Shown piece after piece: positions 1 to 64,000 of a DNA stretch of 64,000 nt. Below the pieces are notes generated by a model. That model saw nothing but the letters and a program-made list of their open reading frames with translations, ran no database searches and was not told where the DNA came from. The position numbers and the translations under genes are program-made. The DNA is from Stappia sp. 28M-7. GTDB lineage: Bacteria; Pseudomonadota; Alphaproteobacteria; Rhizobiales; Stappiaceae. The number at the start of each line of letters is the position of its first letter. Position 1 is the first letter of the stretch. The DNA lies in assembly GCF_014252955.1 (NCBI RefSeq), contig NZ_JACMIA010000001.1, positions 3,928,258-3,992,257 of the forward strand, written 5' to 3'.

Positions 1-85
1 CATGGCCATCGTGATCGGGTGCCTGTTGATCGTGCGGGCGATCCTCTGGCTGGCGGGCGCGAAGAACGTCACCCTGATCCGCTAG
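1..85 (+). CDS. C-terminal end of an unidentified membrane protein (cut by left edge)
   Basis: The reading frame that ends in TAG at 83-85 is open back to the left edge, so this is the 3' end of a gene that begins outside the window. The visible tail of 27 residues is a single hydrophobic stretch rich in I, V, L and A followed by a short polar end with K, N and R, which looks like a last transmembrane helix with a short terminal tail. An ATG falls at position 2, but I see no basis for treating it as a start. The family cannot be named from this fragment. Confidence 0.45.
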   Translation, partial: MAIVIGCLLIVRAILWLAGAKNVTLIR

Positions 86-428
86 GCATCGAGACCAAAA
101 ACAAAAGCGGATGCAAGGGCTTGCGCCTTTGCGTCCGCAGGCGGGGCGCGACTTGTCCCCCTTGCGGAAACTTGAGAAATTTCGAGACGGATTTTGCAAA
201 ATTCCGCGCCGAAATCGCCGAAATTCGAGAAACGCGTCGCAATTCCCGCTCGCGTGCCGGATCGCTCGGTTCGCCGCAACAAACGCAAGACAAGCACGCA
301 GGCCGACAAGCAGACGGGCGCGCCGCCCGCACGGGGACAAGTGCGCACGAGGCCGGGGACAAACCGCCGAAACGCCGATGCCCCGGCCCGCAGCCGTGCC
401 GTCGACCGGGCGCGCCGTCAGCTGCCCG
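86..428. other. Intergenic stretch of about 340 bp with no convincing gene
   Basis: Between the left-edge gene and the histidine kinase nothing codes convincingly; open frames on both strands are antisense or compositionally odd. The part at 175-245 is less GC-rich and holds short palindromes (for example ATTTTGCAAAAT near 192-203). A terminator hairpin sits at 107-138. No tRNA or named regulatory RNA was recognised. Confidence 0.5.
97..138 (-). terminator. Rho-independent terminator, minus strand
   Basis: A 14-bp imperfect stem (107-120 pairing with 125-138, with G-U pairs) is followed on the minus strand by TTTTGTTTTT (106-97). This is the right orientation to end transcripts coming from the histidine kinase gene, although it lies about 290 bp past that gene's stop. 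Confidence 0.6.
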
Positions 429-2189
429 CTACTCCGCTGCCTTGTAGGTGAGGTTCTCGGAAACCGCGTCGAGCGGGTTCGAGCTTCCCTCCTTGCGCAG
501 CTCCGACCAGGGCGCGTGCATCGACCAGTAGAGACCGTCCGGACGATACTCCAGCGTCACGCTGGCCGAAAACGCCGCGGCCGCGTGGCGCTCGATGATG
601 ACCGAGCCGAAGCCGCTCCGCTCGGGCGGTGTGACGGCCGGGCCGCCTTCCTCGCGCCATTCCAGCAGCACGCCGGGCTCGTCCCGCCGCTCGCCGGCAC
701 TGGCCCAGGAAATGCGGATGCAGCCGAGCGGGCTTTGCAGCGCACCGTACTTGATCGAGTTGGTGGCAAGCTCGTGCAGCACCAGGCCGAGATTCTGCAC
801 CGCGCTGACGCCGAGCACGAAATCCTCGCCCTCGATCGCCCGCTGGTCGGGCGACACGCCAACGGTCGACAGGTGCTGGTCGATCAGGCTGTGTATCGAC
901 ACGCCGTACCAGTTTTCCTGGGCCAGCAGTTCGACGGACTGGGCAAGGCCCTGCAATCTGGTGTCGGCCGCCTCCTGGAACTCCTCCTTGGTGGCGGACT
1001 GGCGCGCGATCTGGCGCAGGATCGCCTGCACCAGGGTCAGGACGTTCTTGGTGCGGTGGACCAGTTCGCGCAGCAGCAGATGCACGCGGTTTTCGGCCTC
1101 GCTGCGGTCGAAGGACGCGTTGCACAGGGCAACCGCGATCTGGTTGACCTCGCTCACCCTTGTTTCCAGCGGCGCGACGATCTCGCCCCGCCCCATCCGC
1201 TCCGCCATCCGCGAAAGCTGCCGCACGGAGCGGCTGAGCTGGCGGGCAACGAGATAGGCGAGCAGCATGCTCATGGCGATGAAGGCGATGCTGCCGAAGA
1301 GCAGCAGCTTCCACGTCACGACCTGCGACTGAACCGAGGCGACAGGCCCCGACACGACCACCACCCAGGGGAAGTTCGGCAGCCGGGCGTAACCGCTCAC
1401 CATCGCCTCGCCGGCCTGCTCGAACTCCATGGAACCGCTGAAACTGCCGAACCCGCGATGCGGGGTGCCGGGAAACGGAGTGGCGATCGGCAGGCCGTTG
1501 GCGCCGCTGGATGCGATGACCATGTCGTTCTGGTCGATGACGGCCGCGCTCCAGCCCGGCGGGATCACCTCGCGGGACAGCACCGCCTGCACCTGGTCGG
1601 TGCCCTGGGTCAGGATCAGCGCGGCACCGACACCGCGCAGGGTTTCGGGCAGCGGCATGGTGACGTTGAACACCCACTCGCCGCTCGTCTTGCCGAAGAA
1701 GATGTCGGAAACGCTGATCTTGTCGCTGGCAAGGGCCGCCTCCAGCGCGGCCAGATTGGAGGTGATGCCGAGCGGCGTGCCGTAGGGAACCCGGGTGTTG
1801 AGCAGTTGCTGGCCGTTCTCGTCCATCAGGATGAGATACATGGCGTGCGACGACAGGATGTGCTGCGTCCGGTTCTGGAAGCCCTGGAGGTCTCCGTCCT
1901 CCAGCTCCGGAAACACGGAAAGCAGCCGGAGCGTCGACGTCATGTCGGTAAGATGGCGCTCGACGATGCGTCCGAGCGTGCGCGCATCGGTGGTCGCCCG
2001 CTCGCGCAGCTCCTTGCGTTCGTTGGCCTCGATCTCAACGAAGAGAAAGGTCGCGACCGCGATCAGAGGCACGGCGATGGCAGCCGCGAGAAACGTCAAA
2101 TACGACGTGATGGACGCCGTGGGCGGCCTGAATGGCAGTCTCGATGACAGCTTGCGCAAACGTGTCCGGTGCCGCTCGTATCCACACAT
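429..2189 (-). CDS. Membrane-bound HWE-family sensor histidine kinase
   Basis: Predicted sensor kinase of 586 residues. Two membrane segments (about 29-51 and 294-315) flank an extracytoplasmic region of about 240 residues, probably Cache-like, followed by a HAMP-like linker and a kinase core. The phospho-acceptor box reads ELVHRTKN (His378), and a W-x-E element appears as EWREEGG in the ATPase domain; together these mark the HWE/HisKA_2 group rather than classical HisKA. The start ATG is preceded by a G-rich stretch. In alphaproteobacteria such kinases often feed the PhyR-NepR-EcfG general stress switch, and a NepR gene and many EcfG promoters lie close by, so a stress-input role is plausible but inferred. 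No response regulator gene adjoins it. Confidence 0.85.
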   Translation of the reverse strand: MCGYERHRTRLRKLSSRLPFRPPTASITSYLTFLAAAIAVPLIAVATFLFVEIEANERKELRERATTDARTLGRIVERHLTDMTSTLRLLSVFPELEDGDLQGFQNRTQHILSSHAMYLILMDENGQQLLNTRVPYGTPLGITSNLAALEAALASDKISVSDIFFGKTSGEWVFNVTMPLPETLRGVGAALILTQGTDQVQAVLSREVIPPGWSAAVIDQNDMVIASSGANGLPIATPFPGTPHRGFGSFSGSMEFEQAGEAMVSGYARLPNFPWVVVVSGPVASVQSQVVTWKLLLFGSIAFIAMSMLLAYLVARQLSRSVRQLSRMAERMGRGEIVAPLETRVSEVNQIAVALCNASFDRSEAENRVHLLLRELVHRTKNVLTLVQAILRQIARQSATKEEFQEAADTRLQGLAQSVELLAQENWYGVSIHSLIDQHLSTVGVSPDQRAIEGEDFVLGVSAVQNLGLVLHELATNSIKYGALQSPLGCIRISWASAGERRDEPGVLLEWREEGGPAVTPPERSGFGSVIIERHAAAAFSASVTLEYRPDGLYWSMHAPWSELRKEGSSNPLDAVSENLTYKAAE

Positions 2190-2316
2190 GCCCCCATGCG
2201 CAGCCTTCCAGCCAGCACCCCTTTCCGGCTAGACGTTTACCCCCCGATCCGCTGCAAAACGTACTATCAAAATACAGACTTGGCCATAACGCCATTTTTG
2301 CGAAGCTGTGCAGAAA

Positions 2317-2341
2317 GGAACAAAAGCGCGTGCCCGCCGTT
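2317..2341 (+). promoter_or_regulatory. EcfG-type (general stress) promoter for the BON gene
   Basis: GGAAC at 2317-2321, 16-bp spacer, CGTT at 2338-2341: an exact match to the alphaproteobacterial EcfG consensus. The start codon of the BON protein follows 39 bp downstream. Confidence 0.75.
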
Positions 2342-2380
2342 CGAGAGATATCGAAGGATCGAACACGAGAGGAGCACGAC

Positions 2381-2671
2381 ATGGCAGGACCCGAGCACGG
2401 GAGCGGACCGGAGACGCCGGCAGGCGCGATCCCGGATGCGCACATCAGCGAGCACGTTCGCGAGCGGCTGGACGAGGATCCCCATCTGGAGGACGGCGCC
2501 ATCGATATCGACGTGAAGGACGGCGAAGTCACGCTGAGCGGCCTCGTCGACCACCCCCATGACAAGCAGCGGGCCGAAGAGTGCGCCGGCTCCGTTCGCG
2601 GCGTTGTCGGCGTGCGCAACAACCTGCGCGCCCGCCCGCATCCGGTGCCCCCGCAAAGCGATCTGGCGTAA
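2381..2671 (+). CDS. BON-domain protein
   Basis: Small 96-residue protein with one BON domain (about residues 22-85): a V-x-x-x-L start region, the DVKDGEVTLSG strand-turn and a final VRGVVGVRNNL segment. BON domains are found in OsmY-like and other envelope stress proteins and are thought to bind membranes or lipids. There is no signal peptide, so it may be cytoplasmic. The ATG at 2381 is chosen because GAGGAG lies just upstream and because it follows an exact EcfG promoter at 2317-2341. A second BON protein is encoded at 12224. Confidence 0.85.
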   Translation: MAGPEHGSGPETPAGAIPDAHISEHVRERLDEDPHLEDGAIDIDVKDGEVTLSGLVDHPHDKQRAEECAGSVRGVVGVRNNLRARPHPVPPQSDLA

Positions 2672-2711
2672 GCGGCGAGGGTCTGCCGTCTTGCGGCGGC
2701 CGGCCCCGCCC

Positions 2712-3425
2712 TCAGCTTCGCTCGATGGTCGCAAGCAGCGGCAGGTGGTCGGAGGCAAGACGTGCAAGCGGCGTGCGCAGGGCCGTGCAGTCGAGGCACC
2801 GAAGACCTTTCGACAGGAAGATGTGATCGAGCCGCAGCAAGGGAAAGCGCGCGGGAAAGGTCGGGCCGGCAAGCCGGTCGGTTCTCGGCCGGGCAAGCTG
2901 AAGCGCGCCGGCGATCTGCGCAAAGCTGCGCGAGGACGGCAGCGAGTTGAAATCCCCCATCAGCACCGTGTCCTCACCCCGGCACCCCGGATGGCCGAGC
3001 CAGCCGGGTCCGAGCAGCGCGCGCGCCTGTGCCAGCCGCTCGCCCCGCCACAGGCCCAGGTGCGTGTTGAAGACGTTGATCGGACGGCCCGCGTGCTCGA
3101 TCCGGCACCAGATCGCGCCGCGCGGCTCGCCCCGCGACGGCAGCGGCCCGGCCTTGACCACCTGCATCGGCAGTGCGGTGAGGATGGCATCGCCGTATTT
3201 CTCCTCCGCCACATGCATGGCGGGGTGGAAGACGGACGTCATCTCCAGCGCGGCCGCGATCTGCTCGGCCTGGTCGACGCCGCCGCTGCGCGAGCGGCCG
3301 ACATCGAGCTCCTGCAGGGCGACGACGTCCGGCCGCGCCTCGGCGATCACCTCGACGATGCGGGAAAGGTCGAGCCGCCGGTCGCCGCCGACGCAGCCAT
3401 GGACGTTGTAGGACAGCAGTCTCAA
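2712..3425 (-). CDS. Endonuclease/exonuclease/phosphatase (EEP) family hydrolase
   Basis: The 237-residue protein carries the EEP fold signature in order: SYNVHG near the start, ALQELD (metal-binding Glu), NTHLG, MGDFNS, LDHIF and SDHLPL at the end (catalytic Asp-His). The family hydrolyses phosphodiesters in DNA, inositol phosphates or lipids, and the substrate cannot be read here. The start codon is TTG at 3425, about ten bases after the stop of the phospholipase-D-like gene, with AGGA overlapping that stop. The tight coupling to a phospholipase-D-like partner suggests a shared role in phospholipid or nucleic-acid turnover. Confidence 0.85.
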   Translation of the reverse strand: MRLLSYNVHGCVGGDRRLDLSRIVEVIAEARPDVVALQELDVGRSRSGGVDQAEQIAAALEMTSVFHPAMHVAEEKYGDAILTALPMQVVKAGPLPSRGEPRGAIWCRIEHAGRPINVFNTHLGLWRGERLAQARALLGPGWLGHPGCRGEDTVLMGDFNSLPSSRSFAQIAGALQLARPRTDRLAGPTFPARFPLLRLDHIFLSKGLRCLDCTALRTPLARLASDHLPLLATIERS

Positions 3426-3435
3426 GGGCCCGGTC

Positions 3436-4920
3436 CTAGAACCACGCCTTCAGCATGCCGGTCAGGCGCGAGGCGGCGAAGCTGCCGACCTCGCGAAAGC
3501 GCTGCAGCGGCCAGTAGCGGCGCTTTGGATCGACGATGCCCGAACCGAGATGCAGCAGGCCGGCGCGCTTGCGCGGATTGACCCGGTAGGAGCGCAGGCC
3601 CCGCGCATTGACGTTGAATTCGTCGATCACGGCGGCCAGCGAGCCGGTGCGCTCCACCACCTGCGCGACCGCAGCCGGATCCGCGTCGAGATGTTCGGCC
3701 ATGAGCGTGTTGCGCAGCCGCGTGATGGCCTGCCGGCAGGCCTCGCCCTGCGCCTCGATCGCAAGGTCGCACTCGCTGTCGAAGCCTTCCGAGCGGTTGT
3801 TGAGATTGGCCGAGCCGACCCGCACGAAGCGGTCGTCGACGATCACCAGCTTGGCGTGGATCAGCACTTCCTGCTCGCCGCCCTTGCCGTCGGGAACGAC
3901 CGCATAGGCAATGCGCAGGCGGCTGAAGGTGTCGGCCCGCATCAGCCGGCGGATCGCCAGCGTGCGGCCATAGCCCATCGTCCACTGCTCCAGCAGGCCG
4001 CGCGTATCGCGGGTGACGAGGATCACCACTTCCGGCCCGCCTTCCTCGCGCAGGCGCGCCGTCAGATGGCGCACCACCCGCGTGGAGGCGAGATACTGGG
4101 TCTCTATATAGATGTTGTCGCGCGCCGCATCGATGGCATCGCACGTGAGCTGGATCGGGTCGGTGCGCCGCTTGTGATCGCTGCCGCCCGCCTCGGCAAG
4201 GGCGACGGCCACGTCGCAGCCGGTGATGTGCGGCTCCAGCTCGCTCGGCCAGAACTCGCCCGGCGCCTCGGCGGCGGGAAGCTCGCCAGAGACCACCCGC
4301 CCCCAGCGCCGCCGCACCACATCCGCAATCACGCGCGCGCCCTCGCCCGACAGCGCCACCTGGATGTCGTGCACCGGGCCGTAGGGGTCGCCGTTCGGAC
4401 GCCGGCGCAGCGGGTTTTCCGCCAGATGGTCGGGCGTGTCCCAGCGCTGCGAGGTGAGGTCGATGCCGCCGACGAACGCGAGTTCCTCGTCGATCACCAC
4501 CAGCTTCTGGTGATGGGAGGCGCGCAAGGGATGCTCGAAATCGTAATGCAGCGCGATGCGCGGGTGCTCGCACCAGTCCGTGTCCTGGAGGACCGGAATG
4601 CGGCCGCTGGAATAGACCGGCCCCTCGCCCCACACGAGGATGCGCACGTCGAGATCCGGCGTTTCCTCGACCCGCGAGCGCAGCAGCTCGCCGAGGGTCA
4701 TCGCGTCTTCATTCTGCGGCTGCAGGAGGATGTCGGGATCGAAATCCCAGCCGACGATCCAGATGGACCGGCGCGCCTGCCGCAAGGCCGTCTCGACCTG
4801 GCGGTAGTAGGCATCCGCGTCGACGAGAAAGGCGAGACGATCCGCCCGCGCCACCCGCCAAGCGTTGCGGTCGGTGTCGATGATGGAAGAAGCGTCGGAA
4901 AAGGTGTCTGTGCTGGTCAT
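3436..4920 (-). CDS. Phospholipase D-like / cardiolipin synthase-like protein
   Basis: 494 residues with two HKD catalytic motifs: HHQKLVVID followed by FVGGID in the first half, and IHAKLVIVDD followed by RVGSANLNNRS in the second. Each lobe contributes His and Lys to a single active site that forms a phospho-histidine intermediate. Members either hydrolyse phospholipids or transfer phosphatidyl groups (cardiolipin synthesis). No clear transmembrane segment is visible, unlike ClsA, so a soluble or peripheral enzyme is likely. It is first in a two-gene operon with the EEP hydrolase. No EcfG motif was found upstream. Confidence 0.85.
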   Translation of the reverse strand: MTSTDTFSDASSIIDTDRNAWRVARADRLAFLVDADAYYRQVETALRQARRSIWIVGWDFDPDILLQPQNEDAMTLGELLRSRVEETPDLDVRILVWGEGPVYSSGRIPVLQDTDWCEHPRIALHYDFEHPLRASHHQKLVVIDEELAFVGGIDLTSQRWDTPDHLAENPLRRRPNGDPYGPVHDIQVALSGEGARVIADVVRRRWGRVVSGELPAAEAPGEFWPSELEPHITGCDVAVALAEAGGSDHKRRTDPIQLTCDAIDAARDNIYIETQYLASTRVVRHLTARLREEGGPEVVILVTRDTRGLLEQWTMGYGRTLAIRRLMRADTFSRLRIAYAVVPDGKGGEQEVLIHAKLVIVDDRFVRVGSANLNNRSEGFDSECDLAIEAQGEACRQAITRLRNTLMAEHLDADPAAVAQVVERTGSLAAVIDEFNVNARGLRSYRVNPRKRAGLLHLGSGIVDPKRRYWPLQRFREVGSFAASRLTGMLKAWF

Positions 4921-5141
4921 CCAGTTGCTGCTGCCTGCCGTGGGTCTTCGGCGAAGAGGGGGCGCAGGATGCGCCGCGTCCGTCCGCCAATTCGAGCAGG
5001 AGCGCGCATGCGCCCCCGCGTGCTGCGGCCGTCTGTGCGGCGATCACGCGATCGCCCGCTCGGCCTTGTCCCTGGCTGGATAAGTCGTCAGAGGGAAAAT
5101 CGTTCCCTCCCGGCCCCGCCCGCAGGACGGAAGGGGCGCGC

Positions 5142-5165
5142 CCGGCGGCGGAAAACCGCCGCCGG
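5142..5165. terminator. GC-rich hairpin after sodC
   Basis: Perfect 10-bp stem CCGGCGGCGG / CCGCCGCCGG with an AAAA loop, starting 26 bp past the sodC stop. There is no T-tract, so this may be a 3' stability element or a weak terminator. Confidence 0.45.
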
Positions 5166-5191
5166 AACGCATGCGCGAAAGCTCAGGCGGC

Positions 5192-5704
5192 TTACTCGAT
5201 GACCGCGCAGGCGCGGCGGTCGCCGGCATCGCCGGTAGGCTGGCTGGAATAGTCGTCCTTGCCGCCATGGATCATCAGCGCCTTGCCGCGGATGGCCTGG
5301 TCGCCGTCGAGCGTCACCATGGCGTTGAACACCTGCGCCCGCAGCGTGCCGTCCGCGTCGACCCACTGGTTGGGCATGTCGCCGGCATGGGGCCCGTTTT
5401 CCGAAAGATAGCCGTGCTCGGCACCGCCCGGATTGAAATGGCCGCCGGCCGACTTGTGGCCGCCCGCGGCATCGCATGTGCCGGTCTCGTGCACATGGAA
5501 AGCGACCCACTGGCCGGCGGGCAAGCCGCTCACCTCGACATCGATGAGCACGCCGGCCGAGGTGCCGGTGAGGGTCGCGCGGCCCGCCTCCTTGCCGTCC
5601 TGGCCAATGAAGGTGGCGGTCGCCTCCTGCCGCTCCTGGCCCTGCGCAGCCGCCGGCAAGGCGGCGATGGCGACGAGGCCGGCGGCGATCATGGCAGTTT
5701 TCAT
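5192..5704 (-). CDS. sodC: Periplasmic superoxide dismutase [Cu-Zn]
   Basis: Converts superoxide to peroxide and oxygen in the periplasm. A signal peptide of about 21 residues ends in a run of alanines. All metal ligands can be read: HVH (His70, His72), His89 in GGHFNP, His97, His106 and Asp109 in GPHAGDMPN, and His146 in MIHGG. Cys77 and Cys166 form the expected disulfide, and GDRRACAVI is the family C-terminus. The start at 5704 has AGGAG nine bases upstream and gives a 170-residue precursor of normal length. An exact EcfG promoter lies at 5776-5800, which puts it in the stress regulon. It follows the oxidase cluster in the same direction. Confidence 0.95.
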   Translation of the reverse strand: MKTAMIAAGLVAIAALPAAAQGQERQEATATFIGQDGKEAGRATLTGTSAGVLIDVEVSGLPAGQWVAFHVHETGTCDAAGGHKSAGGHFNPGGAEHGYLSENGPHAGDMPNQWVDADGTLRAQVFNAMVTLDGDQAIRGKALMIHGGKDDYSSQPTGDAGDRRACAVIE

Positions 5705-5775
5705 CCCTGGATCTCCTGCATTTGGCGATGACGGCAGCGCAGCCCGCAAGAGGCGCGCACCGCCCATCATCACAC

Positions 5776-5800
5776 AACGGCCGAGCGCCCGACATGTTCC
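5776..5800 (-). promoter_or_regulatory. EcfG-type promoter for sodC
   Basis: On the minus strand: GGAAC (5800-5796), 16-bp spacer, CGTT (5779-5776), about 72 bp before the sodC start. Confidence 0.75.
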
Positions 5801-5822
5801 ATGCGCGGGTCCGCCCGGCGCC

Positions 5823-6152
5823 CTACAGGCAGGTGGTCAGGAAGAAGACGCCGGCGAAGGAAAAGACGCTGGCACCGAGCGCGGCGATCGCCGCGAAATA
5901 GGCGATGGGGTAGAGGAACCCGCTCCCCCTCCGCCGCCGCAGCGCCGCGATCACCGCAGCTCCCGCCGCAAGGTGCACCAGGAAGATCGCGATCAGCTGC
6001 AGGCGCTGCAGCGACATTCCGCCGGCCATGTCGAGCACGACCGTGTCCCAGCCGAAGCGGCAGCCGACCGACAGCATGGCATAGAGCGCCACGAAGGCGA
6101 GCGCCCATACCGTGAAGCCGGCGCCCAGAAGAAGCGGCGAGGTGCGTTTCAT
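5823..6152 (-). CDS. Small multi-pass membrane protein of the oxidase cluster (CoxP-like?)
   Basis: 109 residues with three to four hydrophobic segments, an N-terminal Met-Lys-Arg and a short RRRRGSG loop near residue 75. The start ATG shares one base with the stop of the fused oxidase gene (TGATG), so it is translationally coupled to it. No family motif was recognised. Its size and position after subunits II and I-III resemble the small subunit IV-type gene (coxP) at the end of coxMNOP in Bradyrhizobium, but sequence identity to that protein is not claimed. It is probably a small oxidase subunit or assembly partner. Confidence 0.65.
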   Translation of the reverse strand: MKRTSPLLLGAGFTVWALAFVALYAMLSVGCRFGWDTVVLDMAGGMSLQRLQLIAIFLVHLAAGAAVIAALRRRRGSGFLYPIAYFAAIAALGASVFSFAGVFFLTTCL

Positions 6153-8740
6153 CAGCCCGCCCCTCCGGTTGCCGCCAGCCAGGCGAAGGCGAAGGCAGCG
6201 CCAAGGCCGAGGATGCCGGTCGCGGCCGCATAGTCGTGCCAGACCCGGCCGATGCGAAGATCGAGGCTGCGCGCCGCCGACAGGAAGCCGGCCCGCCAAC
6301 GCCAGAGGCCATAAGCGGCGAGCAGCGCGCCGAAGCCCGCGCGAAGGCCGCACAGGGCCAGCAGCACCAGCGCGGTGGCGTTGTGCGCATGGGCCGTCGG
6401 TGTCGGCACGCTTGCCGCCATCAGCGCGAACAAAAGCGCCGCCCCGCCATGAGCCGCCAAGCACAGGGCAAGCCGCGGGGCGGGCGAGCGCTGCCGCAGG
6501 AGACGCGAAAGAGCGCCCCGGCCGGCCAGCGCGGCAAGCCCCAGAAGGGCCAGGCAGGTGGCGGCAAGCGCGGGATCGGGCAGCGCCGGGCGGGCCGGCG
6601 GCCATTGCGGGGCGACCAGCCACAGGAACAGCCCGCCGAACAGCAGCGAGGAGAACAGCGTCGCCTCGGCGGCGCAGGCGAGCACCATCGCCCACCAGGA
6701 CGGCGCGCCCTCGCTCTCCCAATGCGGGCGGGCGGAGGCGCCGTTGCCGATGGGAAGCGGCCCCGTGTCCTGCCGCGCGCCGGTGGCGGAGGTCCAGGCC
6801 AGCAGCGAGACGACGACCGCAAGGAAGGCGAAGAGCGCCAGCCAGTAGACCTTGGCGAGCAGGCACAGGACGACGGCGGCGGTGAGGAGCCCGCTCCACA
6901 GCGGCAGGAAGGTCTGGCGCGGCAGGATGATGAGCTGCTCCGGCCGGCCGGTGACCATATCGACGCCGAGCGTCTCCATCCAGCCGTTGCGGGTGAAGCC
7001 GAGATAGCCGCGCCCGGCGGCGAGCCGTGCCCCCTCCTGTTCGGGCGCAAGGCGGTCGCCGCGCTCGGTGATGTGCGGCAGCGAGGCGAAGCCATAGGAG
7101 GTCGGCGGCGTCGGGATCGCCCATTCCAGCGTCCGCGCGCCCCAGGGATTGCGCCGGAACCTGCGCCCGAAGCGCAGATGCACGACGAGGTCGATGACGA
7201 AGAGCGCAAAGCCGATGGTCATCACGAAGGAGCCGACGGAGGACAGAAGGTTGAGCCAGTCGAGCCGCGCCTCGACCGGGTAGGTGTCGACACGGCGCGG
7301 CATGCCGCGCAGCCCCGTCAGGTGCATGTGGAAGAACGTGAGGTTGAAGCCGATGAAGATCGCCCAGAAGGCCGGCTTCGACAGCCGGTGCTCGGCAAGG
7401 CGCCCGGTGAAATGCGGCAGCCAGTAATAGGCGGCGGCCATCATCGGGAAAACGAAGCCTCCGACCAGAACGTAGTGCAGATGCGCGACGACGAAATGCG
7501 TGTCGTGCGCCTGCCAGTTGAACGGCACCATCGCCAGCATGACGCCGGTCAGCCCGCCGATGACGAAGACGAAGAAGAAGCCGCCAAGATAGAGCATCGG
7601 CACGTCGAAGCGTGGCCGCCCGGCCGCGAGCGTCGCGATCCAGGCGAAGATCTGCACCGCCGTGGGAATCGCCACCAGCCCGCTGGCGGCGGAAAAGAAC
7701 GCCAGCGCCAGATGCGGGATGCCGACGGTGAACATGTGGTGGACCCACAGGCCGAAGGACAGGAAGGCCATCGCGATCACCGCGACGATGACCGCCCGGT
7801 AGCCGACCAGCTCGTGCCGGGCGAAGGTCGGGATCATCATCGAGATCGCCCCGGCCGCCGGCAGGAAGATGATGTAGACCTCCGGATGGCCGAACAGCCA
7901 GAACAGGTGCTGCCACAGCAGCGAGTCCCCGCCCCTGGTGGGATCGAAGAACGGCAGGTCGGCGGCGCGCTCCAGCTCCAGCAGGACCGAGCCGAGGATC
8001 AGCGGCGGGAAGCCGAACAGCATCATCAGGGCGGTGATCAGCAGGTACCAGGCCATGATCGGCATGCGCGCAAGGCTCATGCCCGGCGCGCGCAGCTTCA
8101 GCACCGAGACGGTGATCTCGATGGCCGCCGACAGGGCCGAGATCTCCACGAAGGTGATGCCGAGCAGCCAGACATCGGCATTGATGCCGGGCGTGTAGGT
8201 GGAGGAGGACAGCGGCGTGTACATGAACCAGCCGCTGTCCGGTGCAACGCCGGCGACCATGGCGCAAAGCAGGATCGAGGCGCCGAAGATGTAGCACCAG
8301 AAGCCGTAGGCGGTGAGCCGCGGAAAGGCGAGATCGCGCGCGCCCAGGAGCTTGGGCAGGAGGTAGATCGCAAAGCCCTCGAACATCGGGATCGCGAACA
8401 GGAACATCATCACCGTGCCATGCATGGTGAAGAGCTGGCCGTAGACCTCCGGCCCGACGAAGGCCGTGCTCGAGGTGGCGAGCTGCACCCGGATCAGCAT
8501 GGCGAGCAGCCCGCCGACCGCGAAGAAGAAGAAGGCGGCAAGGATGAAGCGCTTGCCGAGGATGGAATGATTGACCGCCCCGAGCTGCTGCCAGCCGGCC
8601 GGCGTGTCCCACAGGGCGGCGAGCTCCCGGTGCAGGCGGATCGGGTTGACGGGGGCCTGGTTGACGGGGGCCTGGTTGGGGGCCTGGTTGACGGGGGCCT
8701 GGTTGGGGGCCTGCTCCTGCGGCGGTGCGTTCCCGCTCAT
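6152..8740 (-). CDS. Haem-copper cytochrome oxidase, fused subunits I and III
   Basis: 862 residues. The first ~580 are subunit I: the haem/CuB histidines appear in TMHGTVMMFLF, in GHPEVY (cross-linked His-Tyr and the D-channel Glu), in WVHHMFTVG and in HDTHFVVAHLHYV. The remainder is a subunit III-like domain with repeated hydrophobic helices. Two channel residues are unusual: the K-channel Lys of helix VIII (normally in TGIK) is Gln in IPTAVQIF, and the Asn seven residues after the D-channel Asp (in GARDLAFPRL) is Thr. The N-terminus has a Q-A-P-(V)-N repeat (8645-8713). ATG at 8740 overlaps the subunit II stop (ATGA). Confidence 0.9.
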   Translation of the reverse strand: MSGNAPPQEQAPNQAPVNQAPNQAPVNQAPVNPIRLHRELAALWDTPAGWQQLGAVNHSILGKRFILAAFFFFAVGGLLAMLIRVQLATSSTAFVGPEVYGQLFTMHGTVMMFLFAIPMFEGFAIYLLPKLLGARDLAFPRLTAYGFWCYIFGASILLCAMVAGVAPDSGWFMYTPLSSSTYTPGINADVWLLGITFVEISALSAAIEITVSVLKLRAPGMSLARMPIMAWYLLITALMMLFGFPPLILGSVLLELERAADLPFFDPTRGGDSLLWQHLFWLFGHPEVYIIFLPAAGAISMMIPTFARHELVGYRAVIVAVIAMAFLSFGLWVHHMFTVGIPHLALAFFSAASGLVAIPTAVQIFAWIATLAAGRPRFDVPMLYLGGFFFVFVIGGLTGVMLAMVPFNWQAHDTHFVVAHLHYVLVGGFVFPMMAAAYYWLPHFTGRLAEHRLSKPAFWAIFIGFNLTFFHMHLTGLRGMPRRVDTYPVEARLDWLNLLSSVGSFVMTIGFALFVIDLVVHLRFGRRFRRNPWGARTLEWAIPTPPTSYGFASLPHITERGDRLAPEQEGARLAAGRGYLGFTRNGWMETLGVDMVTGRPEQLIILPRQTFLPLWSGLLTAAVVLCLLAKVYWLALFAFLAVVVSLLAWTSATGARQDTGPLPIGNGASARPHWESEGAPSWWAMVLACAAEATLFSSLLFGGLFLWLVAPQWPPARPALPDPALAATCLALLGLAALAGRGALSRLLRQRSPAPRLALCLAAHGGAALLFALMAASVPTPTAHAHNATALVLLALCGLRAGFGALLAAYGLWRWRAGFLSAARSLDLRIGRVWHDYAAATGILGLGAAFAFAWLAATGGAG
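8645..8713 (-). repeat. In-frame tandem repeat encoding QAPN/QAPVN units
   Basis: Five consecutive units of 12 or 15 bp encode residues 10-32 of the fused oxidase, alternating Q-A-P-N and Q-A-P-V-N. Unit length is a multiple of three, so copy-number change would alter length without a frameshift. Confidence 0.85.
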
Positions 8741-9432
8741 CGTGCGCCCTCCCCGTCCGGTACGGCGCCTGTCGCCGCGCCCTCCCGAAGGCCGACGAGA
8801 CGCGCGAAGGCGTCTTCCTCGTGCGCCTCGACGGAAAAGCGCATCGGCGCATGGCCGATGCCGCAATATTCGGCGCAGACCCCGCCATAGGTGCCGGGCC
8901 GGTCCGCCCTCAGGCGGATGACGTTGACATGGCCGGGAATGGCATCGAGCTTGCCGCCCAGACGCGGCACCCAGAACGAGTGGATGACATCCTCGCTGGT
9001 CAAGGCCACGTCGACATCCCGCCCCGCCGGCAGGTGCAGAAGATCGTGGGTTTCGTGCCCGCCGGGATAGCGAAAGCGCCAGCTCCACTGACGGGCCGTC
9101 GCCTCGATGCGCAGCGCCTCGCCCTGGCGAACCACCAGCACCTGTTCGCCCAGCGCGAAGGCCGCCGTCACCAGGCCGGCCAGGATGACGAGGGGAACGA
9201 CCAGCCCGCCCCACAGGATCAGCCGCGTTTCGCCGAAGCGGCGCAGCCAGGCGGGGCGGACGAAGGCCAGCGTCAACACCGCGGCGACGGCAAAAAAGAT
9301 CGCCGTTCCGGCAAACAGCATGACCCACCACAAGGTCCCGATGCCGCGCGCCGCCGGCCCTTCGGGCTGCAGCGCCGACAGCGGTCCGGTGCAGGCGGCA
9401 AGGGCAAGGCCCGCGCCGACAAGCGCGCCCAT
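8737..9432 (-). CDS. coxB: Cytochrome c oxidase subunit II (CuA)
   Basis: Electron-entry subunit of the oxidase. A short hydrophobic N-terminus ends in LAAC, a probable lipoprotein cleavage site. Two membrane helices (about 35-60 and 75-100) precede a periplasmic cupredoxin domain. The CuA ligands are in CAEYCGIGHAPM (C-x3-C-x3-H-x2-M), with an upstream His in VIHSFWVP. The ATG at 9432 leaves a very short signal sequence; a TTG at 9441 would add three residues. The stop overlaps the next gene by four bases. There is no C-terminal cytochrome c domain, so it is not a caa3-type subunit II. Confidence 0.9.
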   Translation of the reverse strand: MGALVGAGLALAACTGPLSALQPEGPAARGIGTLWWVMLFAGTAIFFAVAAVLTLAFVRPAWLRRFGETRLILWGGLVVPLVILAGLVTAAFALGEQVLVVRQGEALRIEATARQWSWRFRYPGGHETHDLLHLPAGRDVDVALTSEDVIHSFWVPRLGGKLDAIPGHVNVIRLRADRPGTYGGVCAEYCGIGHAPMRFSVEAHEEDAFARLVGLREGAATGAVPDGEGAR

Positions 9433-9483
9433 GCGGAACAAAACGCCCCCGCGAGCGCTTTCCCTGCCAAAGGAAGGACCACG

Positions 9484-9984
9484 ATGAACGAAATGGACGA
9501 CACCGACAGCCCCGTCATCGAGGAGGTCGCCAGCGAGCCGGTCGCCTCCGCCGTTGCCGTCGCCGGACATCCGCTGCATGCCATGAGCGTGCATTTTCCC
9601 ATCGCGCTGGTGATCGCCACGCTCGGCTGCGACGTCTTCTACTGGTGGTCGGGCGATCCGTTCTGGCTGCGCGCCGGCCTGTGGTCCTCGGGCTTCGCCT
9701 TCCTGGCCGGCCTCGGCGCGGGGCTGGTCGGCACGGCCGAGCTGCTGCTCGTTCCCGGCATCCGCATCCGCGCGGCCAGCTGGACCCACGCCGTTGCCGC
9801 GATGATGCTGATCGCCACCGCCGGCACCAACTGGGGCCTGCGGCTGACCGATCCGGACGCGGTGCTGCCGCACGGCCTGATGCTGTCGGTGCTGGCCAGC
9901 GTCTTCACCGGCCTGGCAGGCTGGCATGGCGGCAAACTCGTGTTCGATCACGGCATCGGCCTCATCATCTCCGAAAAGGATTGA
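9484..9984 (+). CDS. DUF2231 membrane protein
   Basis: 166 residues with four hydrophobic helices. The first contains the DUF2231 hallmark GHPLHAMSVHFPIAL, whose conserved His-Pro and His-Phe-Pro suggest a haem- or metal-linked membrane role. The family is often encoded beside haem-copper oxidases; here it is divergent from subunit II with only about 50 bp between. AAGGAAGGA precedes the ATG. The last 20 bp overlap the 3' end of the convergent CopD-like gene. A degenerate EcfG match (GGAAC-N16-CGCT) lies at 9435-9459 and I do not count it. Confidence 0.85.
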   Translation: MNEMDDTDSPVIEEVASEPVASAVAVAGHPLHAMSVHFPIALVIATLGCDVFYWWSGDPFWLRAGLWSSGFAFLAGLGAGLVGTAELLLVPGIRIRAASWTHAVAAMMLIATAGTNWGLRLTDPDAVLPHGLMLSVLASVFTGLAGWHGGKLVFDHGIGLIISEKD

Positions 9985-10459
9985 GCTCGCCCACAAGGCG
10001 CTTCAGGGCGCCGGGCTCCGACAGGGCTTGCGGCAGCAGGCCCTCCAGGTCGGGCTTTGCCAGCACCACCACCAGGATGGCGGCGGCCGTCGCCGTGACG
10101 GCAGCGATGGCGACCAGCCCGCGAAGCAGCGAATACTCGCCGCCATCGCGGAACAGACCGACGACGACCGCCCCGGTGAGAATGTGCAGCACCACCAGGA
10201 CGCCGACGAAGGCGAGCTTGAGCTGGAACCAGGCGTCGAACGCCTGCTGCAGGAAGATCAGCGCCGTGCCGCTGCCCACGGCAATGAAGGCGGCCGGCGA
10301 GATGATCCCCACATACAGGTAGCGCACTGTCGCATGCAGGGAGTGGAACGCCTCGTCGTGCCCGACCCTCTCGCGCCGCAGATAAAGGCCCGGCAGGCAG
10401 ACCAGCCCGGCAACCCAGATGGCGATGGCGGCGATGTGCAGCCCCTTGACCCAGAGCAT
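9965..10459 (-). CDS. CopD/HemJ-like membrane protein
   Basis: 164 residues with four predicted helices. It starts with LWVKGLHIAAIAIWVAGL, a motif shared by the CopD copper-resistance domain and HemJ protoporphyrinogen oxidase (conserved His in helix 1), and has W-x-Q-L-K-L before helix 3. Either copper delivery to the oxidase or a haem-related role is possible, and the context (ctaG, oxidase genes) favours cofactor supply. The start shares one base with the ctaG stop (TGATG), so the two are one operon under the EcfG promoter at 11216-11241. Confidence 0.75.
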   Translation of the reverse strand: MLWVKGLHIAAIAIWVAGLVCLPGLYLRRERVGHDEAFHSLHATVRYLYVGIISPAAFIAVGSGTALIFLQQAFDAWFQLKLAFVGVLVVLHILTGAVVVGLFRDGGEYSLLRGLVAIAAVTATAAAILVVVLAKPDLEGLLPQALSEPGALKRLVGELNPFRR

Positions 10460-11187
10460 CAGCGCACACGCCGCGATGCGGGCGCCAGCTGCGCTGAGAG
10501 CAGCAGCAGCGCCGCAACGAGATAGGGGAGCGAGGCGGGCACCCACATGATCAGGCCGGCCAACTGCTGGTCGGCAAGCGGCGACAGGCCGAAAGGCTGC
10601 GTGGTGCCGAAATGCGCCGCATAGAGCGGGGCGCGGGCGAAGGTGAGCAGCGCGCCGAGCATGCCCATCTGCACCATGGTCGCGAGCAGGGCGAAGATCG
10701 CCGAGCCGGGATGGGCAGCGGGCGCGAGCACCGCGCGCCACAGGGCGAAGGCCGCGCCAAGCAGGCTGAGCTGCATGGTCCAGTAGGGCAGCGTCCCGAC
10801 GATTGCGACCTCGTAGACCTGCGGCACATGCCAGAACCACAGAAGCAGCGCGTTGACGGCAACGAGAGCGCTGAGCGGCAGGGCAGGTGCGGGAAACCGC
10901 ACCTTGCGAAAGGCGAGCGCCAGCAGCGGCGCCGCGACGGCGATCAGCAGGGCGTGATGGGCAACGCGGGCGGAAAACAGCGAAACGGTGAGCGCGCAGA
11001 GCGGCGACAGGAACAGCAGCGCCAGAAAAAAGGTGCCGGCGATCAGGGCCGGGCGGCCCTCGCGCGAACCGGAAAAGCGATGAAGCCCCAGCAGGGCGGC
11101 GCAAAGCGCAAGCGCGATGAAATCGAAATTCCACGCAAAGAGCAGGGTTTGCGGCGCTGGAGCCGGTCCGCAATAGACGTCAGGCAT
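10459..11187 (-). CDS. ctaG: Cytochrome c oxidase assembly factor CtaG (caa3-type family)
   Basis: 242-residue polytopic protein with about seven hydrophobic segments. The family features are a N-terminal W-N-F-D segment, HHALLIAVAAPLLAL, and FWHVPQVYE in the middle, with several His and Met residues placed to handle copper. The caa3_CtaG family is needed to insert CuB into subunit I, and the oxidase genes downstream on the same strand fit. It has its own exact EcfG promoter 28 bp upstream, so copper-insertion capacity seems to be raised under general stress. Confidence 0.88.
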   Translation of the reverse strand: MPDVYCGPAPAPQTLLFAWNFDFIALALCAALLGLHRFSGSREGRPALIAGTFFLALLFLSPLCALTVSLFSARVAHHALLIAVAAPLLALAFRKVRFPAPALPLSALVAVNALLLWFWHVPQVYEVAIVGTLPYWTMQLSLLGAAFALWRAVLAPAAHPGSAIFALLATMVQMGMLGALLTFARAPLYAAHFGTTQPFGLSPLADQQLAGLIMWVPASLPYLVAALLLLSAQLAPASRRVR

Positions 11188-11215
11188 ATCGGTTTCACCT
11201 CGCGATCGAAACCGA

Positions 11216-11241
11216 AACGCCTCGCCGCGGTGAATCGTTCC
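11216..11241 (-). promoter_or_regulatory. EcfG-type promoter for ctaG-copD
   Basis: On the minus strand: GGAAC (11241-11237), 17-bp spacer, CGTT (11219-11216), 28 bp before the ctaG start. Confidence 0.75.
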
Positions 11242-11253
11242 CCTGCCCGGCCG

Positions 11254-11472
11254 TCAATCGGTGCCGGTGCCGCCCGTGTCCTCATCCTTTTTCTCGTCCC
11301 GCTGGCGGGCGAGCGCGGCGTCCAGCTGACGCGCGAGATCGAGAAGCCGGTCCGGCACCGGCTCGCTTCCGATGTTCTTCAGCAGGTCGGCAAAGTAGCG
11401 GCCGCCAAGGAGGCTCGGTGCTCTCGGGCGGGGGATCTCGTCGGGGTCCTCGTCGTCGTCAGGAAGGGTCAT
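11254..11472 (-). CDS. nepR: NepR-family anti-sigma factor
   Basis: 72-residue protein. The NepR core spans residues 19-52: LLGGRYFADLLKNIGS then EPVPDRLLDLARQLD, matching the two helices that clamp sigma-EcfG until phosphorylated PhyR sequesters NepR. The tail is charged (K, D, E). ATG at 11472 follows AGGAG. The frame is also open upstream to 11775 without a stop, so a longer 173-residue form with a proline-rich N-terminus is possible. No ecfG or phyR gene is next to it, so it may be a second NepR paralogue. Confidence 0.8.
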   Translation of the reverse strand: MTLPDDDEDPDEIPRPRAPSLLGGRYFADLLKNIGSEPVPDRLLDLARQLDAALARQRDEKKDEDTGGTGTD

Positions 11473-11775
11473 GTTTCTCCTGCGCTCCTGCCTGCGGGCA
11501 TCACTCAAGGTACCACACCACACCTCCGCCACTTGCGGACGCGCGCCCTGGAGCATGCAGCCGCCGGCGATTCGGCGCAATGCGCCGGATAAGCTTCCCG
11601 GACGAACATGCTGGGGCGGTTGGTCGGCTTCGTCCGGGTTCGGCAACGGATCCTCGTCCGGCAACCGGTCGGGATCCGGCTCGCGCACCGGCTGCGGCGG
11701 AAAAGGCGGCGGCGGGAAAGACGGCGCACCCGGCTCGGGCCGGGGAGTGCCGGGATCGGGATGTTCGTCGGTCAT
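11473..11775 (-). CDS. Proline-rich small ORF, in frame with nepR and without its own stop
   Basis: An ATG at 11775 with an excellent ribosome site (AGAGGAGG) opens a frame whose first ~60 residues are rich in P, D, E and R, in the style of small proline-rich proteins common in rhizobia. I expect a stop near residue 60, but none occurs: the frame continues through about 40 less ordered residues into nepR. Either this is one fused protein (11254-11775), or a stop has been lost or obscured by an error. An EcfG-like promoter sits 21 bp upstream. The coordinates cover only the part before nepR. Confidence 0.5.
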
Positions 11776-11795
11776 GGCAATGCCTCCTCTTGCAT

Positions 11796-11820
11796 AACCT
11801 GACCAGGCCCGGCTTGTTCC
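11796..11820 (-). promoter_or_regulatory. EcfG-like promoter for the proline-rich ORF/nepR
   Basis: On the minus strand: GGAAC (11820-11816), 16-bp spacer, GGTT (11799-11796). One base differs from CGTT in the -10 part. Confidence 0.6.
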
Positions 11821-11893
11821 CGTTTCGCGCGGATCTTTTCGCAAAAATGCAACGCGACCTTGCCTGCCGGCGGGCGGAAACCGGCGGCAAGAG

Positions 11894-11918
11894 GGAACAT
11901 TCGCGCGCGCGGGCCGTT
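11894..11918 (+). promoter_or_regulatory. EcfG-type promoter for the DUF3008 gene
   Basis: GGAAC (11894-11898), 16-bp spacer, CGTT (11915-11918), 36 bp before the start codon. It is divergent from the nepR-side promoter. Confidence 0.75.
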
Positions 11919-11953
11919 GAGGAAGGTGTGACGAACCGAATGGGAGAGAACCG

Positions 11954-12142
11954 ATGCCCGCGAAATCCAAGTCCCAGCAGAAGGCCGCCGGCGCCGCCCT
12001 TTCGGCCAAACGCGGCGAAACCGACAAGAGCGACCTGAAAGGCGCCTCCCGGGAAATGCTGGAGTCCATGAGCGAAAAGGAGCTGGAAGACCTGGCCTCC
12101 ACCCCCCGCAAGGGCAAGCCGGAACACGTGTCCAAGTCATAG
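11954..12142 (+). CDS. DUF3008 family small protein
   Basis: 62 residues, hydrophilic and lysine-rich, beginning MPAKSKSQQKAAGAALSAKR and ending RKGKPEHVSKS, which is the full DUF3008 pattern. The function of the family is unknown; it is widespread in proteobacteria and often stress-induced. GGGAGAG precedes the ATG, and an exact EcfG promoter lies 36 bp upstream. The BON gene follows 81 bp downstream in the same direction and may be co-transcribed. Confidence 0.88.
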   Translation: MPAKSKSQQKAAGAALSAKRGETDKSDLKGASREMLESMSEKELEDLASTPRKGKPEHVSKS

Positions 12143-12223
12143 GCCCCAGGTCATAGGCCACGGCCGCGACAAGACCCACGTCACGCAATCCCGGTCGCAA
12201 GACCCGCATCAAAGGAGACGGAC

Positions 12224-12502
12224 ATGGCTCACAAGGACAGACGCTTCTTCGGAAAACCTGCCGAGTTTCTTTCCGAACGCACGGCCGCCGCGAACCTGGA
12301 GGTTCAGGTCGCCTCGGCGCTGGCGAGCGACGGCAAAGTCGATGCCTCGGATGTGGTGGTGACCGCCGATCACGGCGGCGTCACCCTGGCCGGAACGGTG
12401 GCCAGCACGCAGGAGATCGCCCGGTGCTCGCAGATCGCACTGGAGATCGCCGGCGTGCGCCACGTTCGCAATATCATCGGCGTATGGGGATCGAAGATCT
12501 AG
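12224..12502 (+). CDS. BON-domain protein
   Basis: 92 residues with one BON domain covering most of the chain: LEVQVASALASDGKVDA, then DVVVTADHGGVTLAGTV and a closing IAGVRHVRNIIGVW. It has no signal peptide. AAGGAG lies seven bases before the ATG. No separate EcfG match was found directly upstream, so it is probably read from the DUF3008 promoter. It is a paralogue of the BON protein at 2381. Confidence 0.85.
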   Translation: MAHKDRRFFGKPAEFLSERTAAANLEVQVASALASDGKVDASDVVVTADHGGVTLAGTVASTQEIARCSQIALEIAGVRHVRNIIGVWGSKI

Positions 12503-12571
12503 GTTTCGAACATGAAACGGGGACGGACCTTTTGCGAACCGGCCCGATCCCGCAAGCCGCGAGGACCCGAC

Positions 12572-12844
12572 CTATTCGGTCGCGCCCTCCGGCTCGCGCT
12601 TCAGCGATTCATCCGGCAGAACCGGCGACGAAGGCTGGGATTGCGTGCTGCCGGTCGTTTCGACGGCAGGCTCATCGGGCGCGAGCGCCGCTTCCCGGTA
12701 GATGTCGACACCCCACCAGGCGATCAGCGCCAGGACGAGCGAGACGACCAGCAGGATCAGGATGCGGGGCGAGCCCGTTCCCTGACGCGCCTCGCCCGGT
12801 GCCACTTCGAGCGGCTCGTTTCGTCTGTTCTGGTCCTCTTCCAT
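12572..12844 (-). CDS. Small single-span membrane protein, unknown function
   Basis: 90 residues. A hydrophilic N-terminal part of about 26 residues is followed by one membrane helix (ILILLVVSLVLALIAWWGV) and an acidic, Ser/Pro/Thr-rich tail. The ATG at 12844 is preceded by AAGGAAAGGA. No family was recognised. It lies 100 bp downstream of the 24-residue ORF in the same direction, so both may be expressed from the EcfG promoter at 13051-13076. Confidence 0.7.
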   Translation of the reverse strand: MEEDQNRRNEPLEVAPGEARQGTGSPRILILLVVSLVLALIAWWGVDIYREAALAPDEPAVETTGSTQSQPSSPVLPDESLKREPEGATE

Positions 12845-12943
12845 CGTGTGTCCTTTCCTTGACGGTTGTCCGTTGCCGGCGACCACGCCCCTTCCGGCAG
12901 GCCGCGAGCGGGCGCCGAAAGGGTTGGAACGTGCCGGCGAGCC

Positions 12944-13018
12944 TCAGCCCAGGCCGAGGAACGACAGGATGGCAAGCACGACCACGATGAGGCCGACGAG
13001 ATAGATGATGCTATGCAC
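12944..13018 (-). CDS. 24-residue hydrophobic peptide ORF
   Basis: A GTG start at 13018 with GAGGAG seven bases upstream opens a 24-codon frame that ends in TGA. The product is nearly all one transmembrane helix, beginning MHSIIYLVGL and ending in FLGLG. Very short proteins of this type, with the same opening, are known to me from rhizobial genomes as hypothetical proteins. An exact EcfG promoter stands 33 bp upstream, which argues strongly that it is expressed. Its function is unknown; a small membrane stress peptide is a reasonable guess. Confidence 0.65.
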   Translation of the reverse strand: MHSIIYLVGLIVVVLAILSFLGLG

Positions 13019-13050
13019 GGAATGTCTCCTCGTTGCTGAACTGTCCACTC

Positions 13051-13076
13051 AACGCCGCGACCGGCCGGGTTGTTCC
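13051..13076 (-). promoter_or_regulatory. EcfG-type promoter for the 24-residue ORF
   Basis: On the minus strand: GGAAC (13076-13072), 17-bp spacer, CGTT (13054-13051), 33 bp before the GTG start. Confidence 0.75.
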
Positions 13077-13098
13077 ATCTCGGCCGCGCTTCGCGTCC

Positions 13099-13401
13099 TC
13101 AAACCTCGTCGAAACGCCCGCCTTCCCGCGAGGGATTGCGGCGGATCACCGCTTCGGCCTCGTCGTCCGGCAGGGCCTCGTCGCTGCGCTGATAGGGGTT
13201 GTCGGCCCCCTCGCCGGGCAGTTCGCCATCCGGCTCTGACGGGGGCAGCTCGGGAAGCGGGCGCCCGTTCGCATCCGCCGGTACCCGATCGGTGAAGGGC
13301 GCTGCGCCTTCCAGCTCTTCCCAGTCCTGCTGCTCCAGCTGCGGGGCTTCGTCCCGCAGCGCCTCGTCTGCCGGACGGGCGGGTTTCTTCAGCGGATCCA
13401 T
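13099..13401 (-). CDS. Acidic hydrophilic small protein, unknown function
   Basis: 100 residues with no hydrophobic segment; rich in E, D, P and R and probably largely disordered. It begins MDPLKKPARPADEAL and ends with NPSREGGRFDEV. GAGGAG lies upstream of the ATG. An EcfG-like motif (13474-13499) precedes it by about 70 bp and is interleaved with the divergent otsA promoter. No family was recognised; it resembles the small hydrophilic proteins often found in alphaproteobacterial stress regulons. Confidence 0.7.
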   Translation of the reverse strand: MDPLKKPARPADEALRDEAPQLEQQDWEELEGAAPFTDRVPADANGRPLPELPPSEPDGELPGEGADNPYQRSDEALPDDEAEAVIRRNPSREGGRFDEV

Positions 13402-13473
13402 GGTGCGTCTCCTCAAGGCTGATTGCGAAAGACCGGGCCGGTCCGCAGCGCGCGCCGCCCCGTCTGCCTTACC

Positions 13474-13499
13474 AACCCGCCGGGGGCGCACAAGGTTCC
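13474..13499 (-). promoter_or_regulatory. EcfG-like promoter for the acidic small protein
   Basis: On the minus strand: GGAAC (13499-13495), 17-bp spacer, GGTT (13477-13474); one base off CGTT. Confidence 0.55.
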
Positions 13500-13520
13500 T
13501 CCGCCCTGCGCCGTCGAGGC

Positions 13521-13546
13521 GGAACAAAACGGCTTCCGGCCGCGTT
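13521..13546 (+). promoter_or_regulatory. EcfG-type promoter for otsA
   Basis: GGAAC (13521-13525), 17-bp spacer, CGTT (13543-13546), 47 bp before the ATG at 13594. Confidence 0.75.
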
Positions 13547-13593
13547 GGTCGTGCGACGGGATATCCGCCAGCTCCAGCAGGAAGCTTCGCTCC

Positions 13594-15126
13594 ATGACCC
13601 CACTGACGCACTCTCCAGCCTCCCCTTTGCGGAGCCATAGCCCGCTGCCGCCAACAGGCGCGGCCGCCATGCCGGATGCGTCCGCGCAGCTGGAGAGCAT
13701 CGGCAAGGACGCGCCGGCCGGCCGGCTGGTCATCGTCTCCAACCGGGTCGCAAACCTGCGCAACACCGGACAGGCCGGCGGCCTCGCCGTCGGGCTCGCC
13801 GAGACGCTGAAGGAGCGCGAAGGCATCTGGTTCGGCTGGAACGGCGCGCCGGACGGGGTGACCGGCGGCGAGGTGCAGGTGGAGCGGGTAGGCCCGGCCG
13901 AACAGGTGACCGTGCCGCTGTCGCCGCAAGACGTCGCCGACTACTATCTCGGCTATGCCAACAGCGTGCTGTGGCCGCTCTTCCACTACCGGCTGGACCT
14001 CGTCGACTACCGGCCGGCCTTTTACGAGGGCTACCAGCGGGTCAACGAGACCTTCGCGCGCCAGCTCGCGCCCCTGCTCAAGGACGACGACCTTATCTGG
14101 GTGCACGACTATCACCTGATCCCGCTCGCCCGGTGCCTGCGCAAGGAAGGCTGCCGCCAGCGGATCGGCTTCTTCCTGCACATCCCCTTCCCCTCGCCCG
14201 ACATCCTCTTTGCCGCGCCCCATCATGGCGAGCTGGTCGATGCGCTGCTCGACTACGACGTGATCGGCTTCCAGACCCATACGGATGCCGGCAATCTGAA
14301 GGCCTATCTCGCCGAGCACAGCTCCTCCGTGCAGCTGGACGACACCCGGTTTCGCGTCGGCACCCGCACGGTGGTGATCGACCGCTTCCCCATCGGCATC
14401 GATGCCAAGGGCTTCGCCGCCATGACCCGCCAGGCGGACGAGGAGGTGCAGATCGACCTGATGCGCCGGAAGGTGCTCGGGCGGCGCCAGATCATCGGCG
14501 TCGACCGGCTCGACTATTCCAAGGGCCTGCCGGAGCGGCTAAAGGCCTTCGACCGGTTGATGAGCCAGCATCCGGAGCTGGAAAAATCGGTGACCTATCT
14601 GCAGGTCGCCCCGCCGACCCGCGAGGAAGTGGGCGCCTATGGCGACATCCGTGCCGAACTGGAGGCGCTGGTCGGCTCGATCAACGGCCGGCTCGCCGAC
14701 TTCAACTGGACGCCGATCCGCTACATCCACCGCAGCGTCGACCGCGCCAAGCTGGCCCCCCTGATGCGCGGCAGCCAGGTCGGCTTCGTCACGCCCTTGC
14801 GCGACGGCATGAACCTGGTCGCCAAGGAATACGTGGCCGCGCAAGACCCGGAAGACCCCGGCGTCCTCGTCCTGTCGCGCTTCGCCGGCGCGGCGGAGGA
14901 GATGCGCGAGGCGCTGATCGTCAACCCCTACGACATCGACGAGATGGCGCGGAAGCTCTACGAGGCGCTGACCATGCCGCTGGCGGAACGCCGCCGTCGG
15001 CACGCGGCCTTGCTCGACCATGTCATGCGGCAGGATTCCCGCGCCTGGCTGGAGGCTTTTCTCGCCGCGCTGGGTGGCGGGACCGCCGGTGCGCCCCGCG
15101 CGCGGCAGGCACCTCCACCCTCATGA
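13594..15126 (+). CDS. otsA: Alpha,alpha-trehalose-phosphate synthase (UDP-forming)
   Basis: Glycosyltransferase family 20: joins UDP-glucose and glucose-6-phosphate to trehalose-6-phosphate, for osmotic and desiccation tolerance. Signatures in order: [75 protein letters not shown], and the donor-site [16 protein letters not shown]. The ATG at 13594 has AGGAAG upstream and gives 510 residues; the ATG at 13669 (485 residues) starts nearer the conserved region and is possible. No otsB phosphatase gene is nearby. It is controlled by an exact EcfG promoter, as trehalose genes often are in this class. Confidence 0.93.
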
Positions 15127-15626
15127 CGCCTGCCCCTCGCACCCGGCAGCGGACGGACCTTTTCCCCTGCCCACGGCAAAAGCGGACGAGAGGTGACATA
15201 TCGAGGGAACAAACGCCGCCGAGAGGCGTTCGCATTTCGCACGGCCCGGCGGTGACGGGCGTGACAAGGACAACGGCAAGCCGGGAACGACCCGTCGGGA
15301 ACCTGATCCCCGACAGACGGCAGGAGGAGGTGTTCCCCGCCGGCGAACGCGCCCCGGCGCCTGACTTTCGGCATGGGCCTGCCGGCTCCTTGCCCGCGAG
15401 CGGCAAGCCTTGCGCGCGCCGCCCGCAGCGCCAGAAGGACCATCCGCACCGCCGGCAGGCCCGGCGGGACGGATGGCCGGCAACTCATGCCGAACCGCCC
15501 CGGGCCGCAGCTCAACACCCTGTACCGGCCCGGGGCGGACCCGTTTGCGCCCTGCCGGCGCAGGGAAGAGAAAAGCGGGGATGCCGCAAGGGATCCGCCC
15601 GAGAAGACCTGTCAGAAAGGGCCCCC
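15127..15626 (+). other. 500-bp gene-poor stretch with an EcfG promoter
   Basis: No convincing coding region was found between otsA and the flippase-like gene. It holds an EcfG promoter at 15206-15230. Part of that promoter also forms a hairpin (AACGCC/GGCGTT arms). The remaining ~400 bp to the next start would be an unusually long 5' leader or may hide a small RNA. Confidence 0.45.
15206..15230 (+). promoter_or_regulatory. EcfG-type promoter, about 400 bp before the flippase-like gene
   Basis: GGAAC (15206-15210), 16-bp spacer, CGTT (15227-15230). Exact match, with no annotated gene until 15627. Confidence 0.65.
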
Positions 15627-16622
15627 ATGCCGATCTCCCGATTGTTGCTTCGCCTGGTGATCGTGGTGGCGATCGGCATCGCGGCCTATCTGCTCTACCG
15701 CACGCTCAGCCAGTATTCGCTCGACGAGATCATCGAGTCGGTGCGCGCCATTCCGGCCGCGCATCTTGCCCGCGCCTTCGGCTTTGCCGCCGCCTCCTAT
15801 CTCTGCCTCAGCTTTTTCGACTGGCTGGCCGTGCGCTATGCCGGCAAGCCGCTCGCCTGGCACCGCACCGCGCTTACCTCCTTCACCGCCCTGTCGATCG
15901 GCCACAATGTCGGGGTCGCGGCCCTGTCCAGCGGCGCGATCCGCTACCGCTTCTATGCGCGCTGGGGTCTCGGCGTCGGGGATGTGGCCAAGGTGATCCT
16001 GTTCTGCGGCATCACCGTCGGCCTCGGACTTGCGACGATGGGCGGGCTCGCCCTGTTGCTCTATCCCTCGACGGCGGAAGGGCTGATGGGCGTCAACGGG
16101 CCGGAGCTGAAGGGCATGGCGGTCGTCTGCCTGTCGCTGCCCCTGGCCTGGATCGTCCTCTCCGCCTTCGTGCGCGGCGAACTGTCGGTCCGCAAATGGT
16201 CGCTGACGCTGCCGCCGCTGCCGCTCGCCATCGGTCAGGTCGCGGCGGGCACCGCCAACTATGCCTGCGTCGCCGCCTGCCTGCACCAGCTGCTCGCCGC
16301 AACGTCGGAAGTGAACTATCTGGAAGTGGCGGCGATCTACGTGATCGGCATTCTCGCCTCGCTGATCAGCCACGTGCCGGGCGGGCTGGGCGTGCTGGAG
16401 GCAACCGTGCTCTATCTGCAGCCCGGCGCGGAAGCGGTCGGGGCATTGCTGGTGTTTCGCCTGGTGTATTTTCTGGTGCCGCTGGCGCTCGGCCTGCCGA
16501 CGCTGCTGGCGAGCGAGTATGTCCTGCGCTCACCGGAGAAACGCAAGCAGGGCAGGCGCAAGCCGGCAAAGGATGCGGATGTCCCTGCCGGGGCGACGAC
16601 CGCCGCCGACGGCCGCTCCTGA
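15627..16622 (+). CDS. Lysylphosphatidylglycerol synthase transmembrane-domain (MprF/YbhN-like) protein
   Basis: 331 residues with about eight membrane helices, matching the flippase-like domain of MprF and the UPF0104/YbhN family: TALSIGHNVGVAALSSGAIRYRFY in the middle, and LISHVPGGLGVLEATVLYL near the end. The catalytic aminoacyl-transferase domain of MprF is absent, so it is probably a lipid-translocation or membrane-integrity protein rather than a lipid-lysylating enzyme. The C-terminus is a basic, disordered tail. AAAGGG precedes the ATG. Its place after otsA and the EcfG promoter upstream suggest an envelope stress role. Confidence 0.8.
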   Translation: MPISRLLLRLVIVVAIGIAAYLLYRTLSQYSLDEIIESVRAIPAAHLARAFGFAAASYLCLSFFDWLAVRYAGKPLAWHRTALTSFTALSIGHNVGVAALSSGAIRYRFYARWGLGVGDVAKVILFCGITVGLGLATMGGLALLLYPSTAEGLMGVNGPELKGMAVVCLSLPLAWIVLSAFVRGELSVRKWSLTLPPLPLAIGQVAAGTANYACVAACLHQLLAATSEVNYLEVAAIYVIGILASLISHVPGGLGVLEATVLYLQPGAEAVGALLVFRLVYFLVPLALGLPTLLASEYVLRSPEKRKQGRRKPAKDADVPAGATTAADGRS

Positions 16623-16650
16623 TCCGCAGTGCCGAAAAACGGAAGGGATC

Positions 16651-16673
16651 GGGCCGGCGCGAGCGGCCGGCCC
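16651..16673. terminator. Stem-loop between convergent genes
   Basis: 8-bp GC stem (GGGCCGGC / GCCGGCCC) with a 7-base loop, between the 3' ends of the flippase-like gene and the 104-residue gene. There is no T-tract. Confidence 0.45.
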
Positions 16674-16680
16674 GTCAGGA

Positions 16681-16995
16681 TCACATGGCGTTGAGACGCA
16701 GCGCGATCTTGTTCAGCGCCTCGACCTTGGCCTCGGCGGAGCCGCCGGCATAGGCGGTCTCGAGCGTCTGCAGCAGATCGCGGAACTGCTCCAGCGCCTG
16801 GCCGGCGACGTCGAGCGTCAGCGGCTGGTCGTCATAGGCATCGACAAACGCCTGGGCCGCGCGAGACACCAGCAGCCAGGCAACGGCATGCTCCGGCTCG
16901 CCGGCGATACGCTCACGAGCCTCGCGCGCGCACGCCTCGAAGCTCCGCACGCTCGCGCTGTGCTCGTTCAGACCATTGGCAACCTCAATGAACAT
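16681..16995 (-). CDS. Conserved-looking hypothetical protein, all-helical
   Basis: 104 residues, Ala- and Glu-rich, with no membrane segment or signal peptide. The sequence looks like a three-helix bundle (blocks around 16-35, 38-60 and 62-98). GGGAG precedes the ATG. It lies directly downstream of pyrC in the same direction (46 bp), with a small hairpin between, so it could be the last gene of that operon or be independent. No family was recognised. Confidence 0.65.
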   Translation of the reverse strand: MFIEVANGLNEHSASVRSFEACAREARERIAGEPEHAVAWLLVSRAAQAFVDAYDDQPLTLDVAGQALEQFRDLLQTLETAYAGGSAEAKVEALNKIALRLNAM

Positions 16996-17020
16996 TACGC
17001 TCTCCCTTGAAGAGGACTGT

Positions 17021-17039
17021 GGCCGGCTTCCTGCCGGCC
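17021..17039. terminator. Short hairpin after pyrC
   Basis: Perfect 7-bp stem GGCCGGC / GCCGGCC with loop TTCCT, two bases past the pyrC stop. No T-tract on the minus strand, so it may be a 3' end stabiliser. Confidence 0.4.
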
Positions 17040-17040
17040 T

Positions 17041-18090
17041 TTACGACCTGCGGGCCGCGACCGTCCAGCGGACCGGCACCATGGGATCGAAAACCGTGAC
17101 CGTACCGTCGCCCGTCACCACCTTGTCCGGCACCGGGACCGGCTCCTCGCGCTTTTCCAGCACCAGCTGGCCCTCGTTCGGCGGCAGGCGGTAGAAGGCC
17201 GGCCCGTTGAGCGAGGCGAAGGCCTCGAGCTTGTCGAGCGCGCCCTCCTCCTCGAAGACATGGGCAAGGCAGGCCATCGCGTTCGGCGCGGTGTAGATGC
17301 CGGCGCAGCCGCAGCCGCATTCCTTCGCCGGATCCACATGCGGTGCCGAATCGGTGCCGAGGAAGAAGCGCGCGTCGCCCGAGGTCGCGGCCTCGCGCAG
17401 CGCCAGCCGGTGCTCCTCGCGCTTGGCCACGGGCAGGCAGTAGTAGTGCGGGCGGATGCCGCCGGCGAAGATGGCGTTGCGGTTGATCATCAGGTGGTGA
17501 ACCGTGATCGTCGCGGCGAGATCCTTCTCCTGCGAACGCACATACTCGACGCCGTTGCGCGTCGTCACATGCTCCAGCACGACGCGCAGGCCCGGAATGC
17601 GCCGGCGCAGCGGATCGAGCACCTTTTCCAGGAACACCGCTTCGCGGTCGAAGATGTCGACGTCAGGATCGGTCACCTCGCCGTGCACGCAAAGCGGCAG
17701 GCCGATCTCGGCCATGCGCTCCAGCACCGCGGTGACCTTGGAGAAGTCGCGCACGCCGCCATGCGAATTGGTGGTGGCGCCGGCCGGATAGAGCTTCACC
17801 GCCTTGACGAGGCCGCTGCGAAAGCCCGCCTCGACGTCGTCCGCCTCGGTGCCTTCGGTCAGATAGAGCACCATCAGGGGCGTGAAGTCGTGCCCCTCGG
17901 GCAGGGCGGCGAGAATGCGCTGGCGATAGGCTTCCGCCTGGGCGGTGGTGACCACCGGCGGCACGAGGTTCGGCATGATGATCGCACGCGCGAAATCGGC
18001 GGAGCTGTGCGGCAGGACGCCGGCGAGCATCGCCCCGTCGCGCAGGTGGAGATGCCAGTCGTCGGGCGTCCGGATCGTCAGCTGTGTCAT
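17041..18090 (-). CDS. pyrC: Dihydroorotase (E. coli PyrC type)
   Basis: Reversibly interconverts dihydroorotate and N-carbamoyl-L-aspartate. The 349-residue length matches E. coli PyrC. Zinc ligands: HLH (His13, His15), the carboxylated lysine Lys99 in AVKLYPAG, His in CVHGEV, His in LEHVTT, and the catalytic Asp in GTDSAPH. The ATG overlaps the stop of the upstream amidase gene by four bases (ATGA). It is the last of seven co-directional genes that start with a TRAP transporter, which is not a normal place for biosynthetic pyrC. That suggests use in the degradative direction. Confidence 0.93.
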
Positions 18091-19370
18091 GGCGCAACCA
18101 TAAGATATTGATGGACGATATCGGTGGCGGAAAGGAGATCGGGCAGCTCCATCGCCTCCTGCGGATTGTGCGAGCCGTTGCGATTGCGCACGAAGACCAT
18201 GCCGGCCGGCACGCCGGCGGCCGAGAAGACCGCCGCATCGTGTCCGCCGCCGCTCGCCATCACGAACGGCTCCTGGCCGACTGTCTCCATGGCCTTGCTC
18301 AGGCGCGCGACGAGACCGGCATCGCACAGGGCGGGGGCAACGCGCAACTCCTCGTCGAGCTCGAACCGCACTTTCCGGTCCCGCTCGATCTGCGCCATCT
18401 CCGTCTTCAGCAGGTCGCGCATCTCGTCCAGCACCCGGGCGCTCTGGCTGCGGATGTCGAGACTGAAGGACACCTGGTCGGGAATGCGCGTCATCGCGTG
18501 CTTTTCCGGGTCAGTGCCGACGATGCCGCTGGTCAGCACCAGATCGTCGCCCTTGGCGAGAATCGTTGCCCAGCTTTCGTCGAGCCGCACCAGGAGATCG
18601 GCCATGGCCAGCACCGGATCGCGGCGGAAGGCGCGCGGCACGGCGCCCGAATGGCCGGCCTCGCCGATGCAGCGCAGGGAGCGATAGCGGATGTTGCCGC
18701 GAATGCCCGACACCACGGCGGCCGGAACCGCCTTGCCGATCAGCAGCGGCCCCTGCTCGATATGCACCTCGAGATAGGCCTCGATCCGCGACAGGTCGAT
18801 CAGCGGCTTTCCGGCGCGCACCGGCGCCATGTCGATGCCGATGGCTTCCATATGCGCATCGAGCGTGCGGCCATCGCCCTTGTGGCGGGCGGCAAGGTCG
18901 GAGGCGGACAGCGTGCCGGTCAGCGCCTTGGAGCCGATGTAGCACGGGCCGAACCAGGCGCTTTCCTCGCCGCGCATGGCAAGCACATGCACCGGGAAGG
19001 CGAACTTGGCCCCCTCGCGCCGCGCCCGCACAAGGCACAGCAGACCGGCGACGACACCGGCGAGACCGTCGAAATTGCCGCCGAAGGGAACGCTGTCGAC
19101 ATGCGAACCGATGACCGTGTAGCGCTCCGCATCGCGGTCGCCCGGCAGGCAGAAATTGGCGTTGAGCCCGGCGTCGTACCAGACCTCCAGCCCCTCGCGA
19201 CGGGCGAAGTCCTCCAGGAAGGACAGCGTCTTCGTCTCGATGTCGGAAAAGGCCGGACGGCTGACGCCTTCCACGTCCGGCGACATGCGCGCGATCTCGT
19301 CGAAGAGGAAGCCGGCAAGGCGCAGCTCCTCGGCGCGGTCGTAGGCCCCGGACTTCCTCAGCGCGGTCAC
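18087..19370 (-). CDS. M20-family N-carbamoyl-amino-acid amidase (candidate ureidosuccinase)
   Basis: 427 residues of the hydantoinase/carbamoylase group of M20 metallopeptidases. Metal-site motifs: [19 protein letters not shown] (His, Asp), RGEES (Glu pair), LEVHIEQGP, and [13 protein letters not shown] near the end. The group removes a carbamoyl group to give amino acid, CO2 and ammonia. Placed between pyrD and pyrC, the likely substrate is N-carbamoyl-L-aspartate. Other carbamoyl amino acids, beta-ureidopropionate or allantoate cannot be excluded. The start is GTG at 19370 (GGAGG upstream), overlapping the pyrD stop by four bases. Confidence 0.88.
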
Positions 19371-20311
19371 GGTGCTGCCTCCATGAACACGACGCCCTCC
19401 TTCTGCTCCTCGTCGATCAGCGTGCCGATCAGGTCGCGGACGGACGAGAGCTTCTCGCGCTCCAGATAGCGCTCCAGCTCGGCGATGACGGTCACCATCG
19501 CGGTCGGATTGATGAAGGTGGCGGTGCCCACCTGCACGGCGGTGGCACCGGCGATGAGGAACTCGATCACGTCCTCGGCGGTGGAGATGCCGCCGCAGCC
19601 GATCACCGGAATGGTCGTCGACTTGGCGCACTGATAGGCCATGCGCAGGGCGATGGGCTTCAGCGAGGGGCCCGACAGGCCGCCCATCAGGTTGCCGAGC
19701 TTCGGCCGCCGGGTGCGGATGTCGATGGCCATGGCCAGCAGCGTGTTGGCGACGACCAGCGCGTCGGCGCCGCCTTCCTGCGCCGCGCGCGCCACTTCCG
19801 GCGTCTCGCCGGTGTTCGGCGTCAGCTTCGCCCACAGCGGCAGATGCGTCGCCGCGCGCAGCTTCTGCATCACGTCGTAAGTCGAGGAGGGACGGATGGC
19901 GAAGGCCTTGCCGTCTTCCTCGATGTTCGGACAGGAGATGTTGACCTCGATGGCGGCAACGCCCTCCACCGTCACTTCCGAGCACAGGCGAGCGAACTCG
20001 TCCGCCGTGTTGCCGGAGATCGAGACGACCAGCGGCGTCTCGTAGGCCTGGTAGAACGGCACCACCTTGTCGAGGAACGCGCCGACGCCCTTGCTCGGGA
20101 TGCCGATGGAATTGAGCATCGACGAACCGACCTCGCACACGCGCGGCGTCGGATTGCCGTCGCGCAGGCCCCGGGTGATCGTCTTGGTGACATGGGCGCC
20201 GAGGCACTCGATGTCGAAGACCTCGGCCAGTTCCTCCGAGAAGGTGCCCGAAGCCGGCATGATCGGGTTCTTCAGCGTCAAGCCGGCGATGTCGACGGAC
20301 AGGTCTACCAT
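19367..20311 (-). CDS. pyrD: Dihydroorotate dehydrogenase, class 1B catalytic subunit
   Basis: 314-residue FMN enzyme. Class 1 is shown by Cys127 as active-site base in NISCPNI (class 2 uses Ser), by ASGTFS near the start, and by GCGGISTAEDV and GATAVQVGTATF in the phosphate-binding part. Together with PyrK it forms the NAD-linked heterotetramer, which can run towards orotate reduction. Most alphaproteobacteria use a class 2, quinone-linked enzyme for synthesis, so this pair is probably an extra. AGGAGG precedes the ATG, and the start overlaps the pyrK stop by seven bases. Confidence 0.93.
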   Translation of the reverse strand: MVDLSVDIAGLTLKNPIMPASGTFSEELAEVFDIECLGAHVTKTITRGLRDGNPTPRVCEVGSSMLNSIGIPSKGVGAFLDKVVPFYQAYETPLVVSISGNTADEFARLCSEVTVEGVAAIEVNISCPNIEEDGKAFAIRPSSTYDVMQKLRAATHLPLWAKLTPNTGETPEVARAAQEGGADALVVANTLLAMAIDIRTRRPKLGNLMGGLSGPSLKPIALRMAYQCAKSTTIPVIGCGGISTAEDVIEFLIAGATAVQVGTATFINPTAMVTVIAELERYLEREKLSSVRDLIGTLIDEEQKEGVVFMEAAP

Positions 20312-21156
20312 GGCATGGCCTCCTGGATATCGAAGACGGGACCTTCGCGGCACACGCGCAGCTGCACGGTCTTGTCGCCCTTGCGGAACGGCCGGACGCA
20401 GCAGTGGCACATGCCCAGACCGCAGGCCATCTGCTGCTCCAGCGCGATCTCGCCCGGAATGCCGTGGCGCTTGCCGATGCGCTGCAACAGGGTCAGCAGG
20501 CGGTTGGAGCCGCAGGTGTAGAAGGCGTCGATGCCGGGATCCGCGATCCGCTCCTCGATCACCGTCTCCAGATGTTCGAGCGACGAGGTGCCTTCCGCGT
20601 CGGTGACCGGAACGATCTCGGCCCCCAGCTCGCGGAAATAGTCGATGGACATCAACAGGTCCGGATGGCGGGCGCTGCAGATCGCGGTCAGATGGCGGCC
20701 GAGGCGGTTGGCCTCCAGCGCCAGCGGCGCGAGCGTTGCAAGGCCGACGCCGCGGGCGACGAGCACCAGCCGCTGCCAGTCGTCGTCGATGCGGAAGCCC
20801 TGGCCGAGCGGACCCATGACGTTGAGCGCATCGCCCTCGCGCAGCTGGGCCAGCGCCCGGGTGCCGGCGCCTGCCACCTTGTAGAGGAAATGCAGCTCGC
20901 CGCGCTCGGGATAGAAGCCGTAGATGCTCATCGGCCGGCGCAGATAGGGCGTCTCGCCGCCGAGCACCGGGCACAGCAGGTTGAAGAACTGGCCGGCACG
21001 GCACAAGTCGAGCATCTCGCGCGGGGCGGCCAGGACGAGGCGCATGTACTCGCCGTTGACCGGATCGTTGGAGAGCACGTCGAGGTCCCGCTCGAAGACA
21101 ACGGGTTGCGGCCGTCCGCCGAGGGCGGACGCGGGTCTTGTCAGAACGCTGGTCAT
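20305..21156 (-). CDS. pyrK: Dihydroorotate dehydrogenase electron-transfer subunit
   Basis: 283 residues with the ferredoxin-reductase fold: the FAD site YLRRPMSIYGF (about residue 72), the nucleotide-binding ARGVGLATLAPL, and the C-terminal [2Fe-2S] ligands CGLGMCHCC plus the Cys in VCREGPVF. It passes electrons between NAD(H) and the FMN of PyrD. The N-terminus has about 20 extra residues compared with Gram-positive PyrK. The ATG overlaps the dctM stop by four bases, which ties the enzymes to the transporter genes. Confidence 0.93.
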   Translation of the reverse strand: MTSVLTRPASALGGRPQPVVFERDLDVLSNDPVNGEYMRLVLAAPREMLDLCRAGQFFNLLCPVLGGETPYLRRPMSIYGFYPERGELHFLYKVAGAGTRALAQLREGDALNVMGPLGQGFRIDDDWQRLVLVARGVGLATLAPLALEANRLGRHLTAICSARHPDLLMSIDYFRELGAEIVPVTDAEGTSSLEHLETVIEERIADPGIDAFYTCGSNRLLTLLQRIGKRHGIPGEIALEQQMACGLGMCHCCVRPFRKGDKTVQLRVCREGPVFDIQEAMPW

Positions 21157-22439
21157 CCGAACACCAGATTGGGCAGGAAGGTGGAGATCGACGGGATGTA
21201 GGTGATGATCCCGAGGGCCACGAGATTGGCGATCACGAAGGGCCAGATGCCGGAAATGATCGTCATCACCGGCTTGCCGAGCGTCGAGGACGCCACGAAC
21301 AGATCGAGCCCGAAGGGTGGCGTGATCATGCCGGCGGAGATGTTCAGCGTGACGATCATGCCGAAATGCACCGGGTCGATGCCCATCGCCATCGCCACCG
21401 GGTAGAGCGGCGGCACGAGGATCAGCAGCGCCGAATTCGGATCGATGAACATGCCCGCGATCAGGAAGACGACGTTGACCACCAGCAGGAAGACGATCGG
21501 TCCCGCATCGACGGCAGCCAGGAACTCCAGGATCTGCCCGGGGATCTGCGCCAGCGTGATGAAGTAGGAGAGCAGGCCGCCGAGCGCCAGCAGGATGAAG
21601 ATGATGGCGGTGGACACGGCCGCCCGCTCGGTCACCTTGAACAGCTTCTTCAAGGTCAGCTCGCGGAACACCACCATCTCGACGAAGATGGCGTAGACGA
21701 CGCTGACGGCAGCGGCCTCGGTCGGGGTGAAGACGCCCGAATAGATGCCGCCGAGGATGATCGCCGGCATGCCGAGCGCCCAGCCGGAATGCGCCACGGC
21801 GCGCAGACGCTCGCCCCAGGACGTGCGCTCGCCGGCCGAAACCCCGGCGCGGCGCGCCTCGATGGCGACCATGATGGCGAAGACGAGGCCCAGCACCAGG
21901 CCGACCGCCATGCCGGCGACGAACAGGCGCGCGACCGAGGTGCCGGTCATCCAGCCGTAGATGATGAAGGTGATCGACGGCGGGATCAGCAGCGCCGTCT
22001 CGGCGCTGGAGGCGATGAGGCCGAGCGAGAACTTGTCGCTGAAGCCGGCCTTGCGCATTTCCGGATAGACCAGCCGGCCCATCGCCGCCACCGTCGCCGG
22101 CGCCGAGCCGGACACGGAGCCGAAGGCCATCGAGCCGCCGACGATGGTGTAGCCGATGCCGCCCTTGCGATGGCCGAGCAGCGACTGGACGAGGCTGGTG
22201 AGACGGCGGGCGATCTGGCCCTCGCCCATCAGCTCCGCCGCCAGGATGAAGAAGGGAATGGCGAGCAGCGTCGAATGATTGATGCCGCCGACGATCTTCT
22301 GCACCACGACCGGATCCGGCAGGGTGCCGTAGAAGAACTGCTTGACCAGAAGCGCCGGCACGCCGAGCACGAGAAACATCTCGAAGCCCGCGATCAGCAG
22401 CACCACGGCAAGCGCAACGATGAGGAAGAGAAGAATCAT
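21153..22439 (-). CDS. dctM: TRAP transporter large permease (DctM family)
   Basis: 428-residue polytopic protein with about 12 helices; it carries out Na+-driven solute import with DctQ and the DctP binding protein. Family marks include the opening LLFLIVALAVVLLIAGFEMF, GSVSGSAPATVAAMG and LLIPPSITFIIYG in the middle, and MITPPFGLDLFV near the end. ATG at 22439 overlaps the dctQ stop (ATGA), and its own stop overlaps the pyrK start. Substrate specificity cannot be read from the sequence; the downstream enzymes point to orotate or a related ureido acid. Confidence 0.93.
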   Translation of the reverse strand: MILLFLIVALAVVLLIAGFEMFLVLGVPALLVKQFFYGTLPDPVVVQKIVGGINHSTLLAIPFFILAAELMGEGQIARRLTSLVQSLLGHRKGGIGYTIVGGSMAFGSVSGSAPATVAAMGRLVYPEMRKAGFSDKFSLGLIASSAETALLIPPSITFIIYGWMTGTSVARLFVAGMAVGLVLGLVFAIMVAIEARRAGVSAGERTSWGERLRAVAHSGWALGMPAIILGGIYSGVFTPTEAAAVSVVYAIFVEMVVFRELTLKKLFKVTERAAVSTAIIFILLALGGLLSYFITLAQIPGQILEFLAAVDAGPIVFLLVVNVVFLIAGMFIDPNSALLILVPPLYPVAMAMGIDPVHFGMIVTLNISAGMITPPFGLDLFVASSTLGKPVMTIISGIWPFVIANLVALGIITYIPSISTFLPNLVFG

Positions 22440-22972
22440 GCCTCGTCGGCCTCCCGTGCCGGCGTGCGATCGATCAGCCCGAGGAAGCTCAGCAGGTAGC
22501 GCAGGGCAAGCAGCCCGAAGCCGACCAGGGGCGCGACATAGATCCAGCCCATCTTGAGGCCCAGGGTCGGGCTTTTCTGGCCGGACCCGAAGACGAACAG
22601 CGTCATCTTCCAGGCGAGCCAGACGAGATAGAGCGAGAAGAGGAAGCCGACGGCATCGATGATGCGCTGGACCGGCAGGTGGGTCGCCTCGGCGATGCGC
22701 GTGCGCCAGGTATCGACGGCGACGTGCCGGCCGATTTCGAGCGCATAGCCGAGCGCGAGGAAGACCAGATAGAGGTTCATCAGGCGGACCGCCTCCTCGA
22801 TCCAGCCGAGGCTGGAGGCAAGGGGACTTCCCGAGGCGCGAACCAGGACGTTGACGAAGTAGAGCCCCGCCATCGTCAGAAAAATCGAGACGAGTGCGCA
22901 CCGTTCGACGGTGCGCAGGACCGAAAGAGCACTGCGCATAGATTTGCTCCAGACATCCGCCGCAAGGGCCAT
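22436..22972 (-). CDS. dctQ: TRAP transporter small permease (DctQ family)
   Basis: 178 residues with four predicted helices. The second helix region has the LGWIEEAVRLMNLYLVFLALGYAL pattern (W-x-E-E-x-x-R) and GRHVAVD typical of DctQ. ATG at 22972 has GGAGGA upstream; a second ATG at 22939 is also possible. It overlaps dctM by four bases. A 333-bp gap with a strong hairpin separates it from dctP. Confidence 0.88.
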   Translation of the reverse strand: MALAADVWSKSMRSALSVLRTVERCALVSIFLTMAGLYFVNVLVRASGSPLASSLGWIEEAVRLMNLYLVFLALGYALEIGRHVAVDTWRTRIAEATHLPVQRIIDAVGFLFSLYLVWLAWKMTLFVFGSGQKSPTLGLKMGWIYVAPLVGFGLLALRYLLSFLGLIDRTPAREADEA

Positions 22973-23260
22973 CCCGTCCTCCGCCGGACGGTGATCAGGA
23001 CGATACCTGCGGGCGCGGTCCGAACCGCGCGGACAACCAGGTCGGTACTGACGCCGGCCGATACGGCCCGGATCGCCTTCGCCCGCCGCGAGCGGAGAAC
23101 GGAAAGGCAGGAACGGGCGGCATCCTGGGCCGCGTGTCCGCCGCGGACAGCGGCAGAGAAAAAGCTAGGGCCTTGTCCTGCCCGCACCGCCATGGAGCCT
23201 CAGGGCACCGGTTGCGGCAGGCAGAAAGATGTCCCCCCAAGATCGGCAGGCAACGAGCCT

Positions 23261-23294
23261 GCCTGCGGGCGCGGTCCGGGCCGCGCCCGCGGGC
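23261..23294. promoter_or_regulatory. GC-rich hairpin in the dctP-dctQ gap
   Basis: 14-bp stem GCCTGCGGGCGCGG / CCGCGCCCGCGGGC (one G-U or mismatch) with a 6-base loop, starting 11 bp past the dctP stop (stop at 23306-23308). The rest of the 22973-23305 gap shows no gene. It probably protects the dctP mRNA end or limits read-through so that binding protein exceeds permease. Confidence 0.6.
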
Positions 23295-23305
23295 AACGCC
23301 AACGA

Positions 23306-24328
23306 TTACTTGGTAACCGTAGCGTATTCCTGCTCGTACAGGTTCACCAGCTCGAGGCCTTCCTCGCCGGCGCCCTGGATGTAGGCGTTACGGGCTGCCG
23401 GATACATGGCATCGCGGAACGCGGCCTTCTCCTCAGCCGAGAGCTCGCGCACCTCGACGCCGGCTGCCTTGATCTCTTCCAGCGAAGAGGCGACGGAGGC
23501 CTTCTTGTGGGCGATCAGGTCCGGGATGACCTCGGCGAAAGCGTCGGTGATGATGGTGCGGTACTCTTCCGGCAGACCGGCCCAGAAGGTCGGGTTGAAG
23601 AGGATCACGTCCTCCATCGCGCCGTGGTTGGAGAGCACCAGGTACTTCTGCACCTCGTAGAACTTCATCGCGCGGATGGTGTCGAGCGGGTTCTCCTGGG
23701 CATCGACGACGCCGGTCTGCAGCGAGGTGTAGAGCTCGCCGAAGGGCAGCGCGATGGCCGAAGCGCCGACCGCCTTGAACTGCTCGATCAGGATGCTGGA
23801 ATCCATCACGCGGAACTTCTGGCCGGAGAAGTCTTCCATGCTCGCCAGCGGCTTGCTGGAGGAGAAGTTCTTACGGCCGTTCGGCCAGAGCATCAGGCAC
23901 TCGACGCCGCGGCTCTGGAAGGACTCGCAGAGCGCCTTGCCGAACGGGCCGGTGCGCAGCTCCTGGGCCTTGGCATCGTCTTCCGGCAGCAGGAAGGGAA
24001 TGTCGAGGATCGACACGACCGGGTTGAAGCCGCCGAGGAAGGCAGCCGGAGCGACGGTCGCCTCAAGCGAACCGAGCTGCACGCCCTCGGTCATCTCGCG
24101 CTGCTGGCCGAGCTGGCCCTGCGGGAAGATCTGGAACTCGACGGCGCCGTTGGTGCGCTCGGCGACCAGTGCAGCGACCTTTTCCAGGTGCACGTGGCGG
24201 GACTGCTGGGTCGACTCCAGATGGCCGATCTTGGCGACGAAATCCGCCGCGAAGGCACCGGCCGAGAAGGCGACGCCAGCGACGGCGAGCACGGCCGTCG
24301 CGGCCAGATTACGAACAGTATGTGTCAT
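23306..24328 (-). CDS. dctP: TRAP transporter substrate-binding protein (DctP family)
   Basis: 340-residue periplasmic binding protein with a signal peptide of about 27 residues ending AFA. DctP-family features: HVHLEKVAALVAERTNG, the binding-site Arg in GQKFRVMDS, FGELYTSLQTGVVDAQENPLDTI, and YLVLSNH. GAGGTGGAG lies upstream of the ATG. It is first in the operon dctP-dctQ-dctM-pyrK-pyrD-amidase-pyrC. It faces a divergent XRE-type regulator across an operator-like region at 24440-24466. Confidence 0.93.
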   Translation of the reverse strand: MTHTVRNLAATAVLAVAGVAFSAGAFAADFVAKIGHLESTQQSRHVHLEKVAALVAERTNGAVEFQIFPQGQLGQQREMTEGVQLGSLEATVAPAAFLGGFNPVVSILDIPFLLPEDDAKAQELRTGPFGKALCESFQSRGVECLMLWPNGRKNFSSSKPLASMEDFSGQKFRVMDSSILIEQFKAVGASAIALPFGELYTSLQTGVVDAQENPLDTIRAMKFYEVQKYLVLSNHGAMEDVILFNPTFWAGLPEEYRTIITDAFAEVIPDLIAHKKASVASSLEEIKAAGVEVRELSAEEKAAFRDAMYPAARNAYIQGAGEEGLELVNLYEQEYATVTK

Positions 24329-24422
24329 AGGGCTCCACCTCTAAGGCTAACAGGCACTGGATACGCTTTTGTTTCTTGGCGCGATACAGGCGCGGAAGGG
24401 AATAGCGTATTGAGCGATCCGG

Positions 24423-25487
24423 ATGCTGTCAACGACTCATCTCAAAAATGAGACAATTGGACAATTCATCCAAGAACTGATTATCATACCAGGAATTGAA
24501 CGGCCCGCTCCGGTCGACCGGCCACCGCGCCGGCACAGCCCGCGCCCAAGCCCACGGGACCCCGATTTGACCCAGGACGAAGACCCCATCCGGTTCAGCG
24601 ACATAGGCGCAAGGCTGAGGGCTCATCGCCTCGGCAAGGGCCTGACGCCGGAGGTCCTGGCGGAAAAGCTCGGCATCTCCCGCGCCGCCCTCTACCGGGC
24701 CGAGAAGGGCGAGATCCGCAAGATCGAGATGCTCACCTCCATCGCCGACGAACTCGGCGTGTCGCTGCCCAGCCTGCTGGGCGTCGGGGTGGAATATGTC
24801 AGCACCTCCATCGGCTTCTTCGAGCGCATGCGCCAGCTGGAGGACGACTGCCAGCAGATCATCGGCCTGTTCAGCCCCATGTCCTACCTGCTGACCTCCG
24901 ACGGCTACGACGACATCCTCAAGGAGGTGCTGCTCGAATCGATTCCCGAAGGCACGGATCCTTCGGGCGAGGCGGCGGAGGCGGTGGAACGCCTGCTGGA
25001 GATCCTGCATGCGCGAAAGGACGCCTTCCGCCTGCGCCGGCCGCTGATCGTCAGCCTGATCTCCTCGGCCGACCTGGAGCGGTTCCTGCTGCACGGGCTG
25101 ATCGGCCGGCACGACCTGTCGCCGGAGACGACCGACCATCGCCGGCTGATGGCGCGGCGCGAGGCCGAGTATCTGCTGTCGATGCTGCGCGACCAGCCCA
25201 TCGGCATCCAGATCGGCATCGTGCGCGGCCCGGTGCCGGCAACCAGCTTCCAGATCTTCCGCCAGACCAACCGCTCGGTGCTGGCGATCAGCCCGTTCCG
25301 GCTCGGCGAACAGCCGAATGTGCGCCTTGGCGTGGCCTTGATCACCTCGGCCGCCGAGGCGATGAGCCTACACGAGGACATCGCCGAACGCCTGTGGGGC
25401 GACGCCCTCAAGGGCGCCGAGGCGATCGCCTATCTGGAAGCGATGATCGAGAAATACGCGATCGCGGAGCCGTCCGCCTCGCGCTAG
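24423..25487 (+). CDS. XRE-family transcriptional regulator of the TRAP/pyr operon
   Basis: Up to 354 residues. A helix-turn-helix of the XRE type covers about residues 58-110 (IGARLRAHRLGKGLTPEVLAEKLG, then SRAALYRAEKG). The C-terminal ~240 residues are a probable ligand-sensing domain that I do not recognise. The first ~48 residues are poorly conserved in style and overlap the operator-like repeats. A TTG at 24567 with GGAC upstream would give a 306-residue protein and may be the real start. Its divergent position makes it the likely regulator of the orotate-type operon. Confidence 0.78.
   Translation: MLSTTHLKNETIGQFIQELIIIPGIERPAPVDRPPRRHSPRPSPRDPDLTQDEDPIRFSDIGARLRAHRLGKGLTPEVLAEKLGISRAALYRAEKGEIRKIEMLTSIADELGVSLPSLLGVGVEYVSTSIGFFERMRQLEDDCQQIIGLFSPMSYLLTSDGYDDILKEVLLESIPEGTDPSGEAAEAVERLLEILHARKDAFRLRRPLIVSLISSADLERFLLHGLIGRHDLSPETTDHRRLMARREAEYLLSMLRDQPIGIQIGIVRGPVPATSFQIFRQTNRSVLAISPFRLGEQPNVRLGVALITSAAEAMSLHEDIAERLWGDALKGAEAIAYLEAMIEKYAIAEPSASR
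24440..24466. promoter_or_regulatory. Two operator-like inverted repeats between dctP and its regulator
   Basis: TCTCA-N4-TGAGA (24440-24453) and AATTG-GA-CAATT (24455-24466) sit side by side in an AT-richer patch about 110 bp before dctP. They would be natural binding sites for the divergent XRE-type regulator. Confidence 0.5.
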
Positions 25488-25501
25488 AGGGCGGCGGCGA
25501 G

Positions 25502-25517
25502 GCTGCCTTACGGCAGC
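25502..25517. terminator. Stem-loop between convergent regulator genes
   Basis: GCTGCC-TTAC-GGCAGC (25502-25517) between the ends of the XRE-type and GntR genes. There is no T-tract. Confidence 0.4.
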
Positions 25518-25523
25518 GCCGAC

Positions 25524-26246
25524 CTAAGGAAGTACGGGGGCGGACAGCGCCGCCAGGCACTCCTCGTCCGAGCGCCGCTTGCCCTTCTGCCGCGCGGACG
25601 GCCCCGCCTGCAGCCCGTTCTCGGGCAGGGCGAGCGAGCGGTTGATCACCAGGATATGCTCGCGCAGCAGGGCATGGGCCGCATCGAACTCGCGGCGCAC
25701 GATGAGATCGCGCATCTCCACATGCTCGGAGAAGGACCGGCTCCAGAAATTGCCCTCGCCCGATTGCAGCCGCGCGCGCAGCGCCTCCAGCGCCGTGGCG
25801 GTGAGGTCATAGGCCTTTTCCAGGAAGCGGTTGCCGGCCATCTGCAGGATGACCCGGTGATAGGCGCTGTCGGCCCGGCTGTAGAGCCACCATTCACCCA
25901 CGTCGATGGCATGCTGCATCTGCGCGATAGCCCCGTTCAGCCGGTGCACCAGCGCGTCCGGGTCGCGCGCCAGCGCATCCTGCAGCGCCTCGCGCTCCAG
26001 CATCGCGCGAAAGCGGCTCATCTCCGCAACATCCTGCCGCGAGGGCGTGACCACATAGGTGCCGGCCTGCGGCACGATGGTGACGAGCCCCATGTCGCGC
26101 AGATCCATGAAAGCCGCTCGCACCGGCGCCTTGCTCATGCCCAGGGCCCGGGCGATCTGTTCTTCCGACAGCCGCTCGCCGAACTCGAACTTGCCCGACA
26201 CGATGGCATCGCGCAGCCGCTCGCAGGCCTCCTGAGTGAGTGACAA
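25524..26246 (-). CDS. GntR-family regulator, FadR/FCD type
   Basis: 240 residues if the TTG at 26246 is the start; AAGGAG lies just before it and upstream in-frame codons look non-coding. A winged helix-turn-helix (about residues 4-65: ERLRDAIVSGKF, GERLSEEQIARALGMSKAPVRAAF, GTYVV) is followed by an all-helical FCD domain with RADSAYHRVI carrying metal-binding residues. Such regulators sense organic acids. It is divergent from the dehydrogenase-TRAP operon, with an 18-bp perfect palindrome between, so it is probably its repressor. Confidence 0.88.
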   Translation of the reverse strand: MSLTQEACERLRDAIVSGKFEFGERLSEEQIARALGMSKAPVRAAFMDLRDMGLVTIVPQAGTYVVTPSRQDVAEMSRFRAMLEREALQDALARDPDALVHRLNGAIAQMQHAIDVGEWWLYSRADSAYHRVILQMAGNRFLEKAYDLTATALEALRARLQSGEGNFWSRSFSEHVEMRDLIVRREFDAAHALLREHILVINRSLALPENGLQAGPSARQKGKRRSDEECLAALSAPVLP

Positions 26247-26357
26247 AGCTCTCTCCTTCCCGGTCCGGTCGCAGTCCCATCGCGGATGAACAAGCCTGAG
26301 ATCACCTGATTTCCGGACTTTTTCAAGCGCGATAAAAACCGTTTGACATTCCATGAA

Positions 26358-26375
26358 ATTCTAGAATTCTAGAAT
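26358..26375. promoter_or_regulatory. 18-bp perfect palindrome, probable GntR operator
   Basis: ATTCTAGAATTCTAGAAT lies in the divergent gap between the GntR gene and the dehydrogenase operon. A TTGACA (26343-26348) just beside it could be the -35 element of the plus-strand promoter, so binding would block it. Confidence 0.65.
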
Positions 26376-26423
26376 AGAAACGTCAACAACCAATCGCGTC
26401 TCGAGAACTCCAAGAGGTTCCCC

Positions 26424-27461
26424 ATGTCCCGCCTTCGCCTGCTGACCCCCGACGCCCAATACCCGGATGACGCCCTGATCGAGAGGGCAACGGCGGGCGA
26501 CGAGGTCGACTGGGACATCCACCGGGAGCGCAGCTTCGACCGGCTGCCCGATGCGGTGCTGCGCGGCTGCGATGCGATGGTGGTATGGCACGAGATGCCG
26601 GTGACGCGCGAAATGATCGCCCGGCTGGAGCGTTGCCGCATCATCGTGCGGGCCGGCGTCGGCTTCGACCATATCGACCTGGACGCGGCGGCGGCTGCCG
26701 GCATCCCGGTCTGCAACACCCCCGACTACGGCACCAGCGAGGTGGCCGACCACGCCATCGCCCTGATGCTGACCCTGCGCCGCGGCATCGGCTCCTATCA
26801 CCGCAACCTGATGGCCTCGCCGCAGGAGGGCTTCGACCATGCCCGCGCCCCGCTGCTCGCCCGCCTGAGGGGCAAGACCTTCGGCGTCGTCGGACTGGGC
26901 CGCATCGGCATCGCAGCGGCGCTGAGGGCAAAGGCCTTCGGCATGCGCGTGCTCGCCTATGACCCGCTGGTCTCGCGCGGCACGGAGATCGCCGCCGGCG
27001 TCGACCGCTGCGACCGGCTGGAGGAGCTGCTGGCGCAGGCGGACGTGGTCAGCCTGCACTGCCCGCTGACCCCGCAGACGCTGAAGATGATCAATGCGGA
27101 GCGCCTGGCGCAGATGCAGCCGCACGCGGTGCTGATCAACACCGCCCGCGGCGCCATCATCGACATGGACGCGTTGCTCGAGGCGCTGCGCAAGGGCACC
27201 ATCGCCGGCGCCGGCATCGACGTGCTGCCGGTCGAGCCGCCCTCGCCTGCGGACGCCATCGCCCTTGCCTATGCGAACGGTGCCGACCCCATCGTCGGGG
27301 AGCGCCTGTTCGTCACCCCGCATGCCGCCTGGTCCAGCCCGGAAAGCGTCGCCGATGCCCGCCGCCTGTCGGTGGAGACGGCCATGCAGTTCCTGCGCGA
27401 GGGACGGCTGCGCAACCTGGTGAATTCGCCTGTCGCGACACCGCTGAGCGGCGTCGCCTGA
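26424..27461 (+). CDS. D-isomer-specific 2-hydroxyacid dehydrogenase
   Basis: 345 residues. NAD-binding Rossmann motif FGVVGLGRIGIAAALRAKAFGM (G-x-G-x-x-G), then the catalytic Arg in LINTARGAIID, Glu in GIDVLPVEPP and His in VTPHAAW. Members reduce 2-oxoacids or oxidise D-2-hydroxyacids in the cytoplasm; the subgroup resembles C-terminal-binding-protein-like dehydrogenases and the substrate is unknown. It is first in an operon with dctPQM, a GMC oxidoreductase and an FAH-family hydrolase, so it probably acts on an acid imported by that TRAP system. Confidence 0.9.
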   Translation: MSRLRLLTPDAQYPDDALIERATAGDEVDWDIHRERSFDRLPDAVLRGCDAMVVWHEMPVTREMIARLERCRIIVRAGVGFDHIDLDAAAAAGIPVCNTPDYGTSEVADHAIALMLTLRRGIGSYHRNLMASPQEGFDHARAPLLARLRGKTFGVVGLGRIGIAAALRAKAFGMRVLAYDPLVSRGTEIAAGVDRCDRLEELLAQADVVSLHCPLTPQTLKMINAERLAQMQPHAVLINTARGAIIDMDALLEALRKGTIAGAGIDVLPVEPPSPADAIALAYANGADPIVGERLFVTPHAAWSSPESVADARRLSVETAMQFLREGRLRNLVNSPVATPLSGVA

Positions 27462-27473
27462 CGTGGCAGACTG

Positions 27474-27490
27474 CGCGGGAAACACCCGCG
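27474..27490. promoter_or_regulatory. Small hairpin between dehydrogenase and dctP
   Basis: CGCGGG-AAACA-CCCGCG, 12 bp after the dehydrogenase stop; no T-tract. Confidence 0.35.
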
Positions 27491-27545
27491 ACACGATCCA
27501 AGGACATGGGATCATGACAAACATGTCCGCCCTGGGAGGAAAACC

Positions 27546-28562
27546 ATGAGAAAGACGCTTGCAACCGCCATCCTGGCGACCGGCCTTCTGGCCGGCACCG
27601 GCGCCCTGGCACAGGAGTTCGAGTTCAAGTTCCAGTCGGTCGACCCGGCCGGCAACCCGAACTTCGCCATCCAGCAGGCCTGGACCGAGCGGGTGAAGGA
27701 AATGTCCGGCGGCCGTCTCGTGATCGAGCTGCTGCCGGTCGGCGCGGTCGTCGAATACAACGAGACGCAGGACGCCGTCGGCGCCGGCATTCTCGACGGC
27801 CACATCACCGACGTCAGCTACTTCTCCGGCAAGGACCCGGCCTTCGGCCTGATCGCCAACCCGACCGGCGCCTGGTCGTCGCCCGACGAGATGTTCCGCT
27901 TCATCAACTATGGCGGCGGCCACGAGCTGATGAACGAGCTGGAAAACCCCTATGGCCTGCGCTTCATCGGCGCCACCACGACGGGCCTTGAGGGCTTCGT
28001 CTCCGCCCGTCCGCTCGACGGTGTCGACGACCTCAAGGGCCTCAAGGTCCGCGCGCCCGAAGGCCTGATCCAGGAAGTCTTCGCCGCGGCCGGCGCCGTG
28101 CCGGTGAACCTTCCCTATTCGGAGGTCTACACCGCGCTCGACAAGGGCGTGATCGATGCCGCGGACTCCACCGTGTTCTCGACCAACCACCAGCAGGGCC
28201 TGCACAAGGTGGCGCCGCACCCGGTCTATCCCGGCTTCCACTCCATGCCGCTGGTCGAGGTGTCGATGAACCTCGACAAGTGGAACGCCCTGCCGGCCGA
28301 CCTGCAGGCGATCCTCACCGTGTCGGTCCGCGACTTCGCGCAGGACTCCGTCGCCATCCTGTCGATGAACGACCTGAAGACCTTCGCCGAAGCCTCCGCC
28401 GATCCGAACATCACCGTCCATAACTGGCCGGCCGAGGAGCGCGCGCGCTTCCGCACCATCGCCATGGACCAGTGGGCCAAGATCGCCGACCGCTCGGACA
28501 ATGCCCGCAAGGTCTACGATACGCTGACGACCTACCTGAAGAGCCAGGGCCTGCTGAACTGA
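27546..28562 (+). CDS. dctP: TRAP transporter substrate-binding protein (DctP family)
   Basis: 338 residues with a 22-residue signal peptide ending ALA-Q. Contains FQSVDPAGNPNFAIQQAWTERV at the mature N-terminus, the binding Arg in LKGLKVRAPEG, and PYSEVYTALDKGVIDAADSTVF. GGGAGGAAAA precedes the ATG. The ligand is unknown; the neighbouring dehydrogenases suggest a hydroxy- or keto-acid. A strong hairpin follows the gene. Confidence 0.92.
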   Translation: MRKTLATAILATGLLAGTGALAQEFEFKFQSVDPAGNPNFAIQQAWTERVKEMSGGRLVIELLPVGAVVEYNETQDAVGAGILDGHITDVSYFSGKDPAFGLIANPTGAWSSPDEMFRFINYGGGHELMNELENPYGLRFIGATTTGLEGFVSARPLDGVDDLKGLKVRAPEGLIQEVFAAAGAVPVNLPYSEVYTALDKGVIDAADSTVFSTNHQQGLHKVAPHPVYPGFHSMPLVEVSMNLDKWNALPADLQAILTVSVRDFAQDSVAILSMNDLKTFAEASADPNITVHNWPAEERARFRTIAMDQWAKIADRSDNARKVYDTLTTYLKSQGLLN

Positions 28563-28578
28563 GGCAAGGCCCGCATGA

Positions 28579-28605
28579 CCCGGGCGCGCCGACCGCGCGC
28601 CCGGG
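28579..28605. promoter_or_regulatory. GC-rich hairpin in the dctP-dctQ gap
   Basis: Perfect 11-bp stem CCCGGGCGCGC / GCGCGCCCGGG with a CGACC loop, 16 bp after the dctP stop. It occupies the same position as the hairpins in the other two TRAP operons of this window. Confidence 0.6.
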
Positions 28606-28660
28606 CGATGCGCAAGACAACGTCCCGACAGCACCGTGCACCAGAGCGGAGTGGCACCCC

Positions 28661-29260
28661 ATGTCCGAAGCCCCGGACCCGCGTCCCGACATCGCCGGCA
28701 TCGCCAGCCCTCCCGCCAGGCGGCTCGAACACCTGCCGGAAGCCGGACGGCTCGGCTGGGCGATCACCCGGATCGCGCGCCTTTTCGCCGTCGGCATCAT
28801 CATTGCCATGGCGGTGCTCGTGCTGGAGATCTTCCTGCGCTACGTCTTCAACTCGCCGACCACCTGGGCGCACGAGACGACGACCTTCCTCAGCGCCCTC
28901 ACCTTCATCTTCGGCGGCCTCTACTGCGTGGCCCGCAACAGCCATATCCGCGTGGTGCTGATCTACGACATCGTCGGCAAGCGCCTGCGCAACCTGCTCG
29001 ACGTGCTGATCTCCCTCGCCTGTCTCGGGGCCAGCCTGTTCTTCGCCTGGGCCGCCTGGCTGATGGCGAGGAAGGCGGTCTACCGCCCCGACGGCAGCTT
29101 CGCGCTGGAAACCAGCGGCAGCGCCTGGAACTCGCCCGCCCCGGCGGTGCTGAAAGTGTTCCTGTTCGTCGTCCTCGTGACGATGAGCCTCCAGTTCCTG
29201 GTCCTCACCTTCAATTACCTGCGCGGCCTTGCAAGGCCTGAGAGGCAGACCGATGCTTGA
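28661..29260 (+). CDS. dctQ: TRAP transporter small permease (DctQ family)
   Basis: 199 residues: a hydrophilic N-terminus of about 30 residues, then four helices. FLRYVFNSPTTWAHETTTFLSA and NSHIRVVLIYD are typical DctQ features (R-Y-x-F-N-x-P, W-x-x-E). GCGGAGT lies upstream of the ATG at some distance. It overlaps dctM by eight bases. Confidence 0.88.
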   Translation: MSEAPDPRPDIAGIASPPARRLEHLPEAGRLGWAITRIARLFAVGIIIAMAVLVLEIFLRYVFNSPTTWAHETTTFLSALTFIFGGLYCVARNSHIRVVLIYDIVGKRLRNLLDVLISLACLGASLFFAWAAWLMARKAVYRPDGSFALETSGSAWNSPAPAVLKVFLFVVLVTMSLQFLVLTFNYLRGLARPERQTDA

Positions 29261-30581
29261 CCTTCTCGACCTCGGCCTGAACCTGAAGGCGCTCGGCATC
29301 GAATACGGCACGGTGGTGCTGTTCGCCCTGCTGGTGGTGCTGCTGCTGACCGGCATGCCGCTGGCGCTGGTCACCCTGCTGGTGGCGCTGGTCTTCGCCA
29401 TCGGCTGGTTCGGTCCCAACTCCGTGCCGCTGATCACCAGCCGCGTCTATTCCTTCGTCTCCTCCTTCGTCTTCGTCTCCGTGCCGATGTTCGTGCTGAT
29501 GGCGGCGATCCTCGACCGCTCCGGCATCGCCCGCGACCTGTTCGACGCCATGAAGCTCGTCGGCGGGCGCCTGCGCGGCGGCGTGGCGGTGCAGACCGTC
29601 TTCGTCGCGGTGATCCTGGCGGCGATGAGCGGCATCATCGGCGGGGAGATCGTGCTGCTCGGCCTCGTCGCGCTGCCGCAGATGCTGCGCCTGGGCTACG
29701 ACCGGCGCCTGGCCATCGGCGTCGTCTGCGCCGGCGGCTCGCTCGGCACCATGGTGCCGCCCTCCATCGTGCTGATCATCTACGGCCTGACCGCCAACGT
29801 CTCGGTCGGCGAGCTGTTCACCGCCGCCTTCGTGCCGGGCTTCATGCTGGCCGGCCTCTATATCGGCTACATCCTGTTCCGCTCCTACACCGATCCCACG
29901 GTCGCGCCCCCGCCCCCCGACGAGCGCCCGTCGCTTTCGGAAATGCTGCCGCTGCTGCGCGGCCTCGTCCTGCCCGTGCTCGTCGTCTCGGTGGTGCTCG
30001 GCTCGATCTATGGCGGCATCGCCTCGGTGACGGAGGCCTCGGCCATCGGCGTTGCCGGCGTCATCGTCTCGACGATCCTGCGGCGCGAGTTCTCCTTCTC
30101 CATGCTGCTCGACGCGGCCATGCACACGCTGGCGACCGTCGGCATGATCATGTGGATCGGCATCGGCGCCAGCGCGCTGGTCGGCGTCTACAATCTGATG
30201 GGCGGCATCCGCTTCATCTCCTCGCTGATCACCGGCGTCTCGGACTCGCCCACCGTCATCATCCTGCTGATGATGGGCATCCTCTTCGTGCTCGGCATGT
30301 TCCTGGACTGGGTCGGCATCGCGCTGCTGACCATGCCGATCTTCGTGCCGATCGTAATCAGCCTCGGCTACGACCCGGTCTGGTTCGGCGTGCTCTTCGC
30401 CATGAACATGCAGGTGTCGTTCCTGACGCCCCCCTTCGGTCCGGCCGCCTTCTATCTCAAGAGCGTGACGCCGCCGGAGATATCGCTCGGCGAGATCTTC
30501 CGCTCGCTGGTGCCCTTCATCTGCCTGCAGGTCCTGGCGGTGGCGATCCTGATCCTCTTCCCCGGCATCGCCCTCTACTGA
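29253..30581 (+). CDS. dctM: TRAP transporter large permease (DctM family)
   Basis: 442 residues and about 12-13 helices. Family elements include [39 protein letters not shown], and [15 protein letters not shown] near the end. The ATG at 29253 overlaps the dctQ stop and follows GAGAGGCAG; a TTG 24 bases earlier is less likely. It imports the operon's unknown substrate with Na+. Confidence 0.92.
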
Positions 30582-30624
30582 GCCGCCCCGCACCGCCTGC
30601 AACACAGCCCCTTCGGATACCTTC

Positions 30625-32232
30625 ATGACGTCCACTCTCGACGGCGACTACGACTACATCATCATTGGCGCGGGAACCGCCGGATGCGTGCTCGCCAACC
30701 GCCTGAGCGAAGACCCGCGCACCCGCGTCCTGCTGCTGGAGGCCGGCGGCCGGGACACTTATCCCTGGATCCACATTCCGGTCGGCTATCTCTACTGCAT
30801 GGGCAATCCGCGCACGGACTGGATGCTGCGCACCCAGCCCGAGGACGGGCTGAACGGCCGCTCGCTCGCCTATCCGCGCGGCAAGGTGCTGGGCGGCTGC
30901 AGCTCGATCAACGGCATGATCTCCATGCGCGGACAGGCCGCCGACTATGACGGCTGGGCAGCGCTCGGCAACACAGGCTGGAGCTGGGAGGATGTGCTGC
31001 CGCATTTCCTGCGCTCGGAAGACCGGCCGGGCGGCGACGGCCGGCTGCACCGCGAGGGCGGCGAGTGGAAGGTCGCGCGCCAGCGGCTGAAATGGCAGCT
31101 GCTGGAGGACGTGCAGACGGCGGCGGCGGAAATGGGCATTCCCCGCAGCACCGACTTCAATGCCGGCGACAACGAGGGCGCCGGCTATTTCGAGGTCAAC
31201 CAGAAGAACGGACGGCGCTGGAGCGCCGCCCGGGCCTTCCTGAAGCCCGCCCTCAAACGCCCCAACCTGCGCCTTCTCACCCATGCGCAGGTGGAGCGCA
31301 TCCTTGTCAAAGACGGACGCGCGGCCGGTGTCGCCTTTACCCGCGGCAACAGGCGGAGCGAGGCGCGCACGCGCGGCGAGGTGCTGCTGGCGGCGGGCGC
31401 GATCCACTCGCCGGTGCTGCTGGAGCGCTCCGGCATCGGCCAGGGCGCGCGGCTGAAGGAGGCCGGCATCGACGTCGTGCAGCACATGGAGGAGGTGGGC
31501 GAGAACCTGCAGGACCACCTGCAGCTGCGCATGGTCTTCCGCGTCGAAAACGCGCTGACGCTGAACCAGATCGCCAACTCGCTGACCGGCAAGATATCCA
31601 TGGCGACGGAATATCTGTGGCGCCGCTCGGGCCCGCTGTCGATGGCGCCGAGCCAGCTCGGCATCTTCACCCGCAGCGGCCCGGACCAGGCAACGCCGGA
31701 TCTGGAGTATCACATCCAGCCGTTGTCCACCGACCGGCTCGGCGAGCCGCTGCACCCCTATCCGGCGGTCACCGTGTCGGTGTGCAACCTGCGTCCCGAA
31801 AGCCGGGGCAGCGTGCACCTGGCCGACAGCACGCCGGGGGCCGCGCCGCGGATCGCGCCGCGCTACCTGACGACGGCCGGCGACCGCGAGATCGCCCGCC
31901 GCTCGCTGCTGCATGCCCGCAAGCTGATGACCATGCCGGCCTTGCGCAAATACGCTCCGCAGGAGGCGCTGCCGGGCGCGGAGATCGTCTCCGATGCCGA
32001 GCTGATCCACGCGGCCGGCGACATCGGCACGACCATCTTCCACCCCGTCGGAACCTGCCGCATGGGCGTCGACGAGCAGGCGGTGGTCGATCCGCAGCTG
32101 CGCCTGCGCGGCCTGAAGGGCCTGCGCGTGGTCGATGCCTCGATCATGCCGCGCATCGTCTCCGGCAATACGGCAACGCCCGTGGTGATGATCGCCGAAA
32201 AGGCCGCCGACATGATCCTGCGCCCCGCCTGA
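30625..32232 (+). CDS. GMC-family FAD oxidoreductase (choline dehydrogenase-like)
   Basis: 535 residues. The FAD-binding [19 protein letters not shown] opens the protein, [14 protein letters not shown] is the GMC signature 1, [15 protein letters not shown] is signature 2, and the active-site pair is His473 in [10 protein letters not shown] and Asn515 in SGNTATP. GMC enzymes oxidise alcohols and polyols. There is no signal peptide, so it is cytoplasmic. It follows dctM by 43 bp, so the imported compound probably carries an oxidisable hydroxyl group. Confidence 0.9.
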
Positions 32233-32282
32233 GTGCTGCCGGCAGCGCACGCATCCCATTTCAAGACCCGAAAGGACGACCC

Positions 32283-33131
32283 ATGAAGTTTCTCCGCTTT
32301 GGACCGGCAGGCGCGGAAAAGCCCGGCTGCCTCGACGCCACCGGCACGATCCGCGATCTCTCCGGCCTCATCGACGATTTCACGCCGGAAACGCTTTCCT
32401 GCAAGACGCTGGAGCGGCTCAAAGACGCCGACCTTGCCGCGCTGCCGCAAGTCCCGGCCGGCACCCGCATCGGTCCGTGCGTCGGTGCGGCGCGCAACTT
32501 CTTCGCGGTCGGGCTGAACTATGCCCGCCACGCCCGCGAGACCAACAACCCGGAACCGGCCGAGCCGGTGCTGTTTTCCAAGGCGACGTCCTGCATCTGC
32601 GGGCCGAACGACCCGATCATCCTGCCGAAGGGCTCCGTCAAGACCGACTGGGAAGTGGAGCTCGGCATCGTCATCGGCCGCGCCTGCGAGCATGTGGCGG
32701 AGGCCGATGCCCTCTCCCATGTCGCCGGCTACTGCACGATCAACGACGTCAGCGAGCGCGCCTTCCAGATCGAGCGCGGCGGCCAGTGGATCAAGGGCAA
32801 GTCCGCCCCGAATTTCGGTCCCATCGGCCCCTGGCTGGTGACGCCGGACGAGGTGGGGGATCCGCAGGACCTTGCCCTCACCCTGTCGGTCAACGGCGAG
32901 AAAATGCAGGACAGTTCGACCTCGGACATGATCTTCGGCGTTGCCACGATCATCTCCTACATGTCGCGCTTCATGCGGCTGATGCCCGGCGACATCATCG
33001 CCACCGGCACGCCGGAGGGCGTCGGCCTCGGCTTTACCCCGCCGCGCTTCCTGCGCGAGGGCGATGTGGTGGAGCTGTCGGTGGAAAAGCTCGGTGCCCA
33101 GCGCCAGACCGTCATCGCCAGCGGCAGCTGA
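32283..33131 (+). CDS. Fumarylacetoacetate hydrolase (FAH) family protein
   Basis: 282 residues. The C-terminal FAH domain shows VGLNYARHARETN, the metal-binding DWEVELGIVIGR (Glu/Asp ligands), GYCTINDVSER, and GKSAPNFGPIGPWL, and closes with IATGTPEGVG. Members cleave or hydrate beta-diketo acids, decarboxylate or act on acylpyruvates, so the reaction is not fixed by sequence. AAAGGA precedes the ATG. It is last in the GntR-controlled operon; a strong bidirectional terminator follows. Confidence 0.88.
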   Translation: MKFLRFGPAGAEKPGCLDATGTIRDLSGLIDDFTPETLSCKTLERLKDADLAALPQVPAGTRIGPCVGAARNFFAVGLNYARHARETNNPEPAEPVLFSKATSCICGPNDPIILPKGSVKTDWEVELGIVIGRACEHVAEADALSHVAGYCTINDVSERAFQIERGGQWIKGKSAPNFGPIGPWLVTPDEVGDPQDLALTLSVNGEKMQDSSTSDMIFGVATIISYMSRFMRLMPGDIIATGTPEGVGLGFTPPRFLREGDVVELSVEKLGAQRQTVIASGS

Positions 33132-33144
33132 GAAGCAAGGACAG

Positions 33145-33176
33145 GCGGCGCGGCGGTGCCAGAACCGCCGCGCCGC
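33145..33176. terminator. Strong hairpin between convergent operons
   Basis: Perfect 13-bp stem GCGGCGCGGCGGT / ACCGCCGCGCCGC with a 6-base loop, 13 bp after the FAH-family stop and 4 bp from the end of the convergent dctM gene. It probably serves both directions. Confidence 0.6.
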
Positions 33177-33180
33177 AACC

Positions 33181-34485
33181 TCAAAGCAGCGATGGCACCA
33201 GCGTCGCCAGCGGCGGGAACACATAGACCGCGACGGCAATGCCGAGGATCATGATCCAGTAGGGCGCAAGGCCGCGGAACACCTCGGACAGTCGCAGCTC
33301 CTTGTCCGGGATCGCCGCCAGCACCACGAAGGCGCCGATGCCGAAGGGCGGCGTCAGCACGCCGGCCTCGATCACCAGGATGCCGACGATGGCGAAGACC
33401 ACCGCGTCGATGCCCATCGCCTGCGCGATCGGCCAGAACAGCGGCACGGTCAGCAGCATGATCGAGATGCTGTCGACGAAGCAGCCGAGCACCAGCCAGA
33501 TCGCCGCCATCACCAGCACCGTGCCGGTCGGGCCGAGCTCCATCGTCTCGAACAGCATACCCACCACCTGCGGGATGCCGGCGAGCGCCAGCAGCTTGGA
33601 ATACATCGCCGCGCCCAGCAAAAGCAGCATGATCGGCGTGACCACCATGCCCGCCTCGCGGGTCGCCTCGACGATGGCACTCCGGCTCATGCCCTTGGCG
33701 AGAGACAGCAAAAGCGCACCGGCAAGGCCGACGGCGCTTCCCTCCGTCGGGGTGAAGAAGCCGCCCCAGATGCCGCCGAGCGTGACGACGATGATTGCCA
33801 GGATGCCGAAGATTCCGACCGGATCGGGACGCGGTGCGCTTTCCGGCGCAACGGCGGTCTCGGCTTGCACGATCTGCGGATTGCGGATCGCCCGCACCAC
33901 GCAATAGAGCGCGAAGAGCACGGCCAGCGCGATACCCGGCAGGACGCCGGCCGCGAACAGCCGGCCGATGGACTGCTCCGTCAGGATCGCCCAGACGATC
34001 ATGAAGACCGACGGCGGGATCAGGAGGCCCAGCACCGACGACCCGGCGATGCAGCCGGCGGCGAAGCTGCGGCGATAGCCGGCTGCCTGCATCGAGGGAT
34101 AGGCGATGTGGCTGAAGGTGGCGGCCGCCGCGACACCGACGCCGGTCACCGCCGCGAAGAAGGCGTTGCCCGCGACCGTTGCCACCGCAAGGCGCGCCGG
34201 CACGCGGGAGAAGGTGCGGTTGGCGGCGGAAAAGAGGTCTGTCGCAGCGCCCGAGCGGGCGATCAGCAGGCCCATCACCGCAAACAGCGGGATCACCATC
34301 AGATTGTAGTCGCGAATGCCGTCGAAGGCCGTCTGCTGCAACAGGCCCAGCGTCATCCACCAGTCCTGGAACAGCAGGTAGAGCCCGACGGTCGAGCCGA
34401 TGAGGAAAGCCAGTGCGATATGCACGCCGGCCAGCGCCAGCACGAAGATGAGGCCAAGGGCGATGACCGCGGTCTGTTCGATCAT
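33181..34485 (-). CDS. dctM: TRAP transporter large permease (DctM family)
   Basis: 434 residues, about 12 helices. It shows LMVIPLFAVMGLLIARSG, GSSVLGLLIPPSVFMIVWA and AGVLTPPFGIGAFVV in the expected order. ATG at 34485 overlaps the dctQ stop by four bases. It is the last gene of the LysR-divergent cupin-hydrolase-TRAP operon. Confidence 0.92.
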   Translation of the reverse strand: MIEQTAVIALGLIFVLALAGVHIALAFLIGSTVGLYLLFQDWWMTLGLLQQTAFDGIRDYNLMVIPLFAVMGLLIARSGAATDLFSAANRTFSRVPARLAVATVAGNAFFAAVTGVGVAAAATFSHIAYPSMQAAGYRRSFAAGCIAGSSVLGLLIPPSVFMIVWAILTEQSIGRLFAAGVLPGIALAVLFALYCVVRAIRNPQIVQAETAVAPESAPRPDPVGIFGILAIIVVTLGGIWGGFFTPTEGSAVGLAGALLLSLAKGMSRSAIVEATREAGMVVTPIMLLLLGAAMYSKLLALAGIPQVVGMLFETMELGPTGTVLVMAAIWLVLGCFVDSISIMLLTVPLFWPIAQAMGIDAVVFAIVGILVIEAGVLTPPFGIGAFVVLAAIPDKELRLSEVFRGLAPYWIMILGIAVAVYVFPPLATLVPSLL

Positions 34486-34964
34486 CGCGCGGTCCTCCGC
34501 AGGACGGAGCGGGCCTTGCTCAGGAAGGCGACCGCCAGCATGCACCACAGCAGCGCGACCACAAGGCGCACCGGCCAGGCGGTGACGCGGAACGCATCGG
34601 TGCCGAAGAACTCGTGGGTCCGGTAGGCCTGCTCGATGGGTTCGACGGAGATCGCGGCAAGGCACAGGAACAGCGCCGCGCCGACCAGATTGGCCAGCGT
34701 CATGGCAAGCTTCAGCACCGCGCCTGGCAGCTTTTCCAAAAGCAGCGTCATCTGCAGCAGCCGATCCTGCAGCAGCGCCTTCATGGCCTGCAGGAAGGTG
34801 ACGAGAACCAGGGCGATAGCAACGAGGTCGGCCGTGCCGGCGAAGGGGCGCCCGAAGGCAAGACGGGCGCACACGTCATAGACGATGAGCCCGGCACAGA
34901 GATAGACGACGAGGCTGCCGAGATCCGCCAGCAGGCTCGACGCCCGGTTGATGAAGCGTTCCAT
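34482..34964 (-). CDS. dctQ: TRAP transporter small permease (DctQ family)
   Basis: 160 residues with four helices. YDVCARLAFGRPFAGTADLVAIALVLVTF matches the DctQ pattern, though the usual Trp before the E/D position is replaced. It has a four-base overlap with dctM. A hairpin at 35003-35027 separates it from the binding-protein gene. Confidence 0.85.
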   Translation of the reverse strand: MERFINRASSLLADLGSLVVYLCAGLIVYDVCARLAFGRPFAGTADLVAIALVLVTFLQAMKALLQDRLLQMTLLLEKLPGAVLKLAMTLANLVGAALFLCLAAISVEPIEQAYRTHEFFGTDAFRVTAWPVRLVVALLWCMLAVAFLSKARSVLRRTAR

Positions 34965-35002
34965 GTCTTTCCACCTGTTGGACGGACGGCACCGGACGGC
35001 AG

Positions 35003-35027
35003 CCGGCCGGACTGAAAGCCCGGCCGG
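35003..35027. promoter_or_regulatory. GC-rich hairpin in the dctP-dctQ gap
   Basis: Arms CCGGCCGG (35003-35010 and 35020-35027) with a 9-base loop, 10 bp after the binding-protein stop. This is the third example of the same arrangement in the window. Confidence 0.55.
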
Positions 35028-35037
35028 TAACCGCCAC

Positions 35038-36114
35038 TCAGAACTGGTAGTCCGTCGGGAAGGTGTAGCCTTCCTCGCCGAGGATCCGGATGTAGGTCCT
35101 CAGCACCTCCGCGGTGGGATAGCCGCGATCTTCCAGGCCGGCAATCGAGGTCACCGGAATGTCGGCCACCGCCCTCGCCCAGCGCGCGCGCTGCTCGTCG
35201 GAGAGATCGCGCACGGTGATGCCCTCGGCCGCGAGCTTCTCGGCGAGCTGGCGGTCGCGCTCGGCGCTCCGCTCGGCAACGATCACCGCCGCCTCGGCGG
35301 CCACCTCGTCGATGATCGCCACCACGTCCTCGGGCAACCGCTCGCGGGTGTCCTTGTTCATGAAGGAGACGAAGGTCGCCAGCGAGCCGAAGCCGGTCCG
35401 GGTGAAGGTCGAGGAGACTTCCTTCAGCTGGAAGGCCTCCATGCCGGAGATGAAGAACAGGCTGCCCTCGGCAAGGCCGGTCTGCATCGCCTGGTAGTGT
35501 TCGCCGATGCCGAGATTGACCGGGACGGCGCCGATGGGCACGAAGAGCGGCGCGTTGGTGCCGGCCATGGCGATGCGCCGGCCCTTGAGCTCGTCGATCG
35601 CCGTCCAGTCGAAGCTGGTGGCAAGGCCGTAGGCCTCGGTGACCATCATCGACAGGATATGGGCGTTGTAGGGCTCCATGCTCTCCTGCAGGCTCGGCAC
35701 CTCGGCCAGCATGCGCGAGGCGACGCGCCCCTGCAGCACCGGGTCGGACGTGGTGAAAGGCACCATGGCGCTGTAGTTCAGCAGGGCAGCGCGCGACTGC
35801 TCGAAGCCGATGGGCGACAGGCCGATGTCGAGCGTGCCGCGCTGCACCGCCTCGACGGCGCCGTCGACCTTGGCGACGCTGCCGCCCCAGGCCTTGATGA
35901 AGCGGATGTCGTGACCCGTGCGCTCCTTGACCCGCTTCTGCACCTCCTCGGCGAAGAACGTGTCATAGGTGGCGATATAGGTCAGGCCGGTGGTGTGCCC
36001 GCCGCCCATGCGCAGCAGGAAGCTGTCCGCCTGCGCCCCGATGGTGCCGCAAAGCAGCAGGGCCGCCCCGCAGACGCTGCCGCTAAAACCCTTGATCCAC
36101 GTGCCCAGTTTCAT
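35038..36114 (-). CDS. dctP: TRAP transporter substrate-binding protein (DctP family)
   Basis: 358 residues, with a signal peptide of about 29 residues ending AQA. It shows DELKGRRIAMAGTNAPLFVPIGAVPV and HYQAMQTGLAEGSLFFISGMEAF, in the places where DctP proteins have the binding Arg and the hinge. The region is more divergent than in the other two DctP proteins of the window, so the ligand is probably of another class. GGGAGGG precedes the ATG. It follows the alpha/beta hydrolase gene by 25 bp. Confidence 0.85.
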   Translation of the reverse strand: MKLGTWIKGFSGSVCGAALLLCGTIGAQADSFLLRMGGGHTTGLTYIATYDTFFAEEVQKRVKERTGHDIRFIKAWGGSVAKVDGAVEAVQRGTLDIGLSPIGFEQSRAALLNYSAMVPFTTSDPVLQGRVASRMLAEVPSLQESMEPYNAHILSMMVTEAYGLATSFDWTAIDELKGRRIAMAGTNAPLFVPIGAVPVNLGIGEHYQAMQTGLAEGSLFFISGMEAFQLKEVSSTFTRTGFGSLATFVSFMNKDTRERLPEDVVAIIDEVAAEAAVIVAERSAERDRQLAEKLAAEGITVRDLSDEQRARWARAVADIPVTSIAGLEDRGYPTAEVLRTYIRILGEEGYTFPTDYQF

Positions 36115-36139
36115 TTTTTCCCTCCCAGGTATTCCTGCC

Positions 36140-36934
36140 TCAGATGGCTGCAAGCACTGTGCGTGCAAACTCCTCCGGGGCGTTGACATAAGGATAGTGT
36201 CCACCGGAAATTTCCCGGTGGCCCGCCTCCGGCCAGCTGTCGCGGAACAGGGCCCTCGCCCGCTCGCCGACAATCGGATCGTCATGGCAGTCGACCACCG
36301 TCACCGGACCGGCGAAGCGCTCGCCCGGCGGTACCGGCAGCGACGAGGTCACTTCCAGCAGGCGGCCTTTCAGGTCTTCCGCCGCCAGCCATCCGCTCAT
36401 GGCCTGCAGCAACAGCTCCGACAGCATCGCGGGCGGGGCCGAGGCCGCGCGCTCGCGCCATTCCTCGCGCAAGCTCGCCGTCGGCGTTGCCGCGATCGCG
36501 GCATGGTCGAACAGCGGATGCGGTTTGAGGTCCTCCGCCTCGACGAAGCCGTTGCACAGGATCAAGGCGCGGAACGGCCCGTCCGTGGCGGCGTGCTGCA
36601 GCCACCAGGCGCTGTAGGAGCAGCCAAGGGCAACAGGCGCCGCGAGCCCGAGCTCCAGTGCCAGGCGCTCGGTGCGCCGGGCAAGCTCGCTCGGGGCGAG
36701 CGTGCCAGGATAGTCGACCAGCACCGGATCCACGCCACCGGCCGCCAGCAGCGGCGCGGCAAGGCAGAAAAACTCCGAAGTGCCGCTCGCCCCCGGCAGC
36801 AGCAGCACGGGCCGCCCCGACGGGGAGGCGGACCGACGAAACGACAGGGCGCCGTCCGCGCCCTGCGTCTTGGGGAAAGCCGCATCCAGGGCGGCAAGCG
36901 GCTCTCCCGTCAGATGTGCGCCAGTGGCCGCCAT
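36140..36934 (-). CDS. Alpha/beta hydrolase with atypical nucleophile elbow
   Basis: 264 residues. VLLLPGASGTSEFF is the oxyanion region; the nucleophile elbow reads GCSYS instead of G-x-S-x-G; VVDCHDDPIVGE supplies the Asp, and ISGGHYPYVNAPEEFA the catalytic His. All three residues of a triad are therefore present. The ATG shares one base with the cupin stop (TGATG). The natural substrate is unknown; it sits between a cupin protein and a TRAP transporter, so it probably cleaves an imported ester, lactone or C-C bond. Confidence 0.8.
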   Translation of the reverse strand: MAATGAHLTGEPLAALDAAFPKTQGADGALSFRRSASPSGRPVLLLPGASGTSEFFCLAAPLLAAGGVDPVLVDYPGTLAPSELARRTERLALELGLAAPVALGCSYSAWWLQHAATDGPFRALILCNGFVEAEDLKPHPLFDHAAIAATPTASLREEWRERAASAPPAMLSELLLQAMSGWLAAEDLKGRLLEVTSSLPVPPGERFAGPVTVVDCHDDPIVGERARALFRDSWPEAGHREISGGHYPYVNAPEEFARTVLAAI

Positions 36935-37485
36935 CAGTTTTCCAGCAGGCCCCGCTCGCGCAGCTCGTCCATCGAGCCCGGCGAGAACTCGGCCTTCGGC
37001 TGGTTGCCGCCGATCACGAACATCAGCAGATGCTCCTTGTCCGGCTCGTCGAAGGTGATGTTCTCGAAGCGGCGCTGCACGCCCGGGGGGAACGAGATGA
37101 CGTCGTGCGGGCCGAGCTCGAAGGCCTCGACCTGGCCGTCGACTTCCCACGAACAGCGCCAGCGGCCGGTCATCGGAATGAAGGTCTCGTTGGTGTCGTG
37201 GTTGTGCATCATCGGCCCCTTGCCGGGCTTGGCATGGCAATAGCCGAGATTGAAGCCCTCAGAGATCTTGATCGACGCGTTTTCCGCAGCCTGTGCGCCC
37301 ACCGGCGAGGTGGTGGCGACATCCTCACCCTCCGGCGGCTGGAAGCCGACCACGTTGTACAGCGTGCGCTTGCACTCCGGATGATTGCTGTCCGGCAGTC
37401 CGCCGTCGAACCCCTTGAGTTCGGAGAAAAGGGCAACGCGCTTGCGCATCTCCTCACGGGTGACGCGGATCGTCTTCAAAGCCAT
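36934..37485 (-). CDS. Cupin-domain protein
   Basis: 183 residues. The cupin metal site is in PMMHNHDTNETFIPMTGRW (His-x-His-x4-Glu), with the second motif around FELGPHDVISFPPGVQRRFEN. ATG at 37485 has GGGAGG five bases upstream. It is first in the operon with the hydrolase and dctPQM, under a divergent LysR. Cupins include dioxygenases, isomerases and sugar-binding proteins; the reaction here is unknown. Confidence 0.82.
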   Translation of the reverse strand: MALKTIRVTREEMRKRVALFSELKGFDGGLPDSNHPECKRTLYNVVGFQPPEGEDVATTSPVGAQAAENASIKISEGFNLGYCHAKPGKGPMMHNHDTNETFIPMTGRWRCSWEVDGQVEAFELGPHDVISFPPGVQRRFENITFDEPDKEHLLMFVIGGNQPKAEFSPGSMDELRERGLLEN

Positions 37486-37513
37486 TACGACCTCCCTGGC
37501 CTGGTTGCGTGAT

Positions 37514-37635
37514 AACCGGCATTGCCGGTTTTGCCCTCCGTGCAACTACGGAGAACTATCACGATGGAGAATGGCGCGAGCAGATCGATTGCAGCAATCG
37601 GCTGACCTTGATATGCCTTATTCGATATCCGAATA
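37514..37635. promoter_or_regulatory. Three inverted repeats between the cupin operon and its LysR gene
   Basis: AACCGGC-ATT-GCCGGTT (37514-37530), CGATTG-CAG-CAATCG (37586-37600) and TATTCG-N5-CGAATA (37619-37635) lie in the 165-bp divergent gap. LysR proteins bind such repeats as tetramers, and the last one resembles a T-N11-A box. Confidence 0.55.
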
Positions 37636-37650
37636 GCTGAAGAGTAAGAG

Positions 37651-38583
37651 ATGGCTGGCCCCGACTACAGCCTGAAGGACCTGCGGGCGCTGGACGCCCT
37701 GTTGCGCGACCGGCATGTCAGCCAGGCGGCGAACCGGCTCGGCATGAGCCAGCCGGCGATGAGCATGACGTTGAAGCGCCTGCGCACGGTTTTCGACGAT
37801 CCGCTGCTGATCCGGCAGGGAAACAAGCACGTCCTGACCGACGTGGCGCGCGGCCTGCACGAACGGGTGCAGATCCTGATCCGCGAGATGGAAGGGCTGG
37901 TCGACGACAGCGGCGGCTTCGATCCGCTGCGCTCGCGCCGCACCTTCACGCTGATCCTGACCGACTATATCGACGCGATCCTGATCCCCTCGCTGCAGCA
38001 GCGGTTCAGGGACCTCGCACCGGAGGTGCGGCTGCGCATCGTCGGGCCGGACCCGTTCCGCCTCGCGCGTGTCTTCGGCGAGGGCAGCGTCGACCTGACG
38101 GTGTCTTATTTTCCCGATGCGCCGGGCGACCTGATCTCCCGCCGGATGTTTTCCGACAGGATGGTGTGCCTTGCCAGGCGCGGCAATCCGGCCCTGTCCG
38201 GCGACCTGACACTGGCCGGGTTCTGCAATCTCGATCATGTCGCCATCGAGCCGGCCGAGGCGACCATGTACCGCGCGGTGCTGGACGAATCGCTGGCCAA
38301 GCTGAACCTGGTGCGCCGGGTGGCCATCTCCAAGCCGGACTTCGTCGGCGTGCCGTTCCTGCTCGAGCGCTCGGATCTCGTGGCGACCATGCCCGAGCGC
38401 CTTGCCCGGCTGTTCACCGCGAAATTCGACCTCGTCACCTTCTCGCCGCCGATGGACCTGCCGCCGCTCGACATCCAGATGATGTGGCACAAGAGCACCC
38501 ACCTGTCGCCGGCCCATGTCTGGCTGCGCGACCAGGTGATTCAGGTCTGCCGGCAGCAGTCCCCGGGAACCGAGGCGGACTGA
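37651..38583 (+). CDS. LysR-family transcriptional regulator
   Basis: 310 residues. The N-terminal winged HTH reads LKDLRALDALLRDRHVSQAA, then LGMSQPAMSMTLKRLR and DDPLLIRQG, as in the NodD/LinR-like branch. The C-terminal ~220 residues form the two-lobed effector domain. Divergent from the cupin-hydrolase-TRAP operon, it is its likely activator. Its stop lies seven bases from the end of the convergent DUF188 gene. Confidence 0.9.
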   Translation: MAGPDYSLKDLRALDALLRDRHVSQAANRLGMSQPAMSMTLKRLRTVFDDPLLIRQGNKHVLTDVARGLHERVQILIREMEGLVDDSGGFDPLRSRRTFTLILTDYIDAILIPSLQQRFRDLAPEVRLRIVGPDPFRLARVFGEGSVDLTVSYFPDAPGDLISRRMFSDRMVCLARRGNPALSGDLTLAGFCNLDHVAIEPAEATMYRAVLDESLAKLNLVRRVAISKPDFVGVPFLLERSDLVATMPERLARLFTAKFDLVTFSPPMDLPPLDIQMMWHKSTHLSPAHVWLRDQVIQVCRQQSPGTEAD

Positions 38584-38590
38584 GGCTCCT

Positions 38591-39046
38591 TCAAGCCCCC
38601 TTGAGCGCGCGCCGTGCCAGCCGGTCGAGAGACTGCAGGAAGCGGGACCGGTCGCCCTTGGAGAAGGAGCGCCCGCCGCCCTGGTGGAAGGGATCGGCGG
38701 CGCGGATGTCCTGCATCAGGTCGCGTGTCGCCAGCCGTCCGCCGATATTGGCGGCATCGAGAACCTGTCCGTCGTGCTGCACCACATGCGCCCCCGCCTT
38801 CACGCAGCGGTCAGCAAGCGGCAGGTCGGCGGTGACGACCACGTCGCCGGGACCGCAGTGCTCGGCGATCCACTTGTCGGCCTCGTCCGGACCTTCCGCG
38901 ACGACCTTCAGGGAGATCAGGCGGTTGGAGGACGGGCGCAAACCGCCGTTGCATACGAGCACGACCGGCACATCGAGCCGGCTCGCGACGCGCTCCACCT
39001 CGTCCTTCACCGGACAGGCATCGGCATCGACATAGATCGTGGTCAC
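38591..39046 (-). CDS. YaiI/YqxD (DUF188) family protein
   Basis: 151 residues starting with GTG (GGGGAG upstream). [18 protein letters not shown] at the start, [13 protein letters not shown] and GAHVVQHDG in the middle and the long C-terminal helix match the DUF188 family. The fold is related to PIN-like nucleases with conserved Asp residues, but the function is not established. It has no clear link to the neighbours. Confidence 0.88.
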
Positions 39047-39176
39047 GCCCCTACTCCCCTTGCCGCCAAAGCGTTGCGGACGCAGCGTGCCGCGCCGCCC
39101 CGGTGCCGGCCCTTATAGGGGGTCTTTCGAGAGAGCGAAATCCGGAGGGCGGAAATCGATGCGACCGGGGCGCCGC

Positions 39177-39401
39177 TCAGGCGGCCTGCTTCGGCTTGCG
39201 GATGGCAGGCGCGGCCTCGACCACCAGCGGATCGAAGCCGGACCCGTTCTCCGCCAGCATGGCGAAGAGCTGGTTGCGCATGCGCGGCTCCCAGAACTTG
39301 CTGATGTGATCGGCGATCCCGGCCACGGCCTCGTCATGCGGACGGGTCCGGAAAAAGCCGGCGATCTGGTTGGCCATGTAGGTCAGTTTGTCAGGCGACA
39401 T
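39177..39401 (-). CDS. fdsD: NAD-dependent formate dehydrogenase, delta subunit
   Basis: 74 residues. It shows the FdsD pattern: LTYMANQIAGFFRTRP, then AVAGIADHISKFWEPRMRNQL. The small subunit is needed for assembly of the molybdenum formate dehydrogenase complex. The start overlaps the fdhD stop by 11 bases. It is the last gene of fdsGBACD. Confidence 0.9.
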   Translation of the reverse strand: MSPDKLTYMANQIAGFFRTRPHDEAVAGIADHISKFWEPRMRNQLFAMLAENGSGFDPLVVEAAPAIRKPKQAA

Positions 39402-40206
39402 CTTGCAGGCTTCCCCCGATGATCCTCTGCGGATGCGTGAAGAGTTCGAATTCGTCGCCGCGCGCGACGGCCGCGAGCGTGATGCCGGCGGCCTCGGCCT
39501 CGTCGACGGAAAGGGCGGTGGGCGCGGAGACCGCGACCAGCAGGCCGCAGCCGGCAACCGCCGTCTTCTGGACCAGCTCGATGGACAGCCGGCTGGTGAG
39601 AACGACGGCGCCCGTGGCCATGTCGATCCCGGCGCGCGCCGCCGCACCGATCAGCTTGTCGAGCGCGTTGTGCCGGCCGACATCCTCGCGCACCAGCACC
39701 AGCCCGCGCTCGCTCTGGTAAAAGCCGGCGGCGTGGACCGCACGCGTGCGCAGGTTCAGCGCCTGCATCTTGGCCATCGCGGCAACGGCCCGCGACACCT
39801 CGGCCGGCGCAAGACGCAAGTCGGCGGCGACGGGCGCGGTCTCGCGCATCGCCGCCTCCAGGCTCTCGATCCCGCACAGTCCGCAGCCGACCGGCCCGGC
39901 CATCGACCGGCGCCGCTCGGCAAGCCGCTGGCCCGCATCGCCGGCAAGGCTGACCTGCAGGTCGAGGCCGCGGCCGCAATCGACCGTGGCGACCTCCTCG
40001 ATCTCCGCCACCGAGGCGACAAGCCCCTCGGTCAGCGAGAAGCCGTAGGCCAGATCCTCCAGATCGGCGGGCGTTGCCATCAGCACGGCATGGGACGTGC
40101 CGTTGTAGCTGATCGCAACCGCCGCCTCCTCCGCCAGTTCCCGGGTGGAAGCGGCGAAGCGACCATTGCGATAGGCGGTGCCGGAGGCAGGGCGATGCGT
40201 GACCAT
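39391..40206 (-). CDS. fdhD: Formate dehydrogenase accessory sulfurtransferase
   Basis: 271 residues; also called fdsC in fdsGBACD clusters. It passes sulfur from a cysteine desulfurase to the molybdenum cofactor of formate dehydrogenase. The reactive motif is CGLC (Cys108, Cys111), followed by REDVGRHNALDKLIGAA and VLTSRLSIELVQKTA. It starts four bases after the fdsA stop. Without it the FdsA catalytic subunit would lack its terminal Mo-sulfido ligand. Confidence 0.93.
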   Translation of the reverse strand: MVTHRPASGTAYRNGRFAASTRELAEEAAVAISYNGTSHAVLMATPADLEDLAYGFSLTEGLVASVAEIEEVATVDCGRGLDLQVSLAGDAGQRLAERRRSMAGPVGCGLCGIESLEAAMRETAPVAADLRLAPAEVSRAVAAMAKMQALNLRTRAVHAAGFYQSERGLVLVREDVGRHNALDKLIGAAARAGIDMATGAVVLTSRLSIELVQKTAVAGCGLLVAVSAPTALSVDEAEAAGITLAAVARGDEFELFTHPQRIIGGSLQDVA

Positions 40207-40210
40207 GCGG

Positions 40211-43081
40211 CTACTCGGCAGCCTCGATCCGCCGCGACAGGGCCGAGAACTCCTCGTATTTCTCCTGCCAGTCGGTCGGGCCGTTGGACGGCATCACCTG
40301 CACCGCCGTCACCTTGTATTCCGGGCAGTTGGTCGCCCAGTCGGAATAGTCGGTGGTGATGACGTTGGCCTGCGTCGTCGGGTGGTGGAAGGTGGTGTAG
40401 ACCACCCCCGGCGACACACGGTCGGTGATCTGCGCCCGCAAGGCCGTCTCGCCGGAACGGCTGGCCAGCTTCACCCAGTCGCCGTCCTTGACGCCGCGCG
40501 TTTCCGCGTCGTGCGGATGGATCTCCAGCACGTCCTCCGCATGCCACACCACATTGGCGGTGCGCCGGGTCTGCGCGCCGACATTGTACTGCGACAGGAT
40601 GCGGCCGGTGGTGAGGAGGAGCGGGAAGCGCGGCCCGGTCTTCTCGTCCGTCGCCACGTAGTCGGTGCGGATGAACCGTCCCCTGCCTCGCACGAAGCCG
40701 TCGACATGCATGATCGGCGAGCCGTTCGGCGTCTTGTCGTTGCACGGCCACTGCACCGAGCCCTTCTTCTCCAGCATCTCGTAGGAGACATTGGCGAAGC
40801 TCGGCGTCGTCGCGGCGATCTCGTCCATGATCTGCGAGGGGTGGGTGTAGGACCAGTTGGCGCCCATCGCATTGGCCAGCATCTGGGTCACCTCCCAGTC
40901 CGCATAGCCGTTGCGCGGTGCCATCACCTTGCGGACCCGGTTGATCCGGCGCTCGGCGTTGGTGAAGGTCCCGTCCTTCTCCAGGAAGGTCGAGCCCGGC
41001 AGGAAGACGTGGGCGTAGTTGGCGGTCTCGTTGAGGAACAGGTCGTGGACGATGACGCAGTCCATCGCCGCAAGGCCGGCCGAGACATGGCGCGTGTCGG
41101 GATCCGACTGCAGGATGTCCTCGCCCTGGCAGTAGAGCCCCTTGAAGGTGCCGTCGACCGCCGCATCCAGCATGTTGGGAATGCGCAGGCCCGGCTCGTC
41201 GGAGATCTCGACGCCCCAGAGCTTTTCGAAGATGTCGCGCACCTCCTGGCCGTTGACATGCCGGTAGCCGGGCAGCTCGTGCGGGAACGAGCCCATGTCG
41301 CAGGAACCCTGCACGTTGTTCTGGCCGCGCAGCGGATTCACGCCGACGCCCGGCCGGCCGATATTGCCGGTGAGCATGGCAAGGTTGGCGATGCCGATGA
41401 CTGTGGTCGAGCCCTGGCTGTGCTCGGTGACGCCAAGACCATAATAGATCGCCCCATTACCGCCGCGGGCATAAAGCCGAGCCGCCTCGCGCAGCTCCTG
41501 CGCCGGGACGCCGGTCAGCGTCTCGACCGCTTCCGGGCTGTGCTTGGCATCGGACACGAACTCCACATAATCCTGGAACTCGTCCCAGTCGCAGCGCTCG
41601 CGGATGAAGGTCTCGTCGAACAGCCCTTCGGTGACGATGACATGGGCGATCGCCGTCACCACGGCGACATTGGTGCCCGGACGCAGCGCCAGGTGATGCG
41701 AGGCCTTCACATGCGGCGTCTTCACCAGGTCGATGCGGCGCGGATCGACGACGATGAGCTTCGCCCCCTGACGCAGACGCTTCTTCAGCCGCGAGGCGAA
41801 GACCGGGTGACCGTCGGTCGGATTGGCGCCGATCACCACGACCACGTCGGCATGCTGGACGCTGTCGAAGTCCTGGGTGCCGGCGGAGGTGCCGAAGGTC
41901 TGGCCGAGGCCGTAGCCGGTCGGCGAGTGGCAGACGCGGGCGCAGGTGTCGGTGTTGTTGTTGCCGAACACCGCGCGCGTCAGCTTCTGCACCAGATAGG
42001 TTTCCTCGTTGGTGCAGCGCGAGGACGTGATGACGCCGATGGCGTCCTTGCCGAGCTCGTACTGGATGGCGCGCAGCTTCGTCGCCGCGAAGGTCAGCGC
42101 CTCATCCCAGGACACTTCCCGCCAGGGGTCGGTGATCTTCTCGCGGATCATCGGGCTGAGGATGCGGTCCTTGTGCGCGGCATAGCCATAGGCGAAGCGG
42201 CCCTTGACGCAGCTGTGGCCGCGGTTCGCCTTGCCGTCCTTGTAGGGCACCATGCGCACCAGCTCGTCGCCGCGCATCTCCGCCTTGAACGAGCAGCCGA
42301 CGCCGCAATAGGCGCAGGTCGTGACCACCGAATGCTCCGGCTGGCCGATCTCGATCACCGACTTTTCCTGCAAGGTCGCCGTCGGGCAGGCCTGGACGCA
42401 GGCGCCGCACGAAACGCATTCGGAGGACAGGAAGTCCTCGTGCATGCCCGGCGAGACGCGGCTGTCGAAGCCGCGCCCCTCGATGGTCAGCGCGAAGGTG
42501 CCCTGCACCTCCTCGCAGGCCCGGACGCAGCGCGAGCAGACGATGCACTTGGACGGGTCGTAGGTGAAATAGGGGTTGGTCTCGTCCTTCGGCATCCAGC
42601 GGGCGTTGACCTCGCCCAGCCCGTCGCGCGCCTTGACGTGGTTGTCGCCCTCATGGCCGTAGCGCACGTCGCGCAGGCCGACCACGCCGGCCATGTCCTG
42701 CAGCTCGCAGTCGCCATTGGCAGCACAAGTCAGGCAGTCGAGCGGATGGTCGGAGATGTAGAGCTCCATCACCCCGCGGCGCAGCTGCTTCAGCCGGCCG
42801 GTCTGGGTGTGCACCACCATGCCCGGCTCCACCGGCGTCGTGCAGGAGGCCGGCGTGCCGCGCCGCCCCTCGATCTCCACCAGGCAGAGCCGGCAGGAGC
42901 CGAAGGCATCGACCATGTCGGTGGCGCAGAGCTTGGGGATCTGGATGCCGGTCTCCATCGAGGCCCGCATCACGGAGGTGCCTTCCGGCACGGTGACCTC
43001 GAAGCCGTCGATGGTCAGCGTGACCGTCTTTTCCGACGTCGAGGCCGGTGTGCCGTAGTCGGTTTCCTTGATCAGGGTCAT
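40211..43081 (-). CDS. fdsA: NAD-dependent formate dehydrogenase, catalytic alpha subunit
   Basis: 956 residues. It oxidises formate to CO2 at a bis-MGD molybdenum centre in the cytoplasm. N-terminal [2Fe-2S] Cys are in LCATDMVDAFGSCRLC and Cys80; a His-Cys3 cluster starts at His112; two [4Fe-4S] ferredoxin sites are CIVCSRCVRAC (about 179) and CVSCGACVQAC (about 222); another is CAYCGVGC (256) with Cys291. The molybdenum ligand is Cys384 in VCHSPT, so this is the Cys, not the selenocysteine, type. The length matches Rhodobacter/Cupriavidus FdsA. Confidence 0.95.
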   Translation of the reverse strand: MTLIKETDYGTPASTSEKTVTLTIDGFEVTVPEGTSVMRASMETGIQIPKLCATDMVDAFGSCRLCLVEIEGRRGTPASCTTPVEPGMVVHTQTGRLKQLRRGVMELYISDHPLDCLTCAANGDCELQDMAGVVGLRDVRYGHEGDNHVKARDGLGEVNARWMPKDETNPYFTYDPSKCIVCSRCVRACEEVQGTFALTIEGRGFDSRVSPGMHEDFLSSECVSCGACVQACPTATLQEKSVIEIGQPEHSVVTTCAYCGVGCSFKAEMRGDELVRMVPYKDGKANRGHSCVKGRFAYGYAAHKDRILSPMIREKITDPWREVSWDEALTFAATKLRAIQYELGKDAIGVITSSRCTNEETYLVQKLTRAVFGNNNTDTCARVCHSPTGYGLGQTFGTSAGTQDFDSVQHADVVVVIGANPTDGHPVFASRLKKRLRQGAKLIVVDPRRIDLVKTPHVKASHHLALRPGTNVAVVTAIAHVIVTEGLFDETFIRERCDWDEFQDYVEFVSDAKHSPEAVETLTGVPAQELREAARLYARGGNGAIYYGLGVTEHSQGSTTVIGIANLAMLTGNIGRPGVGVNPLRGQNNVQGSCDMGSFPHELPGYRHVNGQEVRDIFEKLWGVEISDEPGLRIPNMLDAAVDGTFKGLYCQGEDILQSDPDTRHVSAGLAAMDCVIVHDLFLNETANYAHVFLPGSTFLEKDGTFTNAERRINRVRKVMAPRNGYADWEVTQMLANAMGANWSYTHPSQIMDEIAATTPSFANVSYEMLEKKGSVQWPCNDKTPNGSPIMHVDGFVRGRGRFIRTDYVATDEKTGPRFPLLLTTGRILSQYNVGAQTRRTANVVWHAEDVLEIHPHDAETRGVKDGDWVKLASRSGETALRAQITDRVSPGVVYTTFHHPTTQANVITTDYSDWATNCPEYKVTAVQVMPSNGPTDWQEKYEEFSALSRRIEAAE

Positions 43082-43085
43082 CGGT

Positions 43086-44642
43086 CTACTCCGCCGCTTC
43101 GGCCATCGGCCGGGGGGTGAAATCCTGAGGGAAATGGGTGAGCGCGCTGAGGACCGGATAGGGCGTGAAGCCACCGAGCGCGCAGAGCGAGCCGGCCTTC
43201 ATCGTGTCGCAAAGGTCCTTCAGCAGGTCGACCTGCTCGCCGGAGCGCTCGCCACCAGCGATCTTGTCCAGCGTCTCGACGCCGCGCACGGCGCCAATCC
43301 GGCAGGGCGTGCACTTGCCGCAACTCTCGATCGCGCAGAACTCCATGGCGAAGCGCGCCTGCTTCAGCATGTCGACCGTGTCGTCGAAAACGACGACACC
43401 GGCATGGCCGATCAACCCGTCCTGTGCCGCGAAGGCCTCGTAGTCGAACGGCGTGTCGAACAGCGCGGGCGGGAAATAGGCCCCGAGCGGGCCGCCGACC
43501 TGCACCGCGCGCACCGGACGGCCGTTCGCCGTGCCGCCGCCGATCTCGTTAACCAGGGTGCCCAGCGTCACGCCGAAGGCGGTCTCGTAGAGCCCGCCAT
43601 GGCGGATATTGCCGGCAAGCTGGATCGGCATTGTACCACGCGAGCGGCCGACGCCGAAATCGCGGTAGAAGGCAGCGCCCCGGTCCATAATCACCGGCAC
43701 GGAGGCCAGAGACAGCACGTTGTTGACCACCGTCGGCCGGCCGAACAGGCCGCGCAAGGCCGGCAGCGGCGGCTTGGCCCGCACGACCCCGCGCTTGCCC
43801 TCCAGGCTGTTGAGCAGCGAGGTCTCCTCGCCGCAGACATAGGCGCCGGCGCCGACGCGCACCTCCATGTCGAAGGCGTGGCTCGAGCCCAGCACCGAGG
43901 CGCCGAGAATGCCCTCCCGGCGGGCGATCTCGATCGCCTCGCTCATGATGGCGATGGCATGCGGATATTCGGAGCGGGTGTAGATGTAGCCCTTGGTCGC
44001 TCCGGTCGCGATGCCAGCAATCGCCATGCCCTCGATGAGCACGAAGGGGTCGCCCTCCATGATCATCCGGTCGGCGAAGGTGCCGCTGTCGCCCTCGTCC
44101 GCGTTGCAGACGATATACTTGCGGTCGGCCTCAGCCTTCAGGACCGTGTTCCACTTGATGCCGGTAGGAAAGCCGGCGCCGCCGCGGCCGCGCAAACCGC
44201 TCTCGGTCACTTGCGCCACGATCTCCGCCGGCTCCATGGCAACCGCGTTCTGCAGCCCGCGCAGGCCCTTGTAGTGGCGATAGTCCTCAAGCGAGAGCGG
44301 GTCGGTGACGCCGACGCGGGCGAAGGTCAGCCGGGTCTGGCCCTTGAGAAAGGGAATCTCCTTCGTCTCGCCGTGGAACAGCGGATGCTCGCCGCCGTCC
44401 AGGAACCCGGCGTCGAACAGGCCGGGCACGTCCTTTGCCGTGATCGGGCCATAGGCGACGCGGCCATGGGCGGTGCGCACCTCGACGAGCGGCTCCAGCC
44501 AGTGCATGCCGCGCGAGCCGTTGCGGACGATCCTGGCCTCAAGGCCGCGGGCGGAGAGTTCGCGCGCGATCGCCTTCGCGACCCGGTCGGCACCGACGGC
44601 AAGCGCCGCGGAGTCCCTGGGAACGAAGATCACCGGGGTCAT
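43086..44642 (-). CDS. fdsB: NAD-dependent formate dehydrogenase, beta subunit (FMN/NAD)
   Basis: 518 residues, homologous to NuoF. The NAD/FMN site is GLRGRGGAGFPTGIKW and the CNADEGDSGTF region, and the [4Fe-4S] site is ESCGKCTPCRIG with a later Cys. The N-terminal thioredoxin-like part (about 1-110) is a FdsB feature. The ATG overlaps the fdsG stop by four bases and the stop lies four bases before the fdsA start. It passes formate electrons to NAD+. Confidence 0.95.
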   Translation of the reverse strand: MTPVIFVPRDSAALAVGADRVAKAIARELSARGLEARIVRNGSRGMHWLEPLVEVRTAHGRVAYGPITAKDVPGLFDAGFLDGGEHPLFHGETKEIPFLKGQTRLTFARVGVTDPLSLEDYRHYKGLRGLQNAVAMEPAEIVAQVTESGLRGRGGAGFPTGIKWNTVLKAEADRKYIVCNADEGDSGTFADRMIMEGDPFVLIEGMAIAGIATGATKGYIYTRSEYPHAIAIMSEAIEIARREGILGASVLGSSHAFDMEVRVGAGAYVCGEETSLLNSLEGKRGVVRAKPPLPALRGLFGRPTVVNNVLSLASVPVIMDRGAAFYRDFGVGRSRGTMPIQLAGNIRHGGLYETAFGVTLGTLVNEIGGGTANGRPVRAVQVGGPLGAYFPPALFDTPFDYEAFAAQDGLIGHAGVVVFDDTVDMLKQARFAMEFCAIESCGKCTPCRIGAVRGVETLDKIAGGERSGEQVDLLKDLCDTMKAGSLCALGGFTPYPVLSALTHFPQDFTPRPMAEAAE

Positions 44643-45118
44643 CGGCCTGTCTCCTTCACCAGCTCGCGTATCGCCGTCTCGTCCAGCCGTCCGTGCAGCT
44701 CGCCGTCGAGCATCGCCGCCGGGGCGCAGGAACACAGGCCGAGGCAGTAGACCGGCTCCAGCGTGACCCGCCCGTCCGGCGTGGTCTCGTGCCAGTCGAT
44801 GCCGAGCGCGGAACGCACGCCGTCGGCAAGCGCGTCGCCGCCCATGGACTGGCAGGCCTCGGCCCGGCAGATCTTCAGCACATGGCGGCCCGCCGGCTCC
44901 TTGCGGAAGTCGTGATAGAAGCTCGCGACGCCGTGCACCTCGGCCCGGCTCAGATTGAGCGCCTCGGCGATGGTGCGCAGCGCCTCTTCCGGCACGCAGC
45001 CGAACTCCTTCTGCACCTCGTGCAGGATCGGCAGCAGCGGCCCCTCGAGCTGCGCAAGGTCCTCCACGACGGCCTGCGTCCGTTCCGCGACCTGTCGTGA
45101 CGACAGTTGCAATGACAT
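44639..45118 (-). CDS. fdsG: NAD-dependent formate dehydrogenase, gamma subunit
   Basis: 159 residues, NuoE-like. The [2Fe-2S] ligands are CRAEAC and CLGLCSC. The N-terminal helical part contains LPILHEVQKEFGCVPEEAL and VHGVASFYHDFR. ATG at 45118 is chosen because GGGAGAAAA lies upstream. It is first in the operon fdsG-B-A-fdhD-fdsD. Confidence 0.94.
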   Translation of the reverse strand: MSLQLSSRQVAERTQAVVEDLAQLEGPLLPILHEVQKEFGCVPEEALRTIAEALNLSRAEVHGVASFYHDFRKEPAGRHVLKICRAEACQSMGGDALADGVRSALGIDWHETTPDGRVTLEPVYCLGLCSCAPAAMLDGELHGRLDETAIRELVKETGR

Positions 45119-45193
45119 GCGTTTTCTCCCTCGCCTCGCCCGCTTTCCGGAAAGTCCGAAATGCACGGAGAAACATCAACATCACTGTTCCGT

Positions 45194-45227
45194 TGTGCGA
45201 TTGCACATCCTTATAGATGAGCAATCG
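45194..45227. promoter_or_regulatory. Inverted repeats upstream of fdsG
   Basis: TGTGC-GATT-GCACA (45194-45207) and a wider CGATTGC ... GCAATCG pair (45198-45204, 45221-45227) lie about 80-110 bp before the fds operon. A regulator site is likely, but no fds regulator gene is adjacent. Confidence 0.45.
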
Positions 45228-45356
45228 ACTCCACTTTACGCCTTCTCCCCGGCCCGGCCTCGCGAGGACGCACGGCGCCGGCCGCGCCGGATGAGCGGCG
45301 CGCGGGGCAAAAACACGAAACAGCGGCAAGGAGGTCCGGGGCGCTCGCGCCCCGGA

Positions 45357-45421
45357 CCCTGGGATCAGACCCTGGGGTCAGACCCTGGGATCGGGCCCTG
45401 GGATCGGGCCCTGGGGGATCG
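45357..45421. repeat. Five tandem 13-bp repeats beside the MFS gene's stop
   Basis: Units CCCTGGGATCAGA, CCCTGGGGTCAGA, CCCTGGGATCGGG (twice) and CCCTGGGGGATCG run head to tail and end three bases before the stop codon of the MFS carrier gene (45424). The rest of the 45119-45423 gap holds only the fds promoter region. Confidence 0.85.
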
Positions 45422-45423
45422 CC

Positions 45424-47169
45424 TCAGGCCTTGGCCGGCTGCGCGCCCTCGGGGCTTGCACCCTTCGCGCCTGCTCCCGCGGCACTCTCCATGTGATGCC
45501 TGGCATCGACCGGCCGCACCAGGGCATTGGCCACCAGCGCGATCACCAGCAGGGCCGCCATGGCATACATGGTGGTGTTGTAGAGGCTCGACGTCGGATC
45601 GACCGTGCCGGCTGGCGCGATCTCCATCAGCTGGGCCACCGTCACCGTCTTCGCCGCCACCAACTGGTCGAGCTGCTCGACGCCCGCGCCGAACTTCTGG
45701 ACGAAGGCCTGCGGGTCCACCTTGAACGCAAGGTCCCGGATGGCGCTGTTGAGCGACATGTTGCGCAGCTCGGTGATGGCGAGCGGCCCCAGGACACCGG
45801 CGGTGCTCCAGGCGGTCAGCAGGCGTCCGTGGATGCCGCCGACATACTTGGTGCCGAAGATATCGGCGAGATACGCCGGGATCGTCGCGAAACCACCGCC
45901 ATACATCGTGAAGATGATCATGGTGGCGCCGTAGAACATCACCAGCCAGGTCACCGCCGGATCGACGCTCACCTGTGCCGCCGCGAAGGGGATCGACAGG
46001 TACAGCAAGGTGCCGAGCACGAAGAAGCAGTGATAGGTGTTCTTGCGCCCGATATAGTCAGACGTGGAGGCCCAGAAGAACCGGCCGACCATGTTGAACA
46101 CCGAGATCATGAACACGTAAGTCGCCGCGAAGGCGGAGTTCACGATCAACGGCAAGGTGGTGCCGAAGATCTCCGACATCATCGTCTTGGCGACGCCGAT
46201 CACGCCGATGCCGGCGGTCACGTTGAAGCACAGCACGATCCACAACAGGTAGAACTGCGGCGTCTTCAGCGCCTGGTCGATATGGACGTTGTTCTGGGTG
46301 ATCATCTTGCGCGAGGCCGCATCCGCCGTCGGCGGCGTCCAGCCGGCCGGGCGCCAGCCCTCGCGCGGCACGCGGTACGAGAAGGCCGCGATGATCATAA
46401 CGACGAAATAGGCGATGCCCAATGTGAAGAAGGTGCCGGCAGCGCCCGTGTTGCCGGTGCCCACCACATAGATGCCTTCCTGCAGGGCGACGGGTGCGGC
46501 CGCCACCTGCTTGGCACCGGCGAGCACCACCTCGACCATCTGGCCGTTGACCTCGGCAAGCCGGCGACCGCCCTCGGTGACGAGATCGATGGAGCCGAGC
46601 GGACCGAGATAGTCCGGCGCCTTGTAGAACACGCCGAGCAGCCACTCCTTGATCGGCGTCGCGATCATCGCACCGCCGCCGAAACCCATGATCGCCATGC
46701 CCGTCGCCATGCCGCGGCGGTCCGGGAACCAGCGGATCAAGGTCGACACCGGCGAGACATAGCCAAGGCCCAGGCCGCAGCCGCCGAGCACGCCGTAGCC
46801 CAGATAGAGCAGCCACAGCTGGTGCGTCATGATGCCGAAGCCGCCGATCAGGAAGCCGCCGCCCCAACACAGCGCCGCCACCACGCCGACCATGCGCGGG
46901 CCGACCTCTTCCAGCCACTTGCCCGCAAAGGCCGCCGACAGGCCGAGAAAGACGATGGCGACGGAGAAGATCCACACGACCGACGACAGGCTCCAGTCGC
47001 CGGGCGCTGCGGCCACGACGCCGAACTGCTTGATCAGCGGCGGATTGAAGATGCTCCATGCATAGACGGAGCCGATGCACAGGTGGATGGCAATGGACGC
47101 CGGCGGAACCTTCCAGCGGTTGAAGCCGTCCTCTGCGACGATGTGTTCCTTTTTCAGCCAGTCAAACAT
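45424..47169 (-). CDS. OFA-family MFS transporter (oxalate/formate antiporter type)
   Basis: 581 residues, 12 helices. It contains IHLCIGSVYAWSIFNPPL, FLGLSAAFAGKWLEEVGPR, GYVSPVSTLIRWFPDRRGMATG and, in the second half, GRFFWASTSDYIGRKNTY: the OFA pattern. It is about 150 residues longer than OxlT because of two inserted extracytoplasmic segments (about 178-240 and near 490-545). GGAGGAG precedes the ATG. It sits beside formate dehydrogenase genes and downstream of a sigma-54 promoter, so it probably carries formate, oxalate or another small carboxylate. Confidence 0.87.
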   Translation of the reverse strand: MFDWLKKEHIVAEDGFNRWKVPPASIAIHLCIGSVYAWSIFNPPLIKQFGVVAAAPGDWSLSSVVWIFSVAIVFLGLSAAFAGKWLEEVGPRMVGVVAALCWGGGFLIGGFGIMTHQLWLLYLGYGVLGGCGLGLGYVSPVSTLIRWFPDRRGMATGMAIMGFGGGAMIATPIKEWLLGVFYKAPDYLGPLGSIDLVTEGGRRLAEVNGQMVEVVLAGAKQVAAAPVALQEGIYVVGTGNTGAAGTFFTLGIAYFVVMIIAAFSYRVPREGWRPAGWTPPTADAASRKMITQNNVHIDQALKTPQFYLLWIVLCFNVTAGIGVIGVAKTMMSEIFGTTLPLIVNSAFAATYVFMISVFNMVGRFFWASTSDYIGRKNTYHCFFVLGTLLYLSIPFAAAQVSVDPAVTWLVMFYGATMIIFTMYGGGFATIPAYLADIFGTKYVGGIHGRLLTAWSTAGVLGPLAITELRNMSLNSAIRDLAFKVDPQAFVQKFGAGVEQLDQLVAAKTVTVAQLMEIAPAGTVDPTSSLYNTTMYAMAALLVIALVANALVRPVDARHHMESAAGAGAKGASPEGAQPAKA

Positions 47170-47381
47170 GCACCTGTTCTCCTCCCGTGCACGGTTGTCG
47201 AGGCAGTTCCGGATCGCATGCCGCGCCGTTGACCGGATCGTCGGCAGCCCCCGGCCGGCCCCTGTCCGGGACCGGATGCCTGCTGCCTGCTCCCCCGCGC
47301 CCTGCAAGGCCTCCCGCCCTGCAGCCCCGCGGCAGACCGGCCCACACGGACGGCCTGCGTCGAGACAGCACACTCCCCCAC

Positions 47382-47396
47382 GCAAGTTCGGCGCCA
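47382..47396 (-). promoter_or_regulatory. Sigma-54 (-24/-12) promoter of the OFA transporter gene
   Basis: On the minus strand TGGCGCCGAACTTGC: TGGC at -24 (47396-47393), seven bases, TTGC at -12 (47385-47382), preceded by C. The spacing is exactly canonical. Start of translation is about 210 bp downstream. Confidence 0.72.
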
Positions 47397-47449
47397 GTTT
47401 GAATGATCGAGATTTTGCAATGACTTGATAGAAAGAGCCGGCGCAGTGC

Positions 47450-47462
47450 GGACATTTTGTCC
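47450..47462. promoter_or_regulatory. Upstream activator site 1 (13-bp palindrome)
   Basis: GGACATTTTGTCC, perfect arms GGACA/TGTCC, about 60 bp upstream of the -24 element. Confidence 0.7.
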
Positions 47463-47494
47463 AGGTCCGCCCGCCTGTCCCGCCACCGGGGACT

Positions 47495-47507
47495 GGACAT
47501 TTTGTCC
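47495..47507. promoter_or_regulatory. Upstream activator site 2 (identical 13-bp palindrome)
   Basis: A second GGACATTTTGTCC, 45 bp from the first and seven bases from the stop of the histidine kinase gene. Paired sites at this distance are typical of NtrC/DctD-type enhancers. Confidence 0.7.
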
Positions 47508-47513
47508 GAAGCG

Positions 47514-49554
47514 TCAGGCGTCGCCGGCGCTCGGCTCCTCGGGCAGCCAGATGGTGAAGACGGTGCCCGCGCCCGGTGCGCTGCGCACCCGGATCTCGCC
47601 GCCCTGGCGGCTGACCAGCGTCTGGGTGATCGACAGGCCGAGGCCCGTCCCCTGCCGGCTCTTGGTCGTGTAGAACGGATCGAAGACGCGGGAGAGCACC
47701 TCCGCGCTCATGCCCACGCCCGTGTCGGCGACCTCGACCGTCACGCCCGGTACGTCGCCGCGCTGCGTGTCGGCGGTGGCCAGAGACAGCCGCCCGCCCT
47801 GCGGCATCGCATGGATGGCGTTGACGATCAGGTTGATCAGCACCTGCTGCAATTCGGTCCGGTTCATCAGGATGGCGCGGGAGGCCCGCATCTCGCGCAC
47901 CACCTCGATCTCGGTTCGGCGCAGGAGATGGCGCACCAGCGGCAGGCAGTCGGAAATCACCTCGTCGGGCGCATGCCGGTCGGCATAGCCGGCATATTCG
48001 TCGGGCTTGGCGAACTGCAGCAGCTTCATGACGATCTGGTTGATCCGGTGGACCTGCTCGTCGATCAGCCGGATCTCGGTGCCGGCGACCTTCGCGTGCT
48101 CGCCGAGCAGCATGCGCAAGACCTCCAGGTTGCCCTGGATGACGGCGATGGGATTGTTGATCTCGTGCGCGACGCCGGCCGTGATCTCGCCGATGGCGGC
48201 GAGCTTTTCCGACATGATCAGCTGCTTCGTGGTCTCCTCCAGCTGCCGGTTGGCCAGCATCAGATCGCGCGTGCGCTCCTCGACCCGGGCATTCAACTCC
48301 TCGTTCCAGGACCGCAGCTGCCGGTCGCGCTCCTGCACCAGATCGAGCAGGTGATCGAGATGCTGCGCGACCCGGGCGATCTCGTCGTTGCCGCTGCCGG
48401 GCCGGGTACGCGCGCCGAGGTCGCCATGCTCCACCCGCGCGATCGTGTCCGTCATCCGCTCCAGCGGCTTGAACACGCCGCGCGCCCAGCGCAGGAACAG
48501 CGGCACGCTGACGGCCGTGACCAGAAGGAAGCCGATGAGAACGGCGGCAAGCGTCGCCACCTTCTCCTTCTGGAACGGCGCCTCCAGAAAGCCGACATAG
48601 AGCATGCCGACCCGCATTCCCCGGCTGTCGGTGATCGGCTCATAGGCGGAGATGTACCAGTCGTTCACGACGAAGGCGCTGTCGAGCCAGACCTGCCCCC
48701 GGCCCAGCACGCGCTCACGCACCGCCGCCGAGACCCGGGTGCCGAGCGCCCGGCGGTTCTCGAACAGGCGGACATTGGTGCTGATCCGCACGTCCTCCAG
48801 GAACAGCGTGGCGGTGCCCTGGCTCCCCTCCGGCAGGCTGGCCTCGCGGTAGACGAGGTCGTTGATCGTATCGATGAAGACGAGATTCTGGTTGAGCAGG
48901 ATGCCGCCGACCAGCGCGGCCGGCACCGCGCCGGCAAGGCGCGCCGGGCTGGCCGAGTGCACGACCATGCCCCGCGTCTCGGTGGTCCGCTCCGTCGGCA
49001 CCGCGTTGGGTGTCGGGATCAGCTCGAGGCTCGCACGCTCCGCAAGGTCGGGCGAGATGCCGGCGAGCTCATCGCCCTCGAAAATGTCGACGCTGCTGGC
49101 GGGGGCACCGGCCATCGCCCGGTCGACCACCGGCCAGTCCCGGCCCGTCGGCGGACGCGCCCCGGCCGGAGAGACCGCGCGGACGCTGCCGTCCTTGCCG
49201 ACGAGGTAGAGGAAATCGAGGCCCATTTGCCCGCGGCTGCGCTCCAGCAGCGCTGCCAGAGCGGTGCCATCGCGTGCAGAGACGATGTCGCGGAACTCCG
49301 CCGACTTGCCGAGCGCATCGAGACGCTCGCCGGTATCCTCCAGGATTCGGGTGAAATACTGGTGCGCGACCGTGAGATCGGCATTCACCTTGGTCTTGAG
49401 CAGGGCGTCGAACTTGGAGTTCCAACGCACCATCGCCCAGCCGAGGAAGAGCGGCAGCACCACCAGCGTCGGCAACAAGGCGATGGCGAGCAGGCGGACG
49501 CGAACCGACAGGCGGCTTCCGTGCAGTCCCCTTCCCCGAGCCCGCGCCGAAGGT

Positions 49555-49562
<8 letters not shown>
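47514..49562 (-). CDS. Sensor histidine kinase (DctB-like, partner of the sigma-54 regulator)
   Basis: 682 residues. Membrane helices at about 22-42 and 336-357 flank a large periplasmic sensor of the Cache type. A HAMP region (about 358-410) and a coiled coil (410-455) lead to the HisKA box GEITAGVAHEINNPIAV (His466), then the ATPase motifs NLIVNAIHAM, VADTGVGM and GTGLGLSI. The start overlaps the regulator gene by eight bases. Together they form a two-component system that probably senses an external carboxylate and controls the adjacent OFA transporter. Confidence 0.9.
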
Positions 49563-50958
<1,396 letters not shown>

Positions 50959-51140
50959 GATCTGCCTCCCCCCGGAGTTTTCTGTTGTTCTGTGCCTATT
51001 TCTCCCAAGAGATAGCACAACCATAACAGGCAGCATAACGTCCTTGAGCGAAATGCGCGGAACTCAGGCCGGATCGCAAAGACCATCGCGGCCGCAGGCA
51101 AACGCACCCCTGCGGCAAGCCGGCGGAAAGCGGAGAGGAA

Positions 51141-51174
51141 CAAAAACAGCCCGGCCGCATATCCGCGACCGGGC
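51141..51174 (-). terminator. Rho-independent terminator after the dihydroxyacetone kinase gene
   Basis: 10-bp stem (51149-51158 / 51165-51174, one mismatch) followed on the minus strand by TGTTTTTG. It lies 60 bp past the kinase stop; no gene lies in the rest of the 50959-51233 gap. Confidence 0.7.
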
Positions 51175-51233
51175 CTTGGGGAAGGAAGGACTGCAGGCTG
51201 AAAATCAATCCTCGTCGAGGGCGGTAAAGCGCC

Positions 51234-52937
51234 TCAGCCGCGCAGCGACCTCGCAAGCGCATCCATCCAGATAGCGACGGCCGTTGCGCCGGCATCGGGA
51301 TGTCCGAGCACACGCTCGCCGAGATAGCTCGCCCGCCCGAGCTTCGGCGTCATCTCGGCGGTTTTCGCGGCGCCCTGCGCGGCGCCTGCAGCGGCGGCGT
51401 CGAATGCCTCAAGGCCACCACGTCCCTCGGCCCGCGCCGCGCGCCATGCCTCGATCGCACCGGAAAGCGCATCGAGCATCGTCCGGTCGCCGGGCTTTGC
51501 GCCGCCCGTCGCGGACACGGCCTCGCCGGCTTCCGCCAGAGCCTTGCCCCACAGATCGGCGGACGGCGACGCCTCGCCCTCCAGCAGCCTTGCGACCCGC
51601 ATCAGGGCAATCGCGTAGAAGGGGCCGGAGCTGCCGGCGATCTCGCGGCGCAGCGCCAGCGCGAGTGCATCGAGAGCCTTCGACGGCGTCGAGAACCGCT
51701 GGGCTGCGACACCGCGAAGCGCCACGGCCCCGCGCACCATGCTGGCGCCGAGATCACCGTCGCCGGCAACGCTGTCGAGTTCCGTCAGCTTCTGCTCCGC
51801 CGCATCGAGCGCCTCGGCAATCGCCAGCATCGCCTTGCGTACCGCATCCGAAACGGGGCCGTCGGCTTCGCCGGCGAGAATGTCGTCGGTCGCCACAGGC
51901 GCCTTTACCGCAACCTTCTCCGCAAGCAGACCCGGCCCGGGCCAGGCCGGCGCCACGGTCGCCTCGTCGATCAGCGCGGAAAGTTCGGCGTCCAGCGGCA
52001 TCAGCGACAGGGAGCAGCCCGGCATCTCCAGCGCTGTCATGAAGTTTCCGGCCCACACGCGTGCGACCTTCACGCCGCGACGGGAGAGATCGTCGAGCGC
52101 ATTGCTCGCCACGATCATCAGTTCGAGCTGGGTGGTCGCACCGAGACCGTTGACGACGAGCGCCACCGGCTCGCGGGACCGCTCGCCCAGATCCTCGACG
52201 AGGCGGTCGAGCATATCGGAGACGATGCGGCTCGCCGGCAGCATGGCGGAGCGGCGCGCGCCCATCTCGCCGTGAATGCCGAGACCGAACTCGATCTCCT
52301 CGTCGCCGAGCGTGAAGCTCGGAGCCTTCGCCGAGGGCAGCGTGCAGGACCCAAGGGCGACACCCATGGAGCGGACTGCATCGGCCGCACGGCCAGCCAA
52401 CTGGGCAACCACGGCAAGATCCTTGCCCTGCTCGGCCGCAGCGCCGGCGACCTTGTGGACGAGAATGGTGCCGGCGATGCCGCGCCGCCGCTCCTGCGCG
52501 ACGATGCCCTCGAGCGCCGCATCGTCGCCCACGACGACGATCTCGACCGGAATGCCGCCGGCGCGGGCGATCTCGGCCGCCAGGCCGAAATTGAGCCGGT
52601 CGCCCGTGTAGTTCTTGACGATGAGAAGCGCTCCGGCCGGACCCGCCGTCGCCTGAATGGCTTCGAGCACCGCATCGACGCTCGGCGAGGTGAACACATC
52701 GCCCAGCACCGCCGCCGTCAGCATGCCGGCACCGACATAGCCGGCATGGGCGGGCTCATGGCCGCTGCCACCGCCGGAGATGATGGCGACCTTGCGGTGC
52801 TCCGGCGCCGGCAGATCGTCGCGCAAGACCACATTCCGGCCAGCGATCCTGGTCAGTCCGGGCTGCACGGCGACCAGGCCAGCAACCATTTCTGCAACGG
52901 CATTCGCGGGATCGTTGATCAGCTTCTTCATATCCAT
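51234..52937 (-). CDS. Dihydroxyacetone kinase, ATP type (DhaK-DhaL fusion)
   Basis: 567 residues. DhaK domain: IISGGGSGHEPAHAGYVGAGML and His222 in GLGIHGEMG, which binds dihydroxyacetone covalently. DhaL domain from about 355: SVAGDGDLGASM (Mg-ATP Asp residues) and GGAKPGDRTMLDAL. Such single-chain enzymes phosphorylate dihydroxyacetone, glyceraldehyde or, in some relatives, C4 ketoses, with ATP. It lies downstream of the dehydrogenase and aldehyde dehydrogenase genes in the same direction, across a patch of gene debris, so it may once have been, or still be, part of that catabolic operon. Confidence 0.93.
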   Translation of the reverse strand: MDMKKLINDPANAVAEMVAGLVAVQPGLTRIAGRNVVLRDDLPAPEHRKVAIISGGGSGHEPAHAGYVGAGMLTAAVLGDVFTSPSVDAVLEAIQATAGPAGALLIVKNYTGDRLNFGLAAEIARAGGIPVEIVVVGDDAALEGIVAQERRRGIAGTILVHKVAGAAAEQGKDLAVVAQLAGRAADAVRSMGVALGSCTLPSAKAPSFTLGDEEIEFGLGIHGEMGARRSAMLPASRIVSDMLDRLVEDLGERSREPVALVVNGLGATTQLELMIVASNALDDLSRRGVKVARVWAGNFMTALEMPGCSLSLMPLDAELSALIDEATVAPAWPGPGLLAEKVAVKAPVATDDILAGEADGPVSDAVRKAMLAIAEALDAAEQKLTELDSVAGDGDLGASMVRGAVALRGVAAQRFSTPSKALDALALALRREIAGSSGPFYAIALMRVARLLEGEASPSADLWGKALAEAGEAVSATGGAKPGDRTMLDALSGAIEAWRAARAEGRGGLEAFDAAAAGAAQGAAKTAEMTPKLGRASYLGERVLGHPDAGATAVAIWMDALARSLRG

Positions 52938-52958
52938 TCCCCAGATGTGGTCACACGC

Positions 52959-53160
52959 TCAAGCCGGTGCTTGCGCCAAAACGCCCTGCACGACAAGCTC
53001 GTGATAGGTGTCCTCGCTACGCTTGAGCAGGTCGACCACAATATTCCGGTTGTGTTCGCCCAAGCGCGGCGCGGTGTGCCGCACTTTCATCGCTTCGCCG
53101 TCGATCGTCCAGGGCAAGCCCTTGACCGGCTTGCCGAGCAGCGCCTCCCTGGAGGCCGCA
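52959..53160 (-). pseudogene. C-terminal remnant of a CaiB/BaiF (type III) CoA-transferase
   Basis: The last ~60 codons read like the end of a type III CoA-transferase: LPWTIDGEAMKVRHTAPRLG, then EHNRNIVVDLLKRSEDTYHEL and a final short hydrophobic tail with stop. Nothing upstream (towards 53428) continues the family; the expected ~340 N-terminal residues are missing. It is therefore a truncated remnant that lies directly before the dihydroxyacetone kinase gene. Exact upstream boundary is uncertain. Confidence 0.65.
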
Positions 53161-53167
53161 CCTATCG

Positions 53168-53350
53168 ATGATGAGTCGTGCCGTTGCTGAGGAAGTGTGC
53201 GTCGCGCAGTCTGCCGCGAGCCGCTAGGTCTGACTGCTGGAAAATTTTCTGGAGCTGAAACTGTTCGAGCGCTGTTATCGCTCGTTGGCGCCGATGGCTG
53301 ATGGAGGAAGCCCGTACCACCAGCCACTCGTTCGAGCCGTCGGGCAGTTT
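53168..53350 (+). pseudogene. Degenerate LysR-family HTH fragment
   Basis: Reading the plus strand from about 53177, the codons give RAVAEEVCVAQSAASR, then TAG, one codon, TGA, and LLENFLELKLFERCYRSLAP. This is the LysR helix-turn-helix (A-A-x-x-L-x-V-T-Q-S-A-V-S-R-Q-V-R-x-L-E / G-x-x-L-F-E-R) with two in-frame stops and altered downstream residues. After about 53350 the similarity is lost. It points opposite to the CoA-transferase tail, so two broken genes abut here. Confidence 0.6.
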
Positions 53351-53428
53351 TCCCGCCTGACACTTTGCCGGCAAAATGACTGCCGGGGAAAGTCGAAACG
53401 ACAGCCCCGGCAGTTCAGGCTTTTTCGC

Positions 53429-54319
53429 TTACTTCGGAACGGCCGGGACGTGCCAGTCGTCCCACAGCTTGGCGATTGCGGCGTAATCCTCGCGCGCGTA
53501 GCCGGCGCGGGACGCCATCTCGTAGACCGAATGCGCCGCCTGGATCGCGAAGAGCGGAACGCCCTCCGTCTGGGCAAGATCGAGGGCAAGGCGGGAATCC
53601 TTGCGTGCGGCGTCCAGCGGCATGCCGCCGGCATAGTCGCCTTCCACCACCCGTTTGGCGAAGCGGTAGGTCAGCGGCCGGTGCAGGCCCATCTGCGGAT
53701 CCGACAGCAGGCCGATCAGCTTGTCGATGGACACGCCCGTCGCCGTCGCCATCGAGCCGGCCTCGGCAACCACGACCATGACGGCGTGGGCAACCGCGTT
53801 GTTGATCACCTTGGCCGCAGCGCCGGTACCCAGCGGGCCGAACACCGTCTGCTTGTCGGCAATCGCGTCGAGCACCGGCTGGCAGGCGGAGATGGCGTCG
53901 CTCTCGCCGCCGATCAGCAGCGAGGCGGTTCCCGCTTCCATCTGGCTCACGCCGGCCATCAGCGAGGCATCGATCACCCGCAGGCCGTGCGGCGCAAGCG
54001 CATCGCGGCAGGCGAAAATGTCTTCCGGGTTCACCGTCGAGGTCTCGACGACGACCGCGTCCTTGGGCAGATGCGGTGCGATCTGGCGCAGCACCGCGAG
54101 CGAGGCCTTGGGGCTCGGCAGGCACAGGACCACGATCCGCGTCTGCGACAGCGCCTCGGGGCTTGCGATGGTCTCGGCGCCGAGCTCGCTCTTGGCCCTG
54201 GCCAGCATCTCTTCGTTCAGGTCGAACACCTGCACCGGAAAGCGGGCGGCGATCCGCTTGGCGAGCGGAAAGCCCATATTGCCGAGACCGTAGATGGCAA
54301 CCTTCGAAATATCGGTCAT
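53429..54319 (-). CDS. 3-hydroxyisobutyrate dehydrogenase-family NAD(P) oxidoreductase
   Basis: 296 residues. VAIYGLGNMGFPLAKRIA is the Rossmann motif (G-x-G-x-x-G); DASLMAGVSQMEAGTASLLIGG is the substrate-binding motif, where the usual S-G appears as M-A-G; the catalytic Lys is in GAAAKVINNAV. The family covers 3-hydroxyisobutyrate, tartronate-semialdehyde, 4-hydroxybutyrate and sulfolactaldehyde enzymes. It follows an aldehyde dehydrogenase gene in the same direction, so an alcohol-aldehyde-acid sequence on a TTT-imported compound is plausible. Confidence 0.88.
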   Translation of the reverse strand: MTDISKVAIYGLGNMGFPLAKRIAARFPVQVFDLNEEMLARAKSELGAETIASPEALSQTRIVVLCLPSPKASLAVLRQIAPHLPKDAVVVETSTVNPEDIFACRDALAPHGLRVIDASLMAGVSQMEAGTASLLIGGESDAISACQPVLDAIADKQTVFGPLGTGAAAKVINNAVAHAVMVVVAEAGSMATATGVSIDKLIGLLSDPQMGLHRPLTYRFAKRVVEGDYAGGMPLDAARKDSRLALDLAQTEGVPLFAIQAAHSVYEMASRAGYAREDYAAIAKLWDDWHVPAVPK

Positions 54320-54357
54320 GGAGACTCCAGAAACTCTCAATTCGTTGTCGGGACGGA

Positions 54358-55794
54358 TCACTTGGCGATGGGCAGCGGGTTTTCGTGCAGGCCGAAATAC
54401 ATGCTCTTCACCTGCGCATAGAGGCGCAGGCCGTCGATGCCCTTCTCCCGGCCGATGCCGCTGTCCTTGAACCCGCCGAACGGCGTGCTCGTCACGGACT
54501 GCTTGTAGGTGTTGATCCACACGGACCCGGCCTCGAGCGCGCGGCCCGTGCGCCAGGCCTTCTTGAAGTTCTCGGTCCAGATGCCGCAGGCCAGGCCGAA
54601 ATCCGTGCCGTTGGCCTTGGCGACGAGGTCCGCCTCGTCCTTGAACGGCAGCACCACCAGGACCGGGCCGAAAGCCTCCTCCTGGCAGGACAGCGCGTCG
54701 TGCGGCAGCCCGTCGATCACGGTCGGCAGGTAATAGGCGCCCGCCTCGTACGCGGCGCCCTCGGGAGCCGACCCGCCGCACAGGACGCGTCCGCCTTCCG
54801 CACGGGCCCGCTCGACGAAGGCATGCACCCGGTCGCGATGATGGAAGGAGGCGAGCGGTCCCACCTCGACGCCCTTGGCGTCGGGCGCGGCCACCACGAT
54901 CCGTTTGGCGCGCTCCACGAGCCGCGTCACGACCTCGTCGTAGACGCTCTCCTCGACCAGCAGCCGGGAGCCGGCAACGCAGGACTGGCCGGACGAGCCG
55001 AAGATGCCGGCCGCGACCGCCGCCACCGCATGCTCCAGGTTGGCATCGGCGAAGACCACGTGCGGAGACTTGCCGCCGAGTTCCAACGCCACCGGGACGA
55101 TGCGCTCGCCGGCAACGCGGCCGATGGCCCGTCCAGTGGCGGTTCCTCCGGTGAAGGAGATCATGCCGACGCCCCGATGCGCCACGAGAGCCGCACCGAT
55201 ATCCGCGCCATATCCCTGCACCACCTGCAGCAGCCCGCCCGGCAGCCCCGCGGCCGCGGCAACGCGCTCCAGTTCCGGCGCGAGCAGCGGCGCGTCCTCG
55301 GACGGTTTCAGGATGACCGCGTTGCCGGCGGCAAGCGCCGGCGCGACCTTCGCCGCATCGTTCATGATCGGCGAGTTCCACGGCGTGATGGCAGCCACCA
55401 CGCCATAGGGCTCGAGCACGGTGAAGGACACGTAGTCGCCGCGACGCGGGGTGACGTCCGTCTCCAGCGTCTCGCAGACGGAGGCGTAGTAGCGGAACGT
55501 GCCGACCGCATAGTCGACCATGCCGCGGCACTCCGCGATCGGCTTGCCGTTGTCGCGCATCTGCAGCGACGCAAGCGTCTCCTTCTCGGCCAGGAGGCCG
55601 TTGGCGATGGCGTGCAGAACCTCGGCCCGCTTGTGCGGCATCAGCTCTTTCCAGCCGGACTCCCGGTACGCTTTCTGCGCGCGCGCGACGACGGCGTCCA
55701 GCTCCTGCGGGGTGGTGACCGCAACGCGCGCGACCTCGGTGCCGTCGGCAGGATTGATGCTGACGAGTTCGCGGGCTTTCGTGCGAGTGTCCAT
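54358..55794 (-). CDS. NAD(P)-dependent aldehyde dehydrogenase
   Basis: 478 residues. The cofactor site is PWNSPIMNDAAKVAPALAAG and FTGGTATGRAIG; the general base is Glu238 in ALELGGKSP and the nucleophile Cys272 in GQSCVAGSR. CQEEAFGPVL and GGFKDSGIGRE are further family marks. It oxidises an aldehyde to an acid in the cytoplasm. It lies between tctA and the hydroxyacid dehydrogenase gene, all in the same direction (36-38 bp gaps). Confidence 0.92.
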   Translation of the reverse strand: MDTRTKARELVSINPADGTEVARVAVTTPQELDAVVARAQKAYRESGWKELMPHKRAEVLHAIANGLLAEKETLASLQMRDNGKPIAECRGMVDYAVGTFRYYASVCETLETDVTPRRGDYVSFTVLEPYGVVAAITPWNSPIMNDAAKVAPALAAGNAVILKPSEDAPLLAPELERVAAAAGLPGGLLQVVQGYGADIGAALVAHRGVGMISFTGGTATGRAIGRVAGERIVPVALELGGKSPHVVFADANLEHAVAAVAAGIFGSSGQSCVAGSRLLVEESVYDEVVTRLVERAKRIVVAAPDAKGVEVGPLASFHHRDRVHAFVERARAEGGRVLCGGSAPEGAAYEAGAYYLPTVIDGLPHDALSCQEEAFGPVLVVLPFKDEADLVAKANGTDFGLACGIWTENFKKAWRTGRALEAGSVWINTYKQSVTSTPFGGFKDSGIGREKGIDGLRLYAQVKSMYFGLHENPLPIAK

Positions 55795-55830
55795 GCCTGT
55801 TCTTGTCCTGTTGTATGGTCGGGTCTGCGC

Positions 55831-57309
55831 TCAGCCGGCAGGCGTCTGGGTCTTGCGGCGGCGCAGCAGCGGGAGTGCGAGGATCGCCAGGATCGCGACG
55901 ACGAGCACGATCGAGATGGGCGAGGAGACGAAGGAGAGCGGATCTCCGCGCGAGATCAACAGCGCCTGGCGGAAGGAGGATTCCGCCATGGGGCCGAGGA
56001 TCGCGCCCAGGACGATCGGGGCGATGGGGTAGCCCGAGCGCGACAGCACATAGCCGGTCACGCCGAAGCCGAGCATCAGCCAGACGTCGGCCATGGCGTT
56101 CGTCGAGGCGTAGGTGCCGAGCGAGCAGATGATCAGGATCATCGGCGCGAGCAGCGCGGCGGGAATGCGGAGCATGTTGACGAACAGCTTCGCGCCGACG
56201 AGACCGAGGCCAAGCATCATGAAGGCGGTGAGCAGCATCTGCCACATGAAGCCGTAGACGACGTCGGCATGCTGGCTGAACAGCGCCGGTCCCGGGTTCA
56301 GGCCCTGGATCAGCATTGCGCCCATCATCAGCGCGGCGACCGAGTTCCCCGGCACGCCAAGGGCGAGCGTGGGGATCAGCGACGAGGCGTTGTCGGCGTT
56401 GTTGGCGCATTCCGAGGCGGCGATGCCGCGCGGGTCGCCCTTGCCGAAGCGCGAGGAGTCCCGTGCCGCACGCTTCTCCTCGGCATAGCTGAGGATACCG
56501 GCGAGATTGCCGCCGGCGCCCGGCATGATGCCGATGATGACGCCGATGACGCCCGACCGGAGCCAGGTACGGGCGAAGGTGACCGTCTCGCGCAGCTTGA
56601 GACCGGCGCCGGTCAGGTCGGCACGGCTGCTTCCGCCCGAGGACGAGGCGAGCATGGCCAGCGCGGGAGGAATGGCGAAAAGACCCGTCAGCATCACCGC
56701 AAGGTCGACGCCGCCGGCGATGTGGCGCACGCCGAACACCAGCCGCTCCGCACCGGTCATCATGTCCATGCCGACGAGCCCGACCGCAACGCCGATCATC
56801 GCAGAGGCAAGACCCTTGGCCGGGGCGCCGGCAAGCAGCAGCGACACGCTGGTGAGGCCGAAGATCGCGACCCAGAAATACTCGGTCGGGCCGAACTTGA
56901 GAGCGAGCGTGACCAGCGGCGGTGCGATGACCATGAGCGCCAGCGCGCTGATGATCGAGCCTGCCGTGGAGGAGACCAGCGCAATATGCAGCGCATATTT
57001 GGCGCGGCCCGCCTGGGCCAGCGGGTAGCCGTCGAATGTGGTGGCAACGGCGGAAGGCGTGCCGGGGATCCGCATCAGGATCGCCGGAATGGCGCCGCCA
57101 TACATGGAGCCGTTGTAGATGCCGGCCATCATGCCAAGCGCCACGAGCGGCGACATCGTGTAGGTGAACGGCAGCAGCAGGGCCATGGCGAGGGTCGCCG
57201 TGAGGCCGGGGATCGCGCCGACGAGAATGCCGGCGGCAGTGCCCACGATCATCGCCAGAATGCTGTCGACGAGCAGGGCGTGGGGAAGACCGGAGAGAAC
57301 TTCGATCAC
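55831..57309 (-). CDS. tctA: Tripartite tricarboxylate transporter, large permease
   Basis: 492 residues, about 12 helices. The TctA signature is near the start (GILVGAIPGLTATLAMALLLP) and repeated in the middle (IGIMPGAGGNLAGILSYAEEK), and YNGSMYGGAIPAILMRIPGTPSAVATTFDGYP marks the substrate pathway. GTG start with GGGAGG upstream, one base after the tctB stop. It works with TctB and the periplasmic TctC to import a carboxylate. Confidence 0.93.
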   Translation of the reverse strand: MIEVLSGLPHALLVDSILAMIVGTAAGILVGAIPGLTATLAMALLLPFTYTMSPLVALGMMAGIYNGSMYGGAIPAILMRIPGTPSAVATTFDGYPLAQAGRAKYALHIALVSSTAGSIISALALMVIAPPLVTLALKFGPTEYFWVAIFGLTSVSLLLAGAPAKGLASAMIGVAVGLVGMDMMTGAERLVFGVRHIAGGVDLAVMLTGLFAIPPALAMLASSSGGSSRADLTGAGLKLRETVTFARTWLRSGVIGVIIGIMPGAGGNLAGILSYAEEKRAARDSSRFGKGDPRGIAASECANNADNASSLIPTLALGVPGNSVAALMMGAMLIQGLNPGPALFSQHADVVYGFMWQMLLTAFMMLGLGLVGAKLFVNMLRIPAALLAPMILIICSLGTYASTNAMADVWLMLGFGVTGYVLSRSGYPIAPIVLGAILGPMAESSFRQALLISRGDPLSFVSSPISIVLVVAILAILALPLLRRRKTQTPAG

Positions 57310-57310
57310 G

Positions 57311-57787
57311 TCAGCCTCCCAGGATCAGTTCCGCCGGGAACGGCTGAGCGAAGGCCAGATGGAACACGACATAGGCCATGACGACAAAGACGACCGTTCC
57401 AACGACAACGCGCACGACATTGCGGTCTCCGCCGAGCACCGCCATCGCCGGGATGAATGCCAGGGAGGCCGTGAGAAAGCCGATCTGGCCGGCGAGCGCG
57501 ATGAAGACTGCAAGCAGGGCAAGGCCGGCAAAGCCCCTGAACAGGGGAGCCTCGTCCGTGAGACGCGTGTCACGGCCGAGCCGAACGATGGACATCACCG
57601 ACAGCACGATCATCGCGCTGCCGACCGCGATGGGGAAATAGGCGCTCGCCCCGGCCTGCCGGGTGCCGTCCCAGGTGACGACGGCTCCGACAATCGCAAC
57701 GAGGAGAGCCACCGCCAGCCGCTCGAGCGGCCGGACGGTGTTTCCCTCTGCCTGATCAGGCGTTACTGCCACGGGGACTCGTCCCAC
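57311..57787 (-). CDS. tctB: Tripartite tricarboxylate transporter, small permease
   Basis: 158 residues with four helices, including AYFPIAVGSAMIVLSVMSI, the most conserved TctB segment. The predicted GTG start at 57787 overlaps the tctC end by 25 bases; another GTG at 57772 would shorten the overlap. The N-terminal 20 residues are hydrophilic. Confidence 0.87.
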   Translation of the reverse strand: MGRVPVAVTPDQAEGNTVRPLERLAVALLVAIVGAVVTWDGTRQAGASAYFPIAVGSAMIVLSVMSIVRLGRDTRLTDEAPLFRGFAGLALLAVFIALAGQIGFLTASLAFIPAMAVLGGDRNVVRVVVGTVVFVVMAYVVFHLAFAQPFPAELILGG

Positions 57788-58710
57788 ATGGCCTGATAGT
57801 CGTCGCGCAGCTTCTGCACATGCTGCTGGAAATCAGCCGACGACTTGTAGGCCACCTCGGTGAAGAGCTCCTTGTTGCGCTCGATGAACGCCGGGTCGTT
57901 GGCCACGGCCGCAATGGCGGCGGCAAGCTTCTCGACGATGGCCGGGTCCGTGCCGGCCGGAACGCCGACGCCGCGCTCGGACAGCATCTCGACATCGACA
58001 CCGAGCGACTTGGCGGTCGGAACGTCAGGCGCCAGCGCGGACGGCTCGGAGCCGAAATGGGCGAGGATCTTCACCTTGCCTTCCTGGGCGTTGGGCATGG
58101 CCTCGCCGAGGTTCAGGGCAGCCGCGGACACGTGACCGCCCATCAGGGCCGTACGGGCCGCACCGGCGGAGGCGAAGGGAACGTGGGTGAACTCCGCGCC
58201 GGTCGCCTTGGCGAGATAGCGCATGGCAAGGTGGTCGTCGGTGCCGACGCCGGTCGTGCCGATGGTCACCGCGCCCGGGTTCTCCTTGGCATAGGCGATC
58301 AGCTCGTCGAGCGTGTTGAACGGGCTGTTGCCGGGAACCGAGATCGCGGACGGGTCGCGCACCAGGCCCGCCACCGGGATGATCTGATCAGCCTTGAACG
58401 CCGCATCCTTGGTGATCGGGATGGTGAGCATCGGCGGCAGGTTCACGATGCCGATCGTGTAGCCGTCCGGCGTGGCGTTGGCGAGGGCCGCATGGCCCAC
58501 TTCGCCGGCCGCACCCGGGCGGTTCACGATGACCACGGACTGGCCGAGTTCCTTTTCCAGCAGCGGCTGGAGCGTACGTGCGGTAACGTCGGTGCCGCCG
58601 CCTGCACCATAGGCGACGATGAGCTCGAGCGACTTCTCGGGCCATTCGGCGAGAGCCGGGCCGGTGAAGATGGCAATGGCCGCAGCGGCCGTCATGAGTT
58701 TCCTGAGCAC
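57763..58710 (-). CDS. tctC: Tripartite tricarboxylate transporter substrate-binding protein (Bug family)
   Basis: 315 residues with a signal peptide of about 19 residues ending ALA. Bug-family marks: LIVAYGAGGGTDVTARTL (ligand loop 1), VVIVNRPGAAGEVGHAAL, PDGYTIGIVN, and GTTGVGTDDHLAMRYLA. GTG at 58710 is the preferred start because GGGAGGA lies seven bases upstream. It is first in tctC-tctB-tctA-aldehyde dehydrogenase-hydroxyacid dehydrogenase and is divergent from a GntR gene. An aspartate in ligand loop 1 hints at a polar carboxylate ligand. Confidence 0.92.
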   Translation of the reverse strand: MLRKLMTAAAAIAIFTGPALAEWPEKSLELIVAYGAGGGTDVTARTLQPLLEKELGQSVVIVNRPGAAGEVGHAALANATPDGYTIGIVNLPPMLTIPITKDAAFKADQIIPVAGLVRDPSAISVPGNSPFNTLDELIAYAKENPGAVTIGTTGVGTDDHLAMRYLAKATGAEFTHVPFASAGAARTALMGGHVSAAALNLGEAMPNAQEGKVKILAHFGSEPSALAPDVPTAKSLGVDVEMLSERGVGVPAGTDPAIVEKLAAAIAAVANDPAFIERNKELFTEVAYKSSADFQQHVQKLRDDYQAMWDESPWQ

Positions 58711-58833
58711 GATAATCCTCCCGGATCGTTGCGGGCCGGTCTTGTGCGGTCCCGTTGAAAAGTGCCGGCAGACCATACGTCCGGGCGGACCGCCGGCAAG
58801 TGAATTAGGGGCGGCATTTGCGCCGCCGCGCCT

Positions 58834-58866
58834 GTCGATATAAACATCGACGAAATTATCAATAAT
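58834..58866. promoter_or_regulatory. Two inverted repeats in the tctC-GntR divergent gap
   Basis: GTCGAT-ATAAAC-ATCGAC (58834-58851) and ATTAT-CA-ATAAT (58855-58866) stand just before the GntR start in the only AT-rich part of this gap. The first is the better operator candidate. Confidence 0.55.
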
Positions 58867-58879
58867 CAGGCGCTGCATT

Positions 58880-59542
58880 ATGGTCAGACACGGAACCATG
58901 ACCGAGACGGCGGTTTCAGAGATCGTCTCGGTCCTGGAACAGGACATCATTTTCGGCAGGTTTCTGCCGAAACAACGGCTCTACGAGGACGAGTTCATCG
59001 TCCGCTTCTCCACCAAACGCCATATCGTGCGCGCCGCCCTGCACGAGCTGGAGAGAAAAGGCATCGTCGAGCGCCAGCCCAATCGCGGCGCGGCGGTGCG
59101 CTATTTCTCGCGCGCTGAGGTCGCGGCGCTCTACGAGCTGCGCGTCATCCTGCACGAGGCAGCGGCACGCCGGATCCAGCTGGCTGCCGACCCGGAGTGG
59201 TTTGCCCAGCTCGAGGCTGCGCGCGACGCCCATGCCGAGGCTGTCGCTTCACGCGATCTCGGGCTCGTGTTCCAGACCAACACGATCTTCCACCGCAAGC
59301 TCTTCGAGGGAACAGGCAATGCCTATCTCTCCGAAGCGATCGAGACCTCCAACGCCAAGACGCACGGGATCCGCTCCCACGGCCTCGGCATGCCGTCCCT
59401 GCTGGAGAAGGCCAGGGCGGAGCATTTCGCCATGGTCGACGCCGTCCGCAATGGCGATCTTGAGGAACTCGCGAGGCTGTGCATCAGCCACATGCAGCCC
59501 GCACGCGCCTTCTACGAGGAAAAATACTGCGGCGCCCTGTGA
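58880..59542 (+). CDS. GntR-family regulator, FCD type
   Basis: 220 residues. The winged HTH is at about 12-75 (LEQDIIFGRFLPKQRLYEDEFIVRF, RHIVRAALHELERKGIVERQPNRGAAV), then an FCD domain with FQTNTIFHRKLFEGTGN and a closing HMQPARAF. ATG at 58880 has no clear ribosome site; a second ATG at 58898 is possible. Divergent from the tctCBA operon, it is the likely regulator of it. Confidence 0.88.
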   Translation: MVRHGTMTETAVSEIVSVLEQDIIFGRFLPKQRLYEDEFIVRFSTKRHIVRAALHELERKGIVERQPNRGAAVRYFSRAEVAALYELRVILHEAAARRIQLAADPEWFAQLEAARDAHAEAVASRDLGLVFQTNTIFHRKLFEGTGNAYLSEAIETSNAKTHGIRSHGLGMPSLLEKARAEHFAMVDAVRNGDLEELARLCISHMQPARAFYEEKYCGAL

Positions 59543-59898
59543 CCGCAGGCTGACAAATCGGCCGACCTGTTGCGACACCTGCGAACCGGGCTGATCCAGC
59601 CCGGCGGACGGCCCGTGCCCCGGCTCCTGCAGCAGCGCGCCTCACCTCCCGGAAAATGGCAAGTATTTCAATCCTTTAACGCAAGCAAACTGGCGCCTCT
59701 GGCAACGCCTCATCCCCCTGAAACAACGTCCCAGCTTTCAGATCACCGGGAACGCAATGCGCACCCGCCTCCCGCACGCGTGCTCGTTTTCGATGCAGGC
59801 ACCGCACGAAGAAGAGGCGGAGTGCCGTGCAAATCGGTCTTGAAATTCAAAACGTATGATGTGATTATCATACAATCTTGTATTAAGAGGAGGGGACC
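59543..59898 (+). other. 356-bp gene-free leader of the second TTT operon
   Basis: No gene was recognised. The sequence becomes AT-richer towards 59850 and ends with an operator-like repeat (59854-59873) and an AAGAGGAGGGG ribosome site for the tctC gene. Confidence 0.5.
59854..59873. promoter_or_regulatory. Inverted repeat before the second tctC, probable GntR operator
   Basis: GTATGAT-GTGATT-ATCATAC, perfect 7-bp arms, 26 bp before the tctC start. It is probably the site of the GntR regulator encoded within the same operon at 62374. Confidence 0.6.
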
Positions 59899-60873
59899 AT
59901 GAACCGTCGACATTTCGTGCTGGCCGCAGGCTGCATCGCCGCAACCCTCGGACTGGCAACGCCGGTCCTGGCCGAGGGATATCCCGACCGCCCGGTCACG
60001 CTCGTCGTGCCTTTTTCTCCCGGTGGCGGAACGGACCTGCTGGCGCGGCTGGTCTCGAGCAAGCTGGAGACCGCGCTCGGCGCGCCGGTGGTTGTCGACA
60101 ACCGCCCCGGCGCCAGTGGTGCCGTCGCCGGCGCCTACGTGAAGACGCAGCCGGCCGACGGCTACACGCTGCTGTTCGGAACATCCTCGACCAACGCGAT
60201 CTCGCCGGTCCTGCACGAGGACAAGATGGGCGACATGCTGACCGGCCTCGATCCGGTGAGCCTCATCGCCAACAGTGCGCTCATTCTCGTGGTTCCCGCT
60301 TCCTCGCCGATCACGGATCTCAAGGGCTATGTGGAAGCCTCGAAAGAGCGCCCGCTCACCTATGGCACCTTCGGCGTCGGCTCCACGCCGCACCTTCTGG
60401 GAACGCTCTTCGCCTCCAAGGCCGGCGCTGACATGATCCACGTGCCCTACAAGGGGTCGGCCCCGGCCGTTGCCGACGTGACCGGTGGCCATACCGACAG
60501 CGCCTTCCTGACGGTGACCGCGCTCACTGCCTCGCTTCAGGACGAGGCGATGCGCGGCCTTGCGGTCGCCGCGGCCGGACGCCTGTCGCAGTTCCCCGAC
60601 ATCCCGACCTTCGCCGAAGAGGGGTATGACAGCCTCGACGACGCCGGCTGGTTCGGGATCTTCGCCCCGGCGGGAGTGCCGGCGGAGATCCGCGCCCAGG
60701 TGTCCAAGGCTGTCCGCTCGGTCCTCGACCAGCCGGAAGCGCAGGATGAATTCGCCAAGCTCGGCGTCACGGCGCAGGGCAGTTCTCCGGAAGAGCTGGA
60801 GAAGAAGCGCGACGCCTCCGTGGCGCTGGTGAAGCACATCCTCGCCACCACCAATATCGACATCTCCAAGTAA
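59899..60873 (+). CDS. tctC: Tripartite tricarboxylate transporter substrate-binding protein (Bug family)
   Basis: 324 residues with a signal peptide of about 25 residues ending VLA. Ligand loops: VVPFSPGGGTDLLARLVSSKL and VVVDNRPGASGAVAGAYV, then PADGYTLLFGTSS, GTFGVGSTPHLLG and HVPYKGSAPAVADVTGGH. An excellent ribosome site precedes the ATG. It is first in an operon of transporter, DUF1185, hydrolase and regulator genes. Confidence 0.93.
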   Translation: MNRRHFVLAAGCIAATLGLATPVLAEGYPDRPVTLVVPFSPGGGTDLLARLVSSKLETALGAPVVVDNRPGASGAVAGAYVKTQPADGYTLLFGTSSTNAISPVLHEDKMGDMLTGLDPVSLIANSALILVVPASSPITDLKGYVEASKERPLTYGTFGVGSTPHLLGTLFASKAGADMIHVPYKGSAPAVADVTGGHTDSAFLTVTALTASLQDEAMRGLAVAAAGRLSQFPDIPTFAEEGYDSLDDAGWFGIFAPAGVPAEIRAQVSKAVRSVLDQPEAQDEFAKLGVTAQGSSPEELEKKRDASVALVKHILATTNIDISK

Positions 60874-60894
60874 ACCGAAAAGGTCACCGACACG

Positions 60895-61485
60895 ATGCGT
60901 CGAGACAACATCGCCGACTACCGGATCCGCCGTTGGTACATCCAGGAACAGGAAGTTCTTGCCAACGAGACCTATCAGTCGGACGACGGCTCCCCCTTGC
61001 GCAAGATCCTGATCGCAGCCGCGATCAGGAACCCCTATGCGGGCCGGTTCAGCGAAGATCTGAGCGAGATCATCGATGGCAGCGACAAGCTGGGAGAGGA
61101 ATTTGCCCGGCGCATCCTCGCCGCCCTCGGCGGCGCGCAGGCCGAAAGCTACGGCAAGGCCTGCGTCGTCGGCAGCGCGGGTGAATACGAGCACGGCAAC
61201 GCGTTCATCACCGCCCGCTTCGCCACTCCGATCCGCCAGGTGCTTCCGGGTGCGAAGGAGTGGATCCCCTCCACCGGCAAGCGCAGCGGACCGGGCGCCC
61301 TGATCGATGTCCCGCTCGCCCACGCCGGCGAACTGTTTGCGCGCGCCTACTACGACACGGTGAGCGCCCATTTCGACGATGCGCCCAATGCCGACGAGGT
61401 GGTGGTGGTTTTCGCCGTTGCGACGCGCGGACGCATCCACGCCCGCCTCGGCGGACCCGAGGCCGCACCGCTCGCGGCCGAATAA
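60895..61485 (+). CDS. DUF1185 ('amino acid synthesis') family protein
   Basis: 196 residues. RKILIAAAIRNPYAGRFSEDL, GKACVVGSAGEYEHGNAFI and TPIRQVLPGAKEWIPSTGKR fit the AA_synth/DUF1185 family. The family name comes from an old tentative assignment and the reaction is unknown; members often sit in amide or cyclic-compound degradation clusters. Found here between a TTT binding protein and an alpha/beta hydrolase, it is probably a catabolic enzyme. Confidence 0.8.
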   Translation: MRRDNIADYRIRRWYIQEQEVLANETYQSDDGSPLRKILIAAAIRNPYAGRFSEDLSEIIDGSDKLGEEFARRILAALGGAQAESYGKACVVGSAGEYEHGNAFITARFATPIRQVLPGAKEWIPSTGKRSGPGALIDVPLAHAGELFARAYYDTVSAHFDDAPNADEVVVVFAVATRGRIHARLGGPEAAPLAAE

Positions 61486-61502
61486 GCTACGGAGCCGACA
61501 AG

Positions 61503-62372
61503 ATGGACCGGGAGCACTCCAATTTCGTTCAGCTCAACGGGCTGCGATTTCACTATCTCACCTGGGGTGATCCCGGCCGTCCGATGCTGATCTGCCTGCA
61601 CGGTTTGCGCAGCTACGGCCGAACCTTTGCCGGGCTCGCGGAAACCCTCGCGGATAGCTTCTACGTGGTGGCGCCCGACCAGCGCGGCCGGGGGGAAACG
61701 GACTGGGACCCGGCAAAAAACTACTTTGCCGATCAGTACGCAGCTGACCTTGGCGCCCTCATCGATCATCTGGGCGCCGAGACGGTTCATGTTCTCGGCC
61801 ACTCGATGGGCGGTATCAACGCGCTGGCCTATGCACTCACCCATGCCGACCGGTTTGCATCGCTGATCCTTGAGGACAGCGGGCCGGAAGCCGATGGCAG
61901 CGCTGGCATCGAGCGGATCCTGAAGGAGCTGCAAACGACGCCGCTCTCCTTCACAAGCCTGGACGAGGCCCGCGCCTTCTGGCGGTCGATCCGGCCCAAC
62001 GTGACCGAGGCGGCGATCGAATCGCGTGTGGCCAACTCGATGAAGACCGTAGGCGGCAAGATCGTCTGGCGCCACGACCAGCGCGGGATCGGGGAGTGCC
62101 GGATCAAGCAGGCGAGCGTCCGCCCGAACCCGAACCTCTGGCCTGCCCTGTCCAGCCTCGCCTGCCCCGTCCTGGTCCTGCGCGGCGCCAAGTCCGACTA
62201 TCTCGATGCAGCACGCGTGCAGCGGATGTGCGAGACGAATCCGCGCGTGGCGGCCCAGGAGATTGAAGGTGCCGGCCACTACGTGCACGACGACAATCCG
62301 GTAAGCTTCAACGCCGTGGTCGGTGCGTTCCTCGACCGCGTCATCGGGGCGAGAGGAGCCGGACGGAGATAA
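61503..62372 (+). CDS. Alpha/beta hydrolase
   Basis: 289 residues. LICLHGLRSYGRTF is the oxyanion region, VVAPDQRGRGETDWD is typical of the family, GHSMGGINALAYA is the nucleophile elbow with Ser, AKSDYLD supplies the acid and GAGHYVHDDNP the His. GGAGCC precedes the ATG. It resembles ester, lactone or C-C hydrolases of degradation pathways; substrate unknown. The stop (TAA) and the next ATG are one base apart. Confidence 0.88.
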   Translation: MDREHSNFVQLNGLRFHYLTWGDPGRPMLICLHGLRSYGRTFAGLAETLADSFYVVAPDQRGRGETDWDPAKNYFADQYAADLGALIDHLGAETVHVLGHSMGGINALAYALTHADRFASLILEDSGPEADGSAGIERILKELQTTPLSFTSLDEARAFWRSIRPNVTEAAIESRVANSMKTVGGKIVWRHDQRGIGECRIKQASVRPNPNLWPALSSLACPVLVLRGAKSDYLDAARVQRMCETNPRVAAQEIEGAGHYVHDDNPVSFNAVVGAFLDRVIGARGAGRR

Positions 62373-62373
62373 G

Positions 62374-63060
62374 ATGGATACCAAGGCCAGCAATCCCGCG
62401 CGCGTCCGCGGGGCCAGTGTGCGCGAGCGCGTCACCAATGCCCTTCGCGCCGACATCATCACGGGCGTGTTCGTTCCCGGCCAGCGCCTGTCAGAGGCCG
62501 AGCTGTGCTCCCATCTCGACGCCTCCCGTACGCCGGTTCGCGAAGCGCTTCGCCAGCTGGAGGCGGAGCGGCTCGTCGAGGTGCGCCCCAACCGGGGGCC
62601 GATCGTTGTGAAGCTCGGCCCAGAGGAGGCCGAGCGGATCTACGACGTGCGCGAGCTGATCGAACCGGAAGTCGTCCGCCTCTTCGCGCTTGCTGCAACC
62701 GGCGAGCAGCTGGAGCAGATGGACGAGGCACTCGTGGAATTCGAGCAAGCTTCATCCGAGGGACTCAATCCGGCTCAGCTGATCCTGGCCACCACCACCT
62801 TCTACGAGGTGATGTTCCAGGGCTGCACCAACGACATCCTCGCCGACATCCTGCGCGGCCTTCTTGCCCGGGTGAACCTGCTGCGCTCGCGCTCCATGTC
62901 CCGGCCCGGCCGACCGAAGGAAAGCCTGAAGGAGATGCGGGACATCCTGTCATGCATCCGCGCCAGGGACGTTCCCGGCGCCCAGCAGGCCGCAATCACG
63001 CACATTCGCAACGCCCGCGCCCAGGCAAGGGCTGCAATGCCGGCCCCTACCGCCCCCTAA
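62374..63060 (+). CDS. GntR-family regulator, FCD type
   Basis: 228 residues. HTH at about 14-75 (RERVTNALRADIITGVFVPGQRLSEAELCSHLDASRTPVREALRQLEAERLVEVRPNRG), then an FCD domain. It is encoded inside the operon it probably controls, so autoregulation through the repeat at 59854-59873 is likely. ACGGAGATAAG precedes the ATG. Confidence 0.9.
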   Translation: MDTKASNPARVRGASVRERVTNALRADIITGVFVPGQRLSEAELCSHLDASRTPVREALRQLEAERLVEVRPNRGPIVVKLGPEEAERIYDVRELIEPEVVRLFALAATGEQLEQMDEALVEFEQASSEGLNPAQLILATTTFYEVMFQGCTNDILADILRGLLARVNLLRSRSMSRPGRPKESLKEMRDILSCIRARDVPGAQQAAITHIRNARAQARAAMPAPTAP

Positions 63061-63081
63061 TCCCGCAAGGACACCGACGCC

Positions 63082-63522
63082 ATGCAGCCGAAGCTCAATC
63101 GTGACGCCGTGAGCGGGTTCCTGCTCGCCTTGATCGGAGCCGCAGCCGCCTACCGCGCCCTCGACTACGGCATCGGCAGCGCGGCGCGCATGGGGTCCGG
63201 CTATTTTCCGTTGCTGATCGGCGGGGCATTGGTGTTGCTCGGCGCGGTGATCGGCATCGGCGGCCTGCGCGCATCGGCAACGCCTGTGCACATTCCCTGG
63301 CGCGAGTTGATTCTGATCGCGCTCAGCGTCGCGAGCTTTGCGCTGACCATCGGCCGCTTCGGCCTGTTTCCGGCCCTTGGCATCTCGGGCCTGCTCGCGT
63401 GCCTGGCCGACCGCGACGTCGGGTTGCGACGAACCATCGGCATCGTCCTCTTCTCCTGCGTTCTCGTCTGGCTCGTCTTCGTGATCGGGCTGAATTCCCC
63501 CGCAGCTTTGATCAAGGTGTGA
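63082..63522 (+). CDS. tctB: Tripartite tricarboxylate transporter, small permease
   Basis: 146 residues and four helices; it shows GSAARMGSGYFPLLIGGALVLLGAVI, the conserved TctB segment. CAAGGACACCG lies before the ATG. It is four bases from the start of tctA and 21 bases after the GntR gene. Confidence 0.9.
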   Translation: MQPKLNRDAVSGFLLALIGAAAAYRALDYGIGSAARMGSGYFPLLIGGALVLLGAVIGIGGLRASATPVHIPWRELILIALSVASFALTIGRFGLFPALGISGLLACLADRDVGLRRTIGIVLFSCVLVWLVFVIGLNSPAALIKV

Positions 63523-63526
63523 TCCG

Positions 63527-64000
63527 ATGGAGTTGTTCACGCTCGGCTTCGCCTCGCTGACGCTGACCTCCGTGGTCTATTGCTTCGCGGGAGTTTTCCT
63601 TGGAACCCTGATCGGCGTGCTGCCCGGCGTCGGAGCGCTGTCGGCAATCTCGCTGCTGATGCCGGTCTCCTTCTATCTCGACCCGACGACGGCACTGGTC
63701 TTCCTGTCGGGGATCTATTACGGCGCCGAATATGGCGGCTCGACCGCCTCCATCATGCTCAACCTGCCGGGCACCTCGTCGAACGCCATCACCTGCCTCG
63801 ATGGCTATCCGATGGCCCAGAACGGAAAGGCGGGCGTGGCGCTTACCGTCACCACCTATGTGTCCTTCTTCGGAGGAACCGTCGGTATCCTGCTGCTGAC
63901 CTTCCTCTCGCCGATCATCAGCCGACTGGCCGTGGCCGTCGGCCCTTCAGAATATGCTGCGATCCTGCTGCTGAGCATCATCATGGCGGCGACGATCTCC
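63527..64000 (+). CDS. tctA: Tripartite tricarboxylate transporter, large permease (cut by right edge)
   Basis: The first 158 codons of tctA; the rest lies outside the window. The TctA signature appears as FLGTLIGVLPGVGALSAISLLMP, followed by SGIYYGAEYGGSTASIMLNLPGT and SSNAITCLDGYPMAQNGKAG. The ATG at 63527 stands four bases after the tctB stop. It completes the TTT transporter encoded with the tctC at 59899. Confidence 0.92.
   Translation, partial: MELFTLGFASLTLTSVVYCFAGVFLGTLIGVLPGVGALSAISLLMPVSFYLDPTTALVFLSGIYYGAEYGGSTASIMLNLPGTSSNAITCLDGYPMAQNGKAGVALTVTTYVSFFGGTVGILLLTFLSPIISRLAVAVGPSEYAAILLLSIIMAATIS

Follow-up and report, generated by a model that had tools for sequence, protein, structure and literature searches.

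A conserved TRAP transporter and enzyme operon predicted to import and degrade orotate in Stappia sp. 28M-7

Orotate is an intermediate of pyrimidine synthesis. In the orotate fermentation of Clostridium (Zymobacterium) oroticum, it is broken down via orotate reductase, dihydroorotase and ureidosuccinase to aspartate, NH3 and CO2; to our knowledge, this pathway is known mainly from that one anaerobe. The same three types of reaction make up the reductive uracil pathway, i.e., PreA/PreT, dihydropyrimidinase and beta-ureidopropionase. The class 1B dihydroorotate dehydrogenase PyrD-PyrK of Lactococcus lactis, on the other hand, is biosynthetic.

Here, we studied a stretch of 64,000 nt (the window) from Stappia sp. 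28M-7, i.e., positions 3,928,258-3,992,257 of the forward strand of NZ_JACMIA010000001.1 (assembly GCF_014252955.1). The host is a marine bacterium with a genome of 5.13 Mb. Open reading frame calls for the window place all named operon genes, from dctP to pyrC, on the minus strand, and families were assigned by Pfam and NCBIfam profiles. That is, a TRAP solute-binding protein (dctP, 23306-24328; PF03480) is followed after a gap of 333 bp by the small permease (dctQ, 22436-22972; PF04290), the large permease (dctM, 21153-22439; PF06808, TIGR00786 above cut-off), the electron-transfer subunit of a class 1B dihydroorotate dehydrogenase (pyrK, 20305-21156), its catalytic subunit (pyrD, 19367-20311), an M20 carbamoylase (18087-19370) and a dihydroorotase (pyrC, 17041-18090). 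From dctQ to pyrC, neighbouring genes overlap by 4, 4, 7, 4 and 4 bp in that order, which confirms the chain with 4-7 bp overlaps behind dctP described in a first-pass annotation of this DNA. The genes and families named there were likewise borne out by the profiles, while one further gene (16681-16995) had been overlooked. Judging from the sequence, we consider it highly probable that this operon imports orotate and degrades it to aspartate, ammonia and CO2.

With regard to the transporter, the best PDB match of DctP is 4nn3 (E 1.2e-135, 455 bits), with the runner-up structure at 6.7e-51 and 177 bits. According to PMC11668362, 4NN3 is a TRAP solute-binding protein with orotic acid bound. Orotic acid was already a known ligand of a TRAP binding protein. 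From its kinship to 4NN3, DctP is a predicted orotate receptor, which would capture orotate in the periplasm, while DctQM would carry it inward. The string KNF is found by text match in 31/44 operon DctPs, the window's included; its Lys may correspond to the lysine that takes the place of the usual second arginine (position 152 in the same paper). The first-pass annotation was aware of no TRAP system described for this pathway. A binding protein is known, as stated above; no description of the operon was found among the PubMed Central matches listed.

Instead of orotate, the transporter might import dihydroorotate or N-carbamoylaspartate, or else some similar ureido acid, which the same enzymes would take from a later step, and a relative of the operon's small protein is encoded in a ureide-type cluster. 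We consider this very improbable, since such substrates would make PyrKD superfluous and are at odds with both the kinship of DctP to 4NN3 and the orotate phosphoribosyltransferase-like gene of related operons.

For orotate as the substrate, the first enzymatic step would fall to PyrD-PyrK. PyrD exceeds the cut-offs of the pyrD sub-1 family models NF005574 and TIGR01037, and its best PDB match is 1ep1, the PyrD subunit of DHODH B (E 2.2e-71). The Fe-S domain of PyrK (PF10418) is above cut-off while the NCBIfam PyrK models among the matches listed are all below theirs; its cysteines 245, 250, 253 and 269 are invariant in 14/14 aligned sequences, window included. By homology, the pair is predicted to form an NAD-linked class 1B dihydroorotate dehydrogenase, and we further predict that it runs as an orotate reductase, i.e., that it converts orotate and NADH to dihydroorotate. 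The search for a second, class 2 pyrD proposed in the first-pass annotation was successful: a quinone-linked class 2 PyrD is encoded elsewhere in the genome (C1:1100257, L001; NF003645 with 502 bits, cut-off 366). Given this separate PyrD2, we reject a purely biosynthetic reading of the operon.

The next step, i.e., ring opening of dihydroorotate to N-carbamoyl-L-aspartate, would be catalysed by PyrC, which is a class II dihydroorotase (TIGR00856 with 427 bits, cut-off 293 in NCBIfam) and the genome's only copy of that class. A class I gene beside pyrB is above cut-off as an NCBIfam dihydroorotase, yet it lacks HxH; the pair is broken in 9/9 genomes examined, with the first His kept in L212, such that we rejected this gene as a working dihydroorotase. 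Among the genome's five TIGR00857 loci, no other intact motif of this kind is present save that of a dihydropyrimidinase, and none of the weak TIGR00856 matches carries D-x-H-x-H. For the looser motif D-x-[HQ]-x-H, another dihydroorotase-like protein is found in 11/11 loci examined. The first-pass annotation had regarded the absence of any other pyrD or pyrC as speaking against degradation; of these, the other pyrD is present, while no dihydroorotase with an intact metal motif besides the operon's PyrC was recognised in this genome. For this reason, PyrC is probably not a dedicated catabolic copy but common to breakdown and biosynthesis, i.e., it would run in the biosynthetic direction as well. 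Since dihydroorotase is reversible, a second biosynthetic enzyme is not strictly required.

The last step is assigned to the M20 enzyme, which belongs to the hydantoinase/carbamoylase amidases (TIGR01879 with 252 bits, cut-off 204). Among the 25 of 27 families listed, it is below every equivalog cut-off, including that of AllC (allantoate amidohydrolase), such that its substrate assignment rests on context. The residues R133, R224 and R395 are present in 59/59 orotate-locus M20s compared, to which the broken M20 of L021 does not belong, and are mostly missing in background M20s. In a midpoint-rooted tree, the orotate-locus M20s are monophyletic with respect to the background (clade support 0.666; 23 background rows but 21 distinct, as three are one protein); the tree also holds a second M20 of L023, encoded outside its orotate operon, which was counted in neither group. 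We thus regard the enzyme as a candidate ureidosuccinase, which would convert N-carbamoyl-L-aspartate to aspartate, ammonia and CO2.

In this conversion, it is probably helped by the product of the overlooked gene (16681-16995, minus strand), which begins 45 bp past pyrC and encodes 104 aa. The gene closes the operon in 31/35 loci, while some remoter modules are without it, and it is fused to the M20 gene in three loci (L083, L093, L095) from Agrobacterium and Neorhizobium. Its AlphaFold2 model is all helical (pLDDT 89.5), and a fold search returned nothing at E 0.001 or better. For the protein and its relatives, Pfam and NCBIfam profiles at E up to 10 yield only weak matches below cut-off and no family. 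We consider it a candidate partner of the M20 enzyme. One relative sits in the ureide-type cluster mentioned above (L097).

The gene order, whose comparison the first-pass annotation had suggested, is conserved: TRAP-pyrK-pyrD is found in 34/35 close loci and the M20 gene in 34/35, where the TRAP-pyrK-pyrD locus of L043 lacks the M20 gene, while M20-pyrC-pyrE is present on another contig of that genome. In other cases, the core enzymes are combined with MFS transporters, both on plasmids of Klebsiella, Pseudomonas, Roseomonas and Variovorax and in three genomes of the same order, or with probable ABC transporters. On Klebsiella plasmids, some of which are from milk, a similar module adjoins lactose genes. 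Orotate is a known component of milk, so this neighbourhood would fit a dairy niche. We give next to no credence to the idea that biosynthetic pyr genes were grouped with a transporter by chance, even though no active enzyme that could stand in for PyrC was recognised in the genome, since the conserved order, the occurrence of the enzyme cluster on Klebsiella plasmids too, the PyrD2 encoded elsewhere and an M20 carbamoylase that would destroy a biosynthetic intermediate all stand against it.

A pyrE-like gene lies within the operon in 21/35 close loci, and is present on plasmids too, whereas the window's operon has no pyrE. The former would suit orotate salvage, i.e., a transporter feeding UMP synthesis while PyrKD, PyrC and M20 merely trim surplus or act synthetically, as would PyrC being the sole dihydroorotase with an intact metal motif recognised in the genome. 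Nevertheless, salvage is unlikely in our view: it has no need of an NAD-linked PyrKD or a decarbamoylating M20, synthesis is served by the separate PyrD2, and pyrE is missing here. The import-to-aspartate route, as already proposed in the first-pass annotation, is supported by the 4NN3 match, the class 2 PyrD, the pyrE-like genes of relatives and the modules with other transporters.

With regard to regulation, a divergent XRE-family gene (24567-25487, plus strand; Pfam HTH_31/HTH_3) encodes 306 aa from a probable TTG start. Its presence had been noted before with a start at ATG 24423; TTG 24567 is probably correct, since relatives mostly have 292-333 aa (one has 377, and some are split in frame calls) and since the extra stretch contains a palindrome and a promoter-like site. 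The AlphaFold2 model (pLDDT 86.4) has a C-terminal alpha/beta domain with weak Foldseek resemblance to phospholipase-D-like folds. The palindrome TCTCAAAAATGAGA (24440-24453), a candidate operator between the divergent genes, follows the pattern TCTCA-N4-TGAGA, which matches once in the window (0.02 expected) and has no second exact copy across the genome. An exact match lies 61-113 bp upstream of dctP in 27/35 related loci, and such a match is missing in 8/9 MFS-type loci read. The palindrome adjoins a dctP -35 box read by eye as TTGACA. A consensus promoter scan of the minus strand (16500-24700) found none, i.e., no promoter inside the operon is called for pyrC, and the dctP promoter read by eye is not called either. 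The palindrome is probably the site through which the XRE protein regulates the operon.

Taken jointly, these observations allow a further reading, which we put forward tentatively as possible and rather doubtful: the M20 subfamily would provide the ureidosuccinase gene along with a new small helical partner family, fused in Agrobacterium/Neorhizobium, and Stappia's catabolic PyrC would have replaced the ordinary biosynthetic dihydroorotase and work both ways, such that the partner or the XRE protein must stop the amidase from draining a biosynthetic intermediate.

Compared to known systems, the proposed route has the same three steps as the C. oroticum fermentation, for which the operon offers concrete candidate genes, including one for the ureidosuccinase step. 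In contrast to C. oroticum, Stappia is an alphaproteobacterium and adds a TRAP importer, a candidate operator and a small candidate partner protein. With L. lactis, the operon has the class 1B PyrD-PyrK in common, which in Stappia stands beside a second, class 2 PyrD. The reductive uracil pathway differs in the families or subfamilies used per step and in a substrate without carboxylate; a separate, chemically parallel set of PreA, dihydropyrimidinase and another M20 carbamoylase is encoded on C3 of the same genome. For DctP, 4NN3 is the nearest solved relative by a wide margin. The operon thereby makes three proposals open to direct test, namely orotate import by a TRAP system, a new family of small proteins linked to a carbamoylase, and a single dihydroorotase common to synthesis and breakdown.

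The operon occupies 24328-16681 of the minus strand, in the order dctP, dctQ, dctM, pyrK, pyrD, M20 carbamoylase, pyrC and a gene for a 104-aa protein (16681-16995). Genes dctQ through pyrC overlap by 4-7 bp, and a gap of 45 bp separates pyrC from the small gene downstream. The first-pass annotation had read the TRAP transporter, PyrK/PyrD, M20 and PyrC as a candidate system for import and breakdown of orotate or dihydroorotate. This central idea stands, modified by a receptor of known type, a probably shared PyrC, a conserved palindrome and one missed gene, i.e., the 104-aa gene, so that the original gene list was incomplete. Adjoining the operon, we also observe another TRAP set (25524-30581), together with genes for a D-2-hydroxyacid dehydrogenase and a divergently oriented regulator of the GntR/FCD type.

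We compared 35 loci from one PyrK scan of public genome contigs, which are close relatives by design. The genome is Stappia-like, its operon proteins being 96-100% identical to their counterparts in S. indica SBBC 49 (L011) and only 53-81% identical to those of L026, also recorded as S. indica. The dctP-Q-M genes precede pyrK-pyrD in 34/35 loci (exception: L037). M20 is found in 34/35 as well, fragmented in L021; the L043 locus has none, and its genome carries M20-pyrC-pyrE on another contig (L048). The pyrC gene lies inside the operon in 23/35 loci, 2 of them cut by contig ends, and a pyrE-like gene occurs in 21/35, represented in L022 and L026 by just a 58-aa match frame. In six loci pyrE is present and pyrC missing, and six have neither, including L040, which is cut by a contig end. 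The small gene is present in 31/35 loci; it is absent from L043, while in L015, L016 and L040 the contig edge comes before its position.

With regard to the substrate, the best solved relative of DctP is 4nn3 (PDB match, E 1.2e-135, 455 bits), followed by a structure at E 6.7e-51 and 177 bits. PMC11668362 describes orotic acid bound in 4NN3, and PMC5812351 names orotic acid as one of several newly discovered ligands of TRAP systems; an orotate TRAP receptor was thus already known. By sequence, the window's DctP is a close relative of this receptor.

PyrD is assigned to class 1B by curated models, with 1ep1, a DHODH B PyrD subunit, as nearest structure. The Fe-S domain of PyrK scores above its Pfam cut-off, while the NCBIfam PyrK models among those listed fall below theirs. 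Four PyrK cysteines, those expected for the Fe-S cluster, are invariant across 14 aligned sequences. The genome encodes three DHO_dh members, namely PyrD2, which is quinone-linked and exceeds its cut-off, the window's PyrD, and PreA. Elsewhere (L176-L179), XRE, pyrK and pyrD are accompanied by a polysaccharide-deacetylase-like gene in divergent orientation, and neither M20 nor pyrC gives a match, possibly another use of the reductase. On a Paroceanicella plasmid (L088, 6112-12120), a pyrK-pyrD pair lies amid ring-hydroxylating dioxygenase, cupin and asparaginase genes.

By family, the M20 protein belongs to the hydantoinase/carbamoylase amidases, and it scores under every NCBIfam equivalog cut-off among the models listed. 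The 59 M20s from orotate loci group as a single clade (support 0.666) when analysed with 23 background rows, representing 21 distinct proteins, in a tree rooted at its midpoint. Residues H90, D101, E135, E136, H203, H240, R249, R307, H377 and H401 are shared by 59/59 orotate-locus and 23/23 background sequences. R133, R224 and R395 are also present in 59/59; the background shows T (20/23), Q (19/23) and P (21/23) at these positions, with R395 in one row. As the 59 include many close relatives, none of these counts is independent. Such additional arginines could accommodate carbamoylaspartate's second carboxylate.

Next, we studied whether PyrC is confined to catabolism. It is the sole class II dihydroorotase of its genome. 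The gene beside pyrB (L005, C1:2873145) is of class I and is named dihydroorotase by NCBIfam PRK09059 (695.5 bits, cut-off 645); its HxH metal motif reads GVT. This HxH pair is broken in the pyrB-adjacent gene of 9/9 genomes (our own and L212-L219), with L212 retaining the first His. Two further loci, L006 and L007, score above cut-off as dihydropyrimidinases, and none of the genome's five TIGR00857 loci carries a D-x-Q-x-H-x-R-E-P motif. We claim PyrC as the only recognised dihydroorotase with an intact metal motif for this genome alone; the relatives' sub-cut-off amidohydrolases from the TIGR00857 search are only partly identified.

Among 33 of the 35 genomes with orotate loci, a class II gene above the cut-off is found in 28 (one copy in 26, two in 2), and matches in the remaining 5 are partial, split or weak. 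Within the window's family, 21/41 genomes have such a gene and the other 20 weak matches only. In 9 of those 20 examined as loci, as well as in G819, the protein under the weak match carries D-x-Q-x-H-x-R-E-P (L263-L273 apart from L272). It looks like another class I dihydroorotase, presumably of the PRK09060 family. Within the genus, 8/10 genomes, ours included, give a class II match alone, G823 has both types (L272) and G819 only the D-x-Q-x-H-x-R-E-P type. From this distribution in genus and family, the biosynthetic step may well have passed to the operon's PyrC, with loss of the older dihydroorotase gene. PyrC is probably shared rather than dedicated to catabolism.

Searches of Pfam and NCBIfam at E up to 10 return nothing for the small protein and, for its relatives, just weak matches under cut-off. 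AlphaFold2 predicts a confident helical bundle (pLDDT 89.5), and a fold search with it found no PDB structure at E ≤0.001. In the Agrobacterium plasmids L083 and L093 and in Neorhizobium L095, it is fused to M20 as the C-terminal portion of a protein of 552-555 aa. An order-wide sample has it in 28/397 genomes, in 22 of which orotate-module genes are no more than about 1.5 kb away. The 6 exceptions are all of one genus, and wider stretches around the relatives in 5 of them showed no orotate genes. Such relatives away from orotate genes are seen in L099, L158, L159, L160 and L171; the one in L099 adjoins an arginase-family gene, not seen in the other four. The class-wide sample has the small protein in 4/385 genomes, one of them in a ureide-type cluster (L097, 7136-16910) beside genes for a cyclic amidohydrolase, a binding protein of ABC type and proteins resembling D-glutamate cyclase and ureidoglycolate lyase. 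Just 2 of the 11 class-sample genomes with a PyrK match >300 bits have it, the gene lies about 10 kb from pyrK in G048, and L084, L094, L172 and L181 have M20 and no small-protein match even by profile. It is thus a common companion of the module, though not a universal one. Given fusion and linkage, it is best read as a candidate partner of the M20 enzyme.

The pyrK-pyrD-M20 core is also found with other transporters. It adjoins an MFS gene in 8 loci (L046, L047, L084, L085, L096, L161, L162, L163); two genes lie between core and MFS gene in L083, and nucleoside-type ABC genes lie upstream in place of MFS in L093. Probable ABC transporters near the core of L167, L169 and L172 are assigned from 25-32% identity alone. 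Klebsiella plasmids carry a 7.2 kb cluster (MFS, pyrK, pyrD, M20, pyrC, XRE, small gene) that is near-identical in 53 records; of these, 49 contain 80% or more of a 14.2 kb stretch including the lac genes (L046, 10302-24500). The source is milk or mastitis milk in 9/53, and Megablast found the cluster in none of the collection's E. coli genomes.

Finally, the window has a single copy of TCTCA-N4-TGAGA, against 0.02 expected, and this is also the only copy in the whole genome. The exact palindrome lies 61-113 bp upstream of dctP in 27/35 loci, followed after 6-7 bases by TTGAC, a conservation partly explained by descent since the loci are related. It also occurs in L083, L093 and L095, and in two copies each in L167 and L169, i.e., loci with probable ABC transporters; the exact form is absent from 8/9 MFS-type loci. 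Second copies in L035, L037 and L044 are not at the start of the operon. On the palindrome's other side, the window has a promoter-like site for the XRE gene. The adjacency of the XRE gene suggests that its product pairs with the palindrome, a candidate operator. The XRE C-terminal domain shows weak likeness to phospholipase-D-like folds (best E 5.3e-5, low TM-scores), with TrmBL2 among the matches.

In comparison with known systems, the chemistry of orotate breakdown is that of a long-known pathway. The set of genes, the candidate partner protein and the apparently displaced biosynthetic dihydroorotase are new, as far as the literature searched reaches.
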